Notes under the pieces: generated by a model | Told to the model about the DNA's origin: nothing | Seen by the model: only the letters and a program-made list of their open reading frames with translations | The model's database searches: none | Made by a program: the position numbers and the translations under genes | Assembly: GCA_027625145.1 (NCBI GenBank) | Contig: JAQBXK010000013.1 | Coordinates: forward strand, 1 to 48,840 | Length of the DNA: 48,840 nucleotides | Direction: 5' to 3' | Source: Pseudomonadota bacterium | GTDB lineage: Bacteria > Pseudomonadota > Alphaproteobacteria > Puniceispirillales > Marisalimonadaceae | In this document: positions 1 to 48,840 of the stretch, in pieces | Numbering within the stretch: the stretch's first letter is position 1 | Layout: each line of letters starts with the position of its first letter

Positions 1-1117
1 TTCTTTTAAAATTAAAAATATGTAAAAATTTATATAAATTTAAATTTATATTTTTATATAATATTAAAAACCCAACTATAATAAAGCTAAATGGTAACAA
101 ATACATTATAGGTAGAAATGTTAAATTAAAGTGTGCTTTGTTTTTTATAATAATTATTAAACTTTGTATTAAAATTAATACACTTATGCTTATTATTTTT
201 CTATATATAGATGGCTTTCTTGATTGATAACCAGTTAAAGTACTAATCATAGCAATTATTGTGAATACTATAGGCAAAAGAGACATAGTATTCCTATTAT
301 GAGCTTCTGCTAGAAGTTTACCCTGATTTTTTATGTCTTTGTTTGCTTTTTTAATCAAATCAAAAAAGTTATATTCATTATATTCAATTACTCTAACGTC
401 ATTATTTGACTGAATTATATTCTTTTTAATTTCAATATTATATTTTTTAAAATCCATAATAGTAGAGTTATTATTTTCATTGGTTGAAATTCTTGTTCCT
501 TGATTCATGTAAAGGGTTAACTTGTTGCCTTTACTACTTATAAATCCATTTTTAGAAAAAAGTTCTATAATTTGTTTTGAGTCGGTCCGATCTTGAATAA
601 AAATTTCTTCATAAAAATTATTTTTATTAATTTCTCCAACATAAATTGTTTGCGTATCATTTAAATCTACAAAAATATTATTTTTAATTATAAGTTCTTG
701 AGAACTATTTCTAATTTCATTTTGTAAAGATTTAAAATTTTTATAAGATAAAGGTAGGATAAAATGTACGGTAATAAACAAAATAGCAGATGACATTAGA
801 CCAACATAAATAGCTGGTTTGCTAATTTTTAAAGTGTTTATTCCAGCTGCTTTCATAACTATAATTTCTTTATCGCTATCTAATCTTAAATAAGAAATCA
901 TACATCCTGCAAATGTTCCAAAAGGTAAAGAAATAACTAGCCAATTAGGAAAACTGTATGCTGATAAAATAAAAAAATCAGAAATATTAGCTCCTTTATC
1001 TATAATTAAGTTAATTGTCCTAAATGATTGGCTCAACCAAACCACACTTAAAAAAACTAGAGTACAAATGAAAACACTTGTTAAAGTTTGTTTAAAAATA
1101 TATTTTGATAAAATCAT
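1..1117 (-). CDS. lptF: LptF/LptG-family LPS export permease, 3' end beyond window
   Basis: Inner-membrane permease subunit of the LptBFG ABC transporter, which extracts lipopolysaccharide from the inner membrane for transport to the outer membrane. I translated the minus strand from the ATG at 1117. It stays open without a stop for 372 codons to base 1, so the C-terminus lies outside the window. The N-terminus begins MILSKYIFKQ, followed by hydrophobic segments. The stretch LPFGTFAGCMISY and the 'DSDKEIIVMKAAG' element are typical of the YjgP/YjgQ family. A soluble middle domain and C-terminal transmembrane segments (SLLPIVFTIIAMI) follow. It is divergent from pepA, a common alphaproteobacterial arrangement. 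LptG is a close paralogue; the partner gene is probably the next one outside the window. The LptF rather than LptG assignment rests mainly on position next to pepA. Confidence 0.88.
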   Translation of the reverse strand, partial: MILSKYIFKQTLTSVFICTLVFLSVVWLSQSFRTINLIIDKGANISDFFILSAYSFPNWLVISLPFGTFAGCMISYLRLDSDKEIIVMKAAGINTLKISKPAIYVGLMSSAILFITVHFILPLSYKNFKSLQNEIRNSSQELIIKNNIFVDLNDTQTIYVGEINKNNFYEEIFIQDRTDSKQIIELFSKNGFISSKGNKLTLYMNQGTRISTNENNNSTIMDFKKYNIEIKKNIIQSNNDVRVIEYNEYNFFDLIKKANKDIKNQGKLLAEAHNRNTMSLLPIVFTIIAMISTLTGYQSRKPSIYRKIISISVLILIQSLIIIIKNKAHFNLTFLPIMYLLPFSFIIVGFLILYKNINLNLYKFLHIFNFKR

Positions 1118-1214
1118 TAAGCATTAGCTCTCATTTATTGATAGTATAAATTATTTTTATTAGTATATCTTATTTAATTTATTGCAATACTAAGAATAAA
1201 CATAAGGAAATAAA

Positions 1215-2693
1215 ATGCAGGACGAAAAAAGATTTTTAAATATTGATTTTGAAGAACAAGATAACTCCATAAAGACAATTAAAGTTGATGAGGTTCATGT
1301 ACTATTTTATTCAGAAAAAAATGACTTATTATCTAAAAATTTAGCGATAAATAAAAATTTATTATCTTTTTTGAAAAATAATATAACAATTAATTCTTCT
1401 AATTTTTTAATTATAAGATCTGAAAAAGGTACTTTTTTATTAGTAAAAAGAAAATTACAAAAAGATATAAAAGCTACTGATAATTATTTAGAAGAATTAG
1501 GAGGTAATATTTATAATTCTTGTAAAAATATAGGGTTCTCTAATATTAGAATTTATGAAAATGAACCTTATATCAATAATAAAATTGCTTTGGGAATTTT
1601 ACTTAGTTCATACAAGTTTTCTAATTATAAAAAAATAAAATCAAAAAAGAATGAATCGCTACATAAAGTAACATTTGTTTGTATTGGCTCTAAAGAAATT
1701 ACTAAAAAATATCAAGAAGTTATAAGTATCGCAAAAGGTGTTTATACTGCTAGAGATTTGGTTTGGGAACCAGCAAACATACTTTTCCCAGAGAGTTTTG
1801 CCAAACGCTGCTCACAATTAAAAAAAATTGGAGTTAAAGTTACAGTATTTGATGAAGCTAAATTAAAAAAAATTGGTATGGATGCTCTTTTAGCTGTTGG
1901 AAGAGGTTCTAGAAAACCAAGTAAAGTTGTAATTATGGAATGGTTGGGTGGAAAGTCTAATGTTGCTCCACTATCATTTATTGGAAAAGGCGTTTGTTTT
2001 GACTCAGGTGGTTTGTCTCTAAAGCCTCCAAAATTAATGGAAGATATGAAGTGGGATATGGGGGGCGCTGCAACAGTCACTGGTTTGATGGAGACTGTTG
2101 CTTCTTCAAAGCTAAAAATGAATATTGTTGGCGTCATTGGGCTAGTCGAAAATATGCCAGATGGAGATGCTCAAAGACCAGGAGATGTAGTTAAATCAAT
2201 ATCTGGTCAAACAATAGAGGTGTTAAATACTGATGCAGAAGGAAGACTAGTTTTAGCTGATTTATTATCTTGGACAGAAACAAATATTAAACCTGAGTTT
2301 ATGATAAATTTAGCTACCTTAACAGGTGCTATTATTGTTTCTTTGGGAAGTGTAAGAGCAGGTTTGTTTTCAAATAACAAGACAATTTCTGAATGTATTT
2401 TTAAAGCCGGTGAAAAAAGTGGAGAAAAAGTTTGGGAAATGCCACTTGATGATGAATATGATCAATTAATTAAAACTGAAATAGCAGACATGAAAAATAT
2501 AGGTGGTCTTGGAGCAGGTTCAATAACCGCTGCTTGTTTTTTGAAAAGACATGTTGAAAGTACACCCTGGGCACATCTAGATATAGCCGGAGTTACATGG
2601 AAGAATAAATCTAGTCCAACTATACCAAGTGGTGGGGTAGGATGGGGAGTTAAAATGCTTTTTCAATTGATTAAGGACTATAAAAAAGTATAA
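1215..2693 (+). CDS. pepA: Leucyl aminopeptidase (M17)
   Basis: Cytosolic M17 metallo-aminopeptidase that removes N-terminal residues from peptides; some homologues also bind DNA. The 492 residues match the family length. The C-terminal catalytic domain carries the two-metal signature NTDAEGRL, with D340 and E342 as ligands and R344 beside them. Upstream are K258, D263 and K270 in the GKGVCFDSGGLSLK stretch, and D281. The N-terminal domain is lysine/asparagine-rich and poorly conserved. An AAGGA ribosome-binding site lies about seven bases before the ATG. It is divergent from lptF and its stop codon overlaps the ATG of a 47-codon ORF. In many proteobacteria the next gene is holC, which is not recognisable here. 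Confidence 0.95.
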   Translation: MQDEKRFLNIDFEEQDNSIKTIKVDEVHVLFYSEKNDLLSKNLAINKNLLSFLKNNITINSSNFLIIRSEKGTFLLVKRKLQKDIKATDNYLEELGGNIYNSCKNIGFSNIRIYENEPYINNKIALGILLSSYKFSNYKKIKSKKNESLHKVTFVCIGSKEITKKYQEVISIAKGVYTARDLVWEPANILFPESFAKRCSQLKKIGVKVTVFDEAKLKKIGMDALLAVGRGSRKPSKVVIMEWLGGKSNVAPLSFIGKGVCFDSGGLSLKPPKLMEDMKWDMGGAATVTGLMETVASSKLKMNIVGVIGLVENMPDGDAQRPGDVVKSISGQTIEVLNTDAEGRLVLADLLSWTETNIKPEFMINLATLTGAIIVSLGSVRAGLFSNNKTISECIFKAGEKSGEKVWEMPLDDEYDQLIKTEIADMKNIGGLGAGSITAACFLKRHVESTPWAHLDIAGVTWKNKSSPTIPSGGVGWGVKMLFQLIKDYKKV

Positions 2694-2836
2694 TGTTTAA
2701 AATATTTAAAATATTTTTTGTTGATTTAGAAGATAAAATTTCTCCTTTTATATATCTTAATGTAGCAAGGAATTCCTTTTGGTATGTTTTTGAAGATAGA
2801 TGGTATGCAACGGTATTAATTAGGTCTTTGCCTTAG
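2693..2836 (+). CDS. Small ORF of 47 codons coupled to pepA; function unknown
   Basis: An ATG overlaps the pepA stop codon (TAATG) and opens a 47-codon frame ending at TAG. The product is hydrophobic and aromatic near its start (MFKIFKIFFV) and contains W, Y and F residues in its second half. I do not recognise the family. HolC, the DNA polymerase III chi subunit, often occupies this position in other bacteria, but the sequence does not resemble the usual HolC N-terminus and is far too short. Translational coupling to pepA supports a real gene. The AT-rich composition and small size leave chance or a decayed remnant quite possible. Confidence 0.35.
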   Translation: MFKIFKIFFVDLEDKISPFIYLNVARNSFWYVFEDRWYATVLIRSLP

Positions 2837-2944
2837 TTCATTTTTATAATAGTTTTATTTAGATATTTTAGTCATATAATCCTTGATTATCTATATTAAA
2901 AAATATATCAAGCTGTATAATTAATTATTGATTTGGAGTATAGA

Positions 2945-3367
2945 ATGGCAATCGAAAATACATTATCTATTATTAAGCCAGATGCTACTAGAAGAGACTT
3001 GACAGGTCTAGTAAATGCTAAGTTTGAAAAAGCTGGTTTAAAAATAATAGCTCAAAAAAGATTGCATTTATCCAAGGCAGTCGCCCAAAAGTTTTATGAA
3101 GTTCACAAAGATAGACCTTTTTATAATGATCTAGTTGAGTTTATGATATCTGGACCAATTATAGTTCAAGTTTTAAGAGGTGAGGGCGCTGTTATTTTGA
3201 ATAGAACGGTTATGGGAGCGACTAACCCTTCAGAAGCTGATGAAGGCACTATAAGAAAAGAATTTGCAGAAAGTATTGAAGCTAATTCTGTTCATGGATC
3301 TGATAGTTCAGAAAATGCTATTAATGAAATTAATTTTTTCTTTGCTGAAATAGAGTTGCTTATTTAG
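2945..3367 (+). CDS. ndk: Nucleoside diphosphate kinase
   Basis: Transfers the gamma-phosphate from ATP to nucleoside diphosphates through a phosphohistidine intermediate, balancing NTP and dNTP pools. From the ATG at 2945 the protein is 140 residues, the standard bacterial length. The active-site histidine is H117 in NSVHGSDS, exactly at the canonical position. The N-terminal [11 protein letters not shown] motif is also canonical. A longer frame from TTG at 2933 is possible. However, the bases there (TTGGAG) form the ribosome-binding site six nucleotides before the ATG, so I prefer the shorter start. Confidence 0.97.
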
Positions 3368-3378
3368 GTTTTTAAATT

Positions 3379-3507
3379 TTATACTAAAAAAATTGCCATC
3401 AGAACAACAATTAAAATAATAATTACAGCGGTATAAGTGGTAAACTTTAAAAACCCGTCATAAAATTCTTTATGTTGAAGTGTTTCTTTATCTATTTTTT
3501 TATCCAT
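3379..3507 (-). CDS. aa3-type cytochrome c oxidase subunit IV-like peptide (COX4_pro_2)
   Basis: A 42-residue protein read on the minus strand from ATG 3507, preceded by a GGAG ribosome-binding site about eight bases upstream. It has a short polar N-terminus (MDKKIDKETLQHKEFYDGF) and then one hydrophobic helix of about 20 residues. This layout and the 'H..FY.GFLKF..Y' pattern fit the small bacterial aa3 oxidase subunit IV family, which packs against the terminal oxidase in the inner membrane of alphaproteobacteria. The 3' end lies only 12 bases from the convergent ndk stop. The oxidase core genes are not in the window. The family call is by recognition of pattern, not by search. Confidence 0.72.
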   Translation of the reverse strand: MDKKIDKETLQHKEFYDGFLKFTTYTAVIIILIVVLMAIFLV

Positions 3508-3534
3508 TATTAATCTCCTTATATTTTGATTTGT

Positions 3535-4191
3535 TTATACATTTATTGACATAAGAGTATCAATGTTTTTTTCATTATTTTTTGATTTGTCTAAATCAAT
3601 GTCATTGATCTTATTATTATTTAAGTTTTTTACAAATTCTGAAATAGTTTTAGGATATAAAATATGTTCGATTTGTGACACTCTTTCTTTTAACTTTGTT
3701 TCATTATCTTTTTTAAAAACTCGAACTACCCCTTGCGATAAAATAGGCCCCTTATCAATTTGCTCTGTAACTATATGAACAGTTGCACCATGCACGCTCA
3801 TTCCTGATTCTAAAGCTCTTTTATGTGTATTTAATCCAGGAAATAAAGGAAGTAAGGAAGGATGAATATTAAGAATTTTGTTATCCCAGTATTTAATAAA
3901 CTCTTTACTGAGTATTTCCATAAAACCAGCTAAACATATAATGTCTACTTTATTTTTTACTAAAATAGACAATAATTTTTTTTCAAAAGAGTTTTTAGAA
4001 ATCATTTCTTTTCTATTAATTATTAAAGTCTTTACACCTAATTCTTTTGCAGTATGAATACCCATACAATCTTTATTTGCAATTACAATTTTAATTTTAG
4101 CTTTTAAATCATTATTTTTTGAAGATTGGATTATAGCTTCCATATTTTTGCCATAACCAGAAATAAGTATTGCTATATTTGGATTAATCAT
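3535..4191 (-). CDS. purN: Phosphoribosylglycinamide formyltransferase
   Basis: Third step of purine biosynthesis: transfers a formyl group from 10-formyltetrahydrofolate to GAR. The 218-residue protein holds the catalytic trio N108, H110 (in LNIHPSLLP) and D146 (in EQIDKGPILSQG). The N-terminal phosphate-binding loop reads SGYGKNMEA, where most relatives have SGRGSN. The last 25 or so residues are a lysine/asparagine-rich tail beyond the usual end of the enzyme. It lies 17 bases after purM on the same strand, so the two are very likely co-transcribed as purM-purN. Confidence 0.96.
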   Translation of the reverse strand: MINPNIAILISGYGKNMEAIIQSSKNNDLKAKIKIVIANKDCMGIHTAKELGVKTLIINRKEMISKNSFEKKLLSILVKNKVDIICLAGFMEILSKEFIKYWDNKILNIHPSLLPLFPGLNTHKRALESGMSVHGATVHIVTEQIDKGPILSQGVVRVFKKDNETKLKERVSQIEHILYPKTISEFVKNLNNNKINDIDLDKSKNNEKNIDTLMSINV

Positions 4192-4208
4192 TTTATATAA
4201 TATATATT

Positions 4209-5303
4209 TTATATGTTCCAGCCATCAAACAAGACATTCTTAATTCCTGTCTTATCTATCATATCTCCTATTATAAATGAATCATAACCATTGTCATTTA
4301 TATCATAAATTATTTCATCTGCGTCATGCTTATCAACAAATATTAATAACCCTATTCCGCAGTTGAAGGTTCTGGCTAATTCAAAAAAAGAGATATTTGC
4401 TTGTTCTTTGAGCCAACTAAAAACAGGTGGTAATAAAAAATTATTCATATCAAATTGTAATGTTAGATTTTGATTGAATGCTCTTTGAGGGTTTTCAATT
4501 AATCCTCCTCCAGTAATGTGGCTTATGGATTTAACTTTAAAGTTTTTGTTGGCTGCTATGAAAGCATTAGTATATAATAACGTTGGCTCCATTAATATAT
4601 CTGCATAACTTTTATCTTTATCAAAAACAGCTTTATCAAAAATATTAATAGAGTTTGACTCTAATATTTTTCTTACAAGAGAATAACCATTAGAATGAAT
4701 GCCACTACTAGATACAGCTATTACTTTATCACCTTTTTTTACATTGCTTTTATCAAGCAATTTATTTCTTTCCACTGCACCAACACAAAAACCAGCTAAA
4801 TCAAAGCTTCCAAATGGATAATGTCCAGGCATTTCAGCAGTCTCACCGCCTATAAGAGCACATCCAGATTTTTTGCAACCTTCTGCTATTCCTTTTATGA
4901 CTTGAATAGCTATTTCATTATCTAATTTACCTGTTGCAAAATAATCCATAAAAAACAAAGGAACTGCTCCTTGAGCTAAAACATCATTAGCACACATAGC
5001 AACTAGATCAATACCTATGTTAAAATAATATTTAGTTTCAATTGCTAACTGTAATTTTGTTCCAACTCCATCAGTGCTCGAAACAAGAATAGGATCTTTA
5101 AACCCAGCATTCTTCAAATCAAACAACCCTCCAAATCCACCTATTTCACCTGTAGAGCCTTTTATTGCTGTTGATTTGGCTATTGGAGATATTTTTGAAA
5201 CTAAATCATCCCCTTTACTAATATCAACTCCAGCATCACTATAAGTAATTGTTGGTCTTTTATTTGGGGTATTTTTATTTGATTTAGTCTCTTTTATTGT
5301 CAT
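4209..5303 (-). CDS. purM: Phosphoribosylformylglycinamidine cyclo-ligase (AIR synthetase)
   Basis: Fifth step of purine biosynthesis, ATP-dependent ring closure of FGAM to AIR. The 364-residue protein carries the typical YSDAGVDI start of the PurM fold at about residue 21, the SSTDGVGTKLQLA substrate loop, the GGETAEMPGHY motif and GGGLIENPQR near the C-terminus. About 20 additional polar residues precede the conserved core, and I see no better internal start. No good Shine-Dalgarno sequence precedes the ATG. Instead a 13-base palindromic element overlaps the start region (see the repeat feature). It leads a purM-purN operon and is divergent from the DUF2066 gene. Confidence 0.96.
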   Translation of the reverse strand: MTIKETKSNKNTPNKRPTITYSDAGVDISKGDDLVSKISPIAKSTAIKGSTGEIGGFGGLFDLKNAGFKDPILVSSTDGVGTKLQLAIETKYYFNIGIDLVAMCANDVLAQGAVPLFFMDYFATGKLDNEIAIQVIKGIAEGCKKSGCALIGGETAEMPGHYPFGSFDLAGFCVGAVERNKLLDKSNVKKGDKVIAVSSSGIHSNGYSLVRKILESNSINIFDKAVFDKDKSYADILMEPTLLYTNAFIAANKNFKVKSISHITGGGLIENPQRAFNQNLTLQFDMNNFLLPPVFSWLKEQANISFFELARTFNCGIGLLIFVDKHDADEIIYDINDNGYDSFIIGDMIDKTGIKNVLFDGWNI

Positions 5304-5421
5304 TGAAAATCAATCTATAATAAAGAATGTCATTAGAAAAATAAATTTAAGCTTAAAAATCACTTATAATGTTATGCAAAATAATGTATTTGATATATCG
5401 ATGTTACAATTGATTTTCAAT
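5302..5421. promoter_or_regulatory. Two copies of a palindromic 13-mer bracketing the purM/DUF2066 divergent promoter region
   Basis: ATTGAAAATCAAT at 5302-5314 and ATTGATTTTCAAT at 5409-5421 are perfect reverse complements, and each is itself a palindrome of the form ATTGA-N3-TCAAT. The first abuts the purM start codon. The second lies 23-36 bases upstream of the DUF2066 start. The layout suggests a pair of operator half-units or full sites for one regulator acting on both genes. The regulator is unknown, and the motif resembles but does not equal an FNR box (TTGAT-N4-ATCAA). Confidence 0.4.
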
Positions 5422-5444
5422 TAAAAAATTAGGTTTCGTTAAAA

Positions 5445-6806
5445 ATGATTGTAAAATGTTTTAAAATAATAATTATTTTTATTTTTGAAATAATTTTAAT
5501 TGATACAAATGCTATTGCTTCAATCGTTGATGATTGTAGTAATTCATCATTTTATATTCAAAACATTAAGGTTGATATTACAAAAAAAAACCTATTGGAA
5601 GCAAGAAGTGCAGCTGAAGAACAATCCAAGAAAATAGCCTTGTCTAGGTTGTTATCAAGATTAACTTTAAATAATTCTATTATAACACCGGAAAACTATA
5701 AAGAATTGAATATAGTAGAGTATTTAAAAATTAATAGTGAAGCTAATAGTAATAAAAGATATAAAGCAGATTTTGATATATGTTTTAATAGAGAAGCAGT
5801 TATTAAGTTTTTTTTAAAAAACAAGTTACAATACGCTGAAACCTATAGAAAACCCATTTCAGTTCTACCTATTTATAGAGGTCCTAGAGGTTTTATTCTC
5901 TGGGACCCAAATGATTTATGGTACTCAGTCTGGAATAAGAAGCTAAAAAAGTTAGATGGTTTAGTTAAATTAAAATTAGCAAAGGGAAGTTTATATTTAA
6001 AAAGAAACATGACGACAAAAGTGATTTTAAATTCTGATGAGAATATAATTAAAAAGTTAGCAGAAAATGAAAATACAGATTCAGTGTTATTAGTTGTTGC
6101 AGAGCCAATAATGTTAAATGATGGAAAAACATATTTAAGTACTTATGCTAAATTATTTGATAATACTGGAAAATTAAAAAATGTGCTTCCAGGCAATAAA
6201 ACTCCTCTAAAAACTAAAATATCAATTTACAATATTGAAGAAAGAATGTTTCAGGATGAAGTTGATAATATATTAAACTCAATAGAATTAAATTGGAAGA
6301 TAGATAACGTAATTGATCCAAATATTTCAAATAGAGTTGATCTTTGGATACCTATTCCTATAAGTGCCTCCAGCATTTTAACTGAGCCACTAATTTTAAG
6401 TAACAAAAGTATAACAGTTAAATCAATAGTTGGATTTAATAAATCAGGAATTATTAAAATAAATGATGAGTTAATTTCATATAACAATAAAGCAATAAGA
6501 ACAGTAGATAAAGATCTATCTAATAGTTTTGAAGATATAAGTAGAGGTTTGTTTGATACTCAAATAAAACAATATAGAAAAGGTGATACTGTTGTCCAAA
6601 AAAATATAGATATCTGGCCTTTATCAATCAAAACTATAAGGAGTTTACCATTTGTACAAGAGGTTAAAGTTATATCTATTGCGAGTTCAGGTGGAAGAAT
6701 TGTAGTTGATTTTTTAGGTAGTAAAAAATCTTTTTTTCAAGCTATCTTTGAAAAAGGTTTAGTCTTTAAAAATGTTAATAACAAGCAATATATACTTAAA
6801 AATTGA
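5445..6806 (+). CDS. DUF2066 domain protein, exported
   Basis: A 453-residue protein with a hydrophobic N-terminal signal or anchor segment (residues 5-22), so it is probably periplasmic or membrane-attached. The following region with the pattern 'ARSAAEEQSKKIALSRLLSRL' matches the start of the DUF2066 family, whose biochemical function is not known to me. Beyond about residue 130 it has mixed beta-rich sequence without a motif I can name. It is followed after 30 bases by the AI-2E-type membrane protein and then hdaA, which makes a plausible three-gene operon. I recall this grouping downstream of divergent purM-purN from other alphaproteobacteria. Confidence 0.75.
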   Translation: MIVKCFKIIIIFIFEIILIDTNAIASIVDDCSNSSFYIQNIKVDITKKNLLEARSAAEEQSKKIALSRLLSRLTLNNSIITPENYKELNIVEYLKINSEANSNKRYKADFDICFNREAVIKFFLKNKLQYAETYRKPISVLPIYRGPRGFILWDPNDLWYSVWNKKLKKLDGLVKLKLAKGSLYLKRNMTTKVILNSDENIIKKLAENENTDSVLLVVAEPIMLNDGKTYLSTYAKLFDNTGKLKNVLPGNKTPLKTKISIYNIEERMFQDEVDNILNSIELNWKIDNVIDPNISNRVDLWIPIPISASSILTEPLILSNKSITVKSIVGFNKSGIIKINDELISYNNKAIRTVDKDLSNSFEDISRGLFDTQIKQYRKGDTVVQKNIDIWPLSIKTIRSLPFVQEVKVISIASSGGRIVVDFLGSKKSFFQAIFEKGLVFKNVNNKQYILKN

Positions 6807-6836
6807 ATTTAATATAAGGTAATAATTAATTATAAG

Positions 6837-7874
6837 ATGTCTAATTTGATGAAAACAACAAAACCAAAAATTTATAATATTTATATAATATTATTTATAT
6901 TATTTATATTAACTATGTATCTATTTGAAATAATTATTCCTTTTGTTTTAGCTTTCATGATTGCTTATATTGTTAATCCTTTAAAAACAAGGGTCGAAAA
7001 ATATATAAACAAAACCTTAGCTAGTTTTTTATCTATATTATTTTTTATCCTGTGTATCTTAGCTATTTTTATTTTAGTATCTCCAATCATTCTAAAACAA
7101 TTGCAAAATTTAGTGTTAATGACACCTTTATACTTAGAAAAAATTGAAAATTTAATTAATAAATTAGATGATACATACTTACTCAAAGAAAATATTGAAA
7201 ATGGATACTATTTTAATTTTATAAAACCTTTTTTTACAAATTTAATTAGTGCTGGCAACAATATTATTAATCATAGCATTTTGTTTTTTAATGGGTTTTT
7301 TAATATAATTCTAGTGTTTGTTATTAGTTTTTATATGCTTTTAGAAATTCATATTTTAAAATCATTTATATTTAAAATTGCAAAAAAAGCAGATTTTCAA
7401 CATTTTGCTATTATTATAGAACAAATAGATTCTATTTTATCTAAATTTATTCGAGGGCAAGGTTTAATCTGTCTAATTTTATCTATATTTTACAGTATTA
7501 CATTATATTTAGTCGATATTAATTTTGGTATTTTGTTAGGTTTTTTTGCTGGTATAATTTCTTTTATTCCATATGTTGGAGCTATTTTGGGAGGAGGGTT
7601 TACATTAATATTAGGAGTAACTCAATTTGGTTTTAATTCTGAATTAATCTTTTTGCTCTTAATTTTTATGTCTGGCCAATTGTTGGAAAGTTATTATTTA
7701 ACGCCTAAATTTGTTGGAAATGCAATTAAATTAAATCCTATTTGGATTATATTTGCCTTGTTATCTGGAGCTCATTTGGCTGGTCTGATAGGAGTTTTAA
7801 TAGCTCTTCCAGTTGCTGCTATAATTGGAGTATTAGTAAGATATTATTATAATCTATTATTTGAAAACAATTGA
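6837..7874 (+). CDS. AI-2E/PerM-family membrane transporter
   Basis: A 345-residue polytopic inner-membrane protein with about seven to eight hydrophobic segments. The family signatures are visible: a long periplasmic or cytoplasmic loop after the first pair of helices, then 'FIRGQGLICLILSIFYSI', 'GILLGFFAGIISFIPYVGAILG', 'GQLLESYYLTPKFVGNAIKLNPIWIIFALLSGA' and the terminal 'GLIGVLIALPVAA'. The family includes the E. coli autoinducer-2 exporter TqsA, but most members have no proven substrate, so export of AI-2 should not be assumed. An AAGG lies 17 bases before the ATG, which is rather far. An internal ATG at 6849 is an alternative start. The stop is 3 bases before hdaA. Confidence 0.86.
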   Translation: MSNLMKTTKPKIYNIYIILFILFILTMYLFEIIIPFVLAFMIAYIVNPLKTRVEKYINKTLASFLSILFFILCILAIFILVSPIILKQLQNLVLMTPLYLEKIENLINKLDDTYLLKENIENGYYFNFIKPFFTNLISAGNNIINHSILFFNGFFNIILVFVISFYMLLEIHILKSFIFKIAKKADFQHFAIIIEQIDSILSKFIRGQGLICLILSIFYSITLYLVDINFGILLGFFAGIISFIPYVGAILGGGFTLILGVTQFGFNSELIFLLLIFMSGQLLESYYLTPKFVGNAIKLNPIWIIFALLSGAHLAGLIGVLIALPVAAIIGVLVRYYYNLLFENN

Positions 7875-7877
7875 TTT

Positions 7878-8618
7878 ATGAAAAATGAAAATAAAAGAAT
7901 AGATAACAAAATCTTTAATGCTCAATTAGCTCTTCCATTAAAATTTAAAACTATCAACAATAGTGATAATTTTATAATTTCTGATTGTAATAAGGATGCA
8001 GTTGAATTAATTGATAATTTTGATTTTTGGGAAAATTATAAAAATAAAAATTCTATACCAGCTATTATTATATATGGCCCTAAAGGTTGCGGCAAAACTC
8101 ACATAAGCTCTATTTATCAAGAAAAAGTAGATTGTATAACTTTATCGTCAATAACTTCTAAAGAAATTAGATTAGCAGAAAAAGGTAATAATTTTATTGT
8201 TGATAATTTTCTTCCAAGCAAAGATTTTTCATCAGAAATGGTAATGCATTTCTTAAATGAAGTTAAATACAATTCTGGGTCAGTTTTATTTCTTTCAAGG
8301 CTATCTGCCTTTAACACAGATTGGGGGTTAGATGATTTGAATTCTAGAATGAGAAGTCTGATGTCTTGCGAAATAAAATTACCTGATGAAATCCTTTTAT
8401 ATACTATTTGTGTTAAATATTCTGAAGAGAAAAAACTAATATTAAATGATAAGCAATGTCTTTATATTATAGAGAGAATAGAAAGAAATTTTGAAACTGT
8501 TATTTCCGTAATTGATAATTTAGATAGAGTTTTATTAGAAACTAAGAAAAAAATAACTTTTGAAACAATTCAAAATATAATTAATTTGATGATTAGAAAC
8601 AAAAATAATCAAATTTGA
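7878..8618 (+). CDS. hdaA: DnaA-related regulator of replication initiation HdaA
   Basis: AAA+ protein related to DnaA that, with the sliding clamp, promotes hydrolysis of DnaA-ATP and prevents re-initiation. The 246 residues include a Walker A motif GPKGCGKT at 67-74 and a Walker B-like FIVDNF stretch. Near the N-terminus QLALPL (16-21) fits the clamp-binding motif of Hda proteins. The C-terminal part has sensor-like helices but lacks the DnaA DNA-binding domain IV, which separates it from DnaA. It appears to be the last gene of the DUF2066 operon, and its 3' end overlaps the convergent rnd gene by 10 bases. Confidence 0.88.
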   Translation: MKNENKRIDNKIFNAQLALPLKFKTINNSDNFIISDCNKDAVELIDNFDFWENYKNKNSIPAIIIYGPKGCGKTHISSIYQEKVDCITLSSITSKEIRLAEKGNNFIVDNFLPSKDFSSEMVMHFLNEVKYNSGSVLFLSRLSAFNTDWGLDDLNSRMRSLMSCEIKLPDEILLYTICVKYSEEKKLILNDKQCLYIIERIERNFETVISVIDNLDRVLLETKKKITFETIQNIINLMIRNKNNQI

Positions 8619-9763
8619 ATTTTTTTGACTTGACCATTTTCTAATCTAAACCCAAGGTTACCATTTAATAATGATATTGCTTCTTTTCCAAATACATCGT
8701 TCCTCCAACCTTTAAAAACTCTTAAATCATTATTTTTAGCATCAATTAAATCCCGAAGATCATCACTGTTAGCAATAAGTTTTTCTGCTAAACCACTCTC
8801 TTCAGAAGAAACTTTTAATAATAATCTTAATAGCTCTACACTGTTACTAGATATATTAGACTTTTTATAGGTCTTGATTACATTAGGCCAATCTTCTTGT
8901 ATGATTTTATTGGCATTTTGGATTGTTTCAATTATATCATTGCAGTTTTTATGTGAAAGTTGTTTTGGAAAAGCTCTTATCTTTTTAAGTTCAACAATAT
9001 TTTGAGGTGACTGATAAGACACGTTAACAAGAACTTCATCTCTGATTAATTTATTTCTGGGTATATTTTTTTCCTTACACTCATTTTCTCTCCAAGCAGC
9101 AAGGTATTTAAGTAAATTCAAGGTCTTTGGTTTAGAGTTTTTTAATTTTATCCTTTTCCAAATATCGAAAGGATCAATTTCATATAAATTTTGGTCACTT
9201 ATGGATTGCATCTCTTTCTCAACCCATTCCGTTCTATTACTTTTGTTAATAAGTTTTTCAATTAATGGATAAATTTTCATTAAGTGAGTAACATCAGATA
9301 TTGCGTAGTCAATTTGATTTTTAGATAGAGGTCTTTGAAGCCAATTTGTAAATTGCAATTCTTTATTAACAGATAAACCTAAAAATTTATTTACTAAACC
9401 CTCATATCCGATTTGATCACCTAATCCACAAAACATTGCGGCAATTTGAGTATCATATATAGGATAAGGGATTTCACCTGTTAGATTTAAAAAAATTTCT
9501 ATATCTTGTTTAGCAGCATGGAACACTTTTAAAATATTTTTGTTTGCTAATAATTTCCATATTATACTAAGATCTATTCCAGAAAAAGGATCTATGGCAC
9601 TTGCAAAATCTGATCCTGCTATTTGTATTAAGCACAATGAAGGGTAATAAGTGTTTTCTCTTATAAATTCAGTATCAATTGCTAACACTTTTTCATTAAT
9701 ACATTGGTTATAAAATTTATATAATGTATCATTATCTTTTATTGGAATTTTTGATATTTTCAT
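8609..9763 (-). CDS. rnd: Ribonuclease D
   Basis: 3'-to-5' exoribonuclease that trims tRNA and other stable RNA precursors. The 384-residue protein has a DEDDy exonuclease domain: D30 and E32 in AIDTEFIRE, the aspartate in HAAKQDIEIFL, and the tyrosine/aspartate pair in QIDYAISDVTHL. An HRDC-like helical C-terminal half follows, with 'LLKYLAAWRENECKEKNIPRNKLIRDE' in its first HRDC repeat. The length is normal for the family. The gene is convergent with hdaA and overlaps it by 10 bases. Confidence 0.95.
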   Translation of the reverse strand: MKISKIPIKDNDTLYKFYNQCINEKVLAIDTEFIRENTYYPSLCLIQIAGSDFASAIDPFSGIDLSIIWKLLANKNILKVFHAAKQDIEIFLNLTGEIPYPIYDTQIAAMFCGLGDQIGYEGLVNKFLGLSVNKELQFTNWLQRPLSKNQIDYAISDVTHLMKIYPLIEKLINKSNRTEWVEKEMQSISDQNLYEIDPFDIWKRIKLKNSKPKTLNLLKYLAAWRENECKEKNIPRNKLIRDEVLVNVSYQSPQNIVELKKIRAFPKQLSHKNCNDIIETIQNANKIIQEDWPNVIKTYKKSNISSNSVELLRLLLKVSSEESGLAEKLIANSDDLRDLIDAKNNDLRVFKGWRNDVFGKEAISLLNGNLGFRLENGQVKKIQI

Positions 9764-9855
9764 AGTTAATTAACATAAATTAAATTTTTGATTAAACAAC
9801 CAAAATTATTAGGTTATAAAACAATTATTTAATAAATTTATAAGGATATATTTAA

Positions 9856-10650
9856 GTGTTTTTAAAAAAATATATTATAATATCTTTTGTTCTAATTTTT
9901 TCAATTATTAAAACTTCTTATAGTGTTCAACTTTTATCTCATACTGCCAATTATATTTTGAGTGTTCAGAAAATTAATAAAAACAGTTCTCTTGAAGGTG
10001 GTGAAGGTAGAACAATTTTTGAAATAAAAAAAGTTTGTAATGGATGGGATGTTTCTGAAGATTATATTTTAGTATATCAATTGCCTAATGAAAAAAATGC
10101 TAAAAGCTTTTCTAGTTATAAAACCTTTGAAAACAACGATGGAACTTTGCATAGCTTTCAACTTAATGAAAAAAGTGATTTTAATGGAGAAAATAATTAT
10201 GAAGGATACGTTGAAAAATCTAATAATAAAGTAATTGGATCTTTAATAAATAAAAAAAAAATAAATTTGTCTTTTAATAATGAAATTCTGTTTCCTATCG
10301 ATCATTTAAAAAAGCTAATTAATAAAGCAAAAAATAATGAGAACCACTTTAATTCAAAAGTATTTTTTGGCAGTGAAGAAAATGAATTAATTAAGATTGT
10401 TTCTGCCTTTATAGGTAAAGAAAGAAAATCAAAATTAAAAAATAATGAATATTTATCAAAAAAAATGATTTGGCCTATGAAACTAGCTTTTTATGCTAGT
10501 GAATCTAAGGAATCAAAACCAGACTATGAAATAACACTTGAATTAGATGAAACTGGCGTTGTCCACTTTTATGAAATTAACTACGGTGATTTTATAGTAA
10601 AAGCTGACTTGCAGAAAATTAAATTATTAGATAATCCATATTGTAAATAA
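9856..10650 (+). CDS. EipB-like periplasmic envelope integrity protein (DUF1849)
   Basis: A 264-residue exported protein with a clear signal peptide over residues 1-23. The start is GTG at 9856, chosen because AAGGA lies nine bases upstream. The mature N-terminus 'LLSHTANYILSVQ' and the 'GGEGRTIFEIKKVCNGW' region fit DUF1849, the EipB family of alphaproteobacterial envelope proteins. Known EipB proteins use one disulfide between an early and a late cysteine. Here C61 and C263 are suitably placed, and I see no other cysteines. It faces rnd divergently, and its 3' end lies 9 bases from the convergent rpmG stop. Confidence 0.75.
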   Translation: MFLKKYIIISFVLIFSIIKTSYSVQLLSHTANYILSVQKINKNSSLEGGEGRTIFEIKKVCNGWDVSEDYILVYQLPNEKNAKSFSSYKTFENNDGTLHSFQLNEKSDFNGENNYEGYVEKSNNKVIGSLINKKKINLSFNNEILFPIDHLKKLINKAKNNENHFNSKVFFGSEENELIKIVSAFIGKERKSKLKNNEYLSKKMIWPMKLAFYASESKESKPDYEITLELDETGVVHFYEINYGDFIVKADLQKIKLLDNPYCK

Positions 10651-10659
10651 AACTGTTTG

Positions 10660-10827
10660 TTATTTAATTTTTGATTCTTTAAATAAAACATGTTTACGGA
10701 CTTTTGGGTCATACTTCATCAATTCTAATTTTTCAGGTTTTGTTCTTGGGTTCTTTTTTGTTACATAAAAGAAACCTGTGTCTGCTGAACTAATTAATTT
10801 AATTTGTAATGTAGCTGGTTTAGCCAT
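10660..10827 (-). CDS. rpmG: 50S ribosomal protein L33
   Basis: Small large-subunit ribosomal protein of 55 residues, read from ATG 10827 with a GGAG ribosome-binding site upstream. The sequence [19 protein letters not shown] and '[21 protein letters not shown]' is typical of L33. The two zinc-binding CXXC pairs found in some L33 forms are absent, so it is the zinc-free type common in proteobacteria. It sits downstream of rnr on the same strand but 90 bases away, and appears to have its own promoter (TTGACT/TAAATT, listed separately). Confidence 0.95.
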
Positions 10828-10853
10828 TTTAAACTCCTGAAAATATTAAAGTT

Positions 10854-10881
10854 AATTTATTCATTTTTTTAGTAAAGTCAA
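10854..10881 (-). promoter_or_regulatory. rpmG: Candidate sigma-70-type promoter of rpmG
   Basis: On the minus strand TTGACT (10881-10876) is followed after a 16-base spacer by TAAATT (10859-10854). The expected transcription start lies about 20 bases before the rpmG ATG. The -35 matches consensus in five of six positions; the -10 matches four of six. It would let rpmG be expressed independently of rnr. Confidence 0.45.
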
Positions 10882-10917
10882 GTTTTGTAATGTTTTGATT
10901 TTAATAAAATTTCTTAT

Positions 10918-13002
10918 TTATTTCCTTCTTCTCTTTTTCCTATTATTTTTTGTTACTGTCTTTATGCCTCCTGAATGCCATTTTACAGCAATACTTCCTA
11001 AAAAGGGAGAAACTTCTGTTATTTTTACCTTTAATTCCATTCCTGACTTAAAAGAGTAACCAGTGCTTTCTCCATATAATATTTGTTTTATTTCATCATA
11101 GTTATACCAGTCATGAGGTAATCCTTTAATAGGTAACAATGCTTCCGCTATACCATTATCTATTGACACAAAGATTCCAAATTTATGAATAGATATGATA
11201 TTACAATCTACAATTTCATCAATTTTATTCTCATATAAAAGAGTGATTAATCTATCAGTGGTTTTTCTTTCAGCAGAAGTTGCAGTTCTTTCTGTATTAG
11301 AAATATGCTCACATATCAATTTTAAATCAATTTCTTCTTCTATATTAGGGCTATTTTTTTTTGTATGATTTTTTTCAATTATAGAAATAATTTTTCTATG
11401 AATTAATAAATCAGCATATCTACGTATAGGTGAAGTGAAATGACCATAGTTTTTGAGAGCGAGTCCAAAATGAGAGCTGTTTATATTATCATATCTAGCT
11501 TGGGATTGGCTTCTTAAAATTGATTGGTTTATGATTTCTTGTTCAGGAGTTCCATTAGATAAATTTAAGATTTTATTCATCAATAAAGGATGAGGAACTT
11601 TTCCAATTAATATATTTGATAATGGTTTTCCAATTAAATCGATTAATATTTTGTATTTTTCTTGACTAGGGGGCTCATGAACTCGGTATATACAATCTAT
11701 ATTTGCGTTTTTAATTTCTTCTGCAGCGGCAACGTTAGCTAAAATCATTAACTCTTCAATTATCTTATTACTAGTTATCCCATAAATAGTATCCACATGA
11801 GTGGGCCAACCTTTTTGATCAAAAGAAATAACTCTTTCTGGTAAATTTAAATTTAAAGCACCTCTTATTTCACGCTGTTTTTCTAAAAGATTATAAACTT
11901 CATACAAAGAATTAATAACCTTTAACATTTTTTTGTCTAAGTTATCTAAACTAGCTTTATTATTAATAATATCTTCAACTTCATTATACGTAAAACGTTT
12001 TGCTGATTTAATAATAGATTGAAAAAATTTATGTGAATTTTTAATTCCATTATTATCTAAAATAATCTCGACTGTTAAACATGCTCTATCTAAGTTCGGT
12101 TTTAAAGAGCATAAATCGTTTGATAATTCTTCTGGCAGCATTGGTACAACAAGATTTGGAAAATACACAGAATTTCCTCTTTTTCTTGCTTCCTTATCCA
12201 ATGCAGAGTTCTCTTCTACATAATAAGATACGTCAGCTATAGCAACTAAAACTCTCCAGCCTTTTTTGTTATTTAATCTCTCAGCATAAACTGCATCGTC
12301 AAAGTCTTTTGCATTATCTCCATCAATAGTAACTAATGGAGTTAAGGTTAAATCAACACGAGATTGATTTTTAAGAGACTTAATTTTTTTTATTTCTTCT
12401 AAAACATCTTCTTCAAATTTATCACTTAGATTATACTCTCTAATTGCTAAATATGAGTATGTTTCTGGGTTTAATGAAGATCCAATAACTTCAACTATTT
12501 CCGCATAGTTTAATTGACTATTATAATTTCTTTTAGAGTTTTTATTTATTTTTAACTTTTTAACTTTTAAATTTTTTAGAGTTTGTCTTGATGCAGATTG
12601 GACCTTAACTATATCACCTTTTTTAATAATTAAGTTTTTGGGCACTATAGGAAGAATTATCTCTCTACTTTTTTTCCCTCTTTCTAATTCTTGAAGAATA
12701 AATTCTTTTTGAAAATTTAATTTAACTTGCGCATAAAAAAACTTTCTTTCAATTTCTAATTTTTTAATAATTTTAGTAACTTTTATTTTATCATTAGAAA
12801 AACTCAATTGCCCTAATATATGATCATTTTCATCAAATTTTATATTTTGATTATTGTAAGGGATTTTGATTATATTTTGAGAAAATTTGGGATCTAATAT
12901 TCTTGCTTTTGCAAAGCCATCATTATCTATAGAGATTATTTCTAATGATAATATTAATGAATTTAAAATTTCATCAACCTGATCATCATTTTTTTTTTTC
13001 AT
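10918..13002 (-). CDS. rnr: Ribonuclease R
   Basis: Processive 3'-to-5' exoribonuclease of the RNB family that degrades structured RNA and acts in RNA quality control. The 694-residue protein shows N-terminal cold-shock-like OB regions (to about residue 200). The RNB catalytic centre follows, in TIDGDNAKDFDDAV, with D227, D229, D233, D235 and D236. Then come 'RRYADLLIHR' and a C-terminal S1 domain (about 600-680). A lysine/arginine-rich tail ends the protein. It is somewhat shorter than the 750-800 residues usual in proteobacteria, mostly at the N-terminus. It follows topA by 30 bases, so topA-rnr is likely one transcript. Confidence 0.95.
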   Translation of the reverse strand: MKKKNDDQVDEILNSLILSLEIISIDNDGFAKARILDPKFSQNIIKIPYNNQNIKFDENDHILGQLSFSNDKIKVTKIIKKLEIERKFFYAQVKLNFQKEFILQELERGKKSREIILPIVPKNLIIKKGDIVKVQSASRQTLKNLKVKKLKINKNSKRNYNSQLNYAEIVEVIGSSLNPETYSYLAIREYNLSDKFEEDVLEEIKKIKSLKNQSRVDLTLTPLVTIDGDNAKDFDDAVYAERLNNKKGWRVLVAIADVSYYVEENSALDKEARKRGNSVYFPNLVVPMLPEELSNDLCSLKPNLDRACLTVEIILDNNGIKNSHKFFQSIIKSAKRFTYNEVEDIINNKASLDNLDKKMLKVINSLYEVYNLLEKQREIRGALNLNLPERVISFDQKGWPTHVDTIYGITSNKIIEELMILANVAAAEEIKNANIDCIYRVHEPPSQEKYKILIDLIGKPLSNILIGKVPHPLLMNKILNLSNGTPEQEIINQSILRSQSQARYDNINSSHFGLALKNYGHFTSPIRRYADLLIHRKIISIIEKNHTKKNSPNIEEEIDLKLICEHISNTERTATSAERKTTDRLITLLYENKIDEIVDCNIISIHKFGIFVSIDNGIAEALLPIKGLPHDWYNYDEIKQILYGESTGYSFKSGMELKVKITEVSPFLGSIAVKWHSGGIKTVTKNNRKKRRRK

Positions 13003-13032
13003 TACTATTAAACTAACATATTAATTAAGGGA

Positions 13033-15546
13033 CTACTTCTTTTTAGTAGCTTTCTTTTTAGATCTAGGAGGTCTTGCCGCTTTTGCAATTATTAATTCAA
13101 TTGCTTGTTCAAGATTTATTTCTTCCATAGAGATGGATTTAGGAAGAGTGGCTCTAATTTTATTGTATTCTACATAAGGACCAAAACGACCTGACTTAGC
13201 CAGCACTTGTCCATTTCCATCAGGATGATCTCCTAATACTCGGCCAAGATTTTGACTGTTTTCACCAATTAATACTACAGCATGATTTAATCCAATATTC
13301 ATTACTGTTTCATCTGCTGGTATACTAATGAAATTAATGGCATATTTTAAATACGGCCCATAGCGTCCTATTCCTGCTGTTATTTCTTGCCCAGTTTCAG
13401 GGTGGGTCCCAATAACTCTTGGTAATGAAAGTAGACTTAAGGCTTTTTCGAGATTAATCGTATTTGCTTCAATAAGTTTTGGTACACTTGTTCTTTTTGG
13501 TTTTTTTTCTTCCCCAAGTTGCAGGTAGATTCCATAGGGCCCTTTTTTAATTAAAACATTTAAATTAGTATCTGGATCAATTCCTAAAACACCATTATTT
13601 TCAGGTATAAATGTATCATTATTATCACCTTCATCATTTTGATTGCTAACGATTTGTCTAGTAAACTTACATTCTGGATAATTAGAACATCCAATGAAAG
13701 CTCCATATTTTCCTAATTCCAGTCCTAATTTGCCATTTGAACAAGTAGGACATTTTCTGTTTGGTTCACTGTTTTCGTTGTTATCAATTTCTTTTGGAAA
13801 AAATAAGTCTGTTAATTCATTTTCTAAGGCCTCAAGGATTTTATCTCTCTCTAACTCTGACATTTTATCTAAATGAATTTTAAAGCCATCCCAAAATTCT
13901 TTTAATAATACTTTATAATTAAGCTTTCCATCAGACACACTATCTAATTTTTTTTCTAATTCAGCAGTGAAATCATATTGAATGTATTGACCAAAGAAAT
14001 TATTTAAAAAAGCAGTAAGTATTCTACCTCTCTCTTGAGGTATATGTTTGCCTTTTTCTTTTTCAACGTAATTTCTATCAACTAAAACTTTTAATATTGA
14101 TGCATAAGTTGAAGGTCTACCAATGCCTAATTCTTCCATTTTTTTAATTAAACTTGCGTCAGTATATCTTGGTGGTGGCTGAGTAAAGTGCTGATCGCTA
14201 TCAACCTTTTCAAGATCTACTTTTTCACCATCAATTAAGTTAGGTAAAATTTTATCATTCTCTTTGTCTTTATAGACAAAGAATCCAGGAAAGTAAACTT
14301 GGGAGCCATTTGCTCTAAATGCAATTGTTTTATCTTCTGATGTTATATCAGCTGATGTTTCGTCTAATTCTGCAGACTGCATTTGACTGGAAATAGTTCT
14401 TTTCCATATTAATTCATAAAGTTTTAATTGTTCATTATCAAGATAATTTGAAATAGATTCTGGATCGCGGCCAATTTCAGTCGGTCTTATTGCCTCATGA
14501 GCTTCTTGTGCATTGGCAGCTTTAGATTTATAAACTCTAGGAATATCAGGTATATATGTTGCTCCATGACGATTAGTAATTTCAGTTCTTATTTCGTCAA
14601 TTGCCTGCGAACTTAATTCAACACCATCAGTTCTCATATATGTGATTAAACCAGTTGTTTCTGATCCTATATTTATACCTTCATATAATCTTTGAGCTAT
14701 GCTCATAGTTCTAGAAGCTCCATAACCTAATTTATTCGAAGCTTCTTGCTGCAATGTTGAAGTTGTAAATGGCGCTAATGGGTTTCTTTTTACTCGTTTT
14801 TTTTCAATTTTTGTTATATTAAATTTTGAATTTTTAATTTTATCAAGGGCTAGTTTTGCTTCTTCTTCTTTTTTAATATCCATCTTAGCAAGTTTTTTGT
14901 TATCTAGTATAATCAACCTAGCAGGGAATCTTTCTTTAGTTGATTGTATGAAAACAGATGAAATTGACCAGTATTCCTCTATATTAAATTTTTCAATTTC
15001 CAACTCTCTTTCACAAATCAGTTTTAATGCAACTGACTGTACTCTTCCAGCCGATTTAGATCCTGGTAATTTTCTCCATAAGATTGGAGAAATTGAAAAC
15101 CCGATAAGATAATCTAAAGCTCTTCTTCCTAGATAAGCATCAACTAGTTCAGAGTTTATTTCTCTAGGATTTTTCATAGCTTCTAAAATAGCAGTTTTTG
15201 TTATTTCATTAAAAACTACTCTCTGCACAGGTTTATCTAAGATAATTTTCTTGCTATTTAAATATTCTTTTAAATGCCAACTTATAGCCTCACCTTCTCT
15301 ATCAGGGTCAGTAGCCAGGATTAGAGTGTCGGCTAGTTTTAATTCGCTTATAATTTCTTTTATAACTTTATCTTTACCTTTATGCATCTCCCAAGACATT
15401 TTAAAATTTTCTTGAGGAAGTACTGCTCCATCTTTTGATGGAAGGTCTCTTATGTGGCCAACCGATGCTAAAACTTTATAATCACTTCCAAGATATTTAT
15501 TTATAGTCTGAGCTTTTGCGGGAGATTCAACAATTACTAACTTCAT
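13033..15546 (-). CDS. topA: DNA topoisomerase I
   Basis: Type IA topoisomerase that relaxes negative supercoils. The 837-residue protein begins with the TOPRIM domain (VIVESPAKAQTINKYLG, then DPDREGEAISWHL). The catalytic tyrosine is Y303 in LITYMRTDG. One C-terminal four-cysteine zinc-ribbon is visible (CPTCSNGKLG ... CSNYPEC). Two TopA C-terminal repeats with KSGRFGPYVEY and similar motifs follow, and then a lysine-rich tail. In many alphaproteobacteria dprA lies directly upstream, between plsY and topA. Here only a 106-base gap remains. Confidence 0.97.
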   Translation of the reverse strand: MKLVIVESPAKAQTINKYLGSDYKVLASVGHIRDLPSKDGAVLPQENFKMSWEMHKGKDKVIKEIISELKLADTLILATDPDREGEAISWHLKEYLNSKKIILDKPVQRVVFNEITKTAILEAMKNPREINSELVDAYLGRRALDYLIGFSISPILWRKLPGSKSAGRVQSVALKLICERELEIEKFNIEEYWSISSVFIQSTKERFPARLIILDNKKLAKMDIKKEEEAKLALDKIKNSKFNITKIEKKRVKRNPLAPFTTSTLQQEASNKLGYGASRTMSIAQRLYEGINIGSETTGLITYMRTDGVELSSQAIDEIRTEITNRHGATYIPDIPRVYKSKAANAQEAHEAIRPTEIGRDPESISNYLDNEQLKLYELIWKRTISSQMQSAELDETSADITSEDKTIAFRANGSQVYFPGFFVYKDKENDKILPNLIDGEKVDLEKVDSDQHFTQPPPRYTDASLIKKMEELGIGRPSTYASILKVLVDRNYVEKEKGKHIPQERGRILTAFLNNFFGQYIQYDFTAELEKKLDSVSDGKLNYKVLLKEFWDGFKIHLDKMSELERDKILEALENELTDLFFPKEIDNNENSEPNRKCPTCSNGKLGLELGKYGAFIGCSNYPECKFTRQIVSNQNDEGDNNDTFIPENNGVLGIDPDTNLNVLIKKGPYGIYLQLGEEKKPKRTSVPKLIEANTINLEKALSLLSLPRVIGTHPETGQEITAGIGRYGPYLKYAINFISIPADETVMNIGLNHAVVLIGENSQNLGRVLGDHPDGNGQVLAKSGRFGPYVEYNKIRATLPKSISMEEINLEQAIELIIAKAARPPRSKKKATKKK

Positions 15547-15652
15547 TTATTTTTATCCTGGGTTTGTTAAAAGTAATCAAATATTAATAATTAAGAAAAC
15601 GTAATTTCGTTGCAATTAACATTACTTTATTTAAATAACAATAATAATATTT

Positions 15653-16282
15653 TTATATTTTGGGTTCGGAGCCATTGATTAGTCTTCTGATATTTTCTCT
15701 ATGTTGAAACCAGCAAATGGATGAAATCAATAAAGAAGCAATTAAAAAATAATTTTCAGTTGAATTAAAAAACATTAATATTGGAATTAAAAGATATGCT
15801 AATAAAGCAGACATTGAACTTATTTTAAAAATTTTTGCTGTTGTTATCCATATCAATAAAGCTACAAGTCCAACGAAAAAATTAAGAGTAATTATTGATC
15901 CAAATCCAGTTGCTACACCTTTCCCTCCTCTAAATCTAAGCCAGACTGGAAAACAATGACCTATAACTGCGCCAACGGCAACTAATGATTGAAGAGGTTC
16001 TAAGTCAATAAAATTTCTTATTAAGAAAAATTTAAAAAATAAACTTGTTATAAATATAGCTAAAGCTCCTTTCCCACCATCAAGAATAAGTGTAAGCAGA
16101 GCTATTTTTTTATTGCCAGTTCGTAAAACATTTGTTGCGCCAATGTTTCCACTTCCTATATTTCTAATATCACCTAGTCCAGATAATTTAGTTAAAATTA
16201 AGCCAAATGGAATTGATCCAATAAAATATCCAAAAAGAAACAGTGAAATTAATATCCAATAATAATTTAAATCATCAATCAT
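15653..16282 (-). CDS. plsY: Acyl-phosphate glycerol-3-phosphate acyltransferase
   Basis: Inner-membrane enzyme that makes lysophosphatidic acid from glycerol-3-phosphate and acyl-phosphate, the first committed step of phospholipid synthesis. The 209-residue protein has about five membrane segments and the three PlsY cytoplasmic motifs: GSGNIGATNVLRTG, DGGKGALA and RFRGGKGVATG. Its ATG overlaps the stop codon of the upstream dihydroorotase-like gene by four bases, so the two are translationally coupled. Confidence 0.96.
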   Translation of the reverse strand: MIDDLNYYWILISLFLFGYFIGSIPFGLILTKLSGLGDIRNIGSGNIGATNVLRTGNKKIALLTLILDGGKGALAIFITSLFFKFFLIRNFIDLEPLQSLVAVGAVIGHCFPVWLRFRGGKGVATGFGSIITLNFFVGLVALLIWITTAKIFKISSMSALLAYLLIPILMFFNSTENYFLIASLLISSICWFQHRENIRRLINGSEPKI

Positions 16283-17604
16283 TTTATTAATTTTTGATTA
16301 AGCTCGTCATGTATGTATGCGACACGACCTTTTATAAATGTTCCTATTACTCTACCTTTAACAGATCTTCCATCAAAAGGAGTAGGACTAGTTTGCATGT
16401 GCTCTTGAGTGATTGTATTAATAGTCCTATCATCAAAAATAAAAAAAGTAGCATCTTCTTTTTCTTTTAATGAAGGTGCTTCAATTTTTAATAATTTTGC
16501 AGGATTAATTGTAATCATGGCAAGGGCTTTATTTAAATCTATGATATTCTTATGGACGAGTTCCAATGTTAATAGAAATAACGTTTCTATTCCTGATGCC
16601 CCAATAGAAGCGGCTGAAAATGGCTGCGCTTTTGTATCTTTAGATCTTGATCTATGATCAGATGCAATTGCATCTATTGTCCCATCTTTAATGCCCTCTA
16701 TAATAGCTAATCGATCATCTTCTGTCCTTAAAGGTGGAGAAAGTTTGAATGCTGTATTATAATTTAATAAAGATGTTTCATTTAAGCAGAAATAAGGAGG
16801 AGCAGTATCGCAAGTAATTTTTAATCCTCGTTTTTTGGCATTTCTAATTACATCAACAGCTTCTTTTGTAGAAACGTGAGCTACATGATAATGAACTCCT
16901 GTTAATTCAGCTAATCTTATATCTCTTTCAATTATTATCACTTCGGCACAAGAAGGGATGCCTATTAATCCAAGTCGAGTTGATGTTTCACTTTCATTCA
17001 TCTCACCTTTTATAGAATTTGTAGATGCTTCATTTAATCCTGATAAATCTGGATCTTCTGCGTGCTGAATTATGGGTTGATTAATCATTGCCGCATAGCT
17101 CATTAAACGTCTCATAACTAAACTGTTTTTTATACTTATGTTACCATTAGTAAAGCCTACAGCACCCATTTCAGACATTAAGCCTAACTCTGCCATTTCT
17201 AAGCCATCAAGATCTTTAGTAGCAGCTCCATAAGCCTTGATAAAAGGAAGAATAGGGTTTTCTGATTGTCTATGAAGGTGATCTATAATGGATGGATTGT
17301 CTAGTCTAGGTGTTTGGTTCGGGAGAACAACCATAGATGTAATTCCGTTTTGAACAGCTATTTTTTGAATTGCTTCAATGTTCTCAGATTTGCCAAGATT
17401 AACTCGGATATCAGTTATCCCTGGCGCCATAGTTAGGCCAGTACAATCATATAAGGGGGTATTATCTTTTTTGTTTGTAGTATTTATATTTACAACTTTA
17501 ATAATTGATAAAATTTTACCATCTTTTACTGTAACATCAGATATTTGATCATAATTTGTATCTGGATTAACAACTCTAATAGATTTAAAAATTATATGTG
17601 TCAT
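16279..17604 (-). CDS. pyrC: Dihydroorotase-like protein, probably non-catalytic (PyrC'/PyrX type)
   Basis: A 441-residue amidohydrolase-fold protein of the class I dihydroorotase family, two bases downstream of pyrB. The metal-binding HxH that follows the first beta strand is replaced: the sequence reads DIRVN, with R67 and N69 where histidines should be. The usual aspartate near residue 153 is asparagine (FTNGN). H181 (IIQHAED), the HVAHVS histidines and the SDH aspartate remain. This pattern is that of the inactive dihydroorotase homologue which assembles with aspartate transcarbamoylase in many proteobacteria, so I infer a structural or stabilising role for PyrB. A true dihydroorotase should be encoded elsewhere. 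Confidence 0.85.
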   Translation of the reverse strand: MTHIIFKSIRVVNPDTNYDQISDVTVKDGKILSIIKVVNINTTNKKDNTPLYDCTGLTMAPGITDIRVNLGKSENIEAIQKIAVQNGITSMVVLPNQTPRLDNPSIIDHLHRQSENPILPFIKAYGAATKDLDGLEMAELGLMSEMGAVGFTNGNISIKNSLVMRRLMSYAAMINQPIIQHAEDPDLSGLNEASTNSIKGEMNESETSTRLGLIGIPSCAEVIIIERDIRLAELTGVHYHVAHVSTKEAVDVIRNAKKRGLKITCDTAPPYFCLNETSLLNYNTAFKLSPPLRTEDDRLAIIEGIKDGTIDAIASDHRSRSKDTKAQPFSAASIGASGIETLFLLTLELVHKNIIDLNKALAMITINPAKLLKIEAPSLKEKEDATFFIFDDRTINTITQEHMQTSPTPFDGRSVKGRVIGTFIKGRVAYIHDELNQKLIK

Positions 17605-17606
17605 AA

Positions 17607-18590
17607 TTATTTTTCTATATTATTCTGTTTTGTAAAATTAAGGGCCTCAATAGTAGCCATTCTAATAGCCACTCCCATCTCTACTTGAGTTTTTATTAGA
17701 CTTCTTTCGCTGTCATCAGCTAAAGCTGATGCAATTTCCACACCCCTATTCATAGGTCCTGGGTGCATAATTACTGCATTTTTATTAGCCAGAGATAACT
17801 TTTCTTCATCAAGACCAAAATATTTAAAATACTCTCTTTGAGAAGGTGTCTCGGTTCCTGACATTCGTTCATTTTGAAGTCTTAAAAGCATTACAACATC
17901 AGCATCCTTAATACCTTCTCTCATATCAAAATAACACTTAACACCAAGTTTTTCTAAATTATTAGGCATTAATGTTGGTGGAGCTATGCATCTAACTTCT
18001 GCTCCCATTATTGTTAATAAATGAATATTTGACCTTGCTACTCTACTATTAGCTATATCTCCACATATACTAATTTTTAGACCTTCTAGATATCCAATTC
18101 TTCTTCTTATTGTTAAAGCGTCTAATAAAGCTTGAGTTGGATGTTCATGTCTTCCATCTCCAGCGTTTATTATGCTACAATCCAAGTAATCTGCAAACAA
18201 ACTAGGGGCTCCACTATGGGGATGTCTAACAATTAATACATCTGGTTTCATAGCATTTAAAGTGCTTGCCGTATCAAGTAAGCTTTCGCCTTTTTTTATT
18301 GAAGAATTTGTTACAGATATATTTATAACTTCTGCTCCAAGTCTCCTAGATGCTAATTCAAATGAAACTCTGGTTCTTGTTGAATTTTCAAAAAAAACAT
18401 TCAAAATTACATAGCCAGAAAGATTTTTTGTATCATCATGTCTATCTAAATTTGCAAAATAATCGGCTCTATCAAGTAACCTTTTAATCTCTAATTTAGC
18501 CATTCCTTCAATTGCTAACAAATGAGGAGAAGATAGTTGTACTGGGGAGGAATTTGAATTGTTATAATTATTTTTTAAAATTTTTGTCAT
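17607..18590 (-). CDS. pyrB: Aspartate carbamoyltransferase catalytic subunit
   Basis: Second step of pyrimidine biosynthesis, forming N-carbamoyl-aspartate. The 327-residue protein carries the carbamoyl-phosphate motif [11 protein letters not shown], the [12 protein letters not shown] motif and the C-terminal [11 protein letters not shown]. No regulatory pyrI gene is nearby. The neighbouring pseudo-dihydroorotase probably serves as its partner. It follows ruvX by 13 bases and precedes the pyrC-like gene by two bases, giving a likely ruvX-pyrB-pyrC'-plsY operon. Confidence 0.97.
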
Positions 18591-18603
18591 TAAAAATATT
18601 GTC

Positions 18604-19071
18604 TTACATCTTTTTTTGCAATCCGTCTAGTGCTGATTGTAATATCCAGCAAGCTGCAAGCTGGTCTGTCCTTGAAGACCTTTTTTTTCTAGATAAGTCA
18701 GCTAGTATCATTGGTTTTTCAATAGCCATAGTTGACATGCGTTCATCCTGAAGCAAAATTGGTAAATCTTTAATATTTAATAAGCTTTTAATAAAATCTC
18801 TTACAGAGTCACATCTTGGGCCAATGCTACCGTCCATATTAAGAGGCCATCCCATAACTATCCCTGAAATATTATATTTTTCACAAATATTAATAAGTTC
18901 TTCTATGTCAGATTTAATTTTTTTTCTTTTTATTGTTGAAATTGGTGACGCAACCATTAAGTTTGAATCACTAACAGCAATACCTAATGTTTTTGTTCCA
19001 GGGTCAATCCCTAAAATTCTTTTTTTAGGAAAAATGTTCAACAAAAATTCATCAGGCTTGAAGATAGGCAT
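18604..19071 (-). CDS. ruvX: Putative Holliday junction resolvase RuvX/YqgF
   Basis: RNase H-fold nuclease involved in 16S rRNA 5' processing and proposed to act on Holliday junctions. The 155-residue protein has the N-terminal [16 protein letters not shown] motif with the first catalytic aspartate. The later LLQDERMST stretch carries further acidic residues, and [11 protein letters not shown] the last aspartate. The length is a little above the usual 140. It heads the minus-strand run into pyrB and is divergent from gatC. Confidence 0.93.
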
Positions 19072-19132
19072 AATTGATGCTAACAGACTTTCTTATTAAT
19101 TAAAATTTAATCAATGGAATGAAAGAATCAAA

Positions 19133-19435
19133 ATGTCCAATAAAAAATCCATTGTTGACATTCAAACTGTAAACAAAATTGCAAGATTAGCTCGACTTAA
19201 TATTCCTGAGAATGATAAAGACAATTTAATAATTGATCTAAATAATATTTTAGAGTTTGTTGCGCAATTAGAAGAGGTTGAAACATCAAATATAGAGCCA
19301 TTAGCATCTGTTACTGGTCATAAATTGCCTCTTAGAATTGATGAAGTTACTGACGGTAACATTGAAGATCTAGTTCTTCAAAATGCCCCAGAAAAATCAA
19401 GTGGTTTTTTCGTAGTTCCAAAGGTTATTGAATAA
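19133..19435 (+). CDS. gatC: Asp-tRNA(Asn)/Glu-tRNA(Gln) amidotransferase subunit C
   Basis: Small scaffold subunit of the GatCAB amidotransferase, which converts misacylated Glu-tRNA(Gln) and/or Asp-tRNA(Asn) to the correct amide forms. The 100 residues show the family N-terminus '[12 protein letters not shown]', the central '[25 protein letters not shown]', and '[11 protein letters not shown]' followed by a short tail. Its TAA overlaps the gatA ATG (TAATG), indicating coupled translation. Confidence 0.96.
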
Positions 19436-20898
19436 TGTCTGATTTATTAAAATTTAATTTATTGCAAGCTGAGAAAGCAATTAAAAATAAAGAGTTTACT
19501 TCAGTAGAATTAACTAACGCTTATATTAAAGCAATTGATGATACATATTCACTAGGCGCGTATTTAGAAACAGTTAAAGAAAAATCTTTAGATATGGCTT
19601 TAAAGTCTGATAAAAACATTGCTGATGGGGTTGCAAGGCCTCTTGAAGGCTTGCCAATTGGCGTTAAAGATATGTTTTGCACTAAAGGAATTAAAACAAC
19701 AGCTTCTTCAAAGATACTGGATAATTTTTATCCAACATACGAAAGTACTGTTACTCAAAAACTATGGGATGATGGTGCGGTAATGCTTGGTAAATTATCA
19801 TGTGATGAATTTGCCATGGGATCGAGCAATGAAACTGCGGCTAAAGGAAATGTTAAAAATCCATGGTTATTAGATAAACAAGTATCCCCAGGAGGTTCGT
19901 CAGGAGGCTCTGCATCTGCGGTAGCTTCAAGGTCAGCACTTGCCGCTACTGGAACTGATACCGGTGGCTCGATAAGGCAACCTGCTGCTTTTTGTGGGAT
20001 AACAGGATTAAAGCCCACTTATGGGCGTTGTTCTCGTTGGGGTATTGTTGCGTTTTCATCATCTTTAGACCAAGCTGGCCCACTTACAAGAACTGTTGGT
20101 GACTCGGCTCTAATGTTAAATTCAATGGCAGGATATGATAAGAAGGACTCTACATCAGCTGACTTAAAAATGCCTGATTTAATTGATTGTCTTGATAAGG
20201 GTGTAAAAGGAAAAAAAATAGGAATACCAAAAGAATATACTCAGGACGGGATATCAAATGATATTATTAAATTTTTTGAAACATCAATCAATTGGTTAAA
20301 AGATGCTGGTGCTGAGATTGTTCCTGTTTCATTGCCTCATACAAAATATGCTCTTCCTGTTTATTATATAATTGCTCCTGCTGAAGCATCTAGTAACCTA
20401 GCAAGATATGACGGAGTTAGGTTTGGTGTAAGAAAAGAAGGTCAAAGTTTAGATGAAATGTATGAATTAACACGTGGAAATGGCTTTGGTGAAGAAGTTA
20501 AGCGTAGAATTATGATTGGTACATATGTTTTGTCATCTGGTTATTATGATGCATATTATTTAAAGGCTCAAAAAGTAAGAAGGTTAATCAAACAAGATTT
20601 TGATAACGTTTTCGAAAAAGTTGATTTTCTCTTAACCCCATCTACCCCGACTACTGCTTTTTCATTAGGTGAAAAGCAAGATCCACTTACTATGTATTTA
20701 AACGATATTTTTACAGTGCCAGCTAGCCTAGCAGGGTTGCCAGGGATATCCTTGCCGGTTGGGTTAGATAAGTCTGGATTGCCTATAGGTATGCAATTAA
20801 TTGCTAGAGCATTTGACGAGCCTGGCTTAATAAGCACTGCTCAAGTCATAGAAAATTATGCAGAATTTAATTTTATAGCTGACGGAGCTGCAAAATGA
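19435..20898 (+). CDS. gatA: Asp-tRNA(Asn)/Glu-tRNA(Gln) amidotransferase subunit A
   Basis: Glutaminase subunit of GatCAB that supplies ammonia for transamidation. The 487-residue amidase-signature protein has the Ser-cisSer-Lys triad: K78 in GVKDMF, S155 in [10 protein letters not shown], and nucleophile S179 in TDTGGSIR. The length is standard. It overlaps gatC at its start and gatB at its end (ATGA). In organisms that lack glutaminyl-tRNA synthetase this route makes Gln-tRNA; whether that holds here cannot be told from the window. Confidence 0.97.
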
Positions 20899-22382
20899 AT
20901 CAAGTTTCATCAAATAATTCTAAAAAATTAAAGCCTGGGCAAATACAGGGTGATACAGGTTTGTGGGAAATGGTTATAGGTTTAGAGATACATGCTCAGA
21001 TCTCAAGTAAATCAAAGTTATTTTCTGGAGCTTCAGCTACTTTTGGCGCTGGCGCTAACACAAATGTTTCACTAGTAGACGCTGCTATGCCTGGAATGCT
21101 TCCAGTTATTAATCAGTATTGTGTAGAACAAGCTGTTAAAACAGGATTGGCGTTAAATGCCCAAATTAATAATTATTCGGTGTTTGATAGAAAAAATTAT
21201 TTTTATGCTGACTTGCCTCAAGGTTATCAAATTAGTCAATTTACTAAACCCATAGTTGGTGAAGGAGAGATTATAATTGATTTAGACGAAGGCAAGCAAA
21301 CAACTATTGGCATAGAAAGATTGCATCTTGAACAAGATGCAGGAAAATCTTTGCACGATCAACATCCGACTAAGACTTACATAGATTTAAATAGAACTGG
21401 TGTTGCCTTAATGGAAATTGTGTCTAAGCCTGACATAAGATCTCCTCAAGAAGCTGGTTTATTTGTTAAAAAAATAAGATCAATCCTAAGATATGTTGGT
21501 TCGTGTGACGGAAATATGGAAGAAGGGTCTCTAAGAGCTGATTGTAATGTTTCAGTCAGAAGAGCTGGTGAAGAATTTGGAACAAGATGTGAAATTAAAA
21601 ATTTAAACTCTATTAGATTTATCAATCAAGCGATTCAATCTGAAGCTGAAAGACAAGTTGAAATACTTGAATCTGGAGGAAGCATTAATCAAGAGACTAG
21701 GCTTTTTGATACAAGCACTGGTGAGACAAGGTCAATGAGAAGTAAAGAAGACGCACATGATTATAGATATTTCCCCGATCCAGACTTGTTACCTTTAGAA
21801 TTTGAAGATAGTTGGGTTAAGGGTTTAAAAGAAAGTCTTCCAGAGCTTCCTGATACTCTTAGAGAAAGATTGGTTTTAGATTATGGAATAACTCCATACG
21901 ATGCAGCTGTTTTGGTTGAAGAAAAAGATTATGTTAAGTTTTATGAGAAAGCTGCTTTAGGAAGAGATGGAAAGTTAACAGCAAATTGGATGATTTCTGA
22001 ATTATTTGGTGCTTTGAAAAAAGAAAACTTATCTTTATTAAATAGTCCAGTTTCACCTGAATCCCTAGGAGAGTTAATTACTTTAATAACTGATGGAGTA
22101 ATATCAGGTAAGATTGCAAAAGATATTTTTGCTGAGATGATGATTAGTAAAAAAAAACCAATTGAAATTGTTAAAGACAAGGGCTTGGAACAAGTTTCTG
22201 ATGATAATGAAATACTGAAACTAATAGAAAGTGTAATTGCTGATAACCAAGATAAAGTAAAACAATATTTAAGTGGCAAAGATAAACTTTTTGGTTTTTT
22301 TGTTGGTCAAGTGATGAAAGTTTCTCAAGGAAAGGCAAATCCTGGGATAGTTAACAAGCTACTTAAAGAAAATCTAAAATAA
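20895..22382 (+). CDS. gatB: Asp-tRNA(Asn)/Glu-tRNA(Gln) amidotransferase subunit B
   Basis: tRNA-binding and kinase-like subunit that activates the misacylated aminoacyl-tRNA in GatCAB. The 495-residue protein has the GatB signature '[21 protein letters not shown]', '[20 protein letters not shown]', the 'LEQDAGKS' stretch and '[13 protein letters not shown]'. A C-terminal YqeY-like domain ends the protein. The start overlaps the gatA stop by four bases. The 3' end lies 7 bases from the convergent exporter gene, with no terminator visible between them. Confidence 0.97.
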
Positions 22383-22389
22383 AATTAAA

Positions 22390-23295
22390 TTATTTTTTAA
22401 AATTCCAGTTTGCTATTACTATAGCCATAACTATCGATATAAAGCCTATAAGTAAGCGGATTGTTATAGCTTCATTAAGAATGATAGAGCCTAACAAAAT
22501 AGCTGAAAGAGGATTAAAGCCTAAAGAAATTGCTGCTTGAGTTGGTGTAATTAATTGTAATGCTTTTCCCCAGCAATACATCATTAATGCTCCTCCAGGT
22601 AAAATTAACATTCCCAAAGCCATTAATTCGTAGTTGTTTAATGTTATTAAGTTTGAAAGTGGATTGCCAAAACTTGTTGACAGCAAAAAACTAAAAAAAG
22701 AACCTATAAAAATAATATAAATCATTACAGGAATATTTCCGTATTTCTTAAGGTATTTTCCTGAAAATACAGTAAAGCAAGAAGCTGAAATTACTCCTAG
22801 CATCATTAAAAAATCACCTTTTAATGTATCATTAAAATTGTTATCAACTTTTTCAGATATACAAAATATAACACCAGTTATAGCAAGTATAACAGCTATA
22901 GATTTATTAATAGTTAGTTTTTCTATCTTAAAAAGATATGCTATTATTATAGTACACAAAGGCATTGTAGCATAAAGTAACCCAGCTCTAGATGCTGTTG
23001 TATGTTCTAGCCCTAAAGCCATAAAGTTTGGGAAAATAGTAACCATTGCTATTCCTAAAAGTCCCATGGATAACAAATCTTTTTTATCAAACTTAATTTT
23101 TAAGTAAACAGATGCTGAAATTAAAAATAATATTAAACCAGTTAACCCATACCTAATAAAACTCAATGTAAACGGGTCTATACTTTCGATTAGAAATCTT
23201 GTGAATACAAATGTTGAACCCCCAAGTGTAGCTGACAAAGATGCCAGAAAAGATCCTAACAAAACGTTACTTAAAACTGTTTTATCTTTATTCAT
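22390..23295 (-). CDS. EamA/DMT-superfamily transporter
   Basis: A 301-residue membrane protein with about ten hydrophobic helices in two EamA repeats, the layout of drug/metabolite transporter exporters. Family features include 'ATLGGSTFVFTRFLIESIDPFTLSFIRYGLTGLIL' in the first half and 'TPTQAAISLGFNPLSAILLGSIILNEAIT' in the second. Members export amino acids, nucleobases or metabolites; the substrate cannot be read from sequence. A 270-base upstream gap separates it from the ketopantoate-reductase-like gene. Confidence 0.88.
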   Translation of the reverse strand: MNKDKTVLSNVLLGSFLASLSATLGGSTFVFTRFLIESIDPFTLSFIRYGLTGLILFLISASVYLKIKFDKKDLLSMGLLGIAMVTIFPNFMALGLEHTTASRAGLLYATMPLCTIIIAYLFKIEKLTINKSIAVILAITGVIFCISEKVDNNFNDTLKGDFLMMLGVISASCFTVFSGKYLKKYGNIPVMIYIIFIGSFFSFLLSTSFGNPLSNLITLNNYELMALGMLILPGGALMMYCWGKALQLITPTQAAISLGFNPLSAILLGSIILNEAITIRLLIGFISIVMAIVIANWNFKK

Positions 23296-23565
23296 TAGTA
23301 ACTTTCTATAGATTATATTAATATGTTAACAATATTTGATTAAGGTAATACTACTTTTAAAAAATAAAGATAATAATTTTATAAAAATATAATTTTGTAA
23401 AAAAGTCTAAATATTTTTGAACTTGTTTTAAATTTAGCCATATTAGAGTTTAAAGAAAACACTTTAACTAATTTTTAAAATCTAAAGTTTTATAGCCGGG
23501 TGTTCAAAGTTAAAGAAATATAATTTTATATAAAATATTTAATTACTAAAACAAAAGGGAAAAAC
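23296..23565. other. Longest intergenic gap (270 bases), between two divergent genes
   Basis: Very AT-rich, with no ORF of note and no tRNA fold. An imperfect inverted repeat, GTTTAAAG (23448-23455) with CTTTAAC (23462-23468), could be an operator or small hairpin. Promoters for the exporter (minus) and the reductase (plus) should lie here, but no strong consensus pair is evident. An AAAGGGAAAAAC sequence provides the ribosome-binding site of the plus-strand gene. Confidence 0.4.
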
Positions 23566-24480
23566 ATGAAAATACTTGTACTTGGAAGTGGTGGAATAGG
23601 AGGTTTTTTTGGAAGCTATCTTGTTGAAGCAGGAGCGGATGTTACGTTTTTAGTTAGATCTAAGAGAAAAGAAATTTTGTCAATTAATGGGTTAAACATA
23701 GTTAGTTCATTAGGAAATTTGTCTATAAAACCGAAAACAATCTTATCTGAAGAATTAAAGCCAATATATGATGTTATAATAGTTACATGTAAAACTTATG
23801 ATTTAGATCAGGCAATTTTAGATTTAAGACCGATAAAAGGGAAGGGGATGATTATACCTTTTTTAAATGGAATTAATCACATTGAAAAATTAGACAAAGA
23901 ATTTGGAAGTTCAAATGTCATGGGCGGTGTCGCTCATATAAGTTCTAACGTGAATGAACAGGGTACAATTGAGCATTTTAGCGAATTTAAGAAACTTACT
24001 TTTGGAAATCGTAATTTAATAAATGATGACAAAATAAAATCTTTTTATGAAATTTGTCAAAAAACTAAATTTGATAGTGTTTTAAGTGAAAATATAAATT
24101 TAGATTTATGGAAAAAGTGGGTTTTTATTTCTACTGTTGCTGGAGCAACTTCTCTATTTAGATCTAGTTTAGGTGAAATTACTAAGCATGATTATGGAAA
24201 AAAAGTTGTGATTGATTTGTTTCATGAATGCGCTGAAATTGCTAAATTAAATGGATATGATTTTGATGAAAATGAAAAAAACGTGCAAATCAAAACAGTA
24301 ACAAACTCTGGATCACCAATTAAAGCCTCAATGCTAAGAGATGTTGAAAAAAAATCTTTAACAGAACATGAAGAAATTTTTGGTGATCTAATTGTTGCTG
24401 GGAATAAGTATAATGTTAATTGCCCAATCTTGATGTCCTCATATATAAAGATGAAAATTTATCAAGAAACCGGTTTGTAA
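23566..24480 (+). CDS. 2-dehydropantoate 2-reductase-like (ketopantoate reductase family)
   Basis: A 304-residue NAD(P)-dependent reductase with the N-terminal dinucleotide motif VLGSGGIGGFFGSYL and the family's 'VTCKTYDL' and 'PFLNGINH' elements. The lysine in 'LWKKWVFIS' is in the position of the catalytic lysine of PanE. A C-terminal helical domain follows. PanE makes pantoate for coenzyme A, but many paralogues reduce other 2-oxo acids. Its neighbours are not pantothenate genes, so a paralogue role is plausible. The gene is convergent with the aspartate dehydrogenase gene, only 2 bases apart. Confidence 0.82.
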   Translation: MKILVLGSGGIGGFFGSYLVEAGADVTFLVRSKRKEILSINGLNIVSSLGNLSIKPKTILSEELKPIYDVIIVTCKTYDLDQAILDLRPIKGKGMIIPFLNGINHIEKLDKEFGSSNVMGGVAHISSNVNEQGTIEHFSEFKKLTFGNRNLINDDKIKSFYEICQKTKFDSVLSENINLDLWKKWVFISTVAGATSLFRSSLGEITKHDYGKKVVIDLFHECAEIAKLNGYDFDENEKNVQIKTVTNSGSPIKASMLRDVEKKSLTEHEEIFGDLIVAGNKYNVNCPILMSSYIKMKIYQETGL

Positions 24481-24482
24481 AT

Positions 24483-25283
24483 TTAAGTTCCTATTTTAAA
24501 AGGGGATGTCAATCCTCTTAAGCAGGCAATTACACTCAGTCCAGTTATTTTACCTGTACCTGGATTATCTGGAGATTGGACATTTTGAATAGACATTTCA
24601 AACATTGCACTATTGGAGTCAACTATCACTTTATGTGTATTTCTTGTTAGATTAGGATCTGCCCATATCTCTAGTTCAGTCTTGTCTGCTCCAATACCCG
24701 CAAGCCCAACAGCTGCAGCAACATTTACATTTGCAGGAAAAGCTTTAGCTCCCTCAGTTGCAGATCCTTTGAAAATTAACTTTTCTTCTGATAAGTCATT
24801 TAGTTCAATTTTATTTTTAATTACATAAGGCGCACTTGAAAGTGCGTTAGGTGGCTTTCTCGTTACCATTTTAACTGAATGGATGATGCCTTCTGATGCA
24901 GCTCTAAGAGCATCTAAGCCTAGAATGGCGCCTGTAGCTAATATGATTTGAGTATTATGTTTTCTAGCCATAATCTCTAAATCAAGATTTTCTAGAATAC
25001 CTGCTCCACTTACAGTAATTAAAGTTTTTTTACTTTTTATGCATTTAACAGCTATATCTTTAAATGCTTCCTTAGGTGCACAGTCAATTATAATGTCACT
25101 TTTTTTAATTAAAGTATCCAAGTCAAAAATTTCAATATTATGTTTCAGTTGTGAAATTCTTTTTTGAGTATTTTCTTTGCTTCTGGAAACAACCCCAATT
25201 AAAGAAAAGTTCTCAACACCAGCTATTAAAGCTTTAGCTACTTCAGTTCCTATTGAGCCAAACCCAACAATTCCAACATTCAT
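24483..25283 (-). CDS. L-aspartate dehydrogenase (NadX/AspDH family)
   Basis: NAD(P)-dependent enzyme that oxidises L-aspartate to iminoaspartate, either feeding NAD biosynthesis or releasing ammonia and oxaloacetate. The 266-residue protein starts MNVGIVGFGSIGTEVAKAL. Further family marks are 'ATGAILGLDALRAASEG', 'VTRKPPNAL', 'ANVNVAAAVGLAG' and the C-terminal 'NPGTGKITGLSVIACLRGL'. A longer frame from TTG 25298 is possible, but GAGGGA just upstream of ATG 25283 is clearly the ribosome-binding site. It follows the gamma-glutamyltransferase gene by 22 bases, so the two probably share a transcript. nadA/nadC-type genes are not near, which favours a catabolic role. That is inference. Confidence 0.85.
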   Translation of the reverse strand: MNVGIVGFGSIGTEVAKALIAGVENFSLIGVVSRSKENTQKRISQLKHNIEIFDLDTLIKKSDIIIDCAPKEAFKDIAVKCIKSKKTLITVSGAGILENLDLEIMARKHNTQIILATGAILGLDALRAASEGIIHSVKMVTRKPPNALSSAPYVIKNKIELNDLSEEKLIFKGSATEGAKAFPANVNVAAAVGLAGIGADKTELEIWADPNLTRNTHKVIVDSNSAMFEMSIQNVQSPDNPGTGKITGLSVIACLRGLTSPFKIGT

Positions 25284-25305
25284 TAAAATATCCCTCAAAA
25301 ATCAA

Positions 25306-27114
25306 TTATCTGCCTATAGCATAACCTTGCATAAAACGAGGATTTGCGCCAGCTTTTAGAATTGGGCCATTCTTGGATGCTGCAGTCATTCTTCCAAGGC
25401 TCCAATCATCATCAATTTTAAGTTTGTGTCCTCTTTTCATTAATTCATTTAAAGTTGACTGAGGAAATCTTTTTTCTGCGGTTAAGTGACCTATATCGGT
25501 TTCTCGTGGAAAGAAGGAGTTTGGAAAATGTGCTGTGCTAAATCCCGGAGCATCAATCGCTTCTTGTAAATTTAATCCAAAATGTACATGTCTTAAGAAT
25601 AAATGAAGTGACCATTGATCTTGTTGATCTCCTCCAGGTGTACCAAAAACCATATAAGGTTCACCATCTTTAAGCGCTAAGGTTGGTGACAAAGTAGTTC
25701 TTGGTCTTCTTTTTGGTCCGATACAAGCGGGAGAGTTTTTATCAAGCCAAAACATTTGTCCTCTGTTAGACAAACAAAAACCTAGTGAAGGAATAATAGG
25801 AGAGCTTTGGAGCCATCCTCCACTTGGCGTTCCAGCAATCATGTTTCCCCATTTATCAATAATATCAAAATGAGTAGTATCTCCTTTCGTTCCGCCTAAT
25901 TCATCTGGGGTTGGTTCATCAAACCTAGCAACTGTAGGTTCGCCTATATCAAATTTTGAAAATGATTCAGGAGTCGTTCCTTTTGGTCTAACCACGACTG
26001 GCCCTCCAAAGCCAGGAATTATTCCAGGTCTAACTTCCATTGAAGCATTTTTACCAATCAGTTTTCTTCTTTCATTATTATATTTGTCACTGAGAAGTAT
26101 ATCTAGAGGAATTTTGTTAAAATCAGGGTCTCCATAAAATGCTTCTCTATCTGCAAAAGCTAATTTTGTAGCTTCTACTGCTAGGTGAACAAACTCAGGA
26201 GAATTTTCATCAAGCGCATCTAGATTAAACCCTTTTAATAAAGCTAATTGTTGAAGAAAAGTGGGTCCTTGTCCCCATGGACCAGTTTTGCAGACAGTAT
26301 AGTTTTTATAATCATATGTAGAAGGCTTTTCTATTGTCGCAGACCAGTCAGCTATATCATCCCCTCTTAGAAGTCCTTTATGGCGATCACCAGTGGTATC
26401 CATAACTTCTGTATTTCTTGAAAATAAATCAATTGCTTCAGCAATAAATCCCTCTTTCCATACTTTTCTTGCATAAGAAATTTGTTCGTCTCGATCCTTT
26501 GATTTAGATTCGACTTCTACTAATATGCGAGTGTACATTTCAGCCATTGAATTATTGGTAAAAAAACTTCCAATTTTAGGAACGTTCCCCCCAGGGAGAT
26601 ATATATTAGCAGATGTCTTCCACTCTTCTTTAAACAAATCTTCAACAGCTTTAATTGTATTGACAATATTAGGAACTAACGGATACCCATTTTTTGCAAT
26701 TGTTATTGCAGGTTCTAGAACTTCTCTAAGTGATTTTGTCCCAAACTTTAATAGTAAAAGCATCCAAGCATCAAATGCACCAGGTACCACTGCAGGAAGT
26801 AATCCACTTCCTGGAACTATGTTAAGGTTCATATCATGAAATGCTTCAATATTAGCTAAAGAAGGAGCTACTCCTTGCCCACAAATTACAATTGGATCTT
26901 GATTAATGGGAGATAATATTAATGGAACTTCTCCCCCAGGACCATTTAAATGAGGCTCAACAACTTGTAATGTAAATCCAGTGGCAACAGCAGCGTCAAA
27001 TGCATTCCCTTCTTTTTCTAAAATAGACATCCCTATAGCGCTTGCAATCCAATGAGTAGTTGTTACCACTCCAAAGTTACCAGTAATTTCAGGTCTAGTA
27101 GTAAAATTAATCAT
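25306..27114 (-). CDS. Gamma-glutamyltransferase family protein (Ntn hydrolase)
   Basis: Autoprocessing N-terminal-nucleophile hydrolase that cleaves or transfers gamma-glutamyl groups; some relatives are acylases. The 602-residue protein shows the family N-terminus ('FGVVTTTHWIASAIGMSIL', 'NAFDAAVATGFTL') and the processing site GDTTHFDIID. The predicted nucleophile T413 would become the N-terminus of the small subunit. 'RPRTTLSPTL' and 'FGTPGGDQQDQW' complete the signature. No signal peptide is evident, unlike the periplasmic glutathione-degrading enzymes, so a cytosolic location is likely. It is transcribed divergently from tctCBA across a 145-base gap and upstream of aspartate dehydrogenase. 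This suggests it acts on the imported substrate or a product. Confidence 0.88.
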   Translation of the reverse strand: MINFTTRPEITGNFGVVTTTHWIASAIGMSILEKEGNAFDAAVATGFTLQVVEPHLNGPGGEVPLILSPINQDPIVICGQGVAPSLANIEAFHDMNLNIVPGSGLLPAVVPGAFDAWMLLLLKFGTKSLREVLEPAITIAKNGYPLVPNIVNTIKAVEDLFKEEWKTSANIYLPGGNVPKIGSFFTNNSMAEMYTRILVEVESKSKDRDEQISYARKVWKEGFIAEAIDLFSRNTEVMDTTGDRHKGLLRGDDIADWSATIEKPSTYDYKNYTVCKTGPWGQGPTFLQQLALLKGFNLDALDENSPEFVHLAVEATKLAFADREAFYGDPDFNKIPLDILLSDKYNNERRKLIGKNASMEVRPGIIPGFGGPVVVRPKGTTPESFSKFDIGEPTVARFDEPTPDELGGTKGDTTHFDIIDKWGNMIAGTPSGGWLQSSPIIPSLGFCLSNRGQMFWLDKNSPACIGPKRRPRTTLSPTLALKDGEPYMVFGTPGGDQQDQWSLHLFLRHVHFGLNLQEAIDAPGFSTAHFPNSFFPRETDIGHLTAEKRFPQSTLNELMKRGHKLKIDDDWSLGRMTAASKNGPILKAGANPRFMQGYAIGR

Positions 27115-27259
27115 AGTTTCTTTCTCAGTTAAAGTTTTTTATATATGTAATATATATAAAATTAACATGTTTATTTAATATTTTAATATAATGGCTTAAA
27201 ATTATTGTTTGCGATACAATTTATATATAAGATAAATTTTTAATCAGTTGGAGATAATT
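27115..27259. promoter_or_regulatory. Shared divergent control region of the GGT-AspDH and tctCBA operons
   Basis: A 145-base AT-rich region between two opposite start codons. It contains the palindrome AACATGTT (27164-27171), a candidate operator. For tctC, TTGTTT followed 17 bases later by TAAGAT is a possible promoter. TTGGAG is the ribosome-binding site nine bases upstream of the tctC ATG. GAGAAAG precedes the GGT start. The exact promoters are uncertain. Confidence 0.35.
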
Positions 27260-28231
27260 ATGTTTTTTAAAACTATTACAAAAACAGCGCTTCTAGGAAC
27301 AGTATTTGTACTTACATCTATTGCAAGCGCTATATCAGCCCCAAATATTCCATGTAGTACTGCAAAATTAATTGTCCCTTGGGGAGCAGGTGGCGGGACT
27401 GATGTAATCTTCCGTCAATTTGTGGATAATGTAAACAAAGCTGGGGCTAAGCCTCAATTGCAAGTTGTAAACATTGGCGGTCAAGGTGGAAACAAAGGTG
27501 CAAAACAAGCTGCTAAAGCAAAGCCAGATGGATGTACTCTTTTTGCAATTCATCAAAGCGCAATTACTAGTTATTTTACAGGCCGTATTGATATAACTTG
27601 GGATGCTTTTGAGCCTATTTCTTTGTTAACGTCCACTACGTCCATTATTGGTGCCGCGAAAGACACTCCATATAGTAATTTAATAGAATTAATTGCAGCA
27701 GCTAAAAAGAAACCTGGAGAAATTACTGCAGGTGGTACTTTTGGTTCAACAAGTCAGTTTGTGTTTTTACTTATAGAAGACGCTGCTGGAGTTAAGTTTA
27801 AGCACGTTTCTTATGATGGAACAAAAGAAAGAATGACAGCTCTTCTTGCAGGAAATATAGATATAGGCGAAATTAACCTTGCTGTTGCTAAAAAACATAT
27901 GGAATCAAAGTCATTAAAGGCACTCGCTGTTACTGCTCCTGCACCTTTAAAAGATTTGCCTATGGTAGCTACAGCTAAATCTCAAGGTGCTGATGTGAAT
28001 TATGGTGTTGACAGAGGTATTGTTGCGCCAAAAGGAACATCTAAAGCAATTCTTGATCACTATGCTGCAATGTTTAAAGCGGCAGCAACAGACAAAGCAA
28101 TTATTGATACAATGGCTAAAAAAGGTACAGATGTAGTTTTCTTAGGTCCTGATGATTATAAAAAACACTTTCAATCAACATTTGATAAGTGGCTACCTAT
28201 TGCTAAAAAAGTTGGTGTATACAAGCGATAA
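27260..28231 (+). CDS. tctC: Tripartite tricarboxylate transporter substrate-binding protein (TctC/Bug family)
   Basis: Periplasmic solute receptor of a TTT-family secondary transporter. The 323-residue protein begins with a typical signal peptide (about 1-24, ending ASAISA). The mature protein has the Bug-family phosphate/carboxylate loop 'LIVPWGAGGGTDV', then 'VVNIGGQGGNKGAKQAAKAKPDGCTLF', and the later 'SYDGTKERMTALLAGNIDIG' and 'GIVAPKGTSK'. A frame from TTG 27248 exists, but GGAG there serves as ribosome-binding site, so ATG 27260 is preferred. It is followed by an intercistronic hairpin, then tctB and tctA. Bug proteins bind diverse carboxylates or amides; the ligand is not determinable here. 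Confidence 0.92.
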   Translation: MFFKTITKTALLGTVFVLTSIASAISAPNIPCSTAKLIVPWGAGGGTDVIFRQFVDNVNKAGAKPQLQVVNIGGQGGNKGAKQAAKAKPDGCTLFAIHQSAITSYFTGRIDITWDAFEPISLLTSTTSIIGAAKDTPYSNLIELIAAAKKKPGEITAGGTFGSTSQFVFLLIEDAAGVKFKHVSYDGTKERMTALLAGNIDIGEINLAVAKKHMESKSLKALAVTAPAPLKDLPMVATAKSQGADVNYGVDRGIVAPKGTSKAILDHYAAMFKAAATDKAIIDTMAKKGTDVVFLGPDDYKKHFQSTFDKWLPIAKKVGVYKR

Positions 28232-28248
28232 GTATTAAATTAAGAATT

Positions 28249-28284
28249 ATCAAGGGGCTATAATTAGCCTCTTGATTTGTTTTT
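28249..28284 (+). terminator. Intercistronic hairpin with T-run between tctC and tctB
   Basis: ATCAAGGGGCT (28249-28259) pairs with AGCCTCTTGAT (28266-28276) over 11 positions including one G-U pair, with a six-base AT loop. TTGTTTTT follows directly. It has the form of an intrinsic terminator and lies 17 bases after the tctC stop. Partial termination or 3'-end protection would give more receptor (TctC) than membrane subunits (TctB, TctA), as seen in other binding-protein operons. Confidence 0.75.
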
Positions 28285-28295
28285 AGGATTTTTTT

Positions 28296-28802
28296 ATGAC
28301 ACATAGAATATCTGATTTAGTGGTAAGTATTTTATTACTTTTATTTAGTGCCGTGATGATCAATGACAGTTCAAATATTCGAGATCTTGGCTTTGATGGC
28401 ATGAAAGCTGATTTCTGGCCAAACATTATTCTTTGGTTATTAGTAATTATGAGTTCAATATTGTTTGGAAAATCTTTTATTTTTATAAAAAATAATCCTG
28501 CAATTTCTAATCTAAAAATAGATAATAAAATATTAATTATATCTACTTTGATTAAATTTAAGAATGCATTTATTTGTTTTGCAATGTTTATGTTTTTTTT
28601 ACTAACGCTTGATTATTTAGGGATGTTGATTGGTGGAGTGTTATTTGTTTTTGGATTACTTACATTTCTTGGAAATTTTAACTTTAAGTCGATTGTAAAA
28701 CATTTTCTAATTTCAATTATAAGCATTGGATGTATGTGGGGAATATTTACTTATGGATTAAAGGTAATGTTGCCAGAAGGAGAGATTTTAAATGTTTGGT
28801 AA
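28296..28802 (+). CDS. tctB: Tripartite tricarboxylate transporter small membrane subunit TctB
   Basis: Inner-membrane subunit of the TTT transporter, 168 residues with about four hydrophobic helices. It begins 'MTHRISDLVVSILLLLFSAVMI' and contains the family's 'GFDGMKADFWPNIILWLLVIMS' stretch. A hydrophobic C-terminal half ends 'YGLKVMLPEGE', a recurring TctB ending. It sits between tctC and tctA, with 9 bases before tctA. The sequence of this subunit family is weakly conserved, so context carries much of the assignment. Confidence 0.87.
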   Translation: MTHRISDLVVSILLLLFSAVMINDSSNIRDLGFDGMKADFWPNIILWLLVIMSSILFGKSFIFIKNNPAISNLKIDNKILIISTLIKFKNAFICFAMFMFFLLTLDYLGMLIGGVLFVFGLLTFLGNFNFKSIVKHFLISIISIGCMWGIFTYGLKVMLPEGEILNVW

Positions 28803-28811
28803 TGATTTGAA

Positions 28812-30458
28812 ATGTTAGACACAATACTTCAAGCAGGAGCGACTGTCTTATTAGATCCTGTTACATTAGGGTTAATGGCAATAGGAACTCTAGCAGGTTT
28901 GTTAGCTGGAGCTATCCCAGGTTTTACCATTGCAATGGGTGTTATTCTGACTTTGCCTTTTACTTTTGGCATGAGCCCAATACAGGGTATTACAACAATG
29001 ATTGGAGTTTTTGTTGGAGGTCTTTCTGGTGGATTAATGTCAGGAATGCTAACTGGTATCCCAGGAACACCGTCATCTGTCGCTACAACTTTTGATGGGT
29101 TCCCTTTAGTAAGAGCGGGTAAGCCAGGTTTAGCGTTAGGCTTAGGTGTTTGGTCATCTTTCTTTGGCGGAATTATTAGTGCTATTACCTTAGTAGCATT
29201 TGCTCCTCAACTTGCTTTTTTAGGACTTGAATTTGGTCCTTGGGATTACTTTTCTTTAATAATTTTTGCTTTAACTATCACGGTTAGTCTTTCTGGTGGT
29301 AATATGGTTAAAGGTTTAATTGCTGGATTATTGGGTTTATTTGCGGCAGTTGTTGGCGAAGATGAAATTAATGGTGTTGCTAGATTTGCTTTTGGCTCAG
29401 ATGAGATCAGGCAAGGGTTTTCTTTTTTGCCAGTTTTAATCGGATTATTTGCATTTTCACAGCTTTTAACAGATGTTGAAGATAGTGAAAGAGCTAAGTC
29501 GCCTTTAATGGCTAAAACTGCTGATCCAGTTAGAGTTGAGCATAAAAAAGCTATAATTTTAATTTTTAAAAGTTGGGTTAACCTTGTTCGATCAAGTGTA
29601 ATTGGTATTTTTACAGGAATTTTGCCAGCTGCAGGCGGGTCTATTTCTAATATATTAGCATATGATCAAGCTAAAAAAGCTGCAAAAAACAGATCTGAAT
29701 TTGGCAAAGGTGCAATTGATGGCATTATTGCCCCAGAAGCTGCAAACAATGCAACAGCAGGTGGTGCTTTAATTATGATGATGGCGCTTGGTATTCCAGG
29801 TGATATTGTTACAGCGGTAATGCTTGGTGCATTAATGATACATGACATTATTCCAGGCCCTTCATTTATAAAGGATGAGCCTCTATTAGCGTATGGTGTG
29901 TTTATATCTTTTTTTGTTGCTCATTTTTTTATGGTTGTATTGCAGTCTTTATCTTTAAAAATCTTTCTTCAAGTCACTAAAATACCAATGTATATATTAG
30001 CGTGTGTTATTCTTGCTTATTGTGCAATAGGTGTTTTCTCTCTTCATAATATAGTTTTTGATATATGGGTAATGTTTGGTTTTGGTTTAATAGGCTATGC
30101 TATGAGAAAGCTAGGCTTTCCTCTTGCTCCTATGATACTTGGGGTTGTCTTAGGAAAATTAATCGAGCTTAATTTAGCTAGAGCAACTGCAATTAGTGAT
30201 AATTATTTATTGTTTTTATCAAGACCTTGGTCTTTATTTTTTATTACTATGGCAATCATTTCAGTTTTATTTCCTTTTTATCAAAGTTCAAAAAAAGAAA
30301 GTTTCTTTGGTAAATTCTATGTGCCATTAGCTACAATAAGTCTATCAATTCCTTTATTTATGATGCAAAGCCCTGTTAGGACGTTTGTTGCGGCAACGTT
30401 ACTATTAGGTGGGTTCTATTTAATGTATCAAAAAGTTAAAAAAAATAACTTTATCTAA
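28812..30458 (+). CDS. tctA: Tripartite tricarboxylate transporter large membrane subunit TctA
   Basis: Main membrane component of the TTT transporter with about 12 helices in 548 residues, somewhat longer than the usual 500. Diagnostic glycine/proline-rich motifs are visible: 'GLLAGAIPGFTIAMGVILTLPFTFGM', 'SGMLTGIPGTPSSVATTFDGFPL', 'GILPAAGGSISNILAYDQAKKAAKN' and 'ALGIPGDIVTAVMLGALMIHDIIPGP'. The last two form the second copy of the internal repeat. The 3' end overlaps the convergent cupin gene by eight bases. Confidence 0.95.
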   Translation: MLDTILQAGATVLLDPVTLGLMAIGTLAGLLAGAIPGFTIAMGVILTLPFTFGMSPIQGITTMIGVFVGGLSGGLMSGMLTGIPGTPSSVATTFDGFPLVRAGKPGLALGLGVWSSFFGGIISAITLVAFAPQLAFLGLEFGPWDYFSLIIFALTITVSLSGGNMVKGLIAGLLGLFAAVVGEDEINGVARFAFGSDEIRQGFSFLPVLIGLFAFSQLLTDVEDSERAKSPLMAKTADPVRVEHKKAIILIFKSWVNLVRSSVIGIFTGILPAAGGSISNILAYDQAKKAAKNRSEFGKGAIDGIIAPEAANNATAGGALIMMMALGIPGDIVTAVMLGALMIHDIIPGPSFIKDEPLLAYGVFISFFVAHFFMVVLQSLSLKIFLQVTKIPMYILACVILAYCAIGVFSLHNIVFDIWVMFGFGLIGYAMRKLGFPLAPMILGVVLGKLIELNLARATAISDNYLLFLSRPWSLFFITMAIISVLFPFYQSSKKESFFGKFYVPLATISLSIPLFMMQSPVRTFVAATLLLGGFYLMYQKVKKNNFI

Positions 30459-30978
30459 TGAATTGATCTACGTAATCTTTGCCTAAGCCAACTTCTATAA
30501 AATGTTTTCTGCATGCATCAACTCTATCAAACACATCCGTTGACCCAATGGTTTTACCATTTTCGTCGCAATATAATAGGGCTCCTGAGTTATGAAAAAG
30601 AGTAATCATTTCATCACAATCCTCATCAACAACTAAAGTATGTATTTCTCCAGGAGGTTCAAATAAATATGATCCTTCTTTTGCAACCCAGTCATGTTCG
30701 AGGTATCTCCATGATCCTTTGATTACAAAACCATGAACTGGTGCAGGGTGTCTGTGCCGTGATAGAAAGCCACCACCTACTACTTTGGTTAAATGAACCC
30801 AGTAACCTTGACTAATGTTAAGGCATAATGGCCTAGACCATCTTCCAGGAGATAGAGGGACCCAAAGTCTGTCATCATCTTTAGCAAAGCTGTCTGCAAC
30901 AAAAATGTCTGGAATAGCACCTTCTGGTTTAGGTCCAGCGTATGGTGAGGGTATCTTTGGTTTTGTAAAATTATCCAT
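30451..30978 (-). CDS. Cupin protein, 2,4'-dihydroxyacetophenone dioxygenase-like
   Basis: A 175-residue single-domain cupin. The metal site is visible as RHRHPAPVHGFVIKG (candidate histidine ligands), with a later histidine in PPGEIHTL. The sequence from 'DDRLWVPLSPGRWSRPLCL' onward resembles the 2,4'-dihydroxyacetophenone dioxygenase-like cupin group, but substrate specificity in such cupins is unreliable. ATG 30978 is preferred over an upstream TTG because AAGGAGA lies 7-13 bases before it. It is convergent with tctA and overlaps it by eight bases. Confidence 0.72.
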   Translation of the reverse strand: MDNFTKPKIPSPYAGPKPEGAIPDIFVADSFAKDDDRLWVPLSPGRWSRPLCLNISQGYWVHLTKVVGGGFLSRHRHPAPVHGFVIKGSWRYLEHDWVAKEGSYLFEPPGEIHTLVVDEDCDEMITLFHNSGALLYCDENGKTIGSTDVFDRVDACRKHFIEVGLGKDYVDQFIR

Positions 30979-31030
30979 TTTAACTCTCCTTAACAAGATT
31001 TATTATACTAATAAATTTTTTAAAGATTAG

Positions 31031-31067
31031 CAAAAAAAAAGGACGAAGGATGGGGGTCCTTCGTCCT
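31031..31067 (-). terminator. Intrinsic terminator of the DUF1127/small RNA transcript
   Basis: Read on the minus strand, AGGACGAAGGA (31067-31057) pairs perfectly with TCCTTCGTCCT (31050-31040) around the loop CCCCCA, followed by a run of eight U (31039-31032). It is the strongest hairpin I found in the window, in a region where most genes lack any terminator. The opposite strand has no U-run, so direction is clear. Confidence 0.9.
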
Positions 31068-31078
31068 ATGATATTTGA

Positions 31079-31127
31079 TGACATAAATAGCTACCTGGGG
31101 GAGGAAATTAAGCTGTGTGTTATGTCA
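31079..31127 (-). ncRNA. CCUCC-loop small RNA hairpin 2 (cuckoo/CcsR-like)
   Basis: On the minus strand TGACATAA (31127-31120) pairs with TTATGTCA (31086-31079). An inner stem (31116-31111 with 92-87 of the same kilobase, including AGCU/AGCU) carries a large loop with UUUCCUCCCCC. The exposed pyrimidine tract is complementary to Shine-Dalgarno sequences (GGAGG). It lies between hairpin 1 and the terminator, in the same transcript as DUF1127. Architecture matches CCUCCUCCC-motif RNAs found downstream of DUF1127 genes in alphaproteobacteria. It is a prediction from sequence only. Confidence 0.65.
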
Positions 31128-31136
31128 CCATCTATA

Positions 31137-31170
31137 TTAATGCCTGCGGGAGGAAGTATGCAGGTATTAA
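31137..31170 (-). ncRNA. CCUCC-loop small RNA hairpin 1 (cuckoo/CcsR-like)
   Basis: On the minus strand UUAAUACCUGC (31170-31160) pairs with GCAGGCAUUAA (31147-31137) over 11 positions with one A-C mismatch, enclosing the 12-base loop AUACUUCCUCCC. It begins 12 bases after the DUF1127 stop codon. The loop shares the core UUCCUCCC with hairpin 2, which argues for tandem duplicated regulatory hairpins processed from the DUF1127 3' UTR. Confidence 0.65.
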
Positions 31171-31182
31171 TTCTTTAATTCG

Positions 31183-31440
31183 TTATGCAGCCTCTTTATT
31201 TTCAGCTTTTTTATTATCTTGAATAACTGGCTTAGTTAAGCCCATGCTACCTTCAGGAAAGTCTAAAACATCATTTGCGTTAAAGAAGTCACCATTAATT
31301 ACTTGCTGTCTAGTAAAGCCAATATCATTTAATGTACGGTCATCTAACATCGCAAGAGCTTGTTTAGTTCTTGAGATTGCAATTTTTTCAAATGCAGTTG
31401 ATATAAAACTATTTACTTTAGCTAGAAATGTATTTTCCAT
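31183..31440 (-). CDS. DUF1127 small arginine-rich-type protein
   Basis: An 85-residue protein with the DUF1127 core in its centre: 'RTKQALAMLDDRTLNDIGFTRQQVING', preceded by an amphipathic helix (MENTFLAKVNSFISTAFEKI). A tail of about 30 residues follows the core. DUF1127 proteins of alphaproteobacteria include RNA-binding factors such as CcaF1 of Rhodobacter sphaeroides, whose mRNA 3' UTR yields the CcsR small RNAs. The same layout follows here. The start is uncertain: ATG 31440 (GGA eight bases upstream) is chosen. An upstream in-frame ATG at 31464 would add eight basic residues but has no ribosome-binding site. Confidence 0.88.
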   Translation of the reverse strand: MENTFLAKVNSFISTAFEKIAISRTKQALAMLDDRTLNDIGFTRQQVINGDFFNANDVLDFPEGSMGLTKPVIQDNKKAENKEAA

Positions 31441-31533
31441 TATCTTGTCCACTTTTCTTTTCATTACTAAGAAGGGCCATTCCTTCTATGCCTATTATGT
31501 ACTATTTAAATATAATAAAGAGAATAGCTGTAA

Positions 31534-31608
31534 TTGGAAAATGATTGTTTCCAAAATGGCACTATGTAATAAATTTGTAACATTATTAATACCTACATAG
31601 GAAACAAT
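31534..31608. repeat. Nested inverted repeats upstream of DUF1127
   Basis: TTGGAAA (31534-31540) and TTTCCAA (31548-31554) form one inverted repeat with a seven-base spacer. Overlapping it, ATTGTTTC (31544-31551) and CTATGT (31562-31567) are matched by the adjoining ACATAG (31595-31600) and GAAACAAT (31601-31608). The two pairings share bases and are mutually exclusive. They lie between the MFS stop and the DUF1127 start, in the expected promoter/leader region, and could be an operator, an attenuator or the MFS 3' end. Confidence 0.4.
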
Positions 31609-31641
31609 GTGGCGTTATTTAGGCATGAATATATCGTAATG

Positions 31642-32886
31642 TTAAGCTTCTGAGGTTAATTGAAACTTTTTTTCTTTTATTGGAAGATGTATTAATGTTG
31701 AAAATGCAGAAACTCCAATGCCTATCCACCATACCAATGTGTAGTCTCCAGTTGCGTCGTACAACCTACCTCCCATCCAAACTCCAAGAAAGCTACCCAT
31801 TTGATGTGAGAAGAAAACTAAACCATATAAAGTTCCCATATAACGCAAGCCATAAATATGCGCTATTAAGCCACTAGTTAAAGGCACAGTAGCTAACCAT
31901 AATGAACCCATGAACACTGAAAACAATACAACTGATAGCGGAGTTATTGGAAAAATAATAAATAAAATTCCAATAATAGTCCTTAAACCATAAACTCCTG
32001 TTAATAAATATTTCTTTGGAAACTTTACTCCTAGCCATCCAGCTAAGATTGTTCCAAAAATATTACTAAATCCAATCAAAGCTATTGCCAATGCACCTAA
32101 GTTTGAAGTATTTGATACTCCTAAATAATTTAACATACTAGTTGGACTTACTGCGCGGCACATTTCAGTTACCATAGCTGGAAAATGAGCGGAAACAAAG
32201 GCTAATTGATATCCGCATGCAAAAAATCCTAAAAATATCATTCCAAAGTTTGGATCTTTAAACGCATTTGTTAATACTTTAGTTAAACTAACTTCTATTT
32301 CTTTTTTTGTTGAAACAGGTTTTCCTTTTAAAAGGGGTACCATTGCCATTACAATTATAATGCTTAATGCAAAAATAATGAATACATTTTGCCATGTATA
32401 TATACTTAATAGGGCTTGTGTTAGTGGAGCCCCTATCATTTGTCCAACGGACCCAGCAGCAGTTACAATTCCGAGAGACATTGATCTATTTTTATCGCTA
32501 GAGGCTCTTCCTACTACGGCTAATATCATTCCCATTCCAGTACCAGCAATTCCAAAACCTATCACAAACTCTAAAAATTGATGGGTTAATGGATTTGTAG
32601 CAAATGTGGATAATATTAGACCTGTAACATAACAGAATGCTCCAGCAATAATTAGCTTTCTATCACCAAACTTTTCACCTAAAGCTCCAAATAAAGGAGC
32701 CCCAATGCCCCATCCTAGGTTTTGTAATGCTATAGCTAGTGAAAACTCTATCCTTAACCATTTAAACTCATTTTCTATTGGAATTTGAAATATTCCAAAG
32801 CTACCTCTAATTCCAAAGGTTATTATTATAATTATGGAGCCTGCTAATAAAACAGGAGTGATTAAAGAGCTTTTATAAGAAGACAT
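31642..32886 (-). CDS. MFS transporter, monocarboxylate/oxalate-formate-like group
   Basis: A 414-residue major facilitator with about 12 membrane segments. The first half begins 'ITFGIRGSFGIFQIPIENEFKW', contains 'FGALGEKFGDRKLIIAG' (the loop 2-3 motif with RK) and 'MIGAPLTQALLSIYTWQNVFIIFA'. The second half ends with 'FFSHQMGSFLGVWMGGRLYDATGDYTLVWWI'. This pattern suggests the monocarboxylate/OFA-type branch, so a carboxylate or related small acid may be carried, but the substrate is not determinable. It lies 24 bases after the SDR gene on the same strand. Confidence 0.88.
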   Translation of the reverse strand: MSSYKSSLITPVLLAGSIIIIITFGIRGSFGIFQIPIENEFKWLRIEFSLAIALQNLGWGIGAPLFGALGEKFGDRKLIIAGAFCYVTGLILSTFATNPLTHQFLEFVIGFGIAGTGMGMILAVVGRASSDKNRSMSLGIVTAAGSVGQMIGAPLTQALLSIYTWQNVFIIFALSIIIVMAMVPLLKGKPVSTKKEIEVSLTKVLTNAFKDPNFGMIFLGFFACGYQLAFVSAHFPAMVTEMCRAVSPTSMLNYLGVSNTSNLGALAIALIGFSNIFGTILAGWLGVKFPKKYLLTGVYGLRTIIGILFIIFPITPLSVVLFSVFMGSLWLATVPLTSGLIAHIYGLRYMGTLYGLVFFSHQMGSFLGVWMGGRLYDATGDYTLVWWIGIGVSAFSTLIHLPIKEKKFQLTSEA

Positions 32887-32910
32887 GAGTTAACATGTGA
32901 AGTTTTTATA

Positions 32911-33759
32911 TCAAAAAGTCAATCCATAATTAGATAATGTTTGAAGGCTGTAATTCCATAGTTTATCTGCTAGTTCTGCATCTTCAGCAAATTGAGAAGG
33001 TTTAGTAACTTTACTCTTATAAAAATACTCGCCAGATATTTTTTTGGCTTCATCGTTTATTGCAAGATAAACAATTGTTTTAACACCTTCACTAACTTTA
33101 ATTGCGTGCAAACTCATTAATATTTTTAATAAAAAACTTAGGATTCCAGGATTATTTTTTCCAAATTCAGTTTTAACAAACCCTGGATGGAGGCAATTAA
33201 CTGTTATATTTTGAACTTTAACTAATTCACTAAGTTTTTTAGTAAAAAGAATATTACATAATTTAGATTTTTTGTAACATAACCAACCATTATATTTTTG
33301 TTTCATTTCTATATCTGTGAAATTAAGATTTGCACCTCTATGTGCACCACTTGCAACATTTATAATTTTAGCTTCTTTTTTAAAAATATTCTTTTTAAGA
33401 AATAGATTGGTTAATGCAAAATAAGCCAAATGATTTAGAGCAAAGGTTTTTTCAATTTTCTCAGCAGTTAGAGTTCTTTTAAAAAAAATTCCTCCTGCAT
33501 TATTAATTAAAATATCAATTTTAATTTTTTTAGTAAAAAAATAGGCGCTTAATTTTTTAATTTCAGAAATCAAAGATAAATCAGTTTTTATGAATTGAAT
33601 GTTTAGTTTAGGAAATAATTTTTTGATGTCTTGGAGTGCATTTTGACCTTTTTGTTCATTTTTTCCAATAATATACATATTATCAAATTTAGATCCAAGA
33701 TTTAACGCAGCTTGAAGTCCTAGTCCGCTTGTTCCTCCAGTGATAACAATGCTTTTCAT
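32911..33759 (-). CDS. Short-chain dehydrogenase/reductase, retinol-dehydrogenase-like
   Basis: A 282-residue classical-type SDR. The cofactor motif TGGTSGLG starts at residue 7, NNAG is in 'ILINNAGG', and the catalytic tetrad is N109, S137, Y162 and K166 (CYKKSKL). The sequence 'NCLHPGFVKTEFGKNNPG' and the overall layout resemble the vertebrate retinol dehydrogenase/WWOX-like group, common in bacteria with unknown substrates. Its stop is 24 bases upstream of the MFS gene and its start 12 bases after the thiF stop, so it may be read through from the thi operon. Confidence 0.88.
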   Translation of the reverse strand: MKSIVITGGTSGLGLQAALNLGSKFDNMYIIGKNEQKGQNALQDIKKLFPKLNIQFIKTDLSLISEIKKLSAYFFTKKIKIDILINNAGGIFFKRTLTAEKIEKTFALNHLAYFALTNLFLKKNIFKKEAKIINVASGAHRGANLNFTDIEMKQKYNGWLCYKKSKLCNILFTKKLSELVKVQNITVNCLHPGFVKTEFGKNNPGILSFLLKILMSLHAIKVSEGVKTIVYLAINDEAKKISGEYFYKSKVTKPSQFAEDAELADKLWNYSLQTLSNYGLTF

Positions 33760-33771
33760 CTTAAAATCCTA

Positions 33772-34755
33772 TTATTCTTCATTATAATTATCAGCAATTA
33801 AGCTTATTTTATTATTCCAAACATGTTCAAACATCTTTGCAGCTTTCCAAGATCTAATGCCACTTTTACATACAAAAATTAAATGTTTATTTGTATCAAG
33901 TTGCATTATTTTTTCTTCTAATTTTGTAAATTCAACACGAATACTATTAGAACAAATCAAATCAGGCTTTTCATTAGTATCTCTTAATTCAATTACTAAA
34001 TCTGTTTTTGATATTTGAGATGGGTCAATAAATTTAAAATTTGATTCTTTAGGTTCTTTAGCTTTGTCAAAACGAAAGCTTGAAAAATGAAAGTTTTTTA
34101 AGTCTATAGAAATCATTTGCCCTAAAGGTGAAGGGATGATTTTTAAAAAATAATTAATAGCCATTTGAGCTTGTATTGATCCTATTGTTCCAACAACTGA
34201 ACCAATGACACCTGCGGTATTGCAATTTTCAATATTATCAGGAAGATCAGGGAAAACGGCCCTTAATGATGGCATTCCTCCACAAAAACCTCCAACATAA
34301 CCTTCAAATCTTAGCGCTGAAGCGCTAATAAGAGGCTTTTTTTCTATATAGCAAATGTCAGAAAGAATGTAACTAAGAGCAAAATTATCTCCACAATCAA
34401 TAATTAAATCATGATCTTGGATAATGTTTTGGGCATTTTTAGCATCAATTTTTTTTTGTACAGCAAAAATATTGCAATTTGAATTTAAATTAATTAATAC
34501 ATTTTTTGCTGCTTTTACTTTTGATAATCCAATATTTTTTTCATTATAAATAGTTTGTCTATGCAAATTTGTTTCACTTACATTATCTTCATCGTAAATA
34601 GTTATATTCCCACATCCTGCGCCAACTAAATATTGAAGTGCTGAAGATGCTAGTCCTCCAGCTCCTGCAACTAAAATTTTAGAACTAGCAAGGTTTTTTT
34701 GGCCTTGATCTAATACTTCTGGCAAAATAGTTTGTCTTTTATATCGTTCAAACAT
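33772..34755 (-). CDS. thiF: ThiF/MoeB-family adenylyltransferase with C-terminal rhodanese-like domain
   Basis: Activates the C-terminal glycine of the sulfur carrier ThiS by adenylation. The 327-residue protein has the ATP loop GAGGLAS (31-37), DEDNVSETNLHRQ (55-67) and a cysteine C178 in ENCNTAGVIG at the E1-like catalytic position. A shortened rhodanese-like domain with active-site loop CKSGIRS (C296) closes the protein and could deliver sulfur. The four zinc-binding cysteines of typical MoeB/ThiF are missing: the stretch SLRAVFPD lacks the first CXXC, and no second pair occurs before the rhodanese domain. It overlaps thiE by eight bases and is the last gene of the thiOSGEF cluster. Confidence 0.88.
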   Translation of the reverse strand: MFERYKRQTILPEVLDQGQKNLASSKILVAGAGGLASSALQYLVGAGCGNITIYDEDNVSETNLHRQTIYNEKNIGLSKVKAAKNVLINLNSNCNIFAVQKKIDAKNAQNIIQDHDLIIDCGDNFALSYILSDICYIEKKPLISASALRFEGYVGGFCGGMPSLRAVFPDLPDNIENCNTAGVIGSVVGTIGSIQAQMAINYFLKIIPSPLGQMISIDLKNFHFSSFRFDKAKEPKESNFKFIDPSQISKTDLVIELRDTNEKPDLICSNSIRVEFTKLEEKIMQLDTNKHLIFVCKSGIRSWKAAKMFEHVWNNKISLIADNYNEE

Positions 34756-35353
34756 TATTTTTTATTACTTCCATCCATTCTTTCACTCTTATTTCAGGGT
34801 GTTTATTTAATGTTATATCAGTTACTGCTGAAACTATGTCTGCACCAGCATTGAATGCCATTATAGATCTTGATGGTGTCATTCCCCCAATTGCTACTAA
34901 TGGAATATTGTTGATCTTTTTTTTCCATTCTGACAATTTATCAACACCTTGTTGGTGCCATTTCATTTTTTTTAATATAGTAGGATAAATAGGGCCTAAT
35001 GCAATATAATCAGGTGAGTAAAGAAGTGCTGTCTCTAACTCTTTTTCATCATGAGTGCTTATGCCAATCCTAATGTTAGATGCTTTTAATTTTTTAATAT
35101 CACAGTTAACTAAATCTTCTTGACCTATATGAACAAAGTCACATTTTTCATCTATAGCTATTTCCCAATAATCATTAACAACTAATTGAGTATTAAATTC
35201 AGAACATAAAGACTTTGCTTTCTTTATTTCATTTTGTATTTCTTTTATAGATTTATCTTTAATGCGGAGTTGCACAAGTTTTATTCCAACAGGCAATAAT
35301 TTTTCTAGCCATTCAGTCTTATCAAAAATTGGATAAAATTTATCAAGTATCAT
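34748..35353 (-). CDS. thiE: Thiamine-phosphate synthase
   Basis: Joins the hydroxymethylpyrimidine and thiazole phosphate moieties to give thiamin monophosphate. The 201-residue TIM-barrel protein has 'VQLRIKDKSIKEI', 'LVVNDYWEIA', 'DFVHIGQEDL', 'RIGISTHDEKELE', 'DYIALGPIYPT' and the phosphate loop 'VAIGGMTPS', all typical of ThiE. The conserved KDxxxxxxHLGxxDL region is slightly diverged (HIGQEDL). Its start codon shares one base with the thiG stop and its end overlaps thiF. Confidence 0.93.
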   Translation of the reverse strand: MILDKFYPIFDKTEWLEKLLPVGIKLVQLRIKDKSIKEIQNEIKKAKSLCSEFNTQLVVNDYWEIAIDEKCDFVHIGQEDLVNCDIKKLKASNIRIGISTHDEKELETALLYSPDYIALGPIYPTILKKMKWHQQGVDKLSEWKKKINNIPLVAIGGMTPSRSIMAFNAGADIVSAVTDITLNKHPEIRVKEWMEVIKNNV

Positions 35354-36123
35354 TAGAGAAAGGCTTTCCCTATAATAGGAGTTGAAGGGTTTGCCATGTC
35401 TCTTGGTTCCATAGGATCAGATTCATAACCTAATGCTCCAGCCACAATAGCATGAGAAAAAGCTTCTGCCATCATTATAGGGTTTCCAGCTTTAGCAACG
35501 GCAGTATTAAGTAACACAGCATCAAAGCCCATTTCCATGGCTCTTGTTGCGTGAGAAGGTAATCCAATTCCTGCATCAATAATCATTGGTATATCTGGAA
35601 AATGTGATCTTAAAGCTTTTAATCCAAAAATATTATTTAATCCTTGTCCAGACCCTATAGGTGATCCCCATGGCATCAAGACTTTACATCCAGATTTTAA
35701 TAATTTATCAGCTACTACCAGATCTTCTGTGGTATAAGGAAATACTTCAAATCCCTCTTCAGACAATATCTTTGCTGCTTCAACCAATCCAAAAACGTCT
35801 GGTTGAAGAGTATCTTCTTCACCAATCACTTCTAGTTTTATCCATTTTGTTTTGAATATTTCACGTGCCATATGAGCTGTTGTTACAGCTTCTTTGACTG
35901 TATGGCATCCAGCTGTATTGGGAAGTATTTTTACATTAAGATCTTTGATTATTGACCAAAAACTATTTCCAGAATTTATGTTACCACTTTCTCTTCTTAA
36001 TGAAACAGTTGCTACACTAGCATTACTTTTTTTAAAGGATGAAACTAGTATTGATGGTGATGGATACTGAGCTGTTCCGAGCATTAATTGACTTTTAGGT
36101 TTAAACCCATAAAAATCTTTCAT
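35353..36123 (-). CDS. thiG: Thiazole synthase
   Basis: Builds the thiazole phosphate ring from deoxyxylulose phosphate, dehydroglycine and ThiS-thiocarboxylate. The 256 residues show '[11 protein letters not shown]', '[10 protein letters not shown]', '[14 protein letters not shown]', the Schiff-base lysine K96 in [10 protein letters not shown], '[14 protein letters not shown]' and '[21 protein letters not shown]'. The length is standard. It lies 3 bases after thiS and abuts thiE. Confidence 0.97.
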
Positions 36124-36126
36124 TTA

Positions 36127-36324
36127 TTATCCACCTTGTTGAGGAGATAGCACTTCAAGTTTATCTCCTTCTTTTAGATTAGTATTATTTCTTTCATCAA
36201 CTGAAATAAATTCACCATTTAGAGCTGTTGCTAATTTCATATGTTTATAACCAAGTTCCTCTAAAGCCATTGTTAGTTTAGCTATTGAAATTGTTTTTCT
36301 TTGGCCATTAACCGATATATTCAC
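36127..36324 (-). CDS. thiS: Sulfur carrier protein ThiS
   Basis: Ubiquitin-like 65-residue sulfur carrier for thiazole formation, ending in the obligatory Gly-Gly (SPQQGG). The start is GTG at 36324 inside the 3' end of thiO, with GGAG about eight bases upstream, producing a 17-base overlap in a different frame. 'LEELGYKHMKLATALNGEFI' and 'LKEGDKLEVLSPQQGG' are typical. C-terminal thiocarboxylation would be by ThiF encoded four genes downstream in the same cluster. Confidence 0.95.
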   Translation of the reverse strand: MNISVNGQRKTISIAKLTMALEELGYKHMKLATALNGEFISVDERNNTNLKEGDKLEVLSPQQGG

Positions 36325-37309
36325 TCATTATCTCCGGTGTTTTATTATCAATAATTAATTCTGATACCATTCTTGCTAATGCTGGGGCAAGCAGAAAACC
36401 ATGACGAAACAAACCATTAACAGAAATTATATTATCTTTTTTTCTTATACTTGGAATATTATCAGGATATGAAGGTCTTGCATCAACTCCAATTTCTAAA
36501 ATTTTTGCTTCTCCAAATATTGGATTAATTGCATATGCTGCATTTAATAATTCCATTAGAGAACGTGCAGTTATATTTTTGCTATCATCACTTTCTATCA
36601 TAGTCGCACCCAGCATATATATTCCTTTACCTCTAGGAACAATATATAAAGGAATTCTAGGATGCAATAATCTTATAGGTCTGGTGAAATTTATTTCAGG
36701 ACAATAAATGATTAACATTTCTCCTTTTACGCCTCGTAAATCTTTTTGAATATCCTTAGAACCAAGGCCTCTACAATCAATAATTAAATCTTGATTATTG
36801 TTTAAGTCACTAGAGAAATTAAATTCTTTTTTTTCAAATATAACTCCTTTTGAGAGCAAATCTTTTTTAAGAGATTTCAATGTCTCTCTAGGAGATAGAT
36901 GAGCTTCGCTTTCAAAATATAGACCTTTATTAAACCGATCTTTTAAATCGGGCTCTAATTTTCCAATTTCATCGTTATCAACATTAATAAACTCTTCTGT
37001 ACGTCTGCCAAATCTATTTAGATCAGGTTCATCTCTAGATAAAGCTATAACTAATGAACCTTTTTTAATCACTCCATCCACGTTTTTGCTCCACCAAGGG
37101 ATTGACTCTTTTCCAAGTTTAACAACTATTTTCTCTGTAGACTCTCCTTCACACCAGGGTGCAAGCATGCCACCAGCCCACCAGGAGCAACTTTGTGGCC
37201 CGGGCGAATCAGTTTTATCTATTACTAAAACTTTTAAACCTTTATCGCTCAATTCTTTTGCTACACAAAGTCCAGCAACTCCAGAGCCAATAATTTTAAT
37301 TTCTTGCAC
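36308..37309 (-). CDS. thiO: Glycine oxidase ThiO
   Basis: FAD-dependent oxidase that converts glycine to dehydroglycine for thiazole synthesis in aerobes. The 333-residue protein starts with the FAD motif IIGSGVAGLCVAKEL. It has the typical 'SPGPQSCSWWAGGMLAPWCEGE' region, then 'GEMLIIYCPE', 'YIVPRGKGIYMLGATMIES' and 'GLFRHGFLLAPALARMVSELI'. The start is GTG 37309, preceded by AAAGGA at the right distance. It leads thiO-thiS-thiG-thiE-thiF. I looked for a TPP riboswitch upstream and found none of the conserved core. Confidence 0.92.
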   Translation of the reverse strand: MQEIKIIGSGVAGLCVAKELSDKGLKVLVIDKTDSPGPQSCSWWAGGMLAPWCEGESTEKIVVKLGKESIPWWSKNVDGVIKKGSLVIALSRDEPDLNRFGRRTEEFINVDNDEIGKLEPDLKDRFNKGLYFESEAHLSPRETLKSLKKDLLSKGVIFEKKEFNFSSDLNNNQDLIIDCRGLGSKDIQKDLRGVKGEMLIIYCPEINFTRPIRLLHPRIPLYIVPRGKGIYMLGATMIESDDSKNITARSLMELLNAAYAINPIFGEAKILEIGVDARPSYPDNIPSIRKKDNIISVNGLFRHGFLLAPALARMVSELIIDNKTPEIMSEYIG

Positions 37310-37414
37310 AACTATCCTTTAAATAAATTATAAAATATTTATAAATACTTTATTTATATGTACTATTCAATCTAGTTAGGTATTCGTATTAAATAAAATC
37401 TTTATGGGGTCAAA

Positions 37415-38569
37415 ATGGATTTTAAATTAACAGAAGAACAATTAAATTTTCAAAGTTCAGTAAAGCATCTTTCTGAGCGTCATTTAAAAGAAAATAATTT
37501 AAAAAGAGCTCATGATCCAAGTTTTCCGAAAGATGTTGCATTATTGTTTGCAAAAAATGGATTAATGGGTATTACAATTTCAGAAAAAGATGGAGGACAA
37601 GGTGGAAAATTGATGGATGCTGTCATCGCTATAGAGCAAGTTGCTTTAGTTTGTCCTAGAAGTGCAGATGTAATCCAATCTGGGAGCTTTGGTCCATTGA
37701 GAACCTTTGCAGAGTATGCCTCTCCTTTTCAAAAAGAAAAATATTTAACTAAATTGTTAAATGGAGAAATTATTATTGGACTTGGTATGACTGAACCAAA
37801 TGCAGGATCAGCCGTGACTGATTTGACAACTAAAGCAACTCCAGATGATGATGGTTATAGGGTTTCGGGTAGTAAAATTTTTACAACCAACTCTCCTGAT
37901 GCTGATATATTTTTAGTTTATGTTCAATTTGGAGAAGGCGTAAATGGAATAGGTTCAGTTTTAATGGATAGAAGTATGGAAGGATTTTCTCTTGGAAAAC
38001 CTTCTAAATACACAAATGGTGAAGAATGGTGCGCTCTTTATTTTGAAAATGTATTTATTCCAAAAGAAAATGTTTTATTAGGGCCAGGAGGCTTTAAAAA
38101 GCAAATTGCAGGATTTAATGCTGAAAGAATTGGAAATACAGCTAGATCGTTAGCTGTCGGTGAATTTGCATATAATGTTGCAAGAGAGCACGCATTAACA
38201 AGAAAACAATTTGGGAGGCCAATTTGTGAATTTCAAGGAATTCAATGGAAATTTGCAGATATGAAAATTCAAATAGAAGCAGGTAGATTGCTTCTTTATA
38301 GAGCAGCTATTAATGCAGACAATGGCTTTCCTTCATCTAAGGAAACATCAATTGCAAAGGCGTTTTGTAACAAGGCTGGATTTGATATTTGCAACGAATC
38401 AATGCAAATTATGGGTGGCATAGGTTACTCCCAAGAATCTCTTGTGGAATATTGTTTTAGAAAATCTAGAGGATGGCAGATCGCAGGAGGTTCTACAGAG
38501 ATGTTAAAAAACAGAATTGCAGAAGATGTCTTTGAAAGAAAGTTTTCTCAACGTCCAGCTAAATTTTAA
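37415..38569 (+). CDS. Acyl-CoA dehydrogenase family protein
   Basis: FAD-dependent acyl-CoA dehydrogenase of 384 residues, normal length. It shows 'LGMTEPNAGSAVTDLTTKA' and 'VSGSKIFTTNSPDADIF' of the middle domain, 'RKQFGRPICEFQGIQWKFADM', and the C-terminal 'MQIMGGIGYSQESLVEYCFRKSRGWQIAGGSTEM'. Where medium-chain enzymes carry the catalytic glutamate (YEGT) this one has glycine (IAGG), as in several CaiA/short-branched-chain relatives whose base is elsewhere. It sits 5 bases before an ADP-forming acyl-CoA synthetase gene, so the two probably act on the same acyl substrate. It is divergent from thiO. Confidence 0.92.
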   Translation: MDFKLTEEQLNFQSSVKHLSERHLKENNLKRAHDPSFPKDVALLFAKNGLMGITISEKDGGQGGKLMDAVIAIEQVALVCPRSADVIQSGSFGPLRTFAEYASPFQKEKYLTKLLNGEIIIGLGMTEPNAGSAVTDLTTKATPDDDGYRVSGSKIFTTNSPDADIFLVYVQFGEGVNGIGSVLMDRSMEGFSLGKPSKYTNGEEWCALYFENVFIPKENVLLGPGGFKKQIAGFNAERIGNTARSLAVGEFAYNVAREHALTRKQFGRPICEFQGIQWKFADMKIQIEAGRLLLYRAAINADNGFPSSKETSIAKAFCNKAGFDICNESMQIMGGIGYSQESLVEYCFRKSRGWQIAGGSTEMLKNRIAEDVFERKFSQRPAKF

Positions 38570-38574
38570 TTTTT

Positions 38575-40677
38575 ATGATGATTGATAAAAAATTAAAAAA
38601 CGCTTTTTTAAATCCTAAATCTATAGCTATTGTTGGCGCTTCTGCTAATGACAAGAAAACAAGTGCTAGAATACAAAGGTTTTTAGTGTCTCATGGTTAC
38701 TCTGGTAAAATTTTTCCTATAAACCCAAACAGAGAAGAAGTTTTTGGGTTAAAGTGTTATTCCTCTCTTACTCAAATAACAGATCAAGTTGATCATGTCT
38801 TTATTGCTGTTGATGGTGAAAAAAATATTTCTGCAATTAAAGATGCAATTTCTATTAAGGCTACTTGCGCGACCATACTTTCTGGAGGGTTTAGTGAGGC
38901 AGGTGAAAAGGGAGTTATAGAAGAAAAAAAGATTTTAAATCTAGCAAAAAAAGGAAATCTAAGAATCTTGGGTCCCAATAGTATTGGTTTAATCAACATT
39001 ACAGATTCAGTTGTTTTAAGTGCTAATGCTATGCTGGAATTAAAGGATTTAAAGTCAGGTCGATTAAGTGTTATTTCTCAAAGCGGAAGTCTTATAGGGG
39101 CTTTGTTATCCCATGGCAATTCTCGGGATATAGGTTTTTCAAAATTAATTTCTGTAGGCAATGAGACTGATTTGTCTGTTGCAGAAATTGGACATATGCT
39201 TGTTGAAGATAAAAACACCGATACAATTCTTTTGTTTCTAGAAACGTTAAGAAATAGCGATTCTGTAGCCTTAATGGCAAAAGCTGCGCAACTTGCTGGC
39301 AAACATATGATAGTATACAAACTAGGCAAATCTGAATTAGGTCAAGAGCTTGCTAAGTCACATACTGGTGCATTAGCAGGTTCAGATGTAGCTTTTAATG
39401 CATTTATAAAACATATAGGTGTAGCTCGTGTTCATCACTTTGAAACGTTAATTGAAGCTCCTAATCTTTTTAGAAAAGGCAAAGTCAAAGCAGGGAAAAG
39501 AATTGGAGTGGTTACCACAACCGGAGGTGGAGGAGCTATGGTAATAGATAGTTTATCCAACTTTGGAATTGAAGTCGTTGAGCCAGGATTAGATATTGCA
39601 AATTTTTTATCAACTGAGAACATACCATACAGTGGATCTAAATTAATTGATTTAACTATAGCAGGAACTAAGCCTGAAATTGTTTCTAAAGTAATAGAAT
39701 TATTGATGAAGAAGTCAGATGTTGATTTGGTATTAATGGTAGTTGGTTCATCTGCAAAGTTTCGGCCTGATCAAGCTGTAAACCCTTTAATTAAATGGAA
39801 AGATGGAGCAAAACCTTTAGCTGTCTATATTGCCCCTGATGCTCCAGATGCTTTAAAGCTTTTAAGCAAGAATAATATAGCTTGTTTTAGAACGCCCGAA
39901 TCATGCGCGGATGGAATAAACGCCTTTTTAAGTTTATCAGAGCCTAGAGCTATATTTCAAAATAAAGTAAGTAAAAGTCATTTTGAAATAGAAGAAATAA
40001 TAAACTTTTCTGAAAACAAAAATCTAACAGAAAAAGAATCTTTAGATATTTTTAAATTACTAGGAATTAATGTTGTTCAATATAATGAATTCATGAGTGA
40101 AGATAATGCTTTATCAATAAGTACAGAAATGTCTTTTCCTTTGGTTATGAAAGTTCTTTCTAATCAAATTCTTCACAAGACTAATGTAGGTGGTATAAAG
40201 CTTAATATTCAAAATTCCAAAGATATTAAATCTTCATTTAAGGAATTAAGTAAAATTTATAAAAACAGTAATATTAAAAAAGAAGAGCAAAAGTTCTTAA
40301 TTCAAAGGATGGAATTTGGATTAGCTGAAGTAATCCTAGGGTATAGAGTTGACGATCTCGTTGGTCCAATTGTTGTTATTGGTTCGGGTGGAACTCTTTC
40401 GGAGATATATGATGATAAGTCTGTTAGAGTTGCTCCAGTCGAAATTGATGACGCCATTGAAATGATAAATGAGGTTAAAAGTCTTTCTATAATCAACGGA
40501 TATAGAAATATGCCAAAAGGTGATATACTAAGTTTGGCTGCTTCAGTTGTTTCAATTTCAAAATTAGCCTTTAATAAAAATATTAAAGAGGCAGAAATTA
40601 ACCCTCTTATTGTAAAAAGGGATAAAGAAGGTGTCGTTGCAGTTGATGGTTTAATAATTCTAAAAACTAATAACTAA
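38575..40677 (+). CDS. ADP-forming acyl/acetyl-CoA synthetase (Acd family, fused alpha and beta)
   Basis: A 700-residue enzyme that interconverts acyl-CoA, ADP and phosphate with the free acid, CoA and ATP. Domains in order: CoA-binding Rossmann domain (about 10-140, 'AIVGASANDKKTSARI', 'LGPNSIGLIN'), succinyl-CoA-ligase-like domain (about 160-300, with phospho-accepting H263 in KSHTGALAGS), a middle flavodoxin-like domain, and a C-terminal ATP-grasp domain (about 480-700, 'PLVMKVLSNQILHKTNVGGIKL'). A second ATG follows the first immediately. It follows the acyl-CoA dehydrogenase gene by 5 bases. The substrate may be a short or branched acid and cannot be named. Confidence 0.9.
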   Translation: MMIDKKLKNAFLNPKSIAIVGASANDKKTSARIQRFLVSHGYSGKIFPINPNREEVFGLKCYSSLTQITDQVDHVFIAVDGEKNISAIKDAISIKATCATILSGGFSEAGEKGVIEEKKILNLAKKGNLRILGPNSIGLINITDSVVLSANAMLELKDLKSGRLSVISQSGSLIGALLSHGNSRDIGFSKLISVGNETDLSVAEIGHMLVEDKNTDTILLFLETLRNSDSVALMAKAAQLAGKHMIVYKLGKSELGQELAKSHTGALAGSDVAFNAFIKHIGVARVHHFETLIEAPNLFRKGKVKAGKRIGVVTTTGGGGAMVIDSLSNFGIEVVEPGLDIANFLSTENIPYSGSKLIDLTIAGTKPEIVSKVIELLMKKSDVDLVLMVVGSSAKFRPDQAVNPLIKWKDGAKPLAVYIAPDAPDALKLLSKNNIACFRTPESCADGINAFLSLSEPRAIFQNKVSKSHFEIEEIINFSENKNLTEKESLDIFKLLGINVVQYNEFMSEDNALSISTEMSFPLVMKVLSNQILHKTNVGGIKLNIQNSKDIKSSFKELSKIYKNSNIKKEEQKFLIQRMEFGLAEVILGYRVDDLVGPIVVIGSGGTLSEIYDDKSVRVAPVEIDDAIEMINEVKSLSIINGYRNMPKGDILSLAASVVSISKLAFNKNIKEAEINPLIVKRDKEGVVAVDGLIILKTNN

Positions 40678-40731
40678 TTAATTTTGAATATGATATTATT
40701 AGACATTGAATATTAATTTAATGAGTTACTT

Positions 40732-42129
40732 ATGAAACGAAAATTATTAGCAGTAGTAGCCGCCGATATGGCAGGATTTTCAAGGTTAATTGAGAATGAT
40801 GAAATTACTATTCTTTCACGTCAAAAAAGTCATTTTAATGAAGTTATAAAGCCAGCAATTAAAAATTTTAATGGAGAAATAATAAAAACTACTGGTGATG
40901 GATTTTTAGCAACCTTTGAAAGTGCTCTGGATGCAGTTGAAAGTAGCATTGAAATTCAAACAAAAATTAACGAGTTAGAAAAACCTTTTACAAGTGAAAA
41001 AAGAATATGGTACCGGGTAGGAATTAATATTGGTGATGTTGTTCTTGATGAAGGAGATATTTTTGGAAATTGTGTAAATATTGCAAGCAGATTGGAGTCG
41101 ATTGCAGACTCAGGAGGAATTTGTATCACCAGTGATATTTTTCAAAATATTAAAAACTTAAAGCCTTATAATTTTAAAAATCTAGGGGAGCAGCATTTAA
41201 AAAACATTACTCAACAAATAAATGTTTATAAAATAATAGTTGGTGAAGAAGACTTTAATCTAGACAATTCAATAGCAAAAATATTAACCGAAGTTGATCA
41301 AGAAATAAGATACTGTAGCTCAATTGATGGAACTACTATAGCTTATGCTAAAGTTGGTGATGGTCCTCCTATCATAAAAGCTCCAAATTTTATGACTAGT
41401 TTGGAACATGATTGGAGAAGCCCAATATGGAACCATATTTACAGGTTTTTTGCAAAAAACAATACTTTAATAAGATTTGATCAAAGAGGAAATGGATTGT
41501 CAGATTGGGATGTGCCAGACATTTCTTTTCAATTGTTTCTTGAAGATATGGAAACAGTTATTAATGAATTAAAACTTGATAAGTTTCCTCTTTATGGAGT
41601 TTCCCAAGGCTGTCCTCTTTCAATAGCTTATGCAGTGAAAAATCCTGAAAAAGTTAGTCATTTAATTTTATTTGGTGGATATGCTAAAGGTCGAGCTAAA
41701 AGAAATGATCCTAATTATGAATCTAATTCTGCTATGGAACAAACCATGATTTTAAGCGGATGGGAAAATGAAAATCCAGCTTTTAGACAATTTTTTGCTA
41801 GTTCAATGATACCTGATGCATCTAAAGAACAAATGGATGTATTTAATAATATTTGTAAAATTGCTACTTCTGCTAAAAATGCCGCTAAAATTTCTTTAGT
41901 TAATGATAATATAGATGTGAGCGCATTGCTTCATGAGTTAAATGTTCCAACTTTAATTTTTCATTGTACTGATGATGCTAGAGTTCCTATTTCTGAAAGT
42001 AAATTTTTGGCGGCAAATATTAGAAATAGTAAATTTATACCTTTAAAAAGTAAAAATCATCTTGTACTTGAAACCGATAAAGTATGGGATATGTTCAAGA
42101 AGGAAATAGACCAGTTCTTAAAATCATAG
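40732..42129 (+). CDS. Class III adenylate cyclase fused to an alpha/beta-hydrolase domain
   Basis: A 465-residue two-domain protein without membrane segments. The N-terminal cyclase domain (about 3-170) has both metal aspartates, D12 (AADMAGFS) and D56 (TTGDGF), adenine-type residues K52 and D109, and the transition-state pair N116 and R120 (CVNIASR), so it looks fully active as an adenylate cyclase. The C-terminal domain (about 195-465) is an alpha/beta hydrolase with nucleophile S291 in GVSQG, D415 in TDDARVP and H443 in KNHL, an apparently intact triad. Similar fusions are known in other bacteria but the ligand or substrate is unknown. It lies 54 bases after the Acd gene and starts the signalling island. 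Confidence 0.9.
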   Translation: MKRKLLAVVAADMAGFSRLIENDEITILSRQKSHFNEVIKPAIKNFNGEIIKTTGDGFLATFESALDAVESSIEIQTKINELEKPFTSEKRIWYRVGINIGDVVLDEGDIFGNCVNIASRLESIADSGGICITSDIFQNIKNLKPYNFKNLGEQHLKNITQQINVYKIIVGEEDFNLDNSIAKILTEVDQEIRYCSSIDGTTIAYAKVGDGPPIIKAPNFMTSLEHDWRSPIWNHIYRFFAKNNTLIRFDQRGNGLSDWDVPDISFQLFLEDMETVINELKLDKFPLYGVSQGCPLSIAYAVKNPEKVSHLILFGGYAKGRAKRNDPNYESNSAMEQTMILSGWENENPAFRQFFASSMIPDASKEQMDVFNNICKIATSAKNAAKISLVNDNIDVSALLHELNVPTLIFHCTDDARVPISESKFLAANIRNSKFIPLKSKNHLVLETDKVWDMFKKEIDQFLKS

Positions 42130-42158
42130 TTGATATTTAAACTTATTAAACACATAAT
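42130..42158 (+). promoter_or_regulatory. Candidate sigma-70-type promoter of the MBL-to-cyclase signalling operon
   Basis: TTGATA (42130-42135) and CATAAT (42153-42158) are separated by 17 bases, matching consensus at five of six positions each by my reading. A start site near 42165 would leave an untranslated leader of only about 20 bases before ATG 42186, and about 9 before ATG 42174. This favours the later start for the hydrolase gene and makes the operon separable from the preceding cyclase gene. Confidence 0.5.
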
Positions 42159-42185
42159 ATTAAGTCATCACTTATGGGTTATAAA

Positions 42186-42968
42186 ATGATAATAAATCAT
42201 GGTGTAAGAGGATCTGTTCCAAATTCAAGCCCACATACTTTAAAGTATGGAGGTAACACTCCATGTTTAGAACTGAAAACTAAAAAATTTCAATTAATAT
42301 TTGATTGTGGATCAGGTTTTTCAAAAGTTAATTTTTCAAATAATCTTGAAACTATAATATTTATTTCTCATTTTCATCATGACCACATCCAAGGCTTGCC
42401 ATTTAATAATTTTGAAAAAGTAAAAAATAAAAAAATATTAATTACATCAGCTCATTCTAATAAAGATATTGTATACGCAAACTTATCAAAATATTATTCA
42501 TCGCCATACTTTCCAGTAGATTTTTTAGAAATTTCTAATATTTTTGAATTTGTTGATTTCAATGATGTTATTTCTAGATTTGGCGATTTGAAAATAAACT
42601 CAATTGATTTAAATCATCCCGGGAATTGCTCAGGTTATAGTGTCACTATAAAGGATAAGAAATTTTGTTATTTATTAGATAATGAATATGATGAAAATCA
42701 AAAAAAAGATTTGATAAAATTTTGTAATTATTCTGATACTATTATATGGGACGGAATGTTTCTTGAATCCGAATTAAAAGATAAAAAAGGATGGGGACAT
42801 TCTAGCATTGAGCAGGGGATGATATTTGCAAAAGAAATTGATGTTAAGAATTTTATTATTTCACACCATTCTCCTTCTAGATATGATGAAGAGATAGATA
42901 AGTTACAAAACAGTTTTGTAGGAACTAATATTAAATTTGCATCCGAAAATGAGATAAGTGAGTTTTAA
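42186..42968 (+). CDS. Metallo-beta-lactamase-fold hydrolase, possible phosphodiesterase
   Basis: A 260-residue metallo-hydrolase starting MIINHGVRGSVPNSSP, with 'YGGNTPCLEL' and 'IFDCGSGF'. The di-metal motif HFHHDH lies at about residues 120-125 of the longer frame. Further ligands are likely in DLNHPGN, LLDNEYD and SHHSP. This subgroup resembles RNase Z-like/phosphodiesterase-like MBL proteins. Sitting between two cyclases and a cyclic-nucleotide-binding protein, it is a candidate cyclic-nucleotide phosphodiesterase, but that is inference from context. ATG 42174, four codons upstream, is an alternative start. The stop is directly followed by the next start codon. Confidence 0.85.
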   Translation: MIINHGVRGSVPNSSPHTLKYGGNTPCLELKTKKFQLIFDCGSGFSKVNFSNNLETIIFISHFHHDHIQGLPFNNFEKVKNKKILITSAHSNKDIVYANLSKYYSSPYFPVDFLEISNIFEFVDFNDVISRFGDLKINSIDLNHPGNCSGYSVTIKDKKFCYLLDNEYDENQKKDLIKFCNYSDTIIWDGMFLESELKDKKGWGHSSIEQGMIFAKEIDVKNFIISHHSPSRYDEEIDKLQNSFVGTNIKFASENEISEF

Positions 42969-43310
42969 ATGGAAAAAGTTAATTATAATATAAATCAGTC
43001 AGTTTTCAAAGTAGGTGAAAAGTCTGATAAAATGTTTTTAATTGTAAAAGGTTCAGTTGGAATTTTTTTGCCTACAAACGAAACAAGAATCCCTAATTTT
43101 ACTCTTGAAGGAAATGAGCTTTTTGGTGAAATGGGAGTTATAGAAAATGAATTAAGAAGTGCAACTGCAAGATGCCTTGAAGACAGTGAAATAATCTCTG
43201 TCACGAAAGAAGAATTTGATGAGCGTGTTAATAATTCAGACGTGTTTATAAAAGGATGTTTGAAGGCTCTTTCTTATAGATTAAGAGCATTAAATAAAAA
43301 AATAAAATAA
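42969..43310 (+). CDS. Stand-alone cyclic nucleotide-binding domain protein
   Basis: A 113-residue protein that is nearly all one CNB (CAP-like) beta-barrel, without a DNA-binding or other effector domain. The phosphate-binding cassette reads LFGEMGVIENELRSATA, with the conserved E54 and R63 that hold the cyclic nucleotide ribose and phosphate, so binding is likely. A short C-terminal helix (YRLRALNKKIK) replaces the usual long helix. The ATG follows the MBL stop codon without a gap, and the histidine kinase follows after 28 bases. It could act as a reader that conveys the cyclic-nucleotide level to a partner protein. Confidence 0.9.
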   Translation: MEKVNYNINQSVFKVGEKSDKMFLIVKGSVGIFLPTNETRIPNFTLEGNELFGEMGVIENELRSATARCLEDSEIISVTKEEFDERVNNSDVFIKGCLKALSYRLRALNKKIK

Positions 43311-43338
43311 GTAAAATTTTTATTTTAGGAGATCAAAA

Positions 43339-46300
43339 TTGGATATTGATATCAAATTAGCAGAGAGCCTAATTAATGCTTTTGATAGTGAAGATACAGC
43401 AATAATTCTTTGGGATAAGAATGATAATGTTATGTATCGAAATAAAAAAACTTCTGAAAGATGGCTTAAATTAAATCTGGATTTTGAAATAGGGCAAAAT
43501 TTTTTTGACAGATTAAAAAAAATAAATGATTTAAAATTACTTTCTAATGAGGAAAATGATTTAAGAAAAAACAATTACATTAAAGCAAAATCATCAGGCA
43601 ATTCAAAAGAATTTGTAATCAAAGGTCCAACAGGAAGATGGGTGCAAATAAAGGATACACCTACATCTGAAGGTAATATGCTAACATTAATGACAAATGT
43701 TACTGATGTAATTGATAAAGATATTGAAAGACAAAAACTTTCTATAGCAATTGATAATTTTCCTGGTGGGGTAATGTTTTGGGATGGAGATGATAATTTA
43801 ATTGTCTCAAATAAAAAAAATACAGAATTACAAAAGAAATTGGGAGTTAACTTTGTATTAGAAAAAGGTGTCTCTTATGAGAAAATGTATAGAGAACAAG
43901 TTAAAGAAAACCTTTATAGTATTCCAAAAAATATTCATCAAGAAACCTTTATTCAAGAAAGACTTGAAGAGAGAGCTAAGTTAAAATCAAACATAAGAGA
44001 AATTAATATCTTAGATGGTTCAGTTATTTTGGCAAATGAAATTAAGTTTGATGATGGGTCTTTATTAAGTGTTTATACTGACATCACTAATTTTAAAAAA
44101 CAAGAGGTAGAATTTAAACTATTGGCTGATGCAATAGAAATAATTCCAAATATGCTGATGCTATGGGACAAAAATAATCATCTAATAATGGCCAATGAAC
44201 GCGCTAGAGATATACAAAAAAGAATGGGTATAGACCTAAAATCCGGGGTTTCTAGATTTGACATGCTTGAAGCTGGGTTTAAATCTGGTTCTATACTTGA
44301 TAACGAAGGTCTTTCAGCAAGAGAATGGGTAAATAAAAGAAAAGAAAAAATTATTAATCTAAAAGGTAGAGAAATTGTTGAAACAAGAGTTAAAGTAGAT
44401 GATGAAGAATTTGATATTTTAGGTTCATTTACAAGACTTGCTGATGGAGGGACCTTACAAATATGGACTGACATATCTGATATTAGAAAAAAAGAAAGAG
44501 AGATAGAAGAAAATCAAAAAAAAATAAGAGAAGCTGAAGAAAAAGTTTCTAATGCAATAAATAGCATGCCACATGGGGTCACCATGTGGGACAAGGATGA
44601 CAATTTATTGATGATAAACGATTACGGAAAAAAAGTTTGGGAAAAAGGTGGGATAAAATTAAAACCTGGTTCCAGTTATTCAGAGTATGTGGAAGTCCAA
44701 AAAAAAAGTAACTTTTTAATTTTTCAAAATCAGAATCAAAAAAATCATTATTATAAAAATGCTGTTAAGAAAAGAAAAAATTTAAAAGGTATTGTAACTG
44801 TTGAAACTCCTTCTTTTTATGATGGTTCTATATGGCAAAACACCACAAATAGATTAGATGATGGAACTGTTTTTTCAATTTTATCAAATATAACTGATCT
44901 TAAAAAAAGAGAATCATCCTTGAAACAATTAAGCGATGCTATCGAAGTTACTCCAAATGCTATTCTTTTATGGGATAAAGATCATAAACTGGTTATGGGC
45001 AATAAAGTTGCCAGGAAAATTCAAAAAGACTTAGAATACGAATTAAAGCCAGGTATTCTTAGAAAAGATATGCTGGAAAATATAATAAAAAAAGGTTTTT
45101 TGGTTATCCCTGATGGAATGACAAGTGAAGAATATTTTAATAAAAGAGATAGCATAAGAACATCATCTGAGAGTAATTTTTATGAAATTGCTTTTACCAA
45201 TGGTAGTTTCTGGATAGTTAACGATACAAAACTTAGGGATGGTGGCTTTCTTCAAGTTTATTCAGATATAACAGAAATTAAAGAAAAAGAAAAAGAAATT
45301 GAAGACGCTAAGGATCAAATTAAAGAAACCGAACAAAAAATGTCAGATGCTCTAAATAGTATGCCTCATGGAATTACAATGTGGGATAAAAATGATAATT
45401 TATCCTTCGCAAATAATTTTGCTAGGAATATACAAAATGGTGCTGGAATGAACTTTGAGATTGGCGTCAGTTACATAGATTATACTAAAAAACAAAAAGA
45501 AAATAAGTTTCTTAAGTTTGATTCTGAAGAAGAAGAAAACTCGTATTTTGAAAATGTTGTTGAAAATAGAAAAAAAATAAAAGATGAAATTACTATACAA
45601 ACACCTGAATTTTACAATGGCACGTTTTGGAATGCAACATCAACTCGATTAAATGACGGTGGATTGTTTTCAATATTTAGTAATATTACAGAACTTAAAA
45701 AGAGAGAAGATGAACTAAACAAAACAATTTCAGAATTAGACATAGCACGAGAAAAAGCTAATGCGGCTAATCAGACAAAAAGCCAATTTTTAGCAAACAT
45801 GAGTCACGAATTACGAACTCCATTAAATGCTATTATTGGCTTAACTGAGATGCTTAAAGAAGATGCAGTAGATGATGGATTAGATGATTTTATTGAACCT
45901 TTAGATAGGGTTTTTAATGCTGGAAAACATCTTTTAACGCTTATTAATGACGTTTTAGATCTTTCAAAAATAGAAGCGGGAAGAGTTGAATTATACAATG
46001 AAACGTTTGAATTAAGACAAGTTTTGGATGATGTGTTGAAGACCTCGTCAACTTTAGCTTCTAAAAACAATAATGAATTACTAATTGAATATCATACAAA
46101 TCAAGATTTTGTTACAGCTGATCAAACAAGATTGAAACAAGTAATTTTAAATTTAATATCAAATGCTTGTAAATTTACAGAAGAAGGCAAAATTATTGTT
46201 AGTGTAAATAAAGTGCTCCAAGATGGAGGTGATTTAATTTCAATTGATGTTAGTGATACAGGCATTGGTATGTCTGAAGAACAAATGGCTAAATTATTTA

Positions 46301-47304
46301 ATTCATTTGTTCAAGCAGATAGTTCTACAACAAGAAAATACGGTGGAACTGGTCTAGGTCTTACAATTTCAAAACAATTAGCTATTTTGATGGGTGGTGA
46401 TGTAGTTGTTAACAGCCAATTAGGAAAAGGAACAATATTTACAGCTACTTTCCTTGCAGATTTTCTTGGCGCCTCAGAATCTCTAAAAAATTTAAACACT
46501 CAAACTCAATCGTTAATACAAAATGTAGTTTCGTTAGATAACAGCTCAGGTAAAACAGTTTTAATTATTGATGATGATCCTACTGTAAGTGAACTTATGA
46601 AAAGACAGCTCTTAAAAGAGAGCTATAATGTAGTTATTGCAACAAACGGTAAAGAAGGAATTCGACTAGCAAGAGATCTTAAACCGGATGTAATTACGTT
46701 AGATATTCTAATGCCAGAAATGGATGGTTGGTCTGTGCTAAGAACTTTAAAAGCAGACCCTGAAGTATCAGACATTCCTGTAATTATGGCATCAATTCTA
46801 GATGAAAAGAATAAAGGGTTTTCTCTTGGGGCTGCTGATTTCTTATCTAAACCAGTTCAAAAAGAATATTTAATGAAATCTATAAGAAATCTAATTGGAG
46901 ACAGAGAAAATTTAAAAATATGTCTGATTGAAGATGACGATAGTCTTAGGTTTACAATTAAAGAAATACTTGAGAAGCAAGGTGTAAAAGTTATTGATGC
47001 TGAAAATGGTAAGATAGGAATGTCCATTTTACAAAATGAAGACATAAAACCTGATTTAATATTATTAGACTTGATGATGCCAATAATGAATGGCTTTGAA
47101 TTTTTAAAAATAATTAGAGAAACCGAACTAAGCTCTATTCCAATTTTGGTTTTAACTGGTGCAGACTTAAATGAAGAGGAACGAAAATTTTTATCAGGAG
47201 AGACACATAGAATTCTTGAGAAAAGTGATGACACGCTTTCGACAATTATTAATGAAGTCGGAAACGTAATCAAAGCTTCTTCTAAAAAAGGAGATGGTAA
47301 TTGA
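43339..47304 (+). CDS. Hybrid histidine kinase with about six PAS-like units and two receiver domains
   Basis: A 1321-residue cytoplasmic sensor kinase with no transmembrane segment. The start is TTG, supported by AGGAGA about six bases upstream. Six PAS_7-like units begin near residues 5, 134, 262, 401, 529 and 668. Each opens with a 'WDK.DN/H' core and ends with a 'DIT(D/E)(L/I)' plus a linker coiled coil. HisKA follows with H823 (MSHELRTP) and HATPase_c with N942, DTGIG (973-977) and GGTGLGL. Receiver domain 1 has phospho-acceptor D1122, receiver 2 D1244. The last four bases overlap the next response regulator (TTGA). It is large and modular and should be the sensor of the island. Confidence 0.93.
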
Positions 47305-47675
47305 CAAAAATTTTATATGTAGAGGATAACGAAGATAACGTTTATATGTTATCTAGACGTCTTAAAAGAAAAGGTTTTGATATTGTTATTGCAGTTGACG
47401 GTGAGCAGGGCGTAGAAATGGCATCATCAGAAAAGCCAGATTTAATTTTGATGGATTTAAGTCTTCCTAAAATGGATGGTTGGACAGCAACAAAACATAT
47501 AAAAGGTAATAAAAACCTTAAATCAATTCCAATTATAGCTCTTTCTGCACATGCAATGGAAGAACATAAAAAAAGAGCTCTAGAAAGTGGATGTGATGAT
47601 TATGATACAAAACCAGTTGATATTGATAGATTGCTCTCAAAAATCTCAAAACAATTAGGAAGTACTGATGATTAA
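47301..47675 (+). CDS. Single-domain response regulator
   Basis: A 124-residue receiver domain without an output domain, of the CheY/DivK type. The acidic pocket is in YVEDNEDN, the phospho-acceptor is D52 (LILMDLSLP), the threonine/serine is in IALSAHAM, and the lysine is in DYDTKPVD. The start is TTG overlapping the kinase stop codon. It is likely phosphorylated by the preceding hybrid kinase, or passes the phosphate on. Its end overlaps the next gene by eight bases, so translation of the three genes is coupled. Confidence 0.93.
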
Positions 47676-48708
47676 TAAAGAAGATGCAAATATACTTATT
47701 GTCGATGATATTGAAAATAATAGATACACTCTAGAAAGAAGACTAAAGAGAGATGGTTATACTAACATCTTTTTAGCTGAAGGAGGTAAGTCTGCATTAG
47801 ATATGGCTTCTGAAAATAAATTTGATCTTATACTTCTTGATTTAATGATGCCTGATATGAGTGGTCTTGAGGTTCTTAAGTATTTAAAAGGTGACCCTAT
47901 GCAGCGATCAACTCCAGTCATCATGGTTACAGCATCAGACGAAGTTGAGACTGCTGCTGAATGCATTATCAACGGTGCGGATGATTTTATAACCAAACCA
48001 TTTAATGGAACTTTATTAAAAGCAAGAGTAGGTGCTAGCCTTGAGAAAAAAAGACTAAGGGATACAGAAGAAAATTACTTAGAAAGAGTGGAAACAGATA
48101 AAAAACGTTCACAGCAAATACTTAAAACTGTTATGCCGACTTCAGTTGCTAATGAGTTACAATCTTCAGGAAAGGTAAGATCACGAAGATATGATGATGT
48201 GGCTATATTTATTTGTGACTTAGTTGGTTTTACTTCTTTTTGTGAAAAGAATGATCCTGAGCTGGTAGTAGAAACTCTTCAGGCACTTGTTGAAAAATTT
48301 GAAAATACTTTTGAAGAATTTGGTTTAGAAAAAATTAAAACAGTGGGCGATGCAATTGTTGCCGTAGCTGGTTTATCTTCTCATACTACTTCTCCGATAA
48401 AATCATGTGTGGATTGTGCACATAAAATTAGAGAAATAGCTAATTCTGCTTCCATTCCCTGGAATTTGCATCTTGGTATACATTCTGGTTCTCTAGTTGC
48501 AGGAACAATAGGAACTAAAACTGTTCAATTTGATATATTAGGAAAAACAGTCAACGTAGCTTTCAATATCTGTGATATTTCAGAGGCAAATCAAATTTTG
48601 ATTTCTAGTGAAGCTTGGATGACAGCTAGAAATGAAATTAAAGTAAAATCAATAGGTCTGAAAAGATTAAAAAGTGGTCAAGATATTGAAATGTTAGAGT
48701 GCATCTAA
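47668..48708 (+). CDS. Response regulator with class III adenylate cyclase output domain
   Basis: A 346-residue protein with an N-terminal receiver (acceptor D58 in [13 protein letters not shown], lysine in FITKPF), a helical linker (about 125-170) and a class III cyclase domain (about 172-340). Metal aspartates D184 (FICDLVGFTSF) and D228 (KTVGDA) and adenine-type K224 and D289 are present. The transition-state pair normally reading N-x-x-x-R is N296 and then asparagine N300 (VNVAFNICD), so the arginine is missing. Reduced activity, a regulatory role or another product is possible. It ends the operon of MBL, CNB, kinase, regulator and cyclase. Confidence 0.92.
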   Translation: MINKEDANILIVDDIENNRYTLERRLKRDGYTNIFLAEGGKSALDMASENKFDLILLDLMMPDMSGLEVLKYLKGDPMQRSTPVIMVTASDEVETAAECIINGADDFITKPFNGTLLKARVGASLEKKRLRDTEENYLERVETDKKRSQQILKTVMPTSVANELQSSGKVRSRRYDDVAIFICDLVGFTSFCEKNDPELVVETLQALVEKFENTFEEFGLEKIKTVGDAIVAVAGLSSHTTSPIKSCVDCAHKIREIANSASIPWNLHLGIHSGSLVAGTIGTKTVQFDILGKTVNVAFNICDISEANQILISSEAWMTARNEIKVKSIGLKRLKSGQDIEMLECI

Positions 48709-48775
48709 TTATCTTACAAAGAGTATTTATGCTTTTTAGATCTTATTTAATCTTTATTTTTGCTAGGATTTTCAA

Positions 48776-48840
48776 ATGATTGAAGATATCAATTTAAAAA
48801 TTAAAAATGAAAAACAAGATGCTTCCTCTCTTTTTCAAAA
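48776..48840 (+). CDS. Start of a coding sequence cut by the window end
   Basis: An ATG preceded by AGGA seven bases upstream opens a frame that runs to the end of the window (21 codons, MIEDINLKIKNEKQDASSLF...). There is too little sequence to name the product. It lies 67 bases after the receiver-cyclase gene and could belong to the same transcript. Confidence 0.5.
   Translation, partial: MIEDINLKIKNEKQDASSLFQ

Follow-up and report, generated by a model that had tools for sequence, protein, structure and literature searches.

A CIN1-type locus with a DUF1127 gene and two anti-Shine-Dalgarno hairpins in a SAR116 genome

Does the DNA that follows a small DUF1127 gene in a SAR116 bacterium only end an mRNA, or does it encode a small RNA acting on other messages? 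SAR116 bacteria are common ocean heterotrophs, and no paper naming SAR116 and DUF1127 together was found in the literature searched. The window, that is, the whole stretch of 48,840 nucleotides analyzed here (contig JAQBXK010000013.1), belongs to a 2.27-Mb genome that clusters with single-cell and metagenome genomes of SAR116. The initial annotation, made from the sequence alone, had described a minus-strand DUF1127 gene followed by two hairpins with CCUCC loops and a terminator, which direct reading and folding bear out, and had placed them in a low-GC, reduced genome; low GC holds, but at this size the genome is not strongly reduced.

Anatomy of the locus and its protein

The features of the locus, in the direction of reading, are the following:

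31520..31560, minus strand: conserved upstream element, CCATTTTGGAAA...TTCCAATTAC..CTATTCTC (alignment of relatives' upstream regions)
31470..31487, minus strand: small inverted repeat AGAAGGAATGGCCCTTCT in the 5' leader, whose form is kept in several relatives
31183..31440, minus strand: DUF1127 gene, encoding a small protein of 85 amino acids (Pfam PF06568, E 2e-6)
31136..31171, minus strand: hairpin 1, with loop AUACUUCCUCCC, an anti-Shine-Dalgarno (aSD) motif (folding)
31077..31132, minus strand: hairpin 2, with a loop containing UUUCCUCCCCC (folding)
31040..31067, minus strand: intrinsic terminator stem-loop of 11 perfect pairs, then a U-run (sequence and folding)

The stem of hairpin 1 has 11 pairs around a single A.C mismatch. 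In hairpin 2 the motif lies in the loop, as annotated, but the predicted fold gives an outer stem of 10 pairs instead of 8; UUUCCUCCCCC sits within the loop that this stem closes and is touched by a weak inner helix of 3 pairs. The terminator loop, ACCCCCA, is devoid of the CCUCC motif. Folding of 31031-31182 (minus strand) yields -42.8 kcal/mol against -21.5 (sd 3.1) for shuffled sequences (z -7.0, 0 of 200 shuffles as good), a large share of this energy coming from the terminator. The loop motif of the window is UUCCUCCC, a reduced form of CCUCCUCCC. Each strand of the 2.27-Mb genome has only about 50 occurrences of TCCTCCC; two of them in sense orientation, some 50 nt from each other and right after the DUF1127 stop codon, are not a matter of chance. 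A Rho-independent terminator is present at the 3' end and none lies between the gene and the hairpins; the two motif hairpins probably belong to a single RNA unit, which is a better reading than the "two-member version" first proposed. With its DUF1127 gene, aSD hairpins and terminator the locus has the anatomy of a CIN1-type locus.

The gene is the sole complete DUF1127 gene found in the genome, and it has an MFS transporter gene on its upstream side and a cupin gene on its downstream side. Its product matches PF06568 with 28 bits (cut-off 23.3), over profile positions 13-36 of 37 only. The likely start codon, at 31440 on the minus strand, is kept in position in relatives. The protein is 59-68% identical to its homologues in genus g2, and the differences between the gene and its relatives fall mostly at third codon positions, which argues that the open reading frame is a real protein. 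Typical DUF1127 proteins contain about 14% Arg and are basic, and CcaF1 binds RNA (PMC12501420). The protein of the window does not have this Arg-rich, basic character: its pI is 4.95 and it contains 3.5% Arg. A g2 homologue has a pI of 4.6; the SAR116 homologues checked in families f4 and f2 are basic. A protein of the CcaF1 type is not part of the definition of a CIN1 locus, so this difference bears on the role of the protein and not on the identity of the locus; a CcaF1-like role in RNA binding or maturation is doubtful, because the protein is acidic and poor in Arg. For YjiS, which is related to CcaF1, RNA binding is without evidence, and the DUF1127 proteins of Agrobacterium act via the kinase PhoR (PMC12501420).

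The conserved element at 31520..31560 is probably a promoter or operator region. A heat-shock sigma site, sought by eye as promoter of the DUF1127 gene, fits poorly in its spacing. An ATG upstream of the start codon (31441-31464, minus strand) shares the reading frame of the gene in the window and in the related locus L011, but in several relatives, among them loci L007-L010, it starts an MKEK-stop mini-ORF. Translation of the leader is possible; uORF attenuation has been described for a Sinorhizobium DUF1127 gene (PMC12218461).

Conservation, distribution and duplication

Homologous 3' regions were collected from SAR116 relatives by means of the terminator sequence, giving 24 distinct but closely related members. 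Loop 1 contains UCCUCCC in 24/24 of them, and loop 2 contains UCCU followed by 4-5 C in 24/24, while the flanking loop bases vary; the initial annotation had both loops sharing UUCCUCCC, which is correct for the window, but these slightly different cores are what is constant in relatives. Many g2 relatives carry the full classical CCUCCUCCC, exactly, in loop 1. The proposed structure is paired in 97% of the cells of the alignment; 5 stem pairs are changed on both sides, against 1.6 in shuffles, and the covariation score is 0.097, against 0.011-0.040 for controls with slid partners. In hairpin 1 both partners have changed in 4 of the 11 stem pairs, the outer stem of hairpin 2 is 99% paired, and the terminator stem, which served to gather the set, is nearly invariant (10/11 pairs never vary). 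The aligned relatives show stems that change with some compensation under fixed loops; the support from covariation is real but modest, as most pairs are invariant. In genus g3 a single hairpin is found, with an unrelated stem (UCUAGAU/AUCUAGA) and a loop of CCUCC repeats. A constant loop on a replaceable stem is the hallmark of cuckoo/alpha-r14 RNAs (PMC3927594, PMC10746234).

The association of the motif with DUF1127 genes extends beyond these relatives. YCCTCC occurs in the 130 nt after the DUF1127 stop codon in 18/18 loci examined in family f1, the SAR116 family of the host genome, in 16/22 of f4 and in 2/9 of f2, against a background of 3.7% of 130-nt windows; among the DUF1127 3' windows examined, none had the aSD motif on the opposite strand. 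As a positive control, a genome from another alphaproteobacterial family (G157) shows a DUF1127 gene followed by seven CCTCCTCCC (CCUCCUCCC) hairpins. The proposal of a CcsR/cuckoo-like locus is largely upheld by CIN1-type anatomy, a kept loop core, compensated stems and the frequency of the motif after DUF1127 genes in f1 and f4. In loci of the f4 genus g17 (L099, L101, L105 and others), UUUCCUCCCU, the alpha-r8 core, lies within a few bases of the DUF1127 stop codon and is followed by a terminator; a motif hairpin is not evident there.

A covariance model of the 3' region matched 21 of the 136 genomes of the order, all of them in genera g1 and g2; the set coincides with the g1/g2 genomes in which a DUF1127 gene was detected, with no exception either way. 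Two genomic sites are occupied, one preceding a cupin gene, as in the window, and one preceding a DMT-type transporter gene; g3 shares the second site. The host genome holds a second, partial copy at G000:C18:1-67 (L215:1-67), where 67 bases match the end of the locus; it starts at the contig edge inside loop 2 and runs into the DMT transporter gene (L215:783-1664). The locus is duplicated in the host genome and the repeat breaks the assembly.

Relatives show contigs ending in the same way. G008, listed as lacking the locus, has a contig (L349, G008:C49 end) that stops inside the sequence of hairpin 2 and the terminator, and contigs of G002, G013, G015 and G029 stop just upstream of the same DMT transporter gene; contigs ending inside or beside the locus are L349, L350, L351, L352 and L353. 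Because contigs end at the same repeat, part of the apparent absence is due to assembly breakage and counts of locus-bearing genomes are lower bounds. A patchy loss of the locus in nearly complete relatives was considered and set aside, the contig ends revealing it to be at least partly an assembly artefact. The SAR116 locus described here, with a protein 78% identical, is also found on CATIQX010000167.1 (L028), from a MAG labelled Cryomorphaceae; this is probably a mis-binned contig.

Relation to known RNA systems

The locus fits best among CIN1 arrangements, as a new member from SAR116 in which the motif is shortened, two hairpins carry it, the terminator is free of it and the protein is acidic. 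This type of locus is already known from other alphaproteobacteria, and the findings require no new kind of system. The CIN1 locus of Rhodobacter sphaeroides, CcaF1-CcsR1-4, likewise consists of a short DUF1127 gene, co-directional aSD hairpins in its 3' region and a Rho-independent terminator (PMC10253847), and its loops are UCCUCCC or CCUCCUCCC; the CcsR RNAs are released from the ccaF1 3' UTR by RNase E (PMC8625941, PMC10253847). It differs in having four homologous RNAs (seven motif hairpins in the G157 array) instead of two hairpins. The last hairpin of the G157 array carries the motif in the terminator itself, unlike the terminator of the window. CcaF1 has moreover been shown to bind RNA and belongs to a typically Arg-rich family, whereas the protein of the window is acidic and Arg-poor, and the RpoHI/HII promoter was not recognised at the window locus.

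Alpha-r14/cuckoo RNAs (NfeR1 of Sinorhizobium; RF02344) share the aSD hairpins with constant loops and variable stems (PMC10746234, PMC3927594), but NfeR1 stands alone and has three hairpins, each with the motif, while the window has a 3' UTR with two. The match to the cuckoo covariance model that had been anticipated did not appear: Rfam RF02344 (ar14) gives 13.6 bits in the window (E 3.9), below the gathering score of 58.8, and no sequence in 61 relatives exceeds the cut-off (best 32 bits). No Rfam family matched the window at gathering scores, RF02346 had no match in the host genome, and a permissive scan returned chance-level matches only, ar14 among them. Alpha-r8 RNAs (MmgR, and SisA-D of Caulobacter), which repress mRNAs via an aSD 10-mer (PMC12559287), resemble the locus in a UUUCCUCCC(U/C) stretch upstream of the terminator; unlike it, most of them adjoin an N-formylglutamate amidohydrolase gene, have a single-stranded motif and show no link to DUF1127. 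The window has no N-formylglutamate amidohydrolase neighbour, its neighbours being the MFS and cupin genes. The f4 DUF1127 3' regions with UUUCCUCCCU look closer to alpha-r8. AbcR (alpha-r15, RF02345) is comparable for its aSD control of transporter mRNAs in other alphaproteobacteria, but RF02345 has no match in 61 SAR116 genomes.

Other putative aSD RNAs were seen in SAR116. In the host genome, an intergenic UUCCUCCCCC followed by a strong terminator (G000:C14:17989; L187:17930-18050, plus strand) is a candidate alpha-r8-like aSD small RNA. Two genomes without a detected DUF1127 gene, G005 and G057, carry an aSD RNA at L112 (G005:C1:284021-284117, minus strand) and, at L114 (G057:C41:11244-11350, minus strand), three CCTCC motifs with an alpha-r14-like terminator that score 30-32 bits to RF02344, under its cut-off.

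Proposed function, alternatives and putative targets

Anatomy, conservation, stem compensation, fixed loops and duplication being directly supported, we consider it probable that the locus is a CIN1-type operon whose 3' UTR gives rise to a two-hairpin aSD small RNA, cut off from the mRNA and blocking the translation of other mRNAs. By analogy with known relatives, the DUF1127 gene, the hairpins and the terminator would be transcribed as a single RNA, whose tail would probably be cut after the stop codon, as by RNase E in Rhodobacter CcsR, and would be stabilised by the terminator and U-tail, possibly with Hfq. Loops UUCCUCCC and UUUCCUCCCCC would then pair with other mRNAs at GGGAGGA-like ribosome-binding sites and prevent their translation. 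We infer this mechanism from CcaF1-CcsR processing and from the pairing of the motif with mRNA leaders in NfeR1, through its aSD loops (PMC10746234), and in SisA (PMC12559287).

Part of the same evidence could be read as a function in cis only, in which the hairpins protect the 3' end of the DUF1127 mRNA or delay its degradation, and the partner of the C-rich loops is a protein or the transcript's own leader. Such a role would fit the strength of the terminator, the stability of the hairpins that follow the stop codon at once, the constant linkage to DUF1127 within f1 and a GAAGGAA inverted repeat in the leader; protection alone, however, does not call for a UCCUCCC loop that stays invariant when stems and flanks change, and the same loop is carried by unrelated stems in g3 and by the aSD RNAs of G005 and G057, two genomes in which no DUF1127 gene was detected. 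We regard it as unlikely. A role mainly as sponge or decoy, pairing with a G-rich RNA as in CrfA-SisA-D or titrating a protein that binds C-rich RNA, is less probable still: loop 2 shares UUUCCUCCCU with SisA-D, which are held by the Caulobacter sponge CrfA (PMC12559287), and the alpha-r8-like candidate with its terminator exists elsewhere in the genome, but the CCUCC RNA of Caulobacter acts as regulator and not as sponge. The suggestion that the loops sequester a regulator found no support. That we are dealing with an ordinary terminator preceded by chance C-rich loops is hardly credible; although the terminator provides much of the folding energy, the fixation of the motif in the 24 relatives and in all f1 loci, far above background, already contradicts it.

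The reading as an aSD small RNA acting in trans directs attention to its targets, which were sought in a sample of 828 kb of the host genome. GGG-type ribosome sites, defined as GGGAG, GGGGA or GGGGG, precede 13/19 genes for solute-binding proteins and 58/732 other genes. The sites of the former pair with the loops beyond what their pairing with 16S accounts for (residual AUC 0.81-0.87); compared with 16S-matched genes, loop pairing has a z of about -5, and the reversed loop -0.8. Pfam assigned 10/10 submitted proteins to solute-binding families. The mRNAs for solute-binding proteins of transporters are, from these predictions, the most plausible target class, in agreement with the transporter targets predicted for NfeR1 (PMC10746234). 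The same ribosome sites are present in relatives without a detected locus, so the signature cannot be tied to this locus; most such genomes are invalid negatives because of the assembly breaks, and a valid control free of the locus was not found. The frequency of DctP ribosome sites does not differ between genomes with and without the locus (8/30 and 10/39, p 1.0), but this comparison counts neither way, because contigs of G002, G008 and G015 end at the site of the locus (3/4 "minus" genomes break there). The transporter signature could also stem from other aSD RNAs, such as the alpha-r8-like candidate of the host genome and the stand-alone motif RNAs of G005 and G057. AbcR was rejected as its cause, RF02345 having no match in the 61 relatives, as was one individual target, GGGAGGAAGTAT before an ATG (G000:C47:22559), a perfect 12-nt match to loop 1 that lies antisense inside a gene.

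As a tentative suggestion, which we hold possible but would not favor, in the SAR116 family of the host genome the DUF1127 protein, having turned acidic, may have lost RNA binding, while the aSD RNA would have been kept as the functional part, duplicated to two sites, and would tune the mRNAs for solute-binding proteins of uptake transporters through their GGG-rich ribosome sites. The duplication breaks single-cell assemblies at the locus, which is thereby hidden from presence/absence surveys. Low-GC genomes, too, retain a CIN1-type locus, its loop motif being shortened; if expressed, it would give SAR116 a regulator acting after transcription, possibly on uptake genes.
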